Of a stretch of 40,912 bases of DNA, positions 1-40,912 are shown one piece after another. Location of the stretch: NCBI GenBank assembly GCA_013695145.1, contig JACDBB010000170.1, positions 1 to 40,912 of the forward strand, in the 5' to 3' direction. The notes beneath the pieces are model-generated. The model searched no databases. It saw nothing but the letters and a program-made list of their open reading frames with translations, and had not been told where the DNA came from. The translations under genes were made by a program, and so were the position numbers. This DNA is from Euzebyales bacterium (GTDB lineage Bacteria > Actinomycetota > Nitriliruptoria > Euzebyales > Egibacteraceae). Within the stretch, counting starts at the first letter, position 1; each line of letters starts with the position of its first letter.

Positions 1-69
1 CTCCAGCACCGTGTCCCAGTTGTTCGCCAGGTAGGTGGGGAACCCCTCGAGCTGCTCCAGAGGAGTCAT
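1..69 (-). CDS. Partial N-terminus, possible glycine betaine/choline ABC permease
   Basis: Only the first 23 codons are inside the window. They are read from an ATG at 69 on the minus strand, with a purine-poor upstream region and no strong ribosome binding site. The peptide ends in a stretch of the form YLANNWDTVLE. That resembles the short hydrophilic start of OpuB/ProW-type betaine permeases, which often run '..NWDxVLELTxxHL..' into the first membrane helix. It is divergent from a betaine-homocysteine methyltransferase-like gene at 301, so betaine uptake next to betaine use would make sense. Identity rests on a very short match and the neighbour, so it is tentative. Confidence 0.35.
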   Translation of the reverse strand, partial: MTPLEQLEGFPTYLANNWDTVLE

Positions 70-200
70 CGCGGCTCAGCGTGCGTGCGGTGTGCATCGA
101 CCATGCGTACGCCCCATCTCGAGTGGCTGGCTGCGACCGGCGAAAAGTCACACGCGCCGCCAACTACCGCCATCGTCGTGGAGCCTAAGGTCGCACAGCC

Positions 201-249
201 CGGGGCGCCTGGCAAGCGCCAGTTCCCCCTGGATGCGGCAGGCGCCCCG
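201..249 (+). promoter_or_regulatory. Leader inverted repeat upstream of the methyltransferase gene
   Basis: An 11-bp perfect inverted repeat (CGGGGCGCCTG at 201-211, its complement at 239-249) encloses 27 nt. A smaller competing hairpin, CTGGC-AAGC-GCCAG at 209-222, shares bases with its left arm. No T-run follows, so it is not a classical terminator. It ends 13 nt before a GCGAGGAG ribosome binding site. The overlap of two mutually exclusive stems suggests a leader switch or an operator, but it matches no riboswitch class that I recognise. The rest of 70-300 shows no gene and should hold the divergent promoters. Confidence 0.45.
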
Positions 250-277
250 TGTTACGGTCTCTGCGAGGAGTGAAACA

Positions 278-304
278 GTGTCGCCGCACCGGCAACACGG
301 ATGA
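278..304 (+). CDS. Possible 8-codon leader ORF
   Basis: A GTG at 278 sits 7 nt after a strong GCGAGGAG (263-270) and opens an 8-codon frame ending in TGA at 302-304. That stop overlaps the ATG of the methyltransferase at 301 as ATGA. The larger gene has no ribosome binding site of its own directly upstream, so translational coupling from this mini-ORF is plausible. The alternative is that the ribosome binding site simply serves the ATG at 301 at a poor distance. Confidence 0.3.
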   Translation: MSPHRQHG

Positions 305-1398
305 GCTCACCGTCGACGTCGAATGGCTGGGACATGCCACACACCGCGGTTTCCGATCACCGGCTCGGTCTTCTCCAGCGCCTGGCCTCCGGGCCTGTCG
401 TCTGCGCCGAGGGCTACCTGTTCGAGCTCGAGCGCCGGGGCTACCTCCAGGCCGGCGCGTTCGTCCCCGAGGTGGTGATGGAGCACCCCGACAAGGTCGT
501 GCAGCTGCACCGCGAGTTCGTCCACGCGGGCTCGGACGTGGTCGAGGCGTTCACCTACTACGCCCACCGCGAGAAGCTGCGGGTGATCGGCAAGGAGGAC
601 CTGCTCGAGCCCATGAACCGGCAGGCGCTGGCGCTGGCCAGCCAGGTCGCGGCTGACAGCGGCGCCCTGCTCGCCGGCAACGTGTGCAACACCAACATCT
701 ACGACCACGACGACGCGCAGGCCCGACGACAGATCGGCGCGATGTTCGCCGAGCAGATCGGCTGGGCCGCGGAGGGCCGCGTCGACTTCGTGATCGGCGA
801 GACGTTCTGGTTCGCCGAGGAGGCCCTGATGGCGCTGGAAGCCATCCAGCGAGCCGCCCTGCCGTCGGTCATCACCCTCGCCGCCCACCGGTCCGGCGTC
901 ACACGGGAGGGCTGGACGTACGCCGAGGCCTGCCGGAGGCTGGTCGACGCCGGCGCGGACGTGGTCGGGCTCAACTGCACCCGCGGGCCCGCCACGATGC
1001 TGCCGCTGCTCGACGACATCGTCGCCGCGGTCGGCGACACGCCGGTCGCTGCGCTGCCGGTCCCCTACCGCACCACGCCCGCCGAGCCCACCTTCCAGTC
1101 GCTGCGCGACCCGCACTACGACGGCCTGCCCGGCGGCGTGCCCTTCCCCACCGCGCTCGACCCCTTCGTGTGCAACCGCTACGAGATCGCCGACTTCACG
1201 ATCGCGGCGCGAGAGGCGGGGGTGCGCTACTTCGGGCTGTGCTGCGGCGCGGCGCCGCACCACGTGCGCAGCATGGCGGAGGCGCTCGGCATGGCCCCGC
1301 CGGCCAGCCGCTACTCCTCGGACATGTCAAAGCACGCCTTCCTCGGCAGCGACACCGCGCTGGCGCCCCAGGAGGCGGGCATCGGGAGCAAGCTGTAG
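301..1398 (+). CDS. Homocysteine S-methyltransferase family protein (BHMT-like)
   Basis: A 365-residue TIM-barrel methyltransferase of the homocysteine S-methyltransferase family, which moves a methyl group from donors such as betaine or S-methylmethionine to homocysteine in the cytoplasm. The three zinc-ligand cysteines of the family are visible: Cys226 in GLNCTRGP, and Cys314-Cys315 in YFGLCCGAAP. The length is normal for BHMT-type enzymes. The start at 301 is chosen because it overlaps the stop of a leader ORF. An ATG at 334 is an equally good start by family alignment, and neither has a good ribosome binding site of its own. A structured leader (201-249) precedes it. The divergent partial gene may be a betaine permease, which would fit betaine as methyl donor. 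The substrate is inferred. Confidence 0.85.
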   Translation: MSSPSTSNGWDMPHTAVSDHRLGLLQRLASGPVVCAEGYLFELERRGYLQAGAFVPEVVMEHPDKVVQLHREFVHAGSDVVEAFTYYAHREKLRVIGKEDLLEPMNRQALALASQVAADSGALLAGNVCNTNIYDHDDAQARRQIGAMFAEQIGWAAEGRVDFVIGETFWFAEEALMALEAIQRAALPSVITLAAHRSGVTREGWTYAEACRRLVDAGADVVGLNCTRGPATMLPLLDDIVAAVGDTPVAALPVPYRTTPAEPTFQSLRDPHYDGLPGGVPFPTALDPFVCNRYEIADFTIAAREAGVRYFGLCCGAAPHHVRSMAEALGMAPPASRYSSDMSKHAFLGSDTALAPQEAGIGSKL

Positions 1399-1791
1399 CC
1401 GCAGCGGCCACGCCCAGCCGCGTCGAAGCCGGTGATGTCGACGGCGAACTCCTGGCCGGCTTCGACCATCGTGTCGAGCAGGAACTGAGCGAAGTCGCGC
1501 TCGCAGCCAGCAGGCAGGTGAGCTGGCCGTCCCGGTCGGACGAGGTCGAACGCGGAGTAGCGCGCGGGCTTGCGGGAACGCCGCCAACCGTTGCAAGGTC
1601 GCCTTCTCGCCCACAGTCACGGAGATCGTCGCCGCTGGACAGCCGTTCCGCACACAGCAGCACCCGGGTAGCCTCCGCGTGTTCTTCCCGTAGGCGCAAA
1701 TCGCTGCGACGAGCGCGGGGTCAGCCGGCACGGCTGACCACGGCTTGTGCGAGGGCTCCTGCACTGAGGCAGCCGACGGAGGCCGACGACC
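1399..1791. other. 393 bp without an intact gene; possible coding remnants
   Basis: No complete gene with a start, ribosome binding site and plausible protein is visible. On the minus strand, short protein-like stretches appear in different frames. One runs roughly from 1565 to 1400 and contains DFAQFLLDTMVEAGQEFAVD without a start. Another, around 1735-1690, reads DPALVAAICAYGK. This looks like a decayed gene broken by frameshifts, but I could not assign it to a family. The last 20 bases hold the ribosome binding site (GGAGG, 1779-1783) of the MFS gene. Confidence 0.35.
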
Positions 1792-3111
1792 GTGAGACTG
1801 CTCGCAGCACTGCCAGAGCGCTACCGGGCAGTCCTCGCGATCCCACCGTTTCGGCGGTTCGCGCTCGGGGCGATCATCTCCAGCGTTGGCGACGGCATGA
1901 GTTCGGTGGCGGTCGCGTGGCTGGCGCTGGAGATCGCCGCGCCGGGTCGGGAGGGCCTGGCAGTCGGCCTCGCGCTCGGCGCCTTCACGCTGCCAGCCGC
2001 CATCGCGGGGACGGTCTTCGGGGCGCAGGCCAACCGCCTCGGTGCACGGCGGCTGATCCTACTCGGCAGTGCCACGCGGGGCGGCTTCCTCGCGGTCGTC
2101 CCTGTGCTCGCCTGGACGGGCGCCTTGACGCTGCCGGTCTACATCGCGCTGCTCGTCGGCTCCTCGCTCTTCTACACGTGGGGTATCGCCGGCCGCACCG
2201 CGATGGTCGCCGGTGTCGTCGATGAGCCGCTGCGCATGCCAGCGAACTCGCTGCTGCTCGGCCAGTCCCAGCTCGCGATGATCGTCGGGCCGGGAGCGGC
2301 GGGGCTCCTCGTCCACCTCGTGGATGCGGCCACCGTGCTGGCGCTTGACGCGCTGACCTTCGCCGGCCTGTTCCTCATCGCGTTGACCCTGCCCAACCCC
2401 TCCGTGCACGGCGGGACGGCCGCGGCGGTCGAACACGTGCGCCTGTGGCGCACCGTTGACGCGCGGCTGCTGGGCTTGCTGGGGGTGACCCTGACGTTCT
2501 ACCTGCTGTACGGACCGTTCGAGGTCGCGCTACCGGTGCACGTCACCGACAACCTCGCCGGTGACGCCCTGCTCTACGGGGTCCTGCTGTCCTGCTTCGG
2601 GGTGGGCGCACTGGTTGGCAACATCGCCGCGGGGGCGCTCCCCCGTCTCGAACCGTGGCCGATGTCGCTGGTGATCGTCGTCGCCTGGGGCGTCGCGGTA
2701 CTCGTGATCGGCTTGACCAGTGTGCCCGCCGTCGCGCTCGTCGCCGTCACCCTCGGAGGGCTGATCTACGGTCCCCACCCCGCGCTGATCACCACGGTGA
2801 TCCAGCGTGGCGTCCCGGCCGCCCAACTGCCTCGTGTCAGTGCCGCCTGGGCCTCGGCCGTGGTGATCGTCACCCCGGTCGGCAACCTCATCGGAGGACC
2901 GCTGACGGCACGCCTGGGGCCTAGCACCGCGCTGGCGCTGTCGGGCGCGGCGACGGTGCTGCTCGGCCTCCTTGGCGCGCTGTGGCTGGCCGGCGGCGCG
3001 CTCCGTCGCGCTCGCGGGCGGCTGCGCGACGCTGCCGCCCCTCCCGCCGATGACAACTCACCGCCGGCCGCGGCGGGCGGGTCGCCGCGCGACCGAGACC
3101 TTGGCTCGTAG
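1792..3111 (+). CDS. MFS transporter
   Basis: A 439-residue protein built from about twelve hydrophobic segments. It has the cytoplasmic loop of the major facilitator superfamily between helices 2 and 3 (QANRLGARRLI, after a glycine-rich helix) and a charged, proline-rich C-terminal tail of about 35 residues. It resembles the MFS_3/EntS-like export group, but the substrate cannot be read from sequence. The GTG start at 1792 follows GGAGG by 8-9 nt. It is isolated: a decayed region lies upstream and a strong hairpin separates it from the convergent IclR gene downstream. The tail extends past the last helix and may be disordered. Confidence 0.85.
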   Translation: MRLLAALPERYRAVLAIPPFRRFALGAIISSVGDGMSSVAVAWLALEIAAPGREGLAVGLALGAFTLPAAIAGTVFGAQANRLGARRLILLGSATRGGFLAVVPVLAWTGALTLPVYIALLVGSSLFYTWGIAGRTAMVAGVVDEPLRMPANSLLLGQSQLAMIVGPGAAGLLVHLVDAATVLALDALTFAGLFLIALTLPNPSVHGGTAAAVEHVRLWRTVDARLLGLLGVTLTFYLLYGPFEVALPVHVTDNLAGDALLYGVLLSCFGVGALVGNIAAGALPRLEPWPMSLVIVVAWGVAVLVIGLTSVPAVALVAVTLGGLIYGPHPALITTVIQRGVPAAQLPRVSAAWASAVVIVTPVGNLIGGPLTARLGPSTALALSGAATVLLGLLGALWLAGGALRRARGRLRDAAAPPADDNSPPAAAGGSPRDRDLGS

Positions 3112-3115
3112 CGCG

Positions 3116-3152
3116 GGTGGCGCCGACGCGCCGACGAGGCGCGGTCGCCACC
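3116..3152. terminator. Bidirectional hairpin between convergent genes
   Basis: Two nested stems: the outer GGTGGCG/CGCCACC (3116-3122 with 3146-3152) and the inner CGCGCC-GACGA-GGCGCG (3127-3132 with 3138-3143). It sits between the convergent MFS and IclR genes. There is no T-tract on either side, as is usual in very GC-rich actinobacteria, so intrinsic termination is an inference. Confidence 0.55.
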
Positions 3153-3183
3153 GGCGAAGGTCGCGACCACAGTCAGCGGGTAG

Positions 3184-3942
3184 TCAGCGGTCGGCTCCCG
3201 CCCCGGCGATCCGGGTGGCGCTCGCCTGCAGCAGCCCGACGCCCTTGCGCATCGCTCGGGGCCCGAAGCGTCCGCTGGGTCCCTGCAGACCCAGGATGGC
3301 GACCAGCGCGCCCGCCTGGCGCACGGGCACGGCCACGGCGTTCAGGTCGGGCTCGCGCTCGCCGACCGCCTGCGCCCAGCCGCGCTCGACGGTGCGGGCC
3401 AGCTCGTCCGCCAGCGCCGCCGGATCGGTGATCGTGCGGCCGGTGAAGGCGGTCAGCGGGCCGCTCGGCTCGCCCCCCCGGTGAGCCAGGAGCACCTTGC
3501 CCACCGCGGTCGCGTGCGCCACGCTGGGGCGCCCGACGCGAGCCACGCTCTGCACGGACCTCGCGCTCTGGACGAAGTCGACGGTCAGCGCCTCGTCCTC
3601 CGCGGGAACGCACAGCGTCGAGGTCTCGCCGGACGCCTCGGCCAGGAGCCGCAGCTCGGGACGCGCCAGCGCGCGCAGGTCCACGCGCGCGAGCGCCGCG
3701 TTGCCCAGGTAGAACAGCCGCAGGCCCAAGCGGTAGCGTCCCGTGTCGGCAAGGTGCTCCACCAGCCCCGCGCCCGTGAGGGTGGCCAGCAGGCGCGACA
3801 CGGAGCTGGCGTTGATCCCCGCGCGGCGGGCGATCTCGTTGGTCCCCAGGGCCGCGTCGGACTCGGCGAGGACGTCGAGCACGGTCACGGCGCGCGCGAC
3901 CGCCGCGATGTGACGGGTCGCCGGCTGTCCGGTGCGAGCCAT
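3184..3942 (-). CDS. IclR family transcriptional regulator
   Basis: A 252-residue regulator. An N-terminal winged helix-turn-helix (roughly residues 10-70, with ALGTNEIARRAGINASSVSR as the recognition region) is followed by a GAF-like effector domain typical of IclR proteins. The ATG at 3942 is chosen over an upstream in-frame ATG (4011) because the family alignment starts here and TTGGAGAT lies upstream. It is divergent from the acyl-CoA dehydrogenase at 4033 and most likely controls the dehydrogenase/ligase pair in response to an acid or CoA-ester. The effector is unknown. Confidence 0.9.
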   Translation of the reverse strand: MARTGQPATRHIAAVARAVTVLDVLAESDAALGTNEIARRAGINASSVSRLLATLTGAGLVEHLADTGRYRLGLRLFYLGNAALARVDLRALARPELRLLAEASGETSTLCVPAEDEALTVDFVQSARSVQSVARVGRPSVAHATAVGKVLLAHRGGEPSGPLTAFTGRTITDPAALADELARTVERGWAQAVGEREPDLNAVAVPVRQAGALVAILGLQGPSGRFGPRAMRKGVGLLQASATRIAGAGADR

Positions 3943-3962
3943 GCTAGAGTATCTCCAAGACC

Positions 3963-3975
3963 GAAACGCTATTTC
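3963..3975. promoter_or_regulatory. Candidate IclR operator in the divergent promoter region
   Basis: The 90-bp gap 3943-4032 is far more AT-rich than its surroundings. It contains GAAACGCTATTTC, a 4-bp dyad (GAAA/TTTC) around a 5-bp centre, similar in style to IclR-family operators. A TATACT hexamer at 3987-3992 could be the -10 of the acyl-CoA dehydrogenase promoter. No clear -35 is visible. Confidence 0.35.
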
Positions 3976-4032
3976 CCATGAGGCAATATACTTCACCTGC
4001 GGACGTCCCACTCGAGGAGCTGAGCGTCCCCC

Positions 4033-5238
4033 GTGACGATGCGTGACTTCCTGCTCGACGACGCCGCGCGACGGCTGCGCGCCGAGGTGGGGGCGTTCTT
4101 CGCGCGCGAGCTGGCACCGCGCGCCGCCGCCATCGAGGCCGACGGCGGCTTCCCTGCGGTGCGGGAGGCGGTCAGGGCGACCGGAGCGGCCGGGTACCTG
4201 TCACTGCTTCTCGGCGAGCACCACCGCACCGAGGACACCGGGGTCGCCGATCCGGGGCTGGTCCATGCCGCCATCGTGTCCGAGGAGGCGGCCGCGCTCA
4301 GCTACGCCTTCGAGTCGACGATCGCGACGTCGCTGTCGTGCGCGCTCCCGCTGCGCCGCCACGCGACCGCCGCGGTCCGCGCGGCCCACCTGGGGCCGCT
4401 CGCGCGCGGCGAGGCGCTCGGCGCCATCTGCATCACCGAGCCTGGGGTGGGCTCGGACAGCGCCGGCATGGCCACCCGCATCGCGACCGACGCCGGCACC
4501 GGCGACCTCGTCGTCCACGGCATCAAGCGCTACATCTCCAACGCGGGCGTCGCCGAGGTGTACATCGTCTACGGCATCAGCGACACCGACGTGCCCGCCC
4601 AGCGCGGCATGACCGCCGTCGTGGTCCCCGGTGACGCGCCCGGCCTGTCCTTCCCCCGCAGCTACACCATGATGGGCAGGCGCGGCTGCGTGGTCGGCGA
4701 GGTCGCGCTCGACGGCGTGCGCGTCCCAGCCGACCACATCCTCGGCGAGCCCCACGCCGGATTCCGGGTGATGGTCGGCATGTTCAACCTCGAGCGGATC
4801 CTGCTCGGCGGCGCCGGCCTCGGCCTCGCGCGCGCCGCGTTCGACATCGCCCGCGAGCACGCCCGCAGCCGCCACAGCTTCGGCGCGCCGCTTGGTGCGA
4901 AGCAGTTGATCTGGGAGCGCATCGCCGAGCTGAGCTGGCGCCTGGACGCCGCCGAGCTGCTCACCTACCGCGCCGCGCGCGCCCACGACGACGGCTGCGA
5001 GGGCAAGGCGCTGATGCGCGAGGCCGCCATGGCCAAGCTGGTCGCGACCCAGACCGCCGTGGCGTGCGCCGACGCCGCCGTGCAGATCCTGGGCGGCGAC
5101 GGGCTCACCAAGGACTTCAGCCGCGCCGAGCAGCTGTACCGGGACGCGCGCGCCATGCCGATCGTCGGCGGCACGTCGGAGATGGCCAAGTACGTGATCG
5201 CCTCCCGCGACCTGCCCGACCTGCACCTGGACCTGTAG
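4033..5238 (+). CDS. Acyl-CoA dehydrogenase
   Basis: A 401-residue FAD-dependent acyl-CoA dehydrogenase catalysing alpha,beta-dehydrogenation of an acyl-CoA. The family motifs are clear: CITEPGVGSDSAG near residue 136 (FAD/substrate binding) and the C-terminal signature around VGGTSEM. At the usual catalytic glutamate position (the E of the YEGT motif) this protein has glycine. Glu254, in NLERILLGG, matches the alternative catalytic position used by isovaleryl-CoA and long-chain acyl-CoA dehydrogenases. This hints at a branched or long-chain substrate. The GTG start follows GAGGAG by 13 nt; an ATG two codons on is possible. A CoA ligase follows after 26 bp, probably in the same transcript, with the divergent IclR as likely regulator. 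Confidence 0.93.
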   Translation: MTMRDFLLDDAARRLRAEVGAFFARELAPRAAAIEADGGFPAVREAVRATGAAGYLSLLLGEHHRTEDTGVADPGLVHAAIVSEEAAALSYAFESTIATSLSCALPLRRHATAAVRAAHLGPLARGEALGAICITEPGVGSDSAGMATRIATDAGTGDLVVHGIKRYISNAGVAEVYIVYGISDTDVPAQRGMTAVVVPGDAPGLSFPRSYTMMGRRGCVVGEVALDGVRVPADHILGEPHAGFRVMVGMFNLERILLGGAGLGLARAAFDIAREHARSRHSFGAPLGAKQLIWERIAELSWRLDAAELLTYRAARAHDDGCEGKALMREAAMAKLVATQTAVACADAAVQILGGDGLTKDFSRAEQLYRDARAMPIVGGTSEMAKYVIASRDLPDLHLDL

Positions 5239-5264
5239 CACACCCCGAGAGAGCCGCAGCCCAC

Positions 5265-6884
5265 ATGGATATCGCCAGCATCCTGCGCCAGGCCGTCGAC
5301 CGCTACCCCGACCAGACCGCGCTCGTCTGCTCGGACGCCCCTCGCCGGCCGGACCCGGCCGGCTCGCACGACGCGCCCGACGGCTCCCAGCGCTGGACCT
5401 ACGCCGAGTGGAACCGGCGCGCGAGCCGCCTGGCGCACGCGCTCAGCGACCTCGGCGTCTGCCCCGGCGACCGCGTCGCGATCTACCTGTGGAACACCGA
5501 GGCGTCGGTGACGTCCTACTTCGCCTGCCAGAAGCTCGGCGCCGTGGCCGTGCCGCTGAACTTCCGCCTGCCCGCCGGCGAGCTCGCCTACATCCTCGGC
5601 AACTCCGGCGCCAGGGTGCTCGTCTACACCCGCGACCTCACCGACGCGGTGCTGCGCGCCGCCACCAGCGCCAGGGGGGTGCACGACTTCATCGCCGTGG
5701 AGGGCTCCACGGTCGAGGAGCTGGTCGGTGGCCACCACGACTACGAGAAGCTGGCGACGACCTTCCCTGTCGACACCGAGCCCGCCTACACCCCCGACGG
5801 CGGGGACCTGTCCGCGCTGGTCTACACCTCGGGCACCACCGGGCGACCCAAGGGCGTCATGCACACGCACGCCAACGACGTCGCGATCGCCATGAACTGC
5901 GTGATGGAGTACGGGCTGCGGCGCACCGACAGGGCGCTGCACATCGCGCCGCTGTACCACGTCGGCGGCATGCAGGCGTTCTTCATGCCGCACCTGTTCG
6001 TGGGCGGCACGAACCTGCTGATCGGCCGCTACGACCCGGCGCGCACGCTGGCGGTGATCGAGCGCGAGGCCGTCACCACGCTGTTCGCGGTGCCGACCCA
6101 GATCGCCCAGATGCTCGACGACGAGCGCTTCGCCCAGTCCGAGGTGTCCAGCCTGCGGCTGATCACCACCGGGGGCTCGGCGCTGGCCGGGGCCACCATG
6201 GAGCGCGTGCTCGCCGAGCTGTGCCCGCGGCTGTTCCACGGCTACGGCGCCACCGAGGCCAGCCTCACGCTGCTGCTGCAGCCCGAGGACGCCCACGCCA
6301 AACCGGGCAGCTGCGGCAAGCCCACGCTGGTCACCGACGCGCGCATCGTCGCGGTCGACGGCGACCGGCGGGTCCGGCCGGACGAGCGCGCCGACCGGGG
6401 CCAGGTCGGCCAGCTGATCGTGCGCGGCCCCCAGGTGATGAAGGGCTACTGGAACCAGCCGATCGAGACCGCCAAGCGCATGGAGCTCGGGTGGTTCTAC
6501 ACCGGCGACCTGTTCACCAGGGACGCCGACGGCTTCTACCACTACCAGGGCAGGGCGGACGACCTGATCGTCTCGGGCGGGGAGAACATCTACCCCCGCG
6601 AGGTCGAGGAGGTGCTGTGGCGCATGCCGGGCGTCCGCGAGTGCCACGTGCTCGGCCTGCCCGACGCGCGCTGGGGCCAGGTCGTGACGGCGTTCATCGT
6701 CCCCGCCGAGCCTAGCCTCGCCGCGGACGACGTCGACGCCTTCTGCCGCCGCAGCCCGGACCTGGCCGACTTCAAGCGCCCCCGCCGGGTCGTGCTCGTC
6801 GACACGCTGCCGCGCAACCCCAGCGGCAAGGTCGTCAAGCGGGAGCTGCTGGCCCGCCACGCCCCCGCCCGAACCCCACCGTAA
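5265..6884 (+). CDS. Acyl-CoA synthetase (AMP-forming)
   Basis: A 539-residue ANL-superfamily ligase that activates a carboxylic acid to its acyl-AMP and then the CoA thioester. Visible signatures: the P-loop LVYTSGTTGRPKGVMHTH near residue 186, YGATEASL (A5 motif), the YTGD aspartate and GRADDLIVSGGENIYP hinge, and the C-terminal catalytic lysine in NPSGKVVKREL. The ATG at 5265 follows the dehydrogenase by 26 bp, with only a weak GAGAG upstream. Together with the dehydrogenase it forms the first two steps of acyl degradation. The acid substrate is not deducible. Directly after the TAA stop begins a palindrome/hairpin repeat that may end the transcript. Confidence 0.93.
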   Translation: MDIASILRQAVDRYPDQTALVCSDAPRRPDPAGSHDAPDGSQRWTYAEWNRRASRLAHALSDLGVCPGDRVAIYLWNTEASVTSYFACQKLGAVAVPLNFRLPAGELAYILGNSGARVLVYTRDLTDAVLRAATSARGVHDFIAVEGSTVEELVGGHHDYEKLATTFPVDTEPAYTPDGGDLSALVYTSGTTGRPKGVMHTHANDVAIAMNCVMEYGLRRTDRALHIAPLYHVGGMQAFFMPHLFVGGTNLLIGRYDPARTLAVIEREAVTTLFAVPTQIAQMLDDERFAQSEVSSLRLITTGGSALAGATMERVLAELCPRLFHGYGATEASLTLLLQPEDAHAKPGSCGKPTLVTDARIVAVDGDRRVRPDERADRGQVGQLIVRGPQVMKGYWNQPIETAKRMELGWFYTGDLFTRDADGFYHYQGRADDLIVSGGENIYPREVEEVLWRMPGVRECHVLGLPDARWGQVVTAFIVPAEPSLAADDVDAFCRRSPDLADFKRPRRVVLVDTLPRNPSGKVVKRELLARHAPARTPP

Positions 6885-6927
6885 CGACACCGTGTCGAGA
6901 ATCCCGCGGCCAGCGCGCCGGGTTCTC
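6885..6927. repeat. Palindrome plus hairpin repeat unit
   Basis: Starting at the base after the ligase stop codon is the palindrome CGACACCGTGTCG (6885-6897). It is followed by an imperfect stem GAGAA(T)CCCG / CGGGTTCTC (6897-6906 with 6919-6927, one bulged T). The same order, palindrome then a CCCGCG-CCAGCGCGCC segment, recurs at 27384 and 27483, so this is a dispersed intergenic repeat rather than a gene-specific terminator. It may still act as one. Confidence 0.7.
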
Positions 6928-6955
6928 GGCCAGGGTGGCCTAGGTTGTGCGCACG

Positions 6956-7744
6956 ATGGCCGCCGAGACCGCTCCCGCCCCGCTCCTCCGCGTCGCCTTC
7001 GTCGGCAAGGGCGGGTCGGGAAAGTCGATGATCTCCGGCACCATCGTGCGGCTGCTGGGAGCTGCGGGGGAGCCGGTGCTCGCCCTCGATTCCGATCCCC
7101 TCCCCGGCCTCGCCTTCTCCGTCGGCATCCCGCAGCACGACGCCGGGCTGCCCGAGGAGGCGGTCGTGGAACGGCCCGAGGGGGAGGACGGCCCGCGGTT
7201 CCGGCTCGCCGAGGACGCCGTCACCCTCGCCGAGCGCCACGCGCGCGTCGGCCCGGACGGCGTCCGCTTCCTGCAGATCGGGAAGGCGGGGAGCCGGGCG
7301 GGCGGCAACCAGGGCCGCTCCCTGCACGCTTTCCGGCACGTCGCCGCCGGGCTGGACGACGGGCCGTGGCACCTGGTGGGCGACCTGCCGGGGGGCACCC
7401 GCCAGCCGTTCTTCGGCTGGGCGCGGTGGGCGCGACTCGTCCTCGTCGTCGTCGAGCCGGTGTCGGCGTCCATCCTGACCGGCCGCCGGCTCGCCCGCCT
7501 CGGGCAGGTCGAGGGCGGGCCCCGGGTGGTGGCCGTGGCGAGCAAGGTCGATGGCCCGGCGGACACCGAGCTGGTGGCGGGGCGCACGGGCCTGCCCGTC
7601 ATCGCCGCCGTGCCGCACGATCCTGCCGTCGCCGCGGCGGAGCGTCTGGGAAGCGCGCCCCTCGACCACGACCCCGACGCCCCGGCGGTCCAGGCGGTAC
7701 GCTCGCTGCTCGTGAGCCTGCGGAGCGCGGGAGGCGTTGCATGA
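6956..7744 (+). CDS. CooC-type P-loop ATPase lacking the metal-binding cysteines
   Basis: A 262-residue SIMIBI-class ATPase. Deviant Walker A, FVGKGGSGKS, near the N-terminus and a switch-region LDSDPLPGL place it with the CooC/MinD/ArsA group, which hydrolyse ATP as dimers to deliver metal or assemble complexes. Where the three paralogues in this window carry a CxC (or TGA-x-TGA) pair, this one has only GKAGSRAGGNQG with no cysteine, so it probably does not bind metal the same way. It may heterodimerise with the next gene, which it overlaps by 4 bp (ATGA). ATG 6956 is preferred; GTG 6947 is nearly adjacent to the only AGG and seems too close. It heads a two-gene unit upstream of the hydrogenase island. 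Confidence 0.8.
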   Translation: MAAETAPAPLLRVAFVGKGGSGKSMISGTIVRLLGAAGEPVLALDSDPLPGLAFSVGIPQHDAGLPEEAVVERPEGEDGPRFRLAEDAVTLAERHARVGPDGVRFLQIGKAGSRAGGNQGRSLHAFRHVAAGLDDGPWHLVGDLPGGTRQPFFGWARWARLVLVVVEPVSASILTGRRLARLGQVEGGPRVVAVASKVDGPADTELVAGRTGLPVIAAVPHDPAVAAAERLGSAPLDHDPDAPAVQAVRSLLVSLRSAGGVA

Positions 7745-8475
7745 AGGTCGCTGTGGTCGGCAAGGGCGGGGCGGGAAAGACAACGACCGCCGCGGTCGTC
7801 GCCCGCACCCTGAGCCGCCTCGGCGGGCCGGTCGTGGCGCTGGACTGCGACACGAACGCGAACCTCGGCCTGTCCCTCGGCTTGGGCTGGGACGCCACTG
7901 ACGAGCTCGCCGACCTGCGCTCGGACCTGGCCGAGGGCGAGGTCGAGCACGAGCCGACCTGGTCCGGCCTGGTCGCCCGCTTCGGCTCCGACGCGCCCGA
8001 CGGCGTGCGCCTGGCAGTGGTGAACCGCATCGAGGACCCCGAGCCCGGGTGACCCTGATGCGGGATCTCCCCCGAGCAGTTGCTCGGATCCGGTGACATC
8101 GGCGCGACGAGTGTCGTGGCGGACCTCGAGGCGGGCCTGGGGACGCTGACGCGCATGGGCGACACGCCGATCGACGTGGTGCTGCTCGTCGTCGAGCCGT
8201 CGGCCAAGTCCGTCGAGGTGGGTCGCCGCGCGGTCGCGCTGCTGGAGGGACGTCCGGTCGGGCGGCTGATCGTGGTGGGCAACAAGGTCGCCGGCGAGGA
8301 GGACGTCGAGCGGCTGCGGGAGGCCTTCGGCGACCACGAGCTGGTCGTCGTCCCCGACGACCAGGCCGTCCGCGCCGCGGACCGGGCGGGCGACAGCCCC
8401 CTCGACCACGCGCCCGGCTGCCCAGCCGTGGCGGCGCTCACCACCCTGGCGGAGCGGCTCGCCGCCGCCTCCTGA
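7741..8475 (+). CDS. CooC-type ATPase, putative selenoprotein with two Sec (UPU motif)
   Basis: Read through two in-frame TGA codons, this is a 244-residue CooC-type ATPase. It has Walker A VVGKGGAGKTT near residue 6, the LDCDTNANLGLSLGLG switch, then EPG-TGA-P-TGA-CGISPEQLL, VVADLEAGLGTL and VVGNKVAGEED. The TGAs are codons 104 and 106. The paralogue at 8948-9706 has Cys103/Cys105 (GCTCSGH) and that at 19315-20127 has Cys108/Cys110 (GCMCAAH) at the same place. In CooC1 of Carboxydothermus a CxC pair at the dimer interface binds nickel or zinc. Both TGAs therefore replace the metal-ligand cysteines, while the third frame-internal Cys (TGC, codon 107) is normal. The downstream half keeps the frame and the family sequence. 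Selenocysteine decoding is the best explanation; a pseudogene with two nonsense mutations is the alternative. No sel genes are in the window. Confidence 0.75.
8062..8091 (+). promoter_or_regulatory. Candidate bacterial SECIS stem-loop
   Basis: Directly after the TGA-TGC there is an upper stem CCGAGC / GCTCGG (8072-8077 with 8082-8087) capped by the tetraloop AGTT, with G as second loop base. A lower stem GGAT/ATCC (8063-8066 with 8088-8091) is separated by a 5-nt bulge on the 5' side. The loop lies 20-23 nt after the second TGA and 26-29 nt after the first. This is inside the distance range known for bacterial SECIS elements, which favour a G among the first two loop bases. The structure is drawn by eye; folding energy was not computed. 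Confidence 0.6.
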
Positions 8476-8482
8476 AGCGGCG

Positions 8483-8579
8483 ATTCACGAGTCAGCATGT
8501 CATGACCATCGCTGCGCGATGGCCACAACCGGGGGTTGTGAGAATCGCCCTCGCAAGCTCGGGCGCATTCACGAGTCAG
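8483..8579. repeat. REP-like element, copy A
   Basis: Bounded by identical 13-bp direct repeats ATTCACGAGTCAG (8483-8495 and 8567-8579). Inside are three hairpins: CCATCGC-TGC-GCGATGG (8506-8522), CACAACC-GGG-GGTTGTG (8524-8540), and a longer imperfect one from GAATCGCCC to GGGCGCATTC. A second copy lies at 8857-8951. No open frame of note. It starts just after the selenoprotein-candidate gene ends. Confidence 0.75.
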
Positions 8580-8713
8580 CAGGTCATGGGGGCTGGGCGC
8601 CCCACCCGGATGATGAGAATGGGGGTGGCGCCGTGCCAGACGTGGGTCGCCTGTCGTGCGGCGGGCCTGCCACATTCCGGCCGGCGCCTGCGCGAGTTTG
8701 CCCCGCCGGCGGG

Positions 8714-8747
8714 GGCGTTCTCACGCAGGCGGAGGGTGAGAATCGCC
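8714..8747. repeat. Hairpin with the GTGAGAATCGCC motif
   Basis: GGCGTTCTCAC (8714-8724) pairs with GTGAGAATCGCC (8736-8747) with one bulged base. The same GTGAGAATCGCC occurs inside both REP-like copies (8538-8549 and 8910-8921), so this hairpin is a related fragment. The surrounding stretch 8580-8713 has no gene that I can support. Confidence 0.55.
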
Positions 8748-8769
8748 TGTCGCAGGTCGCAGGCTGGTC

Positions 8770-8823
8770 CGACACTGTGTCGGAACAGCCACGCATAGCG
8801 CAGGAATCTCGACACGGTGTCGA
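8770..8823. repeat. Two CGACACNGTGTCG palindromes, paired
   Basis: CGACACTGTGTCG at 8770-8782 and CGACACGGTGTCG at 8810-8822 (extended to a 15-bp palindrome, 8809-8823), spaced 40 bp apart. The same 40-bp spacing is seen in the tandem repeat at 27378-27564. Read on the minus strand, the unit resembles the palindrome-plus-GC-stem arrangement at 6885. Confidence 0.65.
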
Positions 8824-8856
8824 CCCCGGCGGGCTCGCCCCTGGGTGCTCAGGGCC

Positions 8857-8951
8857 ATTCACGTGTCAGGTTCCATGGCCATCGCTGCGCGATGGCCACA
8901 CCCAAGATTGTGAGAATCGCCCTCGCAAGCTCGGGCGCATTCACGTATCAG
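8857..8951. repeat. REP-like element, copy B
   Basis: Second copy of the 8483-8579 element. It shares CCATCGCTGCGCGATGGCCACA and the whole stretch from TTGTGAGAATCGCC to the closing ATTCACG. Flanking direct repeats are ATTCACGTGTCAG (8857-8869) and ATTCACGTATCAG (8939-8951). The right one contains the stop codon of the minus-strand ATPase gene, so the element ends inside that gene and may shape its 3' end. Confidence 0.75.
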
Positions 8952-9706
8952 ACCGCGACGCGGCCCGCCCCCTCGAGCGCATCGAGAACCCCGCCCACCA
9001 GAGCGCGCAGCTCGGCGTCCACGCCGCCGGCGTCACCGCCGTCGCGGTCGGAGCGAGCCACCCCGGCCCGGTAGGGCAGCACGCCGATCAGCTCGATGCC
9101 GTGCTCGGCCGCCGCCGCGCGCAGGAACGCGGCGTCGTCCTCCCCGCGCGACTTGTTGCCGAGACCGACCGTCCGGGGGATGCCCAGCTCCTCGGCGAGC
9201 GCCGCGGTGCGGACGGCGGTGACGACCGACTTGCGGCTGGGCTCCATCACCATGACGAGCGCGTCGACGTGCGCCAGCGTCCCGCCCGAGCGGCTGAGGT
9301 GCTCCAGGCCGGCCTCCATATCGACGATCGTGGTGTCCGCGCGAGCGTCGAGGACCTCGCCGAGCAGCGTCCGGACGGTCGCGTGCCCCGAGCAGGTGCA
9401 CCCGGCGCCGGCCTCCACCACACGGATCGCCGACAGCAGCGTCACGCCGGCCGGCGTGTGGCGGCCGAACTCGTCGATCAGCCCACCGACGGTGTGGTCG
9501 CCGCCCGAGCCGACGATCACCGACCGGGGGAGGACGGGGACGGCGTCGGTCTCCGCGAGCGTGAGGCCGAGGGAGAGGCCGAGGTTGGGATTGGAGTCCG
9601 TGTCGATGGCGACGACGCGGGCCCCGCGCTCACGGTACGCGCGAGCGACCAGCGCGGCGACGGTCGTCTTCCCGACGCCGCCCTTGCCGACGATGCCGAG
9701 CTTCAT
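8948..9706 (-). CDS. CooC-type ATPase with intact CxC metal motif
   Basis: A 252-residue SIMIBI ATPase of the CooC group. It has deviant Walker A VGKGGVGKTT near residue 6, IDTDSNPNLGLSLGL, Cys103-Thr-Cys105 in AGAGCTCSGHAT, VDMEAGLEHLSR (switch II/Walker B-like) and LGNKSRGE (nucleotide base recognition). CooC proteins load nickel into CO dehydrogenase; this one sits in a hydrogenase island with no CODH gene in sight, so a role in hydrogenase nickel or complex assembly is inferred. ATG 9706 follows AGGAG. It is divergent from the small membrane-protein operon at 9816 across a dyad-rich promoter region. Confidence 0.87.
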   Translation of the reverse strand: MKLGIVGKGGVGKTTVAALVARAYRERGARVVAIDTDSNPNLGLSLGLTLAETDAVPVLPRSVIVGSGGDHTVGGLIDEFGRHTPAGVTLLSAIRVVEAGAGCTCSGHATVRTLLGEVLDARADTTIVDMEAGLEHLSRSGGTLAHVDALVMVMEPSRKSVVTAVRTAALAEELGIPRTVGLGNKSRGEDDAAFLRAAAAEHGIELIGVLPYRAGVARSDRDGGDAGGVDAELRALVGGVLDALEGAGRVAV

Positions 9707-9748
9707 CCTGGGCTCCTGTTCGTTTGAGCGGCACCCCGCCGGCCAAAA

Positions 9749-9784
9749 CTAGTGGCGAAGCGCATCTAGATGTGCGCACACTAG
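9749..9784. promoter_or_regulatory. Nested dyad in the 9707-9815 divergent promoter
   Basis: CTAGTG (9749-9754) and CACTAG (9779-9784) form an outer inverted repeat around a perfect 10-bp palindrome CATCTAGATG (9763-9772), itself flanked by CGCA/TGCG-like arms. Centres nearly coincide (9766.5 and 9767.5). The position between two divergent hydrogenase-island operons and the symmetry suggest a regulator binding site, possibly for the PadR or winged-helix protein encoded at 18552-19318. Confidence 0.45.
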
Positions 9785-9815
9785 CGGCATCGAGCAGCAG
9801 AAGAAAGGGTCGCCC

Positions 9816-10064
9816 ATGGTGTTGTGGTGGATCGCCAACGTGCTCGTCCTGGTCGCCGTCGTGCCCCTCGTGGTCTACTTGGCGCAGCGGGTCATCGACG
9901 CCGCGAACGAGATCTCCCGCTACGCCGACGACATCCTCACCCACGGCGTCGGGCTCACGGCGGCGCTCGAGCCGCTGCCGGCGCTCCAGGAGACCAACAG
10001 CCTGGTCGGCACCGCGACCGGTCACGCCGTCCGCTACGTCACCGCCCTCGAGCGCATCGTCTAG
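9816..10064 (+). CDS. Small single-span membrane protein, hydrogenase-associated
   Basis: An 82-residue protein with one N-terminal hydrophobic helix (about residues 2-23, starting VLWWIANVLVL), then an amphipathic helical region ending TNSLVGTATGHAVRYVTALE. The C-terminal half resembles that of the 84-residue protein at 17755 (TNATVGRIVAAATDARVTLE), so the two belong to one small family on either side of the hydrogenase genes. ATG 9816 follows AAAGGG. It is the first of four co-directional genes. Function is not known; a membrane tether for the soluble-looking hydrogenase is a guess from topology and context. Confidence 0.7.
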   Translation: MVLWWIANVLVLVAVVPLVVYLAQRVIDAANEISRYADDILTHGVGLTAALEPLPALQETNSLVGTATGHAVRYVTALERIV

Positions 10065-10074
10065 GAGGAACGCC

Positions 10075-10335
10075 TTGCCTGCCGCGGCCATCGTCACGAT
10101 CATCCTCGCCGGGCTCATCGTGCTCGCGCTCGCCTTCTACCTGACGTGGGTCGTCGTCATCCTCCACCGCGTCGAGGACACCCTCGGCAAGGTGACGTTC
10201 GGGGTGCGGGCGATCGCGCACCGGACCGACCCCATCAACACGACCGTCGCGGAGATGAACGCCAACCTCCACGCCGTCGCCGACGCGCTGGAGGGCATCG
10301 TGGAGAAGGCGTCGACGCCCGCGGCCGTCCGTTAA
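10075..10335 (+). CDS. Small single-span membrane protein, paralogue of 18281-18559
   Basis: An 86-residue protein starting with TTG, which is decided by a perfect AGGAGG six bases upstream (10063-10068). One hydrophobic helix (about residues 4-27) precedes a conserved segment LGKVTFGVRAIAHRTDPI and a helical tail. The protein at 18281 has LAKVSFGVRAIETQCAPI at the same place, a clear paralogue. It lies 10 bp after the previous small membrane gene. No known domain is recognised. Confidence 0.72.
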   Translation: MPAAAIVTIILAGLIVLALAFYLTWVVVILHRVEDTLGKVTFGVRAIAHRTDPINTTVAEMNANLHAVADALEGIVEKASTPAAVR

Positions 10336-10358
10336 CGCTAGCCCCGGAGGGGGAAGCC

Positions 10359-10538
10359 ATGCCTGTCGAGTTCCGCTGCGCCGACGTCGGCGTCGCCTGC
10401 CGCGCCGCCACGACCGCGGACACCCCCGAGGAGCTCGTGGCGAAGGTCGCCGAGCACGCGAAGACCAAGCACGGGGTCGAGCTGAACCAGACGCTCATCG
10501 ACTACGCCGTGACCGAGGTTCGCTCGAGCGAGGGCTGA
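10359..10538 (+). CDS. DUF1059-like small protein
   Basis: A 59-residue protein, MPVEFRCADVGVACRA..., with the pattern of the DUF1059 family: a short beta segment with FxCxxxGxxC, then a helix rich in Glu/Ala/Lys around EELVAKVAEHAKTKHGVE. Function of the family is unknown. The start is fixed by GGAGGGGG directly upstream. It sits between the small membrane proteins and the NifU-like gene, so it is part of the hydrogenase accessory operon. Confidence 0.75.
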   Translation: MPVEFRCADVGVACRAATTADTPEELVAKVAEHAKTKHGVELNQTLIDYAVTEVRSSEG

Positions 10539-10540
10539 GC

Positions 10541-11065
10541 GTGCCGGCCCCCGCCCTCGACGAGCTGCTCGATCGGCTCGAGGCCCTGCTCGCGCGCCTC
10601 TCGGAACTGGACGCGCCGGTGCGCGACGAGGTGTTCGAGCTGCTCGACGGCATCGACCTGCTCCACCGCACCGCGCTCGGGCATCTTGGCGACGCGCTGG
10701 GCGGTGACGCGGTCGAGCGGCTGGGGACGGCCCATCCCGCGATCGCCTGGCTCTTCGACGCCTACGCGGTCGGGGTCGACGAGCGCGCCGCCGCGGACGC
10801 GGCGCTCGAGGAGATCCGCCCGTACATCCACTCCCACGGCGGCGACGTCCAGGTGCTCGGGGTCGACCAGGGCATCGTGCGGCTGCGGATGAGCGGGGCA
10901 TGCTCGGGGTGCACCGCGTCCGCGGAGACGCTGCGAGACGGCATCCTCGAGGCGTTGCGCGAGCACTTCCTCGGCTTCGTCGACGTCGACGTGGAGGAGG
11001 ACCACGCGGCGCCGCACCCGCCGCCGGGCCCCTCGCTGGTGCAGATCACCGCCCGCCCGGGTTGA
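10541..11065 (+). CDS. NifU C-terminal domain protein
   Basis: A 174-residue protein. Its second half (from about residue 85) is a NifU-like domain: EIRPYIHSHGGDVQVLGVD, then MSGACSGCTASAETLRDGI with the CxxC that binds a transient Fe-S cluster. The N-terminal 80 residues are helical and unrecognised, a layout seen in hydrogenase-linked NifU-like proteins. The likely role is Fe-S cluster supply to the hydrogenase small subunit. GTG 10541 lies 3 nt after the previous stop. Its 3' end overlaps the convergent protease gene by 20 bp. Confidence 0.85.
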   Translation: MPAPALDELLDRLEALLARLSELDAPVRDEVFELLDGIDLLHRTALGHLGDALGGDAVERLGTAHPAIAWLFDAYAVGVDERAAADAALEEIRPYIHSHGGDVQVLGVDQGIVRLRMSGACSGCTASAETLRDGILEALREHFLGFVDVDVEEDHAAPHPPPGPSLVQITARPG

Positions 11066-11558
11066 GCCACTCGATCCCCATCCCGGTGACGACCGCGCGC
11101 ACCTCGACGAGCGCCCGAGCGACACCGCGGGTCACCGCGTCGGACAGGCCCTGGCCGACCGCGTCCGCATCCTCTGGCTGGCAGCCGACCATGATCGTCC
11201 GGGCGGGCAGCACCCCCATCGCCGCGACGAGCATCAGCGCCCGCTCCGGGTTCGCGTAGTGCATGTCGGCGAGGTGGTCGCGGCGCTCGAGCACCCCGAG
11301 GGCGGTGACGTCGAGGACGTCCGGTTCCAGCACCACGACCGTGCCCGGGGCGCGCCCGAGGTCCAGCGCATCGACCACGACCAGCCCGTCCGCCGGCTCG
11401 GCCAGCAGCGCCTGGACCAGGTGGATCCCGCCGATGTTGACGTCGAGGACCTCGACGCCGGCGGGCACCCCCGCCGCGTGGAGCTTGTGGACCACGGCGA
11501 TCCCGAAGCCGTCGTCCGCCCGAAGGACGTTGCCGAACCCTGCGACGATGACCCGCAC
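11046..11558 (-). CDS. [NiFe]-hydrogenase maturation protease
   Basis: A 170-residue M52-family endopeptidase that cleaves the C-terminal extension of the hydrogenase large subunit once nickel is in place. Motifs: VAGFGNVLRADDGFGIAVV near the N-terminus, VVVDALDLG in the middle and the histidine in RRDHLADMHYANP. Together these supply the three nickel-sensing metal ligands known from HybD. GTG 11558 is the start; the divergent TPR gene begins only 23 bp away, so the two promoters must overlap. Its substrate is most likely the large subunit encoded at 14337-16238. Confidence 0.9.
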   Translation of the reverse strand: MRVIVAGFGNVLRADDGFGIAVVHKLHAAGVPAGVEVLDVNIGGIHLVQALLAEPADGLVVVDALDLGRAPGTVVVLEPDVLDVTALGVLERRDHLADMHYANPERALMLVAAMGVLPARTIMVGCQPEDADAVGQGLSDAVTRGVARALVEVRAVVTGMGIEWLNPGGR

Positions 11559-11581
11559 GCCACGAAGGATACGGACTCCGG

Positions 11582-12811
11582 ATGGAACGCCTCGACGACG
11601 CGCTGGCCGACCTCCGCTCCCGGGTGCGCCGGTACGAACCGGAGCGCTACCCCGTGCAGCACGCGACGGCGCGCTTCCACCTCGGCGCCGCCCTCCTGCA
11701 GGACGGGCGAGCGGCCGCCGCCGCGGCGGAGCTCAGCGCGGCGGTGGCGGGGTTCCGGGCGGCCGGGATGGCCGTCGAGCACGCCAAGGCGACGATGATG
11801 CTCGGCGTCGCGCTGCGCGAGACCGGTCGCGGCGCGGATGCCGCGCGCGCGTTCTCGGCGGCCGCCGCGGCGTTCGCGGAGCACGAGCAGCGCGGCGAGC
11901 ACGCCGCGGCGCTGCACAACCTCGGCCTCGTCGCCCGCGACGGCGGCGACCTCGACCGGGCGATCGAGGCCTTCACGCAGGCCGTGGAGGGGTTCACGGG
12001 GCTCGGCGAGGCCACCGCCAGGACGTCCGCGAACCGCGAGCTCGGGACGACGCTCCTGGCGGCCGGGCGCCCCGAGGAGGCGGTCGGCGCCCTGCGCCGC
12101 GCCGTGGACGACAGCCCGGGTCGCACCGACGCCGTGGCGTGGGGGGCGGCGGCGAACGCCCTCGGGCTCGCCCTGCTCGCCCTGGCCCGCCACGACGAGG
12201 CCGCCGAGGCGTTCTCCGACGCCGCCACCGCCCACCCGCGCGGCCTGCGACCCGACGGCTATGCGATGGCGAAGGCCAACCTGGCGCTGGCCCATGAGGG
12301 CGCGGGGCGAGCTGCCCACGCCCGGCTGGCGGCGCGGCAGGCGCGCGACACCGACGGTGCGCCGCCGGTCGTGGCGGCGCAGGCGGTCGGGCTCCTCGAG
12401 CGGATCGCGGAGGTCCCCGGCGAGTTGGGGGAGGTGCTGGACGCCGAGGCCGCCGACCGCTGGGCGCCCATCCTCCGCGACGAGCTGGGACGGTGGCTGG
12501 GGATCGACGGCGCCGCGCGCGCCGAGGTCGCCTCAGGATGGATCGCGTGCGTCCTGGCCCGGCGCGGTCGCGCTCCCGACCTGCTCGAAGCCTGGTTCGG
12601 CGTGGCGCTCGAGCAGCCCCCCGCCGACATGGAGGCGCTGCTCACCGCGGTGGTGACCGCCTGGCGCCGGCACGGCGCGCAGGAGCGGGAGCGGTTCCGC
12701 TCGGCGGTCAGCCGAGCGCTGCCCCGCTTCCACCTGCCGCAGTGGCAGCGCCTGCAGCATGCGCTCGAGCGGCTGTCGGCAGCGACCGGCGAGGAGGTCG
12801 AGTGGAGGTAG
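11582..12811 (+). CDS. TPR-repeat protein, hydrogenase-associated
   Basis: A 409-residue alanine-rich protein. Residues about 25-280 consist of helix pairs spaced 34-40 residues with TPR-like A/G/L/A/F patterns (for example ALHNLGLVARDGGDLDRAIE). The last 120 residues form a different helical domain rich in Trp/Arg with no match that I recognise. TPRs mediate protein-protein contact, so it may be an assembly scaffold. The stop overlaps the start of the biotin-ligase-fold gene, which implies a shared transcript. No membrane segment or signal is seen. Confidence 0.8.
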   Translation: MERLDDALADLRSRVRRYEPERYPVQHATARFHLGAALLQDGRAAAAAAELSAAVAGFRAAGMAVEHAKATMMLGVALRETGRGADAARAFSAAAAAFAEHEQRGEHAAALHNLGLVARDGGDLDRAIEAFTQAVEGFTGLGEATARTSANRELGTTLLAAGRPEEAVGALRRAVDDSPGRTDAVAWGAAANALGLALLALARHDEAAEAFSDAATAHPRGLRPDGYAMAKANLALAHEGAGRAAHARLAARQARDTDGAPPVVAAQAVGLLERIAEVPGELGEVLDAEAADRWAPILRDELGRWLGIDGAARAEVASGWIACVLARRGRAPDLLEAWFGVALEQPPADMEALLTAVVTAWRRHGAQERERFRSAVSRALPRFHLPQWQRLQHALERLSAATGEEVEWR

Positions 12812-13620
12812 GGGCGGACCTCACCGCCGAGGCGCTCGCGCCGCTGCTCGGCGACCGCCCGCTGCGGTCGTACCCGGCGTTGCTGTCGACCGAGGCCGAC
12901 GCGCAGGCCTGGGCCAGGGCCGGCGCGCCCCACGGCGGCGTCGTGGTCGCCGACTACCAGGCGTCGCCCCGAGGGCGCGGCGGACTGGTCTGGGAGGTGC
13001 GCCCGGAGCGCGACCTCGCCTTCTCCGTGGTGCTGCGCCCGGCGCTGTCCGCGCAGGACGAGGGGTGGCTGTACCTGGCGACCCTGCGCGCGCTCGCCGA
13101 CGTCCTCGGCCCGAAGGCCGACCTGCACTGGCCCGACGAGCTCCGCGACGGCGAGCGGGTGCTGGGGTGCGCGGGGGTCTTCGCCGAGCTGGGGCCGGAC
13201 CGCCTGGACTGGGCGGTCGCGACCGTCCTCGTCCCGGACGTCAGTGGCCCGCGCGGCGGGCTGCTCGCGCGCCTGCTCGGCGCGATCGACGCGCGTCTCG
13301 CCCAGGACCGCGACGAGGTGCGCGGCGACTACCGCAACCGGTGCGCCACCCTCGGCCGGCACGTCCGGGCGCGCCTGATCCCGATGGGCCCCACCGGCCC
13401 CCAGGTCGCCGGCCTGGCCGTGGACTGCGCGTCCGACGGCGCGCTCGTGCTGCTGACCGCGGCCAAGCGGCGCATCGCGGTCCGACCCCACCATCTCGGG
13501 TTGCTGGAGCCGGCGGACGACACCTCGGGCGACGAGGTCCCCGCCGAGATCACGGCGCTGTCGCGCCTGGGACGGCCGCCGTCGCCTCCAGCGGCTGGAG
13601 ACGGTCCAGCTCCTCGATGA
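12802..13620 (+). CDS. Biotin/lipoate ligase-fold protein, catalytic residues altered
   Basis: A 272-residue protein that follows the BirA catalytic-core plan: a YQASPRGRGGLVW loop (BirA QxGRGRxGRxW), WPDEL (BirA WPNDL), then a small C-terminal domain ending VDCASDGALVLL like the BirA SH3-like domain. The catalytic lysine in BirA's RKLAGI segment is missing (here ERVLGCAGVF), and the GRGRxG loop is degenerate, so biotinylation activity is doubtful. GTG 12802 is decided by GAGGAGG 4-5 nt upstream. Co-transcribed with the TPR gene within the hydrogenase island. Its last 71 bp lie opposite the 3' end of the next, convergent gene. Confidence 0.68.
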   Translation: MEVGADLTAEALAPLLGDRPLRSYPALLSTEADAQAWARAGAPHGGVVVADYQASPRGRGGLVWEVRPERDLAFSVVLRPALSAQDEGWLYLATLRALADVLGPKADLHWPDELRDGERVLGCAGVFAELGPDRLDWAVATVLVPDVSGPRGGLLARLLGAIDARLAQDRDEVRGDYRNRCATLGRHVRARLIPMGPTGPQVAGLAVDCASDGALVLLTAAKRRIAVRPHHLGLLEPADDTSGDEVPAEITALSRLGRPPSPPAAGDGPAPR

Positions 13621-14350
13621 GCGTCCACCACAGCCCCCAGTCGAGGTGGGTCATCCCCTCGCTGGACTCCCCCGCGGCGATCACGAGGCGGAGGCGGTCG
13701 CGTTCGGCGAAGGTGCGCCCCCAACGACCCTCGCGGTCCAGCGTGTCCAGCTCGGCGAGCAGCGCCCGGAGCGCCTCGACGGCCGGGCCGGGCTCGAGAT
13801 GCCCGTCGTTCAGCAGCCCGCGGAGCTGCGCCGCCAGGTCCAGGACCTGCGCGCGGCGCACCTCGGCGCGGACGAGGTCGACGAGCGTGCCCATGGCGGC
13901 ATCGGCCTGCGGCGACAGCCCGTCCACCGGGTCGGTCAGGACGGGTTCGACCTCGACGGTCACGACCCTGGGCGGGAGGACGCCGAGCCCGTTCGCGACG
14001 TCCAGCAGGATGCGGATCGACACGTAGCCCTGGACCGCGTCCGAGACCGCCCCGTGCACGTCGGCGGGCGTCAGGGCCTCGGGGACGACGCGACGGCGCT
14101 CGACCGTCCCGGGCGGCCGGCCGCGCGCCTCGGCCCCCACGACCACGAGGGTGTGGACGGCCAGGTCCTCCAGGCGCTGGGCGACCGCCACGGCTCCGTA
14201 GTGGAGCTCCTCGGCGGCGGCGCCGGGGCCGAGGTCGCCGAGGAGATCGACGACGCGGCGGCCGACGTCGAGATCACCCTGGTACAGCTGCCCCACGCCG
14301 CCGACGAGGACGTCGATCCTGTGGTGGTCGCCGTCGTCAGTCAGCGCCAC
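13550..14350 (-). CDS. Degenerate M52 protease-like protein with C-terminal helical domain
   Basis: A 266-residue protein. Its first 150 residues align by eye with the maturation protease at 11046-11558: VLVGGVGQLYQGDLDVGRRV against VAGFGNVLRADDGFGIAVV, and VVVGAEARGRPPG against VVVDALDLGRAPG. The central Asp and the later His metal ligands are lost, so it is probably not an active nickel-dependent protease. A unique helical domain follows. GTG 14350 overlaps the end of the large-subunit gene by 14 bp, so it is the third gene of the structural operon. It could be a large-subunit chaperone. Its end overlaps the convergent ligase-fold gene by 71 bp. Confidence 0.68.
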   Translation of the reverse strand: MALTDDGDHHRIDVLVGGVGQLYQGDLDVGRRVVDLLGDLGPGAAAEELHYGAVAVAQRLEDLAVHTLVVVGAEARGRPPGTVERRRVVPEALTPADVHGAVSDAVQGYVSIRILLDVANGLGVLPPRVVTVEVEPVLTDPVDGLSPQADAAMGTLVDLVRAEVRRAQVLDLAAQLRGLLNDGHLEPGPAVEALRALLAELDTLDREGRWGRTFAERDRLRLVIAAGESSEGMTHLDWGLWWTLIEELDRLQPLEATAAVPGATAP

Positions 14351-16238
14351 AGGAGCACGTGTTGACCTCGCGCACGATCGTCCCGTGCTGGGTCGACACG
14401 TGGGTCGTGCAGGGCATGCAGGGGTCGAAGCTGCGGATGGCGCGCAGCATGTCGATGCCGGTGAACCGGCCGGGGTCGGAGACGTCCTCGATGATCGGGG
14501 TGTTCATCACCGCCTCCTCGTAGGGCCCCGGCTGGTCCCAGGGGTCGCGGGGCGAGGCGTTGATCGTCGACGGGGTGACGATCTGGTAGTTCGTGAGCTT
14601 GCCGTTCTCCATCTCCATGTGGTGGGTCAGCCAGCCGCGACCCGCGCCCCACCAGCCGACGCTGCGCCGGACGTCGGACGGGATGTGGTCGTCGAGCTCG
14701 TCCGCGGGCACGGCAGCCACCCGGGTCTCGCCCTTCTTCATCATGTCGTACGCCATGAGCAGGTTGTTCAGGCCGACGAGCTGGGAGAACAGGTAGTGGT
14801 AGGCGCGGCCGCGGTTGCGCTCGAGGGCGTTCCACTGGTCCGGGGCGTGCCACTCGACCTCGGCCTCGGCGGTGAGGCCCTTCGGGATCAGCATCCGCAC
14901 GCTGTGGCCGGTGGCCTCGATGAAGTCGTTCGCCGGCAGCGCCCGCGCCTTCGCGGTCATGAGGAGCCGCGAGTACGCGCCCGCCTCCACGACCTTGCGG
15001 TCCCAGCGCGGCGCGGTCGCCCACGTGTACTTCTCCTTCCAGTCCTTGCCGGCCGGACGGGGCAGGGTTCGCTTGTTCCAGGGGTGGTAGGGGCTGATCG
15101 GGTTGCCGGCGGTGTCGTCGGCGTGGCGGCTGGTGGAGGACTCGTCGTAGTAGGAATGCTCGACGAACTCCTCCAAGCCGATGTTGAGATCGGTCAGGCG
15201 GGTCGTGACGAGCTCGCCGTCGATGACCACCCCTGGCGAGGACCAGCGCCTCTGGCCCCAGTCGTTGCAGTTGGCGTAGGTCGCGTCGTAGGCGTAGGGG
15301 TCGTCCCAGTAGCCGGGGTCGATGTGGTTGGTCGGTCGGGCGCCCACGAGCCGGTAGCGCTCGTCGCAGGAGTAGAGGAACTCGGGGATGTCGTCCCAGA
15401 CCGCCATCATCCTCGCGGCGTAGTCGAAGATCTTCGCGAGCCGCGAGTGGTACTCGTTCAGCGACTGGAGGGTGATCGTCGAGGAGACCCCGCCGGGGAC
15501 GACCGTCTGGGGATGCGGGAACTTCCCCGCCAGGACGGCGAACATCTCGCGCGACAGCCTCGTGAAATCCAGGCCCTCCCGGTACAGCTGCCCCGTCAGC
15601 GGGTTCAGCGCCGTCATCAGGTCGGCCATCGTGCGGAAGCCGTGGATGTCCTCGTTGGGACACCGGTACTGCTCGGCCTTGGGCCACAGTTCCGGGTTGG
15701 ACTGACGGATGATGGCCTCAGAGTAATCGGGGCCGGCCAGCAGGTAGAGGTGGAGCGGATTGTCGTAGCCCATCTCCGCCGCTTCCTGAAGGTTGCGGAT
15801 GACGGTCCCGAACGGTGGGGGTCGCAGCCCCATCGCCATCTCGATCGCGTAGGCGGACGCATGGGCGTGCACCCCGCCGCAGACGCCGCACGCCCGCGAG
15901 GACACGAAGATCGCGTCGCGCGGGTCACGGCCCATGAGGATGACCTCGTACCCGCGGAACAGCGTCGCCTGGGAGTGCGCGTCCAGGTACTCCCCCGCGT
16001 CGAGGTCCGCGGCGACGTGGATGGCGAGGGCGCCGGCGACGCGGGTCACCGGGTCCATGTTGATGTCCTTGATGTGGCCGTTGGCCGCCATCAGGCGCTG
16101 GATGCGCTCCTCGCGCTCGGCTTCCGTCGTCCCGACGTCGGGCTTGGTCACCGACAGCGCGTAGGGGTCGGCGATGTCGCGCCGGAGCGTGGCCACGCCG
16201 GCTTCGTCGAACTCGACGGGCAGGTTCTTGAAGCACAT
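14337..16238 (-). CDS. [NiFe]-hydrogenase large subunit
   Basis: A 633-residue nickel-iron catalytic subunit that oxidises or produces H2. The N-terminal ligand motif SSRACGVCGGVHAHAS (near residue 115) and the C-terminal SFDPCMPCTTHV give the four cysteine ligands of the NiFe centre. After the DPCxxCxxH histidine there are about 20 residues ending NTCSCGAD, presumably removed by the protease at 11046. No selenocysteine is present: all four ligands are normal Cys codons. It is longer than classic group 1 subunits, as in the actinobacterial high-affinity (group 1h/5) type, but the exact group is not proven. Four bases separate it from the small-subunit gene. Confidence 0.93.
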   Translation of the reverse strand: MCFKNLPVEFDEAGVATLRRDIADPYALSVTKPDVGTTEAEREERIQRLMAANGHIKDINMDPVTRVAGALAIHVAADLDAGEYLDAHSQATLFRGYEVILMGRDPRDAIFVSSRACGVCGGVHAHASAYAIEMAMGLRPPPFGTVIRNLQEAAEMGYDNPLHLYLLAGPDYSEAIIRQSNPELWPKAEQYRCPNEDIHGFRTMADLMTALNPLTGQLYREGLDFTRLSREMFAVLAGKFPHPQTVVPGGVSSTITLQSLNEYHSRLAKIFDYAARMMAVWDDIPEFLYSCDERYRLVGARPTNHIDPGYWDDPYAYDATYANCNDWGQRRWSSPGVVIDGELVTTRLTDLNIGLEEFVEHSYYDESSTSRHADDTAGNPISPYHPWNKRTLPRPAGKDWKEKYTWATAPRWDRKVVEAGAYSRLLMTAKARALPANDFIEATGHSVRMLIPKGLTAEAEVEWHAPDQWNALERNRGRAYHYLFSQLVGLNNLLMAYDMMKKGETRVAAVPADELDDHIPSDVRRSVGWWGAGRGWLTHHMEMENGKLTNYQIVTPSTINASPRDPWDQPGPYEEAVMNTPIIEDVSDPGRFTGIDMLRAIRSFDPCMPCTTHVSTQHGTIVREVNTCSCGAD

Positions 16239-16242
16239 TGCG

Positions 16243-17640
16243 CTACTCCTTCCGACCGGAGGTGGCCCCGGCGCGCAGCGTCAGGTCGGGCTCGCGGTCG
16301 GAGTCGCGCTCCTTGGTCCACTCCGCCCGCTTCCCCCACGGCTCGACCTCGTTGCGGCCGGTGTCGGTGGAGCGGCGCAGCTTGTCGTAGAACCGGTGAC
16401 TGATCTCGGAGACGACGCCCGGCTCGGACTTCTCACGGGCCCAGCCGCTCGGGATGTCCCCGTGGACGTCCCAGCGGACCTCCCGGTTCATGTTGTTGTT
16501 GGAGTACTTGCGCAGCGGGCGCATGATGCTGCCGACCATCCGCGCGACGGTGCTGGAGGCGAGGGAGCCGGGCGGGCGCTTGTAGAAGGGCGTGAACTTG
16601 TCGGGGAAGCCCGGCATCGTGCAGCCGATGCAGGCGCCGCCGACGTTCATGCAGCCGCCGACCCCGTTGATCGCCCCGCGCGAGGTGATGTTGCAGTTGA
16701 CGACCGGGCCCCAGCAGCCGATCTCGACGAGGCACTCCTTGTCGCCGAACTCCTCGGCGAAGTCGCCCTCCTCGTAGTACGCCCCCCGCACGCAATGGCG
16801 GTGGACCGTCTCCCCGAACAGCCAGGACGGCCGCCCCAGCTCGTCGAACTCCGGGAGCGGGCCGAAGCCCTGGAGGAAGTACAGGATCGCCGCGACGGTC
16901 TCGGTGAAGTTGTCGCCGACGGGCGCGCAGCCGGGGATGTTGACGACCGGGACGCCGAAGGCGCTGCGGTAGTCCTTCCCCAGGAAGTCCATGAGGCTCA
17001 TCGCCCCGGTGGGGTTGCCCTCGGCCGAGGGCACCCCGCCCCAGGTGGCGCAGGTGCCGATGGCGAGCGACGCCGCCGCGCCGGGGGCGAGCCGCGCCAT
17101 CCACTCGGCGGTGCTGACCGTCCGCATCCGGCCATCCGGCCCCCAGGGCTCCTCCCCCTGCCCCGACCAGTAGCCGCCGTCCGCGGCGGCGCGGGTCTCG
17201 TCCGCGATCGACCCCTCCAGGATGATCACGTACGGGCCGTCGAGCTCTCCGGACAGCGCCATCTCGTGGGGCCGCATGTAGTTCGCGCCGGACTCCACAT
17301 TGAGCACCGGGTGGTGCAGGATCACCCGCGGGGCGCCGGGGTGGGCGCCGAGGACCAGGCTCTCCACGCTCGGCGAGGTGGCCCCGGTCACCGACACCGA
17401 GCACCCGTCGCAGCTCATCCCGGCGAACCAGAAGGCGTGGACCTTCTCCAGCGGCCCCAGGCGGCTCATCGCGCCGGCCTTCGCGATCGGTTCCAGCAGG
17501 TCCTCCATGAATGCCCGCGCGGGCATCCCGAAGTCGCCGAGCTCCTCACGATCGTGGTAGCGCTCCACCGGCCCGTGGAAGTCCAGCAGGAGGTCAGCGG
17601 GAGTGCGCTGGTCGGTCCCGTTGCTCGCTGTGCGTGCCAT
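16243..17640 (-). CDS. [NiFe]-hydrogenase small subunit
   Basis: A 465-residue electron-transfer subunit. Proximal-cluster ligands are visible in AGMSCDGCSVSVTG (about residue 75), GTCATWGG and IPGCAPVGDN. The distal and medial clusters are represented by HRHC, EIGCWGPVVNC and GGACIGCTMPGFPD. There is no twin-arginine signal, so the enzyme stays on the cytoplasmic side, and no C-terminal hydrophobic anchor. Both ends are extended compared with classic small subunits of about 300-370 residues. ATG 17640 follows GGAG. First gene of an S-L-protease-like operon; divergent from the small membrane-protein operon at 17755. Likely takes part in high-affinity H2 oxidation (inference). Confidence 0.93.
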   Translation of the reverse strand: MARTASNGTDQRTPADLLLDFHGPVERYHDREELGDFGMPARAFMEDLLEPIAKAGAMSRLGPLEKVHAFWFAGMSCDGCSVSVTGATSPSVESLVLGAHPGAPRVILHHPVLNVESGANYMRPHEMALSGELDGPYVIILEGSIADETRAAADGGYWSGQGEEPWGPDGRMRTVSTAEWMARLAPGAAASLAIGTCATWGGVPSAEGNPTGAMSLMDFLGKDYRSAFGVPVVNIPGCAPVGDNFTETVAAILYFLQGFGPLPEFDELGRPSWLFGETVHRHCVRGAYYEEGDFAEEFGDKECLVEIGCWGPVVNCNITSRGAINGVGGCMNVGGACIGCTMPGFPDKFTPFYKRPPGSLASSTVARMVGSIMRPLRKYSNNNMNREVRWDVHGDIPSGWAREKSEPGVVSEISHRFYDKLRRSTDTGRNEVEPWGKRAEWTKERDSDREPDLTLRAGATSGRKE

Positions 17641-17687
17641 CTTTCGGGCTCCTTCTCCAATGCCCTGCGCGCCGCCTGGGTAAATGC

Positions 17688-17720
17688 ACCCTACACATAC
17701 CTCGCCGGGCAGGCTAGGGT
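17688..17720. promoter_or_regulatory. Dyad in the hydrogenase divergent promoter
   Basis: The 114-bp gap 17641-17754 separates the hydrogenase structural operon from the six-gene plus-strand operon. It contains ACCCTA (17688-17693) and TAGGGT (17715-17720), a 6-bp inverted repeat with a 21-bp centre, in a locally AT-richer stretch. A shared operator for both operons is plausible. AAGGAGG just before 17755 is the ribosome binding site of the first plus-strand gene. Confidence 0.35.
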
Positions 17721-17754
17721 TTCATCACAGTCGACGACGCGTAAGGAGGTCGGA

Positions 17755-18009
17755 ATGGACGGCTGGGTGATCGGGTTCGCGGTCGGCGCCCTGGTGGCGG
17801 TGGTTGTGGTGGTGCTCCTGGCGCTGATGATCCGCGGCGCCAGACGCGTCCACACCAAGGCCGCCGCGATCCTGGAGGCGCTTCACGCCGCGCGGGAGGC
17901 CACCGCGGGCCTGTGGGAGCTGGCCGACACCAACGCCACGGTCGGGCGGATCGTAGCCGCGGCGACCGACGCGCGGGTGACGCTCGAGCGGCGCGGAGGT
18001 GCGCGATGA
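17755..18009 (+). CDS. Small single-span membrane protein, paralogue of 9816-10064
   Basis: An 84-residue protein with a hydrophobic helix at about residues 4-26 (VIGFAVGALVAVVVVVLLAL), a basic patch (RGARRVHTK) that places the C-terminus in the cytoplasm, and a helical tail. ELADTNATVGRIVAAATDAR matches the tail of the 82-residue protein at 9816. Strong AAGGAGG upstream. First gene of an operon of six with 4-8 bp overlaps that ends in a CooC-type ATPase. Function unknown. Confidence 0.7.
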   Translation: MDGWVIGFAVGALVAVVVVVLLALMIRGARRVHTKAAAILEALHAAREATAGLWELADTNATVGRIVAAATDARVTLERRGGAR

Positions 18010-18284
18010 GCGACGTGGCCCTGTGGTGGACGGCGCTGGGCGTGGGGGCGGTGGTGCTCGTGGTCGCCATCGTGCTGCTGCAGGTCTTCCTCAACGAGCT
18101 GCACCGCATCGAGGAGGGGTCGCTGGCCATCTGGCACGCCGGCAGGCAGGTCGCGGCCAACACCGCGGCCACCTGGCAGCTGCAGGTCACCTCGCAGGGC
18201 CTCGACGCGCTGACCGCCGAAGCGCTGCGGCACGATGCGCTATTCTCATCCGGCGCACCGGACGGCGACGGGAGCGCGTCATGA
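18006..18284 (+). CDS. Small single-span membrane protein
   Basis: A 92-residue protein with ALWWTALGVGAVVLVVAIVLL as its membrane segment, similar to the start of the protein at 9816 (VLWWIANVLVLVAVV). A helical cytoplasmic stretch follows, with the sequence HRIEEGSLAIWHAGRQVAAN. Overlaps the previous gene by 4 bp and the next by 4 bp. No recognised domain. Its place within the operon ties it to the hydrogenase. Confidence 0.68.
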   Translation: MSDVALWWTALGVGAVVLVVAIVLLQVFLNELHRIEEGSLAIWHAGRQVAANTAATWQLQVTSQGLDALTAEALRHDALFSSGAPDGDGSAS

Positions 18285-18559
18285 CCCGCCTGCTCGTCAC
18301 CCTGACCGTGATCGAGGTCCTCGCCCTGGTCATCACGCTGGCGGTCTACCTCGTCGCCATCGTCCGCACGCTGCGGCGGACCTCCCAGAACCTGGCGAAG
18401 GTGAGCTTCGGCGTCCGCGCCATCGAGACGCAGTGCGCGCCCATCGGGCCCGGCGTGACACGCATCAACGAGCAGCTGGCCGGGATCGCCGGGGCGCTCG
18501 ACGGGGTCGCCGGCCTGGCCGAGCGCGCCGCGCCTGCTGAGGGCTCACCCCGTGGATGA
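18281..18559 (+). CDS. Small single-span membrane protein, paralogue of 10075-10335
   Basis: A 92-residue protein. The membrane helix spans about residues 4-28; LAKVSFGVRAIETQCAPI follows, nearly the same as LGKVTFGVRAIAHRTDPI in the protein at 10075. The helical tail ends in a flexible segment. The ATG overlaps the previous stop (ATGA). Conservation of the KVxFGVRAI block after the helix, in two copies flanking the hydrogenase genes, suggests a binding surface for a common partner. Confidence 0.72.
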   Translation: MTRLLVTLTVIEVLALVITLAVYLVAIVRTLRRTSQNLAKVSFGVRAIETQCAPIGPGVTRINEQLAGIAGALDGVAGLAERAAPAEGSPRG

Positions 18560-18938
18560 GCTCCACCCGCCCAAGTCCGAGGCGCTGCGCGCCCTCTACT
18601 GGCGCAGCGAGATCCTCCAGGTCCTCTACTGGCTGCGTGGGGAGGGCCTCGGCGAGGTGGCCGACGCCGAGCTGATGGAGCGCTTCCTCGGCGTCGAGGC
18701 GCGCATCGGCGTCCGCTATCTCCGCAGGCTGGTCGCCGAGGGCTACCTCGAGGAGGTGGGCGGCGGCTTCCGCCTGTCGCCGCTGGGGCTCGACGAGGGC
18801 AAGGCGGAGTTCGCCTCCTCGTTCTCCGCGCTCACCAGACCGGCGCACGGCGAGTGCAGCGCGGACTGCTGGTGCCACGCCTCGCCCGAGGAGGCGGCCG
18901 CCTGCGCCGCCGAACGTGTGGGGCACTCGCACCCATGA
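18552..18938 (+). CDS. Winged-helix protein with Cys/His-rich tail
   Basis: A 128-residue protein. Residues 10-85 look like a winged helix domain (SEILQVLYWLRGEG..., VRYLRRLVAEGYLEEVGGGF). The last 35 residues carry a cluster of potential metal ligands: HGECSADCWCHASPEEAAAC followed by HSHP. This suggests a metal- or redox-responsive regulator of the island, or a metal-handling protein that reuses a DNA-binding fold. GTG 18552 overlaps the preceding gene by 8 bp, and its stop overlaps the PadR start. Family name not recognised. Confidence 0.7.
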   Translation: MDELHPPKSEALRALYWRSEILQVLYWLRGEGLGEVADAELMERFLGVEARIGVRYLRRLVAEGYLEEVGGGFRLSPLGLDEGKAEFASSFSALTRPAHGECSADCWCHASPEEAAACAAERVGHSHP

Positions 18939-19318
18939 GCGTCCCACCGTCGGCCCAGGGTCCTTCGGGCCTCCCGCGGAACTACCTGCGCCCCTGCCTG
19001 CTGCTGCTGCTCGCGGAGGGGCCGTCCCACGGCTACGACCTGCTCGAGCAGCTCCCGGCGCTGGGCCACGAGCGCGCAGACCCCGGCGGGATGTACCGGT
19101 CCCTGAGGGCGATGGAGGAGGAGGGGCTGGTCCGCTCGTGGTGGGAGGACTCGCCCACCGGGCCGGCCAGGCGAACCTACGACCTGACCGAGGAGGGCCT
19201 GGAGTGGCTCCATGCATGGGCGGGGTCGTTGCGCCTGGTCCACGGTGCGCTCGGCCGCTTCCTCACGCGCTACACCGCCGCGGCGGACGAACCCGTCCGT
19301 GGCCGCGCGCGGCGATGA
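18935..19318 (+). CDS. PadR family transcriptional regulator
   Basis: A 127-residue PadR-type winged helix protein with LLLLLAEGPSHGYDLLEQL, PGGMYRSLRAMEEEGLVRSW and RRTYDLTEEGLEWLHAW, the usual three blocks of the family. PadR proteins act as dimeric repressors, often of neighbouring genes. Embedded between the Cys/His winged-helix gene and a CooC-type ATPase with 4-bp overlaps on both sides, it probably controls the hydrogenase island. Ligand unknown. Confidence 0.87.
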   Translation: MSVPPSAQGPSGLPRNYLRPCLLLLLAEGPSHGYDLLEQLPALGHERADPGGMYRSLRAMEEEGLVRSWWEDSPTGPARRTYDLTEEGLEWLHAWAGSLRLVHGALGRFLTRYTAAADEPVRGRARR

Positions 19319-20127
19319 GGATCGCGCTGGCCGGCAAGGGCGGGGCGGGGAAGACGACGATCGCCGCGACGCTCGCCCGGCTCCTGGCGTCCGACGGGTT
19401 CGACGTCGTCGCGATCGACGCCGACAGCAACCCGAATCTCGCATCCGCCCTCGGCGTCGCGACGGACGACGCGAACCAGGCGCCCCACGCCCTGCCGTCG
19501 AGCATCGTGTCGCGCCGCCTCGACGGTCCCGGTCTGAAGGACGGCGTCGACGCGGTGCTCGCCGCTCACGGGGTCGTGGCGCCGGACGGGGTGCGACTGG
19601 CTCACATGGGGATGCCCGCGCACGCCGACGAGGGCTGCATGTGCGCGGCGCACGCCACGGTGAGCTCGCTGCTCGCCGACCTGGGCGACCGGCCGCGGGG
19701 GATGACGATCGTCGACATGGAGGCCTCGCCGGAGCACCTGAGCCGCGGCACCGCCCGTCACGTGGACCTGCTGCTGTTGGTGGCAGAGCCGTACTACCGG
19801 GCGCTCGAGACCGCCCGCCGGCTCGCCGCCCTGGCCGCACAGCTGCCGATCGCCCGGGTCGCGGTCGTCGCGAACAAGGTGCGCGGCGAGGCCGACGGCG
19901 AGGTGATCACGGCGTTCTGCGAGCGGCACGACCTGGAGCTGCTCGCCGTGGTGCCGTGGGGCGAGGAGGTCCTCGACGCTGACGCCGCCCGCCAGCCGCT
20001 CGTCGAGGCCGCCGCCTCGGGGCCCGTGGTCGCCGCGGTGCGCCGGCTGGTCGCGGCGCTGGGCCTGCCCGACGCGGGTGCCGTGCCGCAGGCGGACGCG
20101 ATCGCCGGACGTCACGGTCCCCGCTGA
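19315..20127 (+). CDS. CooC-type ATPase with intact CxC metal motif
   Basis: A 270-residue SIMIBI ATPase. LAGKGGAGKTT (deviant Walker A) lies near residue 5; IDADSNPNLASALGV, Cys108-Met-Cys110 in EGCMCAAHAT, VDMEASPEHLSRG and ANKVRGEAD follow in the CooC order. The cysteine pair aligns with the TGA-Pro-TGA of the gene at 7741 and with Cys103/105 of the gene at 8948. Last gene of the six-gene operon. Its final 16 bp overlap the convergent FmdE-like gene. A nickel or cluster delivery role is inferred from family and context. Confidence 0.88.
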   Translation: MRIALAGKGGAGKTTIAATLARLLASDGFDVVAIDADSNPNLASALGVATDDANQAPHALPSSIVSRRLDGPGLKDGVDAVLAAHGVVAPDGVRLAHMGMPAHADEGCMCAAHATVSSLLADLGDRPRGMTIVDMEASPEHLSRGTARHVDLLLLVAEPYYRALETARRLAALAAQLPIARVAVVANKVRGEADGEVITAFCERHDLELLAVVPWGEEVLDADAARQPLVEAAASGPVVAAVRRLVAALGLPDAGAVPQADAIAGRHGPR

Positions 20128-20792
20128 GGCGGCGCGGCCGAGGTGGCGTTGTCGCCGCTGAACGCCGCGGTGGTCAGCGGCACGGGGCTGCGCCCAGCGA
20201 GTCCCTGCTCGAAGCACGGGAGGCACAGCTGCTGGCCGTGCAACCGGCGGACGCGCGTCTCCATGGTGGGCTCCCCGCAGAAGGCGCACTCGACCGACGC
20301 GTGGATGCGCGCTGTCGGAGGCGGTTGGATCGCGACCTCGCGGACCTCGTACAGCTGTGCGAGCGGAGCGGCCAGCACGTCCTCGGAGCGTTCACGCTGC
20401 ATCTGCCAGAAGCGTGCCCGCTCCTCGCCGCTGGCGGCGCCGGCCCGGATCTTGGCTCGCAGCTCCTCGCGCTCGGGGTCGTCGGGCCCGAAGGCGCCTG
20501 GGCGCATGCTGACCCGGACGGCGCGGTCGTCGGAGCGGCGCAGGAACGTGAAGACGTTCTTGCCGTGGTCGCGGTGGACGAGGTTGCCCTTGCCGTAGGT
20601 GCAGCCGGTGAGGTACTGGACCGCGTCCACCCCGCACATGTCGGTCTCGACGATGGCGACCACCTCCTCGTCCGAGGAGTGCGGCCCGATCTCGGCCAGC
20701 GCGATCTCGGCCGCCCGGATGCCCAGGGCGAGGCCAGGGCACATGTGGCCGTGGAACTCGGCGACTTTCGTGACGGTCTCGTGCTCGGTCAT
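20112..20792 (-). CDS. FmdE-like protein with C-terminal zinc ribbon
   Basis: A 226-residue protein. The FmdE domain occupies the first 130 residues: EFHGHMCPGLALGIRAAE with the conserved His/Cys, IVETDMCGVDAVQYLTGCTYGKGNL, and the lysine-rich FTFLRR region. A C-terminal zinc ribbon follows (ECAFCGEP ... QLCLPCFEQ). FmdE was named from formylmethanofuran dehydrogenase clusters, but the family is widespread without that enzyme and probably binds metal. ATG 20792 follows GAGGAGCAGG. It lies 37 bp upstream of the transporter binding-protein stop and is probably transcribed with the transporter genes. Confidence 0.85.
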   Translation of the reverse strand: MTEHETVTKVAEFHGHMCPGLALGIRAAEIALAEIGPHSSDEEVVAIVETDMCGVDAVQYLTGCTYGKGNLVHRDHGKNVFTFLRRSDDRAVRVSMRPGAFGPDDPEREELRAKIRAGAASGEERARFWQMQRERSEDVLAAPLAQLYEVREVAIQPPPTARIHASVECAFCGEPTMETRVRRLHGQQLCLPCFEQGLAGRSPVPLTTAAFSGDNATSAAPPQRGP

Positions 20793-20829
20793 GCCTGCTC
20801 CTCGGTTGGCGGCTCGTCTCGGTGCGGCG

Positions 20830-22548
20830 TCAGCCGGACGGGCGGATCTCCAGACCGTCCTGGCGGCCGGTGATGAACGCGTGCTTGTTGTAGACGGTCG
20901 GGATGTTTCCGGCGAAGCCGCCCTCGGTGTAGTACCAGGCGTCGAAGACCTCGGCGTTGTACACCAGGAAGGGCGTGGGGTAGTAGAGCGGCAGCAGCGG
21001 CAGGTCCGCCGCCACGATCTGCTGCATGCGGGCCACGATCTCCATGCGCTCGTCCACGTCGAGGGTGGCGAGCTGCTCGCGCGCGAGCTCGTCGAACTCG
21101 GCGTTCTCATAGCCCTGCGCGTGCTGGGTGATCTCGGTGAACGAGGCGTACACCCGACGCATGTAGTCGGGATAGCCGCGCAGGCCGCCGGCGGTGATGA
21201 GCGACAGCTCCGTCTCGCCGGCGATCACGCGCTGGTTGAACGATGGCGTGTCGAGCGGCTGGACGGAGAGCTCGATCCCGAGCTGCCCCAGCGCGGCCGT
21301 GATTAGGTCGGCGGTCGGTGCGACCAGCGGCGGGCCGGTCGTGACCAGGAGCTCGAAGCGCAGCGGCTCGCCGTCGGGGCCCTGACGCGGCCCGTCGCTT
21401 GATTGGCGCGGGTAGCCGGCCTCGTCGAGCAGCTGGTTGGCGGCCGCGGGGTCGAACGCGTACTGCTCGACGTCGACGTGGAACGGGTCACCCGGCGGGA
21501 TCCAACCGGGGTTGCCCGGCGCGCCGTTGCCCCCGAACAGGCGCTCCACGAGGTCGCCTCGGTCGATGGCCATGGCGCAGGCGTGGCGGAAGCGCGGGTC
21601 GGCCAGCGCCCCGCCGCGCGCGAGGTTCCAGTACAGGCCGAGCTGGAAGGCGCCGGGGAAACCCTCGAGCACGGCGAAGGGCGGGGTGTCCTGGAAGGGG
21701 GCGAGGGCGTCGGGACGCAGGCCGAACTGGTCGGCGGCGTCGGCCTCGCCCGCGAGGACGGCGGCCAGCGGGTCGCCGACCGTCCGGTACTCGATGCGCT
21801 GGACGAAGGGCGCGCCCAGGAAGTAGTCGTCGTTGGCGGTGTACAGGTAGCTGCCCTCGCCGCTGGTGTAGTCCTCCAGCCGGTACGGGCCGGTCCCGAT
21901 CAGCAGGGCGGGGTCCTGCGCTCTGGCGGCGTCGTCCACGTCGGACCAGACATGCCGGGGGACGATCGGCACGGCCGCCGCGACGAGGTCGACGAACGTC
22001 GTGTCGGGTTCGGCCAGGCGGATCTCGACCGTCCGCTCGTCGGGTGCCGTGACCTGGTCGGCGAACGTCCGCTGGCCGGGTTGGACGATGACCTCCGGCG
22101 ACAGCGTCTGCGCCTGGAAGTACTCGAAGGTGAACACCACGTCGTCGGCGGTGAACGGCTCCCCGTCGTGCCAGCGCACGTCGTCGCGCAGGGTGAAGGT
22201 GTAGAGCAGCCCGTCGTCGGAGGCCTCCATGTCGCTGGCCAGCCATGGCAGGAACTCGCCGTCGGCGCCGACCCAGAGCAGTGTGTCGTAGATGAAGCTC
22301 ATCCGCCAGTAGCCGGGGCCGCGCTGGTAGGTGAACGGCGAGGGGAAGCCGGCGTCCTCGCCGGGGAGCCGCAGCGTGGGGCGCGCGGCGACGGGCGAGG
22401 CGTCGGGGCTGCCTGCCGGCGATGGGGTGCCCTGCCCGGTGGCTTGCGGGCCGGTCTCCTGGGTCGTCGGCTGGTCGCGGGTGCAGGCGCCGAGCGCCAG
22501 CGCGACGGTCGCGCCGAGCGTGCTGGTCAAGAACGTGCGCCGATCCAT
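20830..22548 (-). CDS. Family 5 ABC substrate-binding lipoprotein (peptide/nickel type)
   Basis: A 572-residue SBP_bac_5 protein. It starts with a twin-arginine-like lipoprotein signal, MDRRTFLTSTLGATVALALG, then a lipobox cysteine (LGAC), a Thr/Pro/Ser-rich linker, and family blocks such as YTFTLRDDVRWHDGEPFTADDV and GTGPYRLEDY. AGGAGG stands six bases before the ATG at 22548. An in-frame ATG at 22554, directly abutting that site, is less likely. Last gene of an ABC operon. Family members bind peptides, nickel complexes or opines; nickel is favoured only because of the adjacent hydrogenase island. Confidence 0.9.
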   Translation of the reverse strand: MDRRTFLTSTLGATVALALGACTRDQPTTQETGPQATGQGTPSPAGSPDASPVAARPTLRLPGEDAGFPSPFTYQRGPGYWRMSFIYDTLLWVGADGEFLPWLASDMEASDDGLLYTFTLRDDVRWHDGEPFTADDVVFTFEYFQAQTLSPEVIVQPGQRTFADQVTAPDERTVEIRLAEPDTTFVDLVAAAVPIVPRHVWSDVDDAARAQDPALLIGTGPYRLEDYTSGEGSYLYTANDDYFLGAPFVQRIEYRTVGDPLAAVLAGEADAADQFGLRPDALAPFQDTPPFAVLEGFPGAFQLGLYWNLARGGALADPRFRHACAMAIDRGDLVERLFGGNGAPGNPGWIPPGDPFHVDVEQYAFDPAAANQLLDEAGYPRQSSDGPRQGPDGEPLRFELLVTTGPPLVAPTADLITAALGQLGIELSVQPLDTPSFNQRVIAGETELSLITAGGLRGYPDYMRRVYASFTEITQHAQGYENAEFDELAREQLATLDVDERMEIVARMQQIVAADLPLLPLYYPTPFLVYNAEVFDAWYYTEGGFAGNIPTVYNKHAFITGRQDGLEIRPSG

Positions 22549-22550
22549 GG

Positions 22551-24320
22551 TCATCCTCCTTCGGTGGCTGCCATCTCGAGGCCGCCGTCGTCTGGGGTGT
22601 CGAGGCCCGGGTTGGCCTCGATGGGTGCGAGGATCGGGGAGGCGTCGAGCATCCGGCGGGCGGTGACGCTGCGCGGGGCCGAGGAGACGAGGTGGGAGGG
22701 TCCTTCCTCCACCACCCGGCCGGCCTCGAGGACCACGATGCGGTCGGTGACCTTGCGGACCACCGCCAGGTCGTGGGAGACGAGCACCAGCGCCAGTCCC
22801 AGCTCGACGTGACGCTCGCGCAGCAGCACCAGCAGCCGAGCCTGCTCCGAGGCGTCCAGCATGCTGGTCGGCTCGTCGGCGACGAGCACCCTGGGACGCA
22901 CGATGAGCGCCCTGGCCAGGGCGACGCGCTGCAGCTGGCCGCCGGACAGCTCGTGCGTGCGGGCCGCCAGGAACCCGGGCGAAGTCGGCAGGCCGACGCC
23001 GGCCAGCTCCGTTCGCGCCGCGCTGTCGCGTTCCTCGGCGTCCCCCGCCGCGGCGACGTCGAGGGGCTCGCGTACCAGCTGGGCGACGGTCAGGCGCGGC
23101 GACAGCGCATCCCACGGGTCCTGCAGGACCAGCTGGACCCGGCGACGCAGCGCCCGCGCCGCCCGCTTCCACGAGCCCGGCAGGGGGGCGCCCTCCAGCT
23201 CCACCGCGCCCGCATCCGGCTGGAGGTGGCCGGCGAGGATGCGGGCGAGGGTGGTCTTGCCGCTGCCTGACGGGCCGATGACGCCGACCGCCTCCCCCGC
23301 GCGCACGGTCAGCGACACCCCGTGCAGCACGCGCGTCCGCGCCCGGCCAGATCCGAACCCGCGGTGCAGGTCGGTCGCGGTGAGCATCGTCTTGAGCCCA
23401 CCGAAGTGGCATGCGACCAGCCGGCCGCGGGAGGCCTCGAGCGGCGGGTGCTCCTCCCAGCAGACCGCCTCGGCCTGGGGACAGCGGGGATGGAAGGGGC
23501 AGCCCGCGGGGACGTCGCGCGGGTCGGGCGGCGATCCCCGGATCGGGCGCAGGTCCTTGGTCGTGGTCATCACCGGGTAGGCGTTGACCAGCGCCCAGCT
23601 GTAGGGGTGGGTTGGCTCGCCGATCACCCGGTCGGTGGCACCAGTCTCCATCAGCTCGCCGGCGTAGAGAACCGCGCTGCGACTCGCCAGGCGGGCGGCG
23701 GCGGGCAGGTCGTGGGAGATGACCACCAGGGCGAAGCCGCGGGTCGCCGCGAGGCTGCGGACGCGGTCGATCAGATCGCGGCTCGTAGCGGGATCGAGTC
23801 CGGCCGTGGGCTCGTCGAGGATGACCAGGGCGGGGTCGAGCGCCACGACGGCGGCCAGGGCCGCCCGTCGCCGCTCGCCGCCGGACAGCTGGTGGGGATA
23901 CCGCGCGAGGGCGGCGGTGTCCAGCAGCAGCTCGGCGGCGAGCTGTCCGGCCCGCTCCCGGGCCTGCGCCGCTCCCATGCCGAGGTGCGCGCGCAGGGGT
24001 TCCGACACCTGCTCGCCGACCGTGGCGACCGGGTTGAAAGGCGCGCCCTGCAAGGCGAGCGCCACCGTCCGCCAGCGCAGCCCCCGCAGGGTCTCGGGGT
24101 CCGCGCCGAGCAGCTCCTGGCCGTCGATGCGCACGCTGCCCGTCGCCCGGGGTGGCTGGACGAGGCCGGTCAGGCAGTGGGCGAGGGTGGACTTGCCCGA
24201 TCCCGTCTCGCCCACGATGGCCAGCGACTGGCCGCGGTCGAGGCGCAGGCTGACCCCGCGCAGCGCATCGACGTCGCCGAACCGCACCGCCAGGTCGTCG
24301 ACTTCCAACAGCGCGCTCAT
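22551..24320 (-). CDS. Fused double ABC ATPase (OppD-OppF/NikDE type)
   Basis: A 589-residue protein with two complete ATPase domains. Domain 1: Walker A GETGSGKSTL, signature LSGGERRRAALA, Walker B VILDEPTAGLD, then the cysteine-containing oligopeptide transporter tail AGCPFHPRCPQAEAVCWEEH. Domain 2: GPSGSGKTTL, LSGGQLQRVALARAL, VLVADEPTSMLD. In many bacteria these are two genes. ATG 24320 overlaps the preceding permease stop (ATGA), and its stop overlaps the binding-protein start region. It energises import through the two permeases at 24317-26274. Confidence 0.93.
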   Translation of the reverse strand: MSALLEVDDLAVRFGDVDALRGVSLRLDRGQSLAIVGETGSGKSTLAHCLTGLVQPPRATGSVRIDGQELLGADPETLRGLRWRTVALALQGAPFNPVATVGEQVSEPLRAHLGMGAAQARERAGQLAAELLLDTAALARYPHQLSGGERRRAALAAVVALDPALVILDEPTAGLDPATSRDLIDRVRSLAATRGFALVVISHDLPAAARLASRSAVLYAGELMETGATDRVIGEPTHPYSWALVNAYPVMTTTKDLRPIRGSPPDPRDVPAGCPFHPRCPQAEAVCWEEHPPLEASRGRLVACHFGGLKTMLTATDLHRGFGSGRARTRVLHGVSLTVRAGEAVGVIGPSGSGKTTLARILAGHLQPDAGAVELEGAPLPGSWKRAARALRRRVQLVLQDPWDALSPRLTVAQLVREPLDVAAAGDAEERDSAARTELAGVGLPTSPGFLAARTHELSGGQLQRVALARALIVRPRVLVADEPTSMLDASEQARLLVLLRERHVELGLALVLVSHDLAVVRKVTDRIVVLEAGRVVEEGPSHLVSSAPRSVTARRMLDASPILAPIEANPGLDTPDDGGLEMAATEGG

Positions 24321-25147
24321 GAGGCTCGCCGCCAGCGAGGGTTGAGCGCCGGCTCGAGCCCGACGGCCAGGAACGTGAAGCCGAGCACCGTCAGGGTGAT
24401 GGCGAACCCGGCCGGCAGCACCCACCACGTCCAGGCGGGCGTGAAGTACAGGCCGGGTTGCAGCAGCGCCCGGTTGAGGATCCCGCCCCAGCTGACGGCG
24501 GTGGGGTCGGACAGGCCGAGGAAGGCCAGACCGGCCTCCATGAGCACCGCCGTCCCCGCCACGGTGATGAACCCGGCGAGGATGAGCGGTGCGAGGGCGG
24601 GGACGAGGTGGCGGCGCAGGACCCAGCCGAGGCCGCCGCCGAAGCCGCGAGCGGAGGCCACGAACCCCCGCTGGCGCAGCGTCAGCGTCTGGCCGCGCAG
24701 CACCCGCGCCAGCTCCGGCCAGCGGATCACGCCGATCAGCAGGATCAGGGTGAGCCGGTTGGCGCCGACCATGGCCGCGACCAGCACCAGCAGCGGCAGG
24801 CCGGGCAGGGCGAGGAACACGTCCACGACCCGCATCGCGACGGTGTCGGCGGCGCCCCCGAGCAGCGCGGCGGTTACGCCGACCAGCACGGCCAGCGCCA
24901 TGGCCAGGCCGGCCGCGCCGAGCGCCACGGTCAGCGACGTGCGCGCCCCCCACAGCACGCGCGAGAACAGGTCCTGGCCGATCCCGTCGGTGCCCAGCAG
25001 GTGGCGGGACGAGGGCGCTTCCAGCGCCTCGCCGGCCAGCGCGTGGGGGTCGTAGGGGGCGATGACCGGGGCGAGCGCGCCGACGAGCAGCAGGCCGCCC
25101 AACAGCGCGGCGCCGGCAAGCGAAAGCGGTGACCGCAGGACGCTCAT
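24317..25147 (-). CDS. ABC permease, OppC/DppC/NikC type
   Basis: A 276-residue inner-membrane permease with about six hydrophobic segments. HLLGTDGIGQDLFSRVLWGA is the OppC-type N-terminal block. The ATPase-docking loop with the EAA-like sequence is seen around VASARGFGGGLGWVLRRHLV. ATGA overlaps on both sides place it in a tight operon with the OppB-type permease and the fused ATPase. Substrate is set by the binding protein. Confidence 0.92.
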   Translation of the reverse strand: MSVLRSPLSLAGAALLGGLLLVGALAPVIAPYDPHALAGEALEAPSSRHLLGTDGIGQDLFSRVLWGARTSLTVALGAAGLAMALAVLVGVTAALLGGAADTVAMRVVDVFLALPGLPLLVLVAAMVGANRLTLILLIGVIRWPELARVLRGQTLTLRQRGFVASARGFGGGLGWVLRRHLVPALAPLILAGFITVAGTAVLMEAGLAFLGLSDPTAVSWGGILNRALLQPGLYFTPAWTWWVLPAGFAITLTVLGFTFLAVGLEPALNPRWRRAS

Positions 25148-26274
25148 GCGCGCACCCTCGGGTCCAGCCGGGTGTAGGCGAGGTCGGCGCCGAGGTTGGC
25201 GGTCACAGTGAGCAGCGCCAGCACCAGGAAGCAGGCCTGCAGGACCGGGTAGTCGCGGAACGACACCGCGTCGAACACCAGCCGGCCGATCCCGGGGTAG
25301 GCGAACACGGTCTCGATGAAGATGGTCAGTCCGGACACGGCGGTCCCGACGCGGGCGGCGACCAGGCTGACCGCCGGGAGCAGCGCGTTGCGGGCGGCGT
25401 AGCGGTACTTCAGGCGTCGCTCGCGCAGTCCTTTGACCCGACCGCCGAGCAGGTGGTCGGCGCCGAGCTCGCCGACCATGCCGGCGCGCATGACCAGGAA
25501 GTAGTCGGCGGCGACGCTGACGGCCATGACCGCGGCGGGCAGCGCCAGGTGATGGGCGACGTCGGCGACCTGGGTGAACCAGCTCTGGCCCGACGCGAAC
25601 GGCGTGCGGGCACCGGCCAGCGGGACCCAACCCAGCTGGACGGCGAAGACGAACAGCGCGATCGACGCCAGGAAGAACGCGGGGAAGTTGCTCACGCCGA
25701 GGAACAGGGCGAGCAGGCGCCGGTCGTCCCGGCCGCCGCGCCGCCACCCTGAGTGGACGCCGGCGGACAGCCCCACGATGACGGCCGCGGTCAAGCCAGC
25801 GCCGACCAGCAGCAGGGTCCAGGGCAGTCGCTCGGCGAGCAGATCGGCGACCGGGACGTTGTACCGGATGGACGTCCCCAGGTCACCGCGCGCCAGATCG
25901 GCCAGGTAGTCCACGTACTGCACGCCGATGGGCCGGTCCAGCCCGTAGTACGCGGTGATCTCCGCGCGCAGCCGCTCGTTCTGCAGGTAGGCGGGCTGGC
26001 TCGGGTCGAGCAGCGCGTCGATGGGGTCGCCCGGCAACGCCCGGGGCAGGAAGAAGTTGATCGTGACCAGCACATAGACGGTGAGCAGGTACGCGGCCAG
26101 CCGCGCGCCGCCGAGGCGTGACCGCGCTGGTCGGTCTGGATCCCTGGCTCCCTGCTCTGGCGATGTCGCGGGTTCGTCGACCACCCCGCCAACTGGTGTC
26201 ACAAGCGAGCCCTCGGTTGCGCCGGGTGCTGCCGGTCTGGACGCGGCCGATCCTATGGACACTGTTAAACGCAC
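25144..26274 (-). CDS. ABC permease, OppB/DppB/NikB type
   Basis: Up to 376 residues. The conserved part begins near RLAAYLLTVYVLVTINFFLP and includes DPIDALLDPSQ, a YGLDRPIGVQY block and GDLGTSIRYNVPV, all typical of OppB, followed by five or six membrane helices. The first 50 residues are unusual and low-complexity. GTG 26274 is the outermost start but has no ribosome binding site. A GTG at 26202, preceded by GAGGG, is a credible alternative. The extended N-terminus contains a TTA leucine codon, rare in such GC-rich genomes. First gene of the transporter operon; 26275-26335 should hold its promoter. Confidence 0.87.
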   Translation of the reverse strand: MRLTVSIGSAASRPAAPGATEGSLVTPVGGVVDEPATSPEQGARDPDRPARSRLGGARLAAYLLTVYVLVTINFFLPRALPGDPIDALLDPSQPAYLQNERLRAEITAYYGLDRPIGVQYVDYLADLARGDLGTSIRYNVPVADLLAERLPWTLLLVGAGLTAAVIVGLSAGVHSGWRRGGRDDRRLLALFLGVSNFPAFFLASIALFVFAVQLGWVPLAGARTPFASGQSWFTQVADVAHHLALPAAVMAVSVAADYFLVMRAGMVGELGADHLLGGRVKGLRERRLKYRYAARNALLPAVSLVAARVGTAVSGLTIFIETVFAYPGIGRLVFDAVSFRDYPVLQACFLVLALLTVTANLGADLAYTRLDPRVRA

Positions 26275-26335
26275 GTAAGTGTGCTACTCATCTACCGGAA
26301 GGCACCGCGACCCCATCCAGGAAGGTCGCGCTGGG

Positions 26336-27310
26336 CTAGGCGGGCGGGACCGCGTCGACGGTGGCGCGCCGTCGAGCCCCGGCCGTGGCCGCGAGGAAGA
26401 CCCCGGCCAGGATCAGCGGGCCGCCGAGGAGGAACCCGCCGCCCGGCCCCTCGCTGAGCACCACCGCCGCCAGGACGGTCGCGCCGATCGGCTCGGCGAG
26501 GACCACGACGGCCACGACCGTGGCGGTGACCGTCGACAGCAGCGTGTTGAACACGGTGTGCCCGAGCAGCTGAGGGCCGAGGACCAGGCCGGCGATGGCG
26601 AGCCACGTGGTCGTCTCGTAGCCGGCGAGGTCGACCCCAGCGGCCAGGCACACGACCAGGAGCGCGACCCCGGCGACGCCGTACACGGCCGCTGCGTAGA
26701 CGGTGATCGGCAGGCGCTGCCGGGCGCTGCGGCCGATCAGCAGGTAGCCGGCGACCGCCGCCGCGCCGCCGAACGCCAGCAGGTTGCCCAGCAGCGGCGC
26801 GGGGCCGCCACCCCCCTCGGCGTCGAGCAGTCCGACGACGCCGGCGCCACCGACGGCCAGGGCGATGCCGGCCCAGGTGCGGCGGCCTGGCCGCTCGGCG
26901 AGGAAGACCGCGGAGCCGACGGCCACGAACAGCGGCGACATGGCCACGAGGACGGACGATGAGGCGACGCTGGTGAACGACAGCGAACCGATGAACAGCG
27001 CGAAGTGCACGGCCAGGAAGAGCCCGGACCCGATCAGCTGACGCCACTGGGCGCCCTCCAGCCGCGGCGCCGCGCGGCGGGCCCGCAGCGCGAACGGGGT
27101 CAGGGCGGCCGCCCCGCCCGCGCAGCGCCAGAACGACAGCGCGAGCGGGTTGGTGTCGGCGACGCGGATCAGCACCGCGGACGTGGACACCGCCAGGACG
27201 CCGACGACGAGGCCGGCCACGACGACCGGTCCAGGCAGCAGCGCAGGGGTGCCGGCGGCGGCCTTCGGGTGCGGTGAAACGGCGCCGGTCCCCTCGCGCG
27301 ACGCGGCCAC
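26336..27310 (-). CDS. EamA/DMT family permease
   Basis: About 324 residues with ten hydrophobic segments and the duplicated EamA pattern (first block AVLIRVADTNPLALSFWR, second block near VFNTLLSTVTATVVAVVVL ending in AEPIGATVLA). DMT permeases export amino acids, metabolites or drugs; the substrate is not deducible. GGGAGG five bases before GTG 27310 decides this start over an ATG at 27328. Upstream lies the tandem palindrome repeat. Longer upstream in-frame extensions only translate that repeat and are not protein-like. Confidence 0.83.
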   Translation of the reverse strand: MAASREGTGAVSPHPKAAAGTPALLPGPVVVAGLVVGVLAVSTSAVLIRVADTNPLALSFWRCAGGAAALTPFALRARRAAPRLEGAQWRQLIGSGLFLAVHFALFIGSLSFTSVASSSVLVAMSPLFVAVGSAVFLAERPGRRTWAGIALAVGGAGVVGLLDAEGGGGPAPLLGNLLAFGGAAAVAGYLLIGRSARQRLPITVYAAAVYGVAGVALLVVCLAAGVDLAGYETTTWLAIAGLVLGPQLLGHTVFNTLLSTVTATVVAVVVLAEPIGATVLAAVVLSEGPGGGFLLGGPLILAGVFLAATAGARRRATVDAVPPA

Positions 27311-27377
27311 GCTCACCTCCCGTCGCATGCCGGACCGCCCGGCGCCACGCCACGCTAGCGCCCCCCCCGCGCGACAG

Positions 27378-27564
27378 CCACGACGACACCGTGTCGGAAA
27401 ACCCGCGCCCAGCGCGCCCAAGCCGACACCGTGTCGGATCAGCCGCGCGCCCGCAGCACCCGCGCCCACGCATCCCCCACGACGACACCGTGTCGGAAAA
27501 CCCGCGCCCAGCGCGCCCAAGGCGACACCGTGTCGGATCAGCCGCGCGCCCGCAGCACCCGCGC
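27378..27564. repeat. 99-bp tandem duplication carrying four palindromes
   Basis: Two units (27378-27476 and 27477 to about 27564) are identical apart from one base over about 88 bp. Each holds two CGACACCGTGTCG palindromes 40 bp apart: 27384-27396, 27424-27436, 27483-27495 and 27523-27535. The first of each pair is followed by GAAAACCCGCGCCCAGCGCG, the second by GATCAGCCGCGCGCCCGC. The first type matches the unit at 6885. The repeats fill the 281-bp gap (27311-27591) between the EamA and acyl-CoA synthetase genes. No gene is visible here. Confidence 0.85.
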
Positions 27565-27591
27565 GCACCACCGCCGAGGGCGGGCGGGGCG

Positions 27592-29208
27592 TCAGCCGCC
27601 GGCGGCGGCCCGTTCGCGGAGCTCGATGCGGCGGATCTTGCCGGTGAGGGTCTTGGGGAGTTCGTCGACGAACGCGATCTGGCGCGGGTAGGCGTACTTC
27701 GACAGCCGCGAGCGCACGTGCTGCTGGAGCTCGTCGACGAGATCGTCGCTCGGCTCGTTGCCCTCGGCCAGGCACACGTAGGCCTTGACGATGTGCCCGC
27801 GGGCCTCGTCGGGGACGCCCACCGCCGCGGCCTCCAGGACGGCGGGGTGCTCCACCAGGGACGACTCGACCTCGAACGGCCCGATGCGGTAGCCAGCGGA
27901 GATGATCACGTCGTCGTTGCGGCCCTCATACCAGACGTAGCCGTCGTCGTCGAGGCGGGCGACGTCCTTGGTGTGGAACCACTCGCCGCCGAAGTCCCGC
28001 TCGGTCTCCTCCGGACGCTGCCAGTACCCGAGCGGGTAGTGCGGGTTCGAGCGCGCCTTCAGGCAGATCTCGCCCATCTCGCCCGCCGGCACGGGCTCGG
28101 AGCGCTCGTCGAGCAGGGCGATCTCCCAGCCAGGCGTCGGCCGCCCCATCGAGCCGGGACGCACCTCCATCGTCGGGAAGTTGGAGCACAGCGGGTAGCT
28201 CTCGGTCAGGCCGTAGTAGTCGAAGATCGTCGTGCCCCACGCATCGGCGAACCAGCGGATCACCTCGGGGTTGAGCGGCTCCCCCGCCGAGCACGCGTGC
28301 CGCAGCTTCAGGGAGAACCGCCCCGGTTCGGCCACGCCCTTGATCGCCCGCAGCGCGGTCGGGGTCGAGAACAGGTTGCCGACCTCGTGGCGCTCCAGCA
28401 GCGCCAGCGTCTCCTCCGGCGTGAAGCCGCCCTCGCGCTGGAACACCACGGTGGGGGTGCCGAAGCGCCAGGGGCCGAGGACTCCAGGCACGATGCCGGC
28501 GATCCATGCCCACTCGCCGGTGGAGTGGAAGAACTCGTCGTCGGTCACGTCGTGGGCGTACTCGAACTCGTTGTGCGCGATCAGGTAGCGGTGCGCGTGC
28601 AGGATCCCCTTGGCCAGCCCGGTCGTGCCGGACGAGTAGTACAGCTGCGCGGGGTCGTCGGCCTTGGTGTCCAGCGTGGTGAAGTCGCCGGAGGCGTTGG
28701 CCACGGCGTCCTCGAAACGCAGGTCGCCGCCCTCGCCGCCGAGCACCACCACCGTCTGCAGCTCCGGCGCGCGGGTGCGCATGTCGGCCACCCGCTGCAG
28801 GGCGTCGTGGTGGGCGATCAGCACCTTCGCGCCCGAGTCGCGCAGGCGGTGCTCGATCCCGTCGTCGCCGTAGAGCATCGACAGCGACAGGAGGATCCCG
28901 CCCAGTTTGTAGACGGCGGTGAACGCGGCCGCGGTCTCCGGCACGCTGGGCAGCAGGCAGGCGACGCGGTCACCTGGCTCCACCCCCACAGATGCCAGGA
29001 CGTTCGCCAGCCGGTTGGCCGTGTCCTTGACCTCGCCGAACGTCACGTCCCGACGATTGCCCCGCCAGTCCTCCCACACCATCGCCAGCTTGCCGTCGGG
29101 ATGCTTGTCGACCGTGTCGGCGGCCAGGTTGTAACGCTCGGGCACCTCCCACCGGAACTCAGCGATCATCTCGTCATAGGATTTGGGGAACCACTGGCGA
29201 TCGACCAC
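27592..29208 (-). CDS. AMP-forming acyl-CoA synthetase
   Basis: A 538-residue ANL ligase close to the medium-chain/AcsA-like group. It shows the P-loop LYYSSGTTGLAKGILHAH, the A5 motif DYYGLTESYPL, WFHTKDVARLDDDGY and GRNDDVIISAGYRIGPFEVE around the hinge, and the catalytic C-terminal lysine in LPKTLTGKIRRIEL. GTG 29208 follows GGAGG by 9 nt; the frame runs further upstream but is not protein-like there. It differs from the ligase at 5265 in all linker regions, so the substrate is probably different. Stands alone, with repeats downstream. Confidence 0.92.
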   Translation of the reverse strand: MVDRQWFPKSYDEMIAEFRWEVPERYNLAADTVDKHPDGKLAMVWEDWRGNRRDVTFGEVKDTANRLANVLASVGVEPGDRVACLLPSVPETAAAFTAVYKLGGILLSLSMLYGDDGIEHRLRDSGAKVLIAHHDALQRVADMRTRAPELQTVVVLGGEGGDLRFEDAVANASGDFTTLDTKADDPAQLYYSSGTTGLAKGILHAHRYLIAHNEFEYAHDVTDDEFFHSTGEWAWIAGIVPGVLGPWRFGTPTVVFQREGGFTPEETLALLERHEVGNLFSTPTALRAIKGVAEPGRFSLKLRHACSAGEPLNPEVIRWFADAWGTTIFDYYGLTESYPLCSNFPTMEVRPGSMGRPTPGWEIALLDERSEPVPAGEMGEICLKARSNPHYPLGYWQRPEETERDFGGEWFHTKDVARLDDDGYVWYEGRNDDVIISAGYRIGPFEVESSLVEHPAVLEAAAVGVPDEARGHIVKAYVCLAEGNEPSDDLVDELQQHVRSRLSKYAYPRQIAFVDELPKTLTGKIRRIELRERAAAGG

Positions 29209-29326
29209 GAAAAGCACCTCCGCGTCGCGTGCGTCTGTGGAGCACCCTTCCCTGTGACGCGCGACCAGGCAACCCCTTTGGCGCGAGCGGTCCGCTGGGG
29301 GCTCCGAGCGGTGCGCGACCTCAGGG

Positions 29327-30055
29327 TCAGCGCACGTACAGCGGGAACGGCAGCGGCTTGCGCGCCCTGCTCCGCCGCCGGTCGAGGTAGGTGGCGAGTT
29401 CGGTGTAGACCGCGTGGCCGACCATCTGGCGCAGCTCGGCCTCCATCGACCGGTAGACGGGGTCCTCGCCCACGAAAGCCTCGGCGCTCTCCGTGCACCA
29501 CCAGCCGAAGTCGGCGCCACCTGGACCCCACGCCCCACGCTCGAAGGAGGTGATCGTGGTGATGCTCACGGGTTGGCCGTCGTCACCGACGTCCTCGGCG
29601 ATCTCGCGGCGCAGCGGCACCATCCAGCAGACCTCGGGCTTGTAGGTCATGGGGTGCTCGCCCCGCTCGACCGCGTAGGTGTGCAGCGCGCAGCCAGGCC
29701 CGCGCTGCCAGTCACCGCGGTTGGCGAAGACGCACGCTCCGTCGCGCACGCGCGTGCGCGCCTGTCCACCGGGCAGGGTCGCGGTCACCCCATGGCGGGC
29801 CGCTTCGCGGTAGAACTGGAGGTAGTCGGGTCCGAGTCGTTCCACCATGGCCTCGACGCGCTCGCGGTCTTCGTCGTCCGTGTAATGGGCGCCGAGCCGG
29901 CAGCACCCGCGCACCGGGTCCGGCTCGTCGCCGACGCCCGGGCACCCCCGACCGTAGATGCACGTGTAGGAGGAGAGCAGGAAGCTGACGTCGAAGACGT
30001 AGCGCTCGTGCGGGTCGTTGGGGTCCACCACGGACACCCACTCGCGGTCCAGCAT
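29327..30055 (-). CDS. Cysteine-rich protein, possibly YkgJ/DUF3109-like
   Basis: A 242-residue soluble protein with a pattern of cysteines: SSYTCIYGRGCPG, RGCCRLG, GACVFAN, GCALHTYA and KPEVCWMVPL. The order (CC pair, then GCxLH, then KPxxCxxxPL) resembles the zinc/iron-chelating YkgJ/DUF3109 families of unknown function. ATG 30055 is close to the divergent LysM gene, with 48 bp between the two starts. No signal peptide. The family assignment is by motif spacing only. Confidence 0.65.
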   Translation of the reverse strand: MLDREWVSVVDPNDPHERYVFDVSFLLSSYTCIYGRGCPGVGDEPDPVRGCCRLGAHYTDDEDRERVEAMVERLGPDYLQFYREAARHGVTATLPGGQARTRVRDGACVFANRGDWQRGPGCALHTYAVERGEHPMTYKPEVCWMVPLRREIAEDVGDDGQPVSITTITSFERGAWGPGGADFGWWCTESAEAFVGEDPVYRSMEAELRQMVGHAVYTELATYLDRRRSRARKPLPFPLYVR

Positions 30056-30103
30056 GAAGCGAGGGTATGCCCTTCGCGGGCTGATCGGTGATACTGAGCG
30101 CTC

Positions 30104-30619
30104 ATGGACTACGAGTACGACGATTACGAGCCATACGAGGGCCGGATCCTGTGGGGCCGCGCGGCGGTCTACGCGGGGTCGTTGGTGCTCGTGTTCGTCC
30201 TCGGCAGCTGCATCGGCGGGCGCGGCGGGGTGTCGCAGGCCGAGTTCGAGGAAGAGCGCGCGAGGGTCGTTGAGCTGGCGTCGGAGAACACCGTGCTCCA
30301 GGAGCAGCTCGAGGCGGTCAGCAACACCCAGGACAGTGATCGCCCTCGGGTCGACGACACCCCGACCGGCTCGCCGACGGGCGGCCCGACCGACGGGCCG
30401 GGTGAGACCGGCGGGCCGGGTGAGACCGGCGGCGAGGATGGCGACCCAGCCGACGGCGTGTCGACCTACGAGGTCCAGGACGGCGACACGCTCTACGCGA
30501 TCGCCGTCGAGGTCTACGGTGACGGCAGCAAGTTCCCGCTGATCGCCCAGGCGAACGACCTCGACTCCGACAACCCGCTGACCGTCGGGCAGCAACTGAT
30601 CATCCCGCCCGAGGAGTAA
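30104..30619 (+). CDS. Membrane-anchored LysM domain protein
   Basis: A 171-residue protein: an acidic, tyrosine-rich N-terminus (DYEYDDYEPYEG), one membrane helix (about residues 23-37), a short coiled-coil segment (EEERARVVELASENTVLQEQ), a Gly/Thr/Pro-rich linker, and a C-terminal LysM domain (YEVQDGDTLYAIAVEVYGDG ... LTVGQQLIIP). LysM binds peptidoglycan, so the protein likely links membrane and cell wall. A short internal repeat GPGETGG occurs in the linker. Divergent from the cysteine-rich gene. Intergenic 30620-30756 shows no gene. Confidence 0.85.
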   Translation: MDYEYDDYEPYEGRILWGRAAVYAGSLVLVFVLGSCIGGRGGVSQAEFEEERARVVELASENTVLQEQLEAVSNTQDSDRPRVDDTPTGSPTGGPTDGPGETGGPGETGGEDGDPADGVSTYEVQDGDTLYAIAVEVYGDGSKFPLIAQANDLDSDNPLTVGQQLIIPPEE

Positions 30620-30756
30620 GAGGCCGCGCGCGGCGACACCAGGCCGCCGCGTCGCTATCCTCCGAAACCGTCCGTGTCCGCTTGACCCTCGCGCGGCCCA
30701 CCTGCCCCGCGGGACGAGGTCCTGACCGCGACCCGCGGGTCGCACAGGAGAGCCCG

Positions 30757-32361
30757 ATGAGCGACCAGCCCGCCGCTGCCCCGACCACCGAGACGCCCGA
30801 GACACCTGAGGCCACCGACAAGCCCGCCACCCCCGAGGCCGACACGCCGGCGACCGACACGCCAGCGACCGACACGGATGCCGACCTGGAGCCAGCGACC
30901 CCAGGGCCGGCGAACGACCCGGCGGAGCGGGTCGCAGACCCCCCCGCCGACACGGCAGCCGCGCGGTCGCCTGATGCGGCGCCCACCGCGGCCGAGCCCA
31001 CCGCGGCCGAGCCCATCGCGGCCGAGCCCGCCGACCACGAGCGCCGCGCTCCCAAGAAGAAGAGGACCAAGAAGAAGGCGAAGGAGGACGGAGCGGGGGG
31101 AGCCGGCAGCAATCGCGTCACCCCCGACCAGGTCACCAGGCGCATCGGCGCCACGACGGCGAAGGCGCTGGCCTACCTGGACGCCCCCGATCCGCAGCTG
31201 TCGCGGCTGTCGCGCAAGGTCAGCGAGAACCTGCTGCCGGATCTGCCACCGGTCGTCGCCGGCGCGCTGCTGGGACCCGGAGCCATGACCCGTCACCTCG
31301 TGGCCTCGGCGGCCGCCGGGCGCTACCGGGACCTGTTCGCGCTCTGGGACGTCTTCCGCGCTCACCCGGCCGCGGCCAAGCCGGAGCTCAGCGAGCGCCA
31401 GCCGGCCCTCGCCAAGGGGCGGGCTGCGCTGCGGACGGCCACCCGCCTGGGCCTTACCGGCCGGCACGCGCAGCGCGTCGCCGAGGACATCGCCCAGGCC
31501 GAGGGCCTGATCTGGCAGTGGCTGCGCGAGGCGCTCATCGAGCACCGCCCGCTGCTGGGGCGACGGCCCGCGGTCGCGTCGGCGCTGCTCCAGCGCGAGC
31601 CCGACCTCGAACTCGACCTGCCAGCCCAGCCCGACGATGACTGGCTCGCCGAGGCGGCCGCGGCGCGCGTCGACAACGAGCTCGCCCCCGCCGTCGACGC
31701 GCTCTTGGCGGCCAACGCCCACCGGCTGCCCGCCACGGTCTCCACGCTGCGGCTGGCGACGCGCCACTACCCGGATCGGGTCGCCGCGCTGATCGACCGC
31801 GTGGACCTGGACAACCCCGACATCGGGGCGTTCCTGGCCTGGGCGCGTGACCACGGCGCCGCGGACCGGCTCCACGGTCGCATCCGGGAGCAGGTGGCCG
31901 GCGCGGCGGCGCGCGACCGCGTCGAGGGGCTGGCGCTGTGGTATCGCTGGGCGGAGCGCGGCGTCGCGCTGGAGCTGCCGTCCTCGCTGCACGTCGACGA
32001 CCTGGAGGGCTTCGACCTCTCCCGGCCCGAGACCGCGGCGCTGGCCGCCCGGCTGGTGGCTGCCGGCAAGGCGCTGGACCTGCAGGAGCAGCTCGACGCC
32101 GTCGCCGCGGCCAACACCCAGCGCGGCGAGAAGGCGTACGAGGCCATGGTCTGCGCCGACCTCGACGTGGCGCTGCCCGGGACGCTGGAGGGCAACCCCG
32201 CGGTCCGGGAGGGCACCCGCTGTCCCAACTGCCGCGCCTGGACCTGGGTCCGCCCCGGCCACGAGCAGCGCTGCCCGCGCCCCCCAGCGCCGGCCGTGGA
32301 GCCGGAGCTCGACGCGTTCGAGCTGGCTGCGGCCGAGGTGGCGTCCCCGGGCGGCAAGTGA
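30757..32361 (+). CDS. Unrecognised protein with disordered N-terminus and zinc ribbon
   Basis: A 534-residue protein that I do not recognise. Residues 1-110 are low-complexity Pro/Thr/Ala/Glu with short repeats (ATDTPATDTD, TAAEPTAAEP), then a basic patch KKKRTKKKAKE. The remaining 400 residues are alpha-helical and alanine-rich, with repeated A-L-L-x-x-R patterns. Near the C-terminus TRCPNCRAWTW and a later Cys could form a zinc ribbon. ATG 30757 follows CAGGAG. The stop overlaps the peptidase start by 4 bp (GTGA), so both are co-transcribed. Confidence 0.7.
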   Translation: MSDQPAAAPTTETPETPEATDKPATPEADTPATDTPATDTDADLEPATPGPANDPAERVADPPADTAAARSPDAAPTAAEPTAAEPIAAEPADHERRAPKKKRTKKKAKEDGAGGAGSNRVTPDQVTRRIGATTAKALAYLDAPDPQLSRLSRKVSENLLPDLPPVVAGALLGPGAMTRHLVASAAAGRYRDLFALWDVFRAHPAAAKPELSERQPALAKGRAALRTATRLGLTGRHAQRVAEDIAQAEGLIWQWLREALIEHRPLLGRRPAVASALLQREPDLELDLPAQPDDDWLAEAAAARVDNELAPAVDALLAANAHRLPATVSTLRLATRHYPDRVAALIDRVDLDNPDIGAFLAWARDHGAADRLHGRIREQVAGAAARDRVEGLALWYRWAERGVALELPSSLHVDDLEGFDLSRPETAALAARLVAAGKALDLQEQLDAVAAANTQRGEKAYEAMVCADLDVALPGTLEGNPAVREGTRCPNCRAWTWVRPGHEQRCPRPPAPAVEPELDAFELAAAEVASPGGK

Positions 32362-34544
32362 CCGCGCAACGACCCTTCCCCGCCGAGGGCGTCCGGGCGG
32401 CGTGGGAGGCGTTCCCTCGCCAGCACGCGCGGACCCAGCGCTTCACGCTCGGGACGCCGCGCGGGTTCACCGTCGCTCCGGACGGCTCGCGGATCGCCTT
32501 CATCCGCTCGTCCGCCGGTGACGACCCCGTCGGGCGCCTGTGGGTCCTCGACCTGCCGGCAGGCGCCGAACGGTGCGTCGCCGACCCCGCCGAGTTGGGC
32601 GCCGCGAGCGGCGACCTGCCGCCCGAGGAGCGCGCCCGCCGCGAGCGGGTCCGCGAGTCCGGCGGGGGGATCACCGCCTACGCCGCCGACGAGGCGGTCA
32701 GCAAGGCCGTCTTCACGCTGGGCGGCCGCCTGTTCCTGGCCGACCTCGACGCTGATCCCGAAGCTGGCGCGACCCGCGCGGTGACGGTCGACGGCGCGGT
32801 GGTCGATCCGCGCCTGGACCCCGCCGGCGAGCGCATCGCCTTCGTGCGGGCCGGTGCGCTCTGGGTCGTGGATGTGGATCCCGTCGCGGACGAGCCACGT
32901 CGGCTGGTCGGCGAGGACGACCCGGACATCACCTGGGGCCTGCCTGAGTTCGTCGCGGCCGAGGAGATGGACCGGCAGCGCGGGTTCTGGTGGGCACCCG
33001 ACGGCCGGACGCTCGCGGTCGCCCGGGTGGACGTCAGCACCGTGACCACCTGGTACGTCACCGATCCCGCCGATCCCGCCGGCGTGCCCACCGCCCTGCG
33101 CTACCCGGCGGCAGGCGCGCCCAACGCGGACGTCACGCTCGCGCTGGTCGACCTCGACGGCCGGCGGCTGCACATCGGCTGGGACCGCGCGACCTACCCG
33201 TACCTCGCGGACGTCTGGTGGTCCACCCGACGCCCCCTGCTCGCCGCCCAGACCCGAGACCAGCGCAGGCTCGCGTTCGTCACGGTCGACCCGACCACGG
33301 GTGCGTGCGAGCCGCTCCGTGAGCTCGCCGACGACCGGTGGGTCGACCTCGTACCCGGCGTACCGCGCGTCCTGGACGACGGGCGCCTGCTGCACGCGCT
33401 GGACGACCCCGAGGCCGACGCGCGCCGGCTGGCCGTGAACGGCGTGGCGGTGAGCCCTCAGGACCTGCAGATCCGCGGCGTCGCCGGCATCGCGGACGGC
33501 GCGGCCATCGTCACGGCGTCAGCCGACGATCCCACCGCGGTGGCGGTGTGGCGCATCCCGCTCGACGGCGCCGACGCGGAGCCGCTGACCCCCGCGGCCG
33601 GGGTCCACCAGGCGGCGGCCGGCGGCGACGTCGTCGTCGTCATCACCGGACGCACGCTGGACCGGCCGGACGCGCTCACCGAGGTGCACCACGCCGGCGG
33701 GACCCTCACGATCGCAACGAACGCGCGGGCCCCGGCGCTGGCCCCGCGCGTCCAGCAGGCCGCGCTGGGCGCGCGCGGGCTGCGCAGCGCGCTGCTGCTC
33801 CCCAACGGCTGGACCGTCGACGACGGCCCCCTCCCCGTGCTGTGCGACCCCTACGGCGGTCCGCACGCCCAACGGGTCATGCAGGCCCGCGCGGCCTTCG
33901 GTGTGTCGCAGTGGTTCGCCGACGCGGGCTACGCCGTGCTGGTCACCGACGGTCGCGGCAGCCCCGGACGCGGTCCCGCGTGGGAGCGCACGATCGCCGG
34001 CGACCTCGCGACAGCGCCGCTCGCCGATCAGGTCGACGCGCTCCACGCGGCCGCCGAGGCCTTCCCCGGCACGCTCGACCTCGACCGTGTGGCCATCCGG
34101 GGCTGGTCGTTCGGCGGCTACCTCGCCGCGCTCGCGGTGCTGCGCAGGCCGGACGTCTTCCACGCCGCCGTCGCTGGCGCGCCGGTCACGGAGTGGCGCC
34201 TGTACGACACCCACTACACCGAGCGCTACCTCGGCCTGCCCGAGGCCGACGCCGACGCCTACGATCGCAGCGGTCTGCTGCGGGACGCGCCGGGACTGAC
34301 CCGGCCGCTGCTGCTGATCCACGGCCTGGCCGACGACAACGTCGTGGCTGCCCACACGTTGCGGCTGTCCCGCGCGCTGCTGGAGGCCGGCCGGCCACAC
34401 CGCGTGCTGCCCCTGGTCGGTGTCACGCACATGACGCCGCAGGAAGCGGTGGCCGAGGCGCTGCTGCGCCTGCAGCTCGACTTTCTCGACGACGCCCTCG
34501 ACGTGGCGCCGCAATCCGCACAGACGTCGCTTGTGTCCCCTTGA
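32358..34544 (+). CDS. S9 family peptidase (dipeptidyl peptidase IV-like)
   Basis: A 728-residue serine peptidase with a beta-propeller N-terminal part (PDGSRIAFIR, PDGRTLAVARVDVSTVTTW) and a C-terminal alpha/beta hydrolase domain. Nucleophile in IRGWSFGGYLAAL, the acidic residue in LIHGLADDNV and the histidine in GVTHMTPQ form the catalytic triad. AEEMDRQRGFWW matches the glutamate pair region that binds the substrate amino terminus in DPP IV. No signal peptide, so a cytoplasmic role in degrading proline-containing peptides is likely. GTG 32358 overlaps the previous stop. Confidence 0.92.
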   Translation: MTAQRPFPAEGVRAAWEAFPRQHARTQRFTLGTPRGFTVAPDGSRIAFIRSSAGDDPVGRLWVLDLPAGAERCVADPAELGAASGDLPPEERARRERVRESGGGITAYAADEAVSKAVFTLGGRLFLADLDADPEAGATRAVTVDGAVVDPRLDPAGERIAFVRAGALWVVDVDPVADEPRRLVGEDDPDITWGLPEFVAAEEMDRQRGFWWAPDGRTLAVARVDVSTVTTWYVTDPADPAGVPTALRYPAAGAPNADVTLALVDLDGRRLHIGWDRATYPYLADVWWSTRRPLLAAQTRDQRRLAFVTVDPTTGACEPLRELADDRWVDLVPGVPRVLDDGRLLHALDDPEADARRLAVNGVAVSPQDLQIRGVAGIADGAAIVTASADDPTAVAVWRIPLDGADAEPLTPAAGVHQAAAGGDVVVVITGRTLDRPDALTEVHHAGGTLTIATNARAPALAPRVQQAALGARGLRSALLLPNGWTVDDGPLPVLCDPYGGPHAQRVMQARAAFGVSQWFADAGYAVLVTDGRGSPGRGPAWERTIAGDLATAPLADQVDALHAAAEAFPGTLDLDRVAIRGWSFGGYLAALAVLRRPDVFHAAVAGAPVTEWRLYDTHYTERYLGLPEADADAYDRSGLLRDAPGLTRPLLLIHGLADDNVVAAHTLRLSRALLEAGRPHRVLPLVGVTHMTPQEAVAEALLRLQLDFLDDALDVAPQSAQTSLVSP

Positions 34545-34565
34545 GCGATCCTGGCCGCGACCTCT

Positions 34566-34579
34566 ACGATCGCGATCGT
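34566..34579. promoter_or_regulatory. 14-bp palindrome upstream of the Liv-type operon
   Basis: ACGATCGCGATCGT is a perfect 14-bp palindrome placed 36 bp before the start of the binding-protein gene and just after the peptidase stop. In this 71-bp gap it is the only symmetric element. It may be an operator for the transporter/lactate operon, though in GC-rich DNA CGATCG-type palindromes also arise by chance. Confidence 0.3.
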
Positions 34580-34615
34580 GGCGATGACCGCCATCCTCAT
34601 CCTCAGGAGCCTCAC

Positions 34616-35905
34616 ATGGTCCGGCTGGTTGCACTGCTCGCGTCGCTCATGCTGCTGGTCGCCGCCTGCGGTGGCGACCAGCCCGACGACGCCACCGCGC
34701 CCGCGGACGAGGCGACCGAGGACGCCGCCGCGCCCGCGGACGAGGCGACCGAGGACGCCGGCGCCGCCACGGATGACGACAGCGGCGCCACCGAGGACGC
34801 CGCCGAACCCACCGACGGCGCGACCGAGGACGTCGCCGCGGGCGACGAGGGTGGCGACTGCACCCTCGACGAGCCCGTTCCGGTCGGCGTGGTCTTCAGC
34901 CAGACGGCCGGCGCGGCCGTGTACGGCGTCAGCCAGACGGCAGCGGTCGAGCTGGCGGCCGAGGAGCTCAACGCGGAGGGCGGCGTCACCTACGACCTGA
35001 TCATCGAGGACGACGCCACCGACCCCGCGCAGGGCATCACCGCCTACGAGCGCCTGATCGAGCAGGAGCAGGTCTCGATCCTGATCGGGCCCACGCTGTC
35101 CAACGTGTTCTTCTCCGCGGGTCCGGTGGCCCAGGAGTTCGGCGTCCCGGCGCTCGGCGTATCGACCACCGCCGACGGCATCACCGAGATCGGCGACTAC
35201 ATCTTCCGCGACTCCCTGACCGAGGCGCAGGTCATCCCCAACACGGTCGCCGAGGCGACCGAGAGCCTCGGACTGGAACGTGTCGCGCTGCTGTACAGCG
35301 ACAACGACGCGTTCACCGTCTCCGGCTTCGAGATCTTCGAGCAGGCCGTCGAGGAGCAGGGCCTGGAGGTGACGAGCACCGAGACGTTCGCGACGGGCGA
35401 CACCGACTTCTCCGCCCAGCTCACGGCGGTGGCCAACAACGAGCCCGACGCGCTGTTCGTGTCCGCTCTGGCCGAGGAGGCGGCGCTGCTCCTGACGCAG
35501 GCCCGCGACCTGGGCCTCGACGTGCCGGTGGTCGGGGGCAATGGCTTCAACTCCCCGGCGATCATCGACCAGGCCGGCGAGGCCGCCGAGGGCGTCATCG
35601 TCGGGGCCGCGTGGAACGCCGCCGCGGACGACGAGGCGAACGAGGCCTTCAAGTCCGCCTACGAGGAGGCGACCGGCCGCGCCCCCGACCAGTTCGCCGC
35701 GCAGGCCTACACCGGGATGAAGCTCATCGCGCGGGCCGTGGAGTCGGCCTGCAGCGCCGATCGCGACGCCATCCGGGACGCCATGGAGGGCCTGCAGGGG
35801 GTGGACACCATCCTCGGCGAGTTCTCGTTCACCGACGGCCGCGACGCCGACCACACCGGGGTCACGCAGGTCGTCGAGGACGGCAGCTTCGCCCTGCTCG
35901 ACTAG
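34616..35905 (+). CDS. Branched-chain amino acid-type ABC binding lipoprotein
   Basis: A 429-residue periplasmic-type binding protein (LivJ/Peripla_BP_6). Lipoprotein signal with lipobox LVAACGG, then an acidic Ala/Asp/Glu linker of about 55 residues that includes a 33-bp tandem DNA repeat (APADEATEDA twice). Core blocks: PVPVGVVFSQTAGAAVYG, a SILIGPTLSNVFFSAG loop and VPVVGGNGFNSP. ATG 34616 follows CAGGAG. First gene of an importer operon. The LivJ family takes amino acids, amides, urea or aromatic acids, so the ligand is open; the following lactate genes may hint at organic acids. Confidence 0.92.
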   Translation: MVRLVALLASLMLLVAACGGDQPDDATAPADEATEDAAAPADEATEDAGAATDDDSGATEDAAEPTDGATEDVAAGDEGGDCTLDEPVPVGVVFSQTAGAAVYGVSQTAAVELAAEELNAEGGVTYDLIIEDDATDPAQGITAYERLIEQEQVSILIGPTLSNVFFSAGPVAQEFGVPALGVSTTADGITEIGDYIFRDSLTEAQVIPNTVAEATESLGLERVALLYSDNDAFTVSGFEIFEQAVEEQGLEVTSTETFATGDTDFSAQLTAVANNEPDALFVSALAEEAALLLTQARDLGLDVPVVGGNGFNSPAIIDQAGEAAEGVIVGAAWNAAADDEANEAFKSAYEEATGRAPDQFAAQAYTGMKLIARAVESACSADRDAIRDAMEGLQGVDTILGEFSFTDGRDADHTGVTQVVEDGSFALLD

Positions 35906-35929
35906 ACCGGCGCGCGAACCGGACCCTCC

Positions 35930-36805
35930 ATGCAGCAGGTCGTCAACGGCGTCTTCCTGGGCTCGATCTACGCCCTGTTCGCAATGGGCTACACGCTGGT
36001 GTTCGGGGTGCTGCACCAGCTGAACCTCGCGCACCAGGCTGTGTTCATGCTCGGTGCGTTCGCCGGGTGGTTCATCGGCGTCACGCTCGGCATGCCGCTG
36101 TGGGCTGCCGTAATCGGAGCGATCGCCGCCGGCGCCCTGCTGGGCCTGGGCATCGAGCGGGTCGCGTTCGCGCCGCTGCGCAACCGCCCCGACAGCCATT
36201 TCGCGGGCCTGATCTCCTCGATCGCGCTCAGCATCATCCTCGTGGCGGTCGGCCTCGGCGTGTTCGGTCCGGACACGGTGCGCTTCCCGCCGGACGCGTT
36301 TCCAGGCGGGCGGCTGGTCGTGGCGGGCGCGTCGATCTCGGTGCTGCAGCTCGCGATCCTGATCGTCGCCGTCGGCCTCATGCTGGGCCTGGACTGGATG
36401 GTGCGGTCGACCCGGCTGGGCAGGGCGATGCGGGCCATCGCGGAGAACGACCGCGCGGCCCGTCTGCTTGGCGTCGACGTCGAGCGGGTCACGATGGCGA
36501 CCTACATGCTGTCCTCGGCGCTCGGCGCGGCGGCCGGTGTGCTGTTCGCGCTGGCCTTCAACTCGATCCGCGTGGAGATGGGGCTCGGCATCGAGCTGAA
36601 GGGCCTCGCGGTGATCATCGTGGGCGGGCTGGGCAGCGTCCCGGGCGCCATGATCGGCGGCATCCTGCTGGGCCTGGTCGAGGTCGGCACGGTCGCGTTC
36701 ATCGGGTCGAGCTGGCGCGACGCGATCGCCTTCACCCTGCTGTTCGCGGTCCTGCTGCTCCGCCCGCAGGGCCTGCTCGGCCGCGTGCGCGTACGGGAGG
36801 TGTAG
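35930..36805 (+). CDS. livH: Branched-chain amino acid-type ABC permease (LivH)
   Basis: A 291-residue permease starting QQVVNGVFLGSIYALFAMGY, the standard LivH opening. Eight hydrophobic segments follow, with the block MRAIAENDRAARLLGVDVER and GGLGSVPGAMIGGILLGLVE near the C-terminus. Begins 24 bp after the binding-protein stop and is followed by the fused permease/ATPase gene after 4 bp. Substrate as for the binding protein. Confidence 0.93.
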   Translation: MQQVVNGVFLGSIYALFAMGYTLVFGVLHQLNLAHQAVFMLGAFAGWFIGVTLGMPLWAAVIGAIAAGALLGLGIERVAFAPLRNRPDSHFAGLISSIALSIILVAVGLGVFGPDTVRFPPDAFPGGRLVVAGASISVLQLAILIVAVGLMLGLDWMVRSTRLGRAMRAIAENDRAARLLGVDVERVTMATYMLSSALGAAAGVLFALAFNSIRVEMGLGIELKGLAVIIVGGLGSVPGAMIGGILLGLVEVGTVAFIGSSWRDAIAFTLLFAVLLLRPQGLLGRVRVREV

Positions 36806-36809
36806 AGAC

Positions 36810-38557
<1,748 letters not shown>

Positions 38558-38561
<4 letters not shown>

Positions 38562-39295
38562 GCGGCGGCGGCACCGCGGGGCGCGCGGCCAGCCTGGTCG
38601 TGTCCGACCTCCACGTCGCCTACGGCGGGGTCGAGGCGGTCCGCGGGGTGTCGCTCGAGGTGCCCGCCGGGTCGCTGGTCACCCTCATCGGCGCCAACGG
38701 CGCCGGCAAGTCCACCACGCTGGCCGCCCTGTCGGGGCTGGTACGCGCCAGGGGGCAGATCCTGCTCGACGGGACCGAGATCAGCCGCTGGCGCTCGTCC
38801 CGCCGCGTCGCGGAGGGCCTGGTGCAGGTCCCGGAGGGCCGCGAGGTCCTGGCGACCCTCACAGTTGAGGATAACCTGCGCCTCGGCGCCTGGCACCAGC
38901 GCGACCACCTCGCCGCGGGCCTCGACGGGGTGTTCGCGCGCTTCCCGATCCTCGCCGAGCGCCGCGAGCTGTCCGCCGGCAGCCTGTCCGGCGGCGAGCA
39001 GCAGATGCTGGCGATCGCCAGGGCGCTGCTCGCCCGGCCCAGGGTGCTGCTGATGGACGAGCCCTCGATGGGTCTCGCGCCGCAGATCGTCGACCAGGTG
39101 TTCGCCGTGATCGACGCGATCCGCCACGAGGGCACCACGGTGCTGCTGGTCGAGCAGAACGCCCACCGCGCGCTGTCCGCCGCCGACACCGCCTACGTGA
39201 TGGAGACCGGCGAGATCGTGATGGAGGGGCCAGCCGGCGAGCTGCTGGCCAACCCGAGGGTCGTGGAGGCCTACCTCGGGGAGCTGTCGGCGTGA
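38558..39295 (+). CDS. livF: ABC ATPase (LivF)
   Basis: A 245-residue ATPase with Walker A GANGAGKSTTL, LVQVPEGREVLATLTVEDNL (Q-loop region typical of LivF), signature LSGGEQQMLAIARALL and Walker B LLMDEPSMGLAP. The second ATPase of the Liv-type importer, pairing with the LivG half of the fusion. ATGA-type overlaps join it to the fusion gene and to lutA. Confidence 0.94.
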
Positions 39296-40089
39296 GCGAC
39301 CCCCTGACCGAGCCCACCGTGCGCGCCGTGCGGGCCGCGAGCACCCCGGAGCGGCCTGCCCGCGTCGCGCTGTTCCCCACCTGCGTCGCGGACCTGGCCA
39401 CGCCCGGACCGGCCGCCGCCGCGGTCGAGCTGCTGGAGGCCTGCGGCTTCGAGGTCGTCGTCCCGCGGGCCGCCACCTGCTGCGGCCAGCCGCCGCTCAC
39501 CTCAGGGTTCCCCGGCGAGGCGCGGCGCCTGGCGACGCACTGGCTGGACACCTTCGGCGACGCCGAGGCCGTGGTCGTCCCCTCCGGTTCGTGCACGGCG
39601 ATGGTCCACCACCACTACCCGCGCCTGCTCGCGGGCGCCGACCTGCGACGCGCGCGGGACCTGGCCGCCCGCACCTACGAGCTGAGCCAGTTCCTGGTCG
39701 CGTTCGGCGCCGACCTGCCGCTGCGCCTGGAGGCCACCGTGACCTACCATGACTCGTGCCACATGCAGCGCGCCCTCGGCGAGGCTGCGGCGCCACGCGA
39801 GCTGCTCGGCAGGGTCGAGGGGCTGGAGCTGGTCGAGATGGCTGACATCGACCTGTGCTGCGGCTTCGGCGGGACGTTCGCCACATCGTTCCCCGAGGTC
39901 TCGGTGGCCATGGCCGACGCCCGGCTCGCGCAGGCCGTCGAGACCGGAACCCACCTGTTGGTCTCCAGCGACGCCGGCTGCCTATTGCATCTCCAGGGAC
40001 GCGCGACCGCCGCTGGGGTGCCGGTGCGGACCCGCCACCTGGCCCTGGTGCTGCGCGACGCCCTCACGTCCCCGGGAGGCTCCCCGTGA
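39292..40089 (+). CDS. lutA: Lactate utilization protein A (Fe-S oxidoreductase)
   Basis: A 265-residue CCG-domain protein. Both cysteine-rich motifs are present: AATCCGQPPLTSGFPGEARR and IDLCCGFGGTFATSFPEVS, each with the paired cysteines that bind a [4Fe-4S] or noncubane cluster as in heterodisulfide reductase-type proteins. LutABC together oxidise L-lactate to pyruvate at the membrane. GTG 39292 overlaps livF and the stop overlaps lutB, so it is in one transcript with the importer, which hints that the transporter feeds this pathway or is co-regulated with it. Confidence 0.9.
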   Translation: MSDPLTEPTVRAVRAASTPERPARVALFPTCVADLATPGPAAAAVELLEACGFEVVVPRAATCCGQPPLTSGFPGEARRLATHWLDTFGDAEAVVVPSGSCTAMVHHHYPRLLAGADLRRARDLAARTYELSQFLVAFGADLPLRLEATVTYHDSCHMQRALGEAAAPRELLGRVEGLELVEMADIDLCCGFGGTFATSFPEVSVAMADARLAQAVETGTHLLVSSDAGCLLHLQGRATAAGVPVRTRHLALVLRDALTSPGGSP

Positions 40090-40912
40090 CCACGCCCCCT
40101 GATCCGACCCCCACGTCGGACACGCGCGCTCCGCGCGCGAAGTCCTCAACCGAGACGTCGGACACGCGCGCTCCGCGCGCCAAGTCCTCAACCGCTCTGG
40201 CGGGGCGGGAGGCCGTGCGCCCGACGCGGCCGGCGTGGGGCGCGGCGACGTTCCCCGCGCACGCGACCCCCCTGCCGATCGTCACCGCCGCGTCACTGAC
40301 CCGCCCGGGGACCGCCTCGGCGACGGCGCGCATGACGGCGCTGGACCGGACTTGGAACGGGCCGGGCTGGTCACCCGAGACGGCGGCACTGCGCGAGCGC
40401 GGCGCGGCGATCCGCCGCGAGACGCTGGCCGACCTGGAGGGCCACTTGGGCCGCCTGACCGCAGCCGTGGAGGGGCACGGCGGCGTGGTGCACCGCGCCG
40501 CCACCGGCGCCGACGCTTGCGCCGTCATCGGCGACATCGTCGCACGCGCTGGCGCGCGGCTTGTGGTGAAGTCGAAGTCGATGGCGACCGAGGAGATCCA
40601 TCTCAACCACCACCTCGAAGGCCAGGGCGTGGAGGTCGTCGAGACGGACCTCGGCGAGTACATCGTCCAGCTCGGCGACGAGCGCCCGAGCCACATCATC
40701 GCGCCCGCGCTCCACCTGTCGCAGCAGGACATCCGGCAGCGCTTCAGCGAGGCCGGCGGCCAGGAGCTGCCCGACGAGCTGGCGGCGATCGCGGGGTTCG
40801 CGCGCGAGCGCCTCCGCGAGGACTTCCGCCGCGCGGACGTCGGCATCAGCGGGGTGAACTTCGCGGCCGCCGACACGGGGACGCTGACCCTGATGACCAA
40901 CGAGGGCAACGG
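40086..40912 (+). CDS. lutB: Lactate utilization protein B, partial at right edge
   Basis: The first 275 codons of an iron-sulfur lactate oxidation protein; the gene runs off the window before the two ferredoxin-type clusters. Diagnostic blocks: LVVKSKSMATEEIHLNHHLE, VETDLGEYIVQL and ERPSHIIAPALHLSQQDI, all LutB-like. GTG 40086 overlaps the lutA stop, and GGGAGG lies 7 nt upstream. The first 40 residues carry a duplicated TSDTRAPRAKSST segment that is unusual for the family (see the repeat entry). A start further downstream that excludes it cannot be ruled out. Confidence 0.88.
   Translation, partial: MTTPPDPTPTSDTRAPRAKSSTETSDTRAPRAKSSTALAGREAVRPTRPAWGAATFPAHATPLPIVTAASLTRPGTASATARMTALDRTWNGPGWSPETAALRERGAAIRRETLADLEGHLGRLTAAVEGHGGVVHRAATGADACAVIGDIVARAGARLVVKSKSMATEEIHLNHHLEGQGVEVVETDLGEYIVQLGDERPSHIIAPALHLSQQDIRQRFSEAGGQELPDELAAIAGFARERLREDFRRADVGISGVNFAAADTGTLTLMTNEGN
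40113..40193 (+). repeat. 42-bp tandem repeat inside the lutB 5' end
   Basis: Two 39-bp copies (40113-40151 and 40155-40193) differ by one base and are separated by one codon. Each contains a near-perfect hairpin, GCGCGC-TCC-GCGCGC. In frame, it adds two copies of a TSDTRAPRAKSST peptide to LutB. The hairpin character suggests an intergenic-type repeat captured by the coding region. Confidence 0.8.

Follow-up and report, generated by a model that had tools for sequence, protein, structure and literature searches.

A probable Sec-Pro-Sec metal site in a CooC-type ATPase encoded near [NiFe]-hydrogenase genes of Actinomycetota

Introduction

Two in-frame TGA codons stand exactly at the metal-ligand positions of a gene for a CooC-type P-loop ATPase, here called gene B, in a stretch of 40,912 nucleotides from a Euzebyales bacterium (contig JACDBB010000170.1 of assembly GCA_013695145.1; the whole stretch is referred to as the window). 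Are these codons stops, or are both read as selenocysteine (Sec, U), and what would such a site do in a protein of this family? CooC1 of Carboxydothermus hydrogenoformans (PDB 3KJE/3KJG/3KJH/3KJI) is the ATPase that inserts nickel into CO dehydrogenase. Each of its monomers contributes Cys112 and Cys114 to the metal site at the dimer interface, this site binds Zn as well as Ni, and nickel release upon ATP binding has been proposed (PMC6006190). A preliminary description of the locus, made from the sequence alone, had suggested that both ligands of B are Sec, giving up to four selenium ligands in a dimer, and had pointed to the nickel or zinc site of CooC1. It named as checks the alternation of TGA with TGC or TGT in relatives and the presence of selA, selB, selC and selD in the host genome, and held that TAA or TAG within the gene in relatives would refute the idea.

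Results

Gene B is a CooC-type ATPase interrupted only by two TGA codons

The frame of gene B leads from its ATG through G-TGA-P-TGA-C-G-I to a terminal TGA (8473) and holds neither TAA nor TAG nor any further internal TGA (Table 1); ordinary ORF calling on the window splits the gene at UGA. At the ligand site the residues read G-U-P-U-C-G, and the corresponding residues are GCTCSG in paralogue C and GCMCAA in paralogue D. When B was compared with each of 12 Sec orthologues, codon position 3 was the most substituted both 5' of the first UGA and 3' of the second, so the half of B that follows the UGA codons looks translated. Separate assemblies, among them some from other genera and from another family, show the same TGA codons.

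Table 1 Features of the window around gene B.
Feature	Position	Strand	Remark
Gene A, CooC/MinD-type P-loop ATPase without CxC pair	6947..7744	+	stop overlaps B start (ATGA)
Gene B, CooC-type P-loop ATPase with Sec-Pro-Sec-Cys (residues 104-107)	7741..8475	+	244 aa if the two internal TGA codons are translated
TGA, putative Sec104, first ligand position	8050..8052	+	U 7/17, C 9/17 B-clade genes; L053 has a deletion
TGA, putative Sec106, second ligand position	8056..8058	+	U 13/17, C 3/17 B-clade genes (L053 apart)
SECIS-like hairpin GAGC-AGUU-GCUC	8071..8088	+	apical loop AGUU 8078-8081
Gene C, CooC-type paralogue, Cys-Thr-Cys	8948..9706	-	
NifU-like domain protein	10541..11065	+	
Hydrogenase maturation protease	11046..11558	-	TIGR00072 106 bits, over cut-off
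TPR protein	11582..12811	+	kept in several relatives' hydrogenase clusters
[NiFe]-hydrogenase large subunit	14337..16238	-	NF033181 264 bits, under cut-off 600
[NiFe]-hydrogenase small subunit	16243..17640	-	NF045520 183 bits, TIGR00391 147 bits, both under cut-off
Gene D, CooC-type paralogue, Cys-Met-Cys	19315..20127	+	relatives elsewhere Sec-x-Cys
FmdE-family protein	20112..20798	-	
NikA/Opp-like substrate-binding protein	20830..22530	-	NikA 139 bits, under cut-off

A profile of B and seven orthologues found CooC1 (PDB 3kje) as the best solved relative by sequence, with an E-value of 3.9e-25, and in the HMMER alignment the U-x-U of B falls on the C-Y-C of CooC1. The ligand pair of a CooC protein, Cys112 and Cys114 in CooC1, is met by this alignment, with Sec codons in the window and Cys in three relatives (L061, L074 and L078). 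Gene B likewise has the deviant Walker A motif and the MinD/CooC fold that are looked for in this family. An AlphaFold2 model computed from six own sequences reached a pLDDT of 81.5 and a pTM of 0.85, the ligand loop (residues 98-107) remaining below a pLDDT of 50. Foldseek ranked MinD (1hyq) first and CooC1 (3kje) second by E-value, and among the 50 listed rows the query TM-score was highest for 3kje (0.74). With these two structures at the top, the predicted fold of B is of the MinD/CooC type; the model gives no prediction of the ligand geometry.

The claims of the preliminary description on these points held. The frame is broken only by the two TGA codons, its ligand site aligns with both paralogues, and both halves are conserved in one frame, with a position-3 bias on either side. 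Chance nonsense mutation remains improbable given the same TGA codons in other genera and a second family, and the CooC-type assignment with its ligand alignment is borne out by profile, HMMER and Foldseek.

TGA alternates with cysteine codons among relatives

A protein query was run against 61 genomes, and the profile of B and seven orthologues (E 1e-45) against 66 genomes of the class and 396 of the phylum; the latter two sets overlap, and the phylum scan scored at most seven candidates per genome. Altogether 17 B-type genes were recovered in 13 genomes, eight within the class (the host G000, G002, G003, G004, G006, G010, G019 and G040) and five outside the class set (G140, G170, G248, G258 and G410). 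A contig search with a single protein gave two named matches, a Nitriliruptorales MAG and an 'Actinobacteria bacterium' MAG. The B clade has 97/84 support in a tree that was built with the ligand columns kept.

The ligand pair of the 17 clade genes is U-x-U in seven, C-x-U in six and C-x-C in three, the latter (L061, L074, L078) all in genome G410; the last gene, L053 (G010, 1501-2223, minus strand), has a single U and a two-residue deletion. With the exception of L053, TGA at the ligand sites swaps solely with TGC or TGT (16 of 17 genes), which is favourable with regard to the first check, and the refuting codons TAA and TAG are absent from these sites in every member of the clade. U104 is present in seven genes from two families, and by the starred branches of the tree the U-U state must have changed three times or more. 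For L053, MAFFT puts the single U at position 104; its distance of 19 nt from UGA to hairpin loop is the one seen for UGA106 and fits the second position.

Putative Sec codons are also found in other branches of the family. D-type paralogues of other Actinomycetota show U-x-C in 15 tree rows (L064-L073, L075-L077, L017 and L018), in the form ULC or UMC. Their first ligand is encoded by TGA and the second by TGC or TGT, with the ligand codon near residue 107-111, and they adjoin hydrogenase genes in the stretches examined (L096, L097, L101, L103). A C-type relative (L057; G010, 1501-2268, plus strand) reads U-T-G, with Gly as second ligand. Since four foldings after the first-position UGA of D-type paralogues gave a hairpin no support (z -0.86 to +0.70), the Sec claim for these paralogues is weaker.

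Another adjacent pair of CooC-type genes, one ligand-less and one with CLCCGSH, was observed in L056 (1495-2975, minus strand) and L096 (1-1193, plus strand). The CLCCGSH member of this pair is a sister branch to the B clade.

A SECIS-like hairpin follows the TGA codons in Sec genes

The hairpin lies 19 nt from the second UGA and 25 nt from the first; its stem comprises 7 bp in most relatives, the outermost pair being broken in the window. The conserved element downstream of the UGA is GAGCAGUUGCUC, and GAGCAGTTGCTC has one occurrence in the window where none is expected. Within the hairpin the codons CAG TTG are kept in all 14 Sec genes and the preceding GAG in 13 of 14, followed by CTC in 13 and CTT in one. 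TTG is a rare codon: ten window genes use it for 6 of 315 Leu residues, and in 13 B genes it encodes 16 of the 282 Leu residues elsewhere in the gene. Among 62 invariant residues (13 genes; Met and Trp excluded) a single codon is used at six, including TGA106, GAG112, CAG113 and TTG114. The 12-base element is absent from all three Cys genes of G410: in L061 and L078 residues as well as codons differ, and L074 has EQLLG unchanged but spells it GAG CAG TTG TTG GGG, with most of the lower stem broken.

Pairing was found in 96.9% of 98 cells, as against at most 44.9% for slid partners. Covariation is thin: a single pair is altered at both bases, in two sequences, while 18 of 500 shuffles reach the covariation score and 193 of 500 the number of both-side pairs. 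In other Sec genes the folding z-scores were -2.5 (L010), -2.2 (L016), -2.9 (L062), -1.6 (L060) and +0.1 (L053), and in two Cys genes +0.5 (L074) and +0.8 (L078). A hairpin that is kept by the Sec genes but not by the Cys genes is thus present close to the 3' side of the UGA codons, with covariation support being thin and z-scores mixed. No match to the UGA-hairpin pattern was obtained in viral contigs, and plasmid records gave two weak matches, neither covering 80%.

The folding energy of the window hairpin was considered as stand-alone proof and dropped, with z-scores of 0.0, -1.1 and -1.7 at three lengths. A separate observation concerns the Pro codon between the two TGA codons (window 8053-8055), which is CCC in all seven U-P-U genes and in two of five C-P-U genes; in foldings of L010 and L062 it forms a small hairpin with the following GGG.

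The host encodes the selenocysteine machinery

The host genome contains selA (448 bits), selB (287 bits, running off the contig end), selC (tRNA-Sec, 68 bits) and selD (360 bits), all over cut-off, so that the second check was favourable as well. Host SelD is probably itself a selenoprotein, as its gene also has an in-frame TGA, within HGAGUACK (L038, residue 511 of frame 1). Of the 12 genomes with a Sec-form B gene, nine have selA over cut-off and nine tRNA-Sec, ten having at least one of them; neither was picked up in G006 (78% complete) or G248 (340 contigs). G410, which is 97% complete and carries the three C-x-C genes, gave no match to selA or tRNA-Sec. The co-occurrence of selA with Sec-form B genes is weak by itself because selA is common throughout the class (46 of 66 genomes at E 1e-40).

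Gene B is coupled to a ligand-less partner and lies near hydrogenase genes

Gene A is found directly 5' of B on the same strand at 15 of 17 B loci, mostly with overlapping or touching stop and start. The exceptions are G140, with one open frame between the two, and one B gene of G410, which faces A on the opposite strand. In the tree the A genes form a clade of their own (support 100/100), set apart from the paralogues that bear ligands.

The best solved relative of the hydrogenase large subunit in the window is HofG (5aa5; 459 bits, E 1.9e-136), the next one reaching 187 bits. HofG belongs to the oxygen-tolerant 'actinobacterial' hydrogenase type. In DPCMPC, which we take to be the C-terminal motif of the large subunit, Cys is encoded and no TGA is present. 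Within the fetched stretches, hydrogenase or hyp genes lie near 12 of the 14 Sec B genes (window, G002, G003, G004 C20, G006, G010 C48, G019, G040, G140, G170, G248 and G258). They were not seen near five of the 17 B genes, namely G004 C11, G010 C115 and the three Cys genes of G410, where the G004 C11 stretch extends ~30 kb to either side and the G410 stretches stop at the contig end. The A-B pair of G004 C11 adjoins a heavy-metal P-type ATPase and a MerR-type regulator.

A hypF gene is located beside or near A-B in G006, G010, G019, G140, G170 and G258, and hypC, hypD and hypE are within ~20 kb in G006, G010, G019, G040 and G140. NCBIfam models were over cut-off for hypF, hypC and hypD in L094 and for hypF, hypC, hypD and hypE in L042; the remaining hyp genes were identified through similarity to those of L094 and L042.

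Further observations were made around these loci. The host encodes a second, divergent [NiFe] hydrogenase (L113; G000 C156) with a large subunit 37% identical and hypA nearby. Two SIS-domain genes are situated between hypC and hypD in L042 (13893-15557, minus strand), L116, L117 and L118. In the window, 8476-8950 (3' of B) holds a repeated element (CATTCACG.GTCAG ... ATCGCTGCGCGATGGCCAC ... GTGAGAATCGCCCTCGCAAGCTCGGGCG), whose translated start also matched many other contigs of the host genome.

HypB is not detected in genomes with a Sec-form gene B

The hypB model TIGR00073 was over cut-off in none of the 12 Sec-B genomes, and in three of the 25 genomes searched (G410 and two of the other 12). 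This absence rests on drafts of 78-96% completeness. Eight weaker hits in Sec-B genomes were considered as hidden HypB and rejected, the best match being UreG in four (G000, G006, G019 and G040; the G000 hit is partial and under the UreG cut-off) and MeaB in the other four (G140, G170, G248 and G258). B itself does not pass as a HypB protein, with TIGR00073 not among its matches at E 0.001.

The hypA model was over cut-off in six of 25 genomes, including G000, G002 and G010 (partial), and these three may have kept some of the Hyp nickel route; in G000 and G010 hypA adjoins a second hydrogenase. The usual working partner of HypA is HypB (PMC12134894), and with HypB missing from the draft genomes, B or its paralogues may, by inference, take its place. 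In G410 the A-B pairs are separate from a full hyp-hydrogenase cluster on contig C79 that includes both hypA and hypB. As this genome has three C-x-C B genes in addition to hypA and hypB, B is not solely a HypB substitute.

Discussion

The recoding signature, the Sec machinery of the host, the protein family and the alignment of the ligands are shown by the analysis presented here. That gene B is a selenoprotein with Sec at both 104 and 106 is inferred from sequence alone and is very likely. Both UGA codons would be decoded by host SelA, SelB, SelC and SelD, with the single hairpin just 3' acting as the SECIS element for the two, and the Cys-x-Cys metal site of a CooC-type ATPase would have become Sec-Pro-Sec followed by the invariant Cys107. 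The preliminary claim that both ligands are Sec is therefore strongly supported by the sequence, selenium in the protein not being shown.

The gene context and the failure to find HypB are likewise shown; the metal, the ATP cycle and the replacement of HypB are inferred only. Given Sec at the site, a HypB-like role in nickel delivery to hydrogenase is the likely function. B would most probably carry Ni(II) and use ATP to hand it over to the large subunits of [NiFe] hydrogenases, with the ligand-less partner A working alongside B in place of the missing HypB. By analogy with CooC1, nickel may be held between two monomers and freed upon ATP binding. The reading as a whole, a Sec-Pro-Sec CooC-type ATPase delivering nickel and replacing HypB, rests entirely on computation and is in our judgement likely. 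The comparison with the nickel or zinc site of CooC1 in the preliminary description held as far as the ligand alignment is concerned, nickel as the metal of B not being shown.

Which dimer is formed can only be inferred. A B-B dimer could hold four selenium atoms at its site, and an A-B dimer two, perhaps together with Cys107. Because its coupled neighbour A lacks the ligand pair, an A-B heterodimer with two Se ligands is as possible as the homodimer, and the four Se per dimer suggested earlier are not shown. The overlap of genes A and B favours a joint complex, an inference from gene order that is not decisive.

A bolder reading, towards which we lean by a small margin, sees the A-B pair as a selenium-based nickel metallochaperone that has displaced HypB, and as one case of a broader habit among Actinomycetota, whose hydrogenase-linked CooC paralogues would have traded ligand Cys for Sec (U-x-U, C-x-U, U-x-C).

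Among the alternatives, the one that survives best accepts the Sec-x-Sec selenoprotein and gives it another task, either as a redox couple (a selenenylsulfide or diselenide relay) or in the handling of Zn or Cu rather than nickel delivery. Many selenoprotein families listed in PMC7435645 (Table 4) bear names of redox proteins, the Ni site of CooC1 accepts Zn, and the neighbours of the G004 C11 pair are metal-related with no hydrogenase or hyp gene in sight. Against it stand the sequence and fold, which place B among the MinD/CooC ATPases with CooC1 closest to it in sequence of all solved structures, and the hydrogenase or hyp genes near most Sec genes (12 of 14), in genomes without detected hypB. 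We regard this alternative as unlikely.

Even less probable is that UGA106 alone is decoded efficiently and UGA104 mostly terminates translation, yielding a short product or a selenium-dependent switch. In favour of this idea, UGA104 is six bases further from the hairpin than UGA106, U is found at 106 in 13 of 17 genes (14 with L053) and at 104 in seven, and the single-U gene L053 retains the distance of UGA106. However, U104 recurs in seven genes of two families with at least three forced changes of the U-U state, and D-type relatives carry U at the first position alone. Nonsense mutation, sequencing error or a pseudogene, for which nothing speaks except the stop codons themselves, can be all but ruled out by identical TGA codons across separate assemblies and genera, a purifying-selection codon pattern on either side of them and the conserved hairpin. 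A genome-wide reassignment of UGA to an ordinary amino acid, for which there is no supporting evidence, is practically excluded too, as A and B both terminate in TGA, Cys is the alternating residue and the host has the full Sec machinery.

B shares with CooC1 the deviant Walker A motif GKGGxGKT, the MinD/CooC fold and the aligned two-ligand motif. It differs in its Sec-Pro-Sec followed by Cys, in its usually coupled ligand-less partner and in the hydrogenase or hyp genes nearby, cooS having been outside the search. HypB, the GTPase for nickel insertion into [NiFe] hydrogenase, resembles B in the task inferred for it and in its vicinity to hyp genes, but belongs to a different NTPase class and was not found in the 12 Sec-form genomes. 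The COG0523 G3E metallochaperones with CxCC (PMC9164220) show the same pattern as the [C/U]-x-[C/U]-C of B; they too are of a different NTPase class, and convergence is the likely, inferred explanation.

Two nearby Sec residues have precedents. The NCBIfam family NF041115, a 'UxxU_metal_bind' (seleno)protein with two nearby Sec by name, sets a precedent for Sec in metal handling; it surfaced as a match of a P-type ATPase metal-binding domain. It is unrelated to B, has UxxU rather than UxU spacing and is absent among the matches of B. Selenoprotein P with its UxU (PMC3281104) and a bacterial ULPU selenoprotein (PMC5029168) also have two nearby Sec, as B does, but are not described there as CooC-type ATPases. 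In Sec-for-Cys [NiFe] hydrogenases (PMC12134894) Sec serves as a nickel ligand in hydrogen metabolism; there Sec resides in the enzyme, whereas here it would reside in the accessory protein B and the large subunit is without TGA.

No selenoprotein among CooC-type or P-loop ATPases was found in the open-access literature searched, subscription journals being mostly outside it; the earlier statement that no CooC-type UxU protein has been described held within these limits. CooC, MinD and P-loop metallochaperones are unnamed in the selenoprotein lists examined (PMC5029168, PMC7435645, PMC1794560), and Sec in CooC is unmentioned in the examined review sections on NTPase metallochaperones and hydrogenase maturation (PMC9164220, PMC12134894).

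If the proposed reading is true, a delivery ATPase would use Sec to bind its metal at two of three consecutive residues, and B would represent a new family for selenoproteome annotation. With U-x-U, C-x-U, U-x-C and C-x-C occurring naturally on the same scaffold, the contribution of selenium to nickel binding and release becomes measurable. For organisms without HypB, the A-B pair would point toward a possible route to [NiFe]-hydrogenase maturation.
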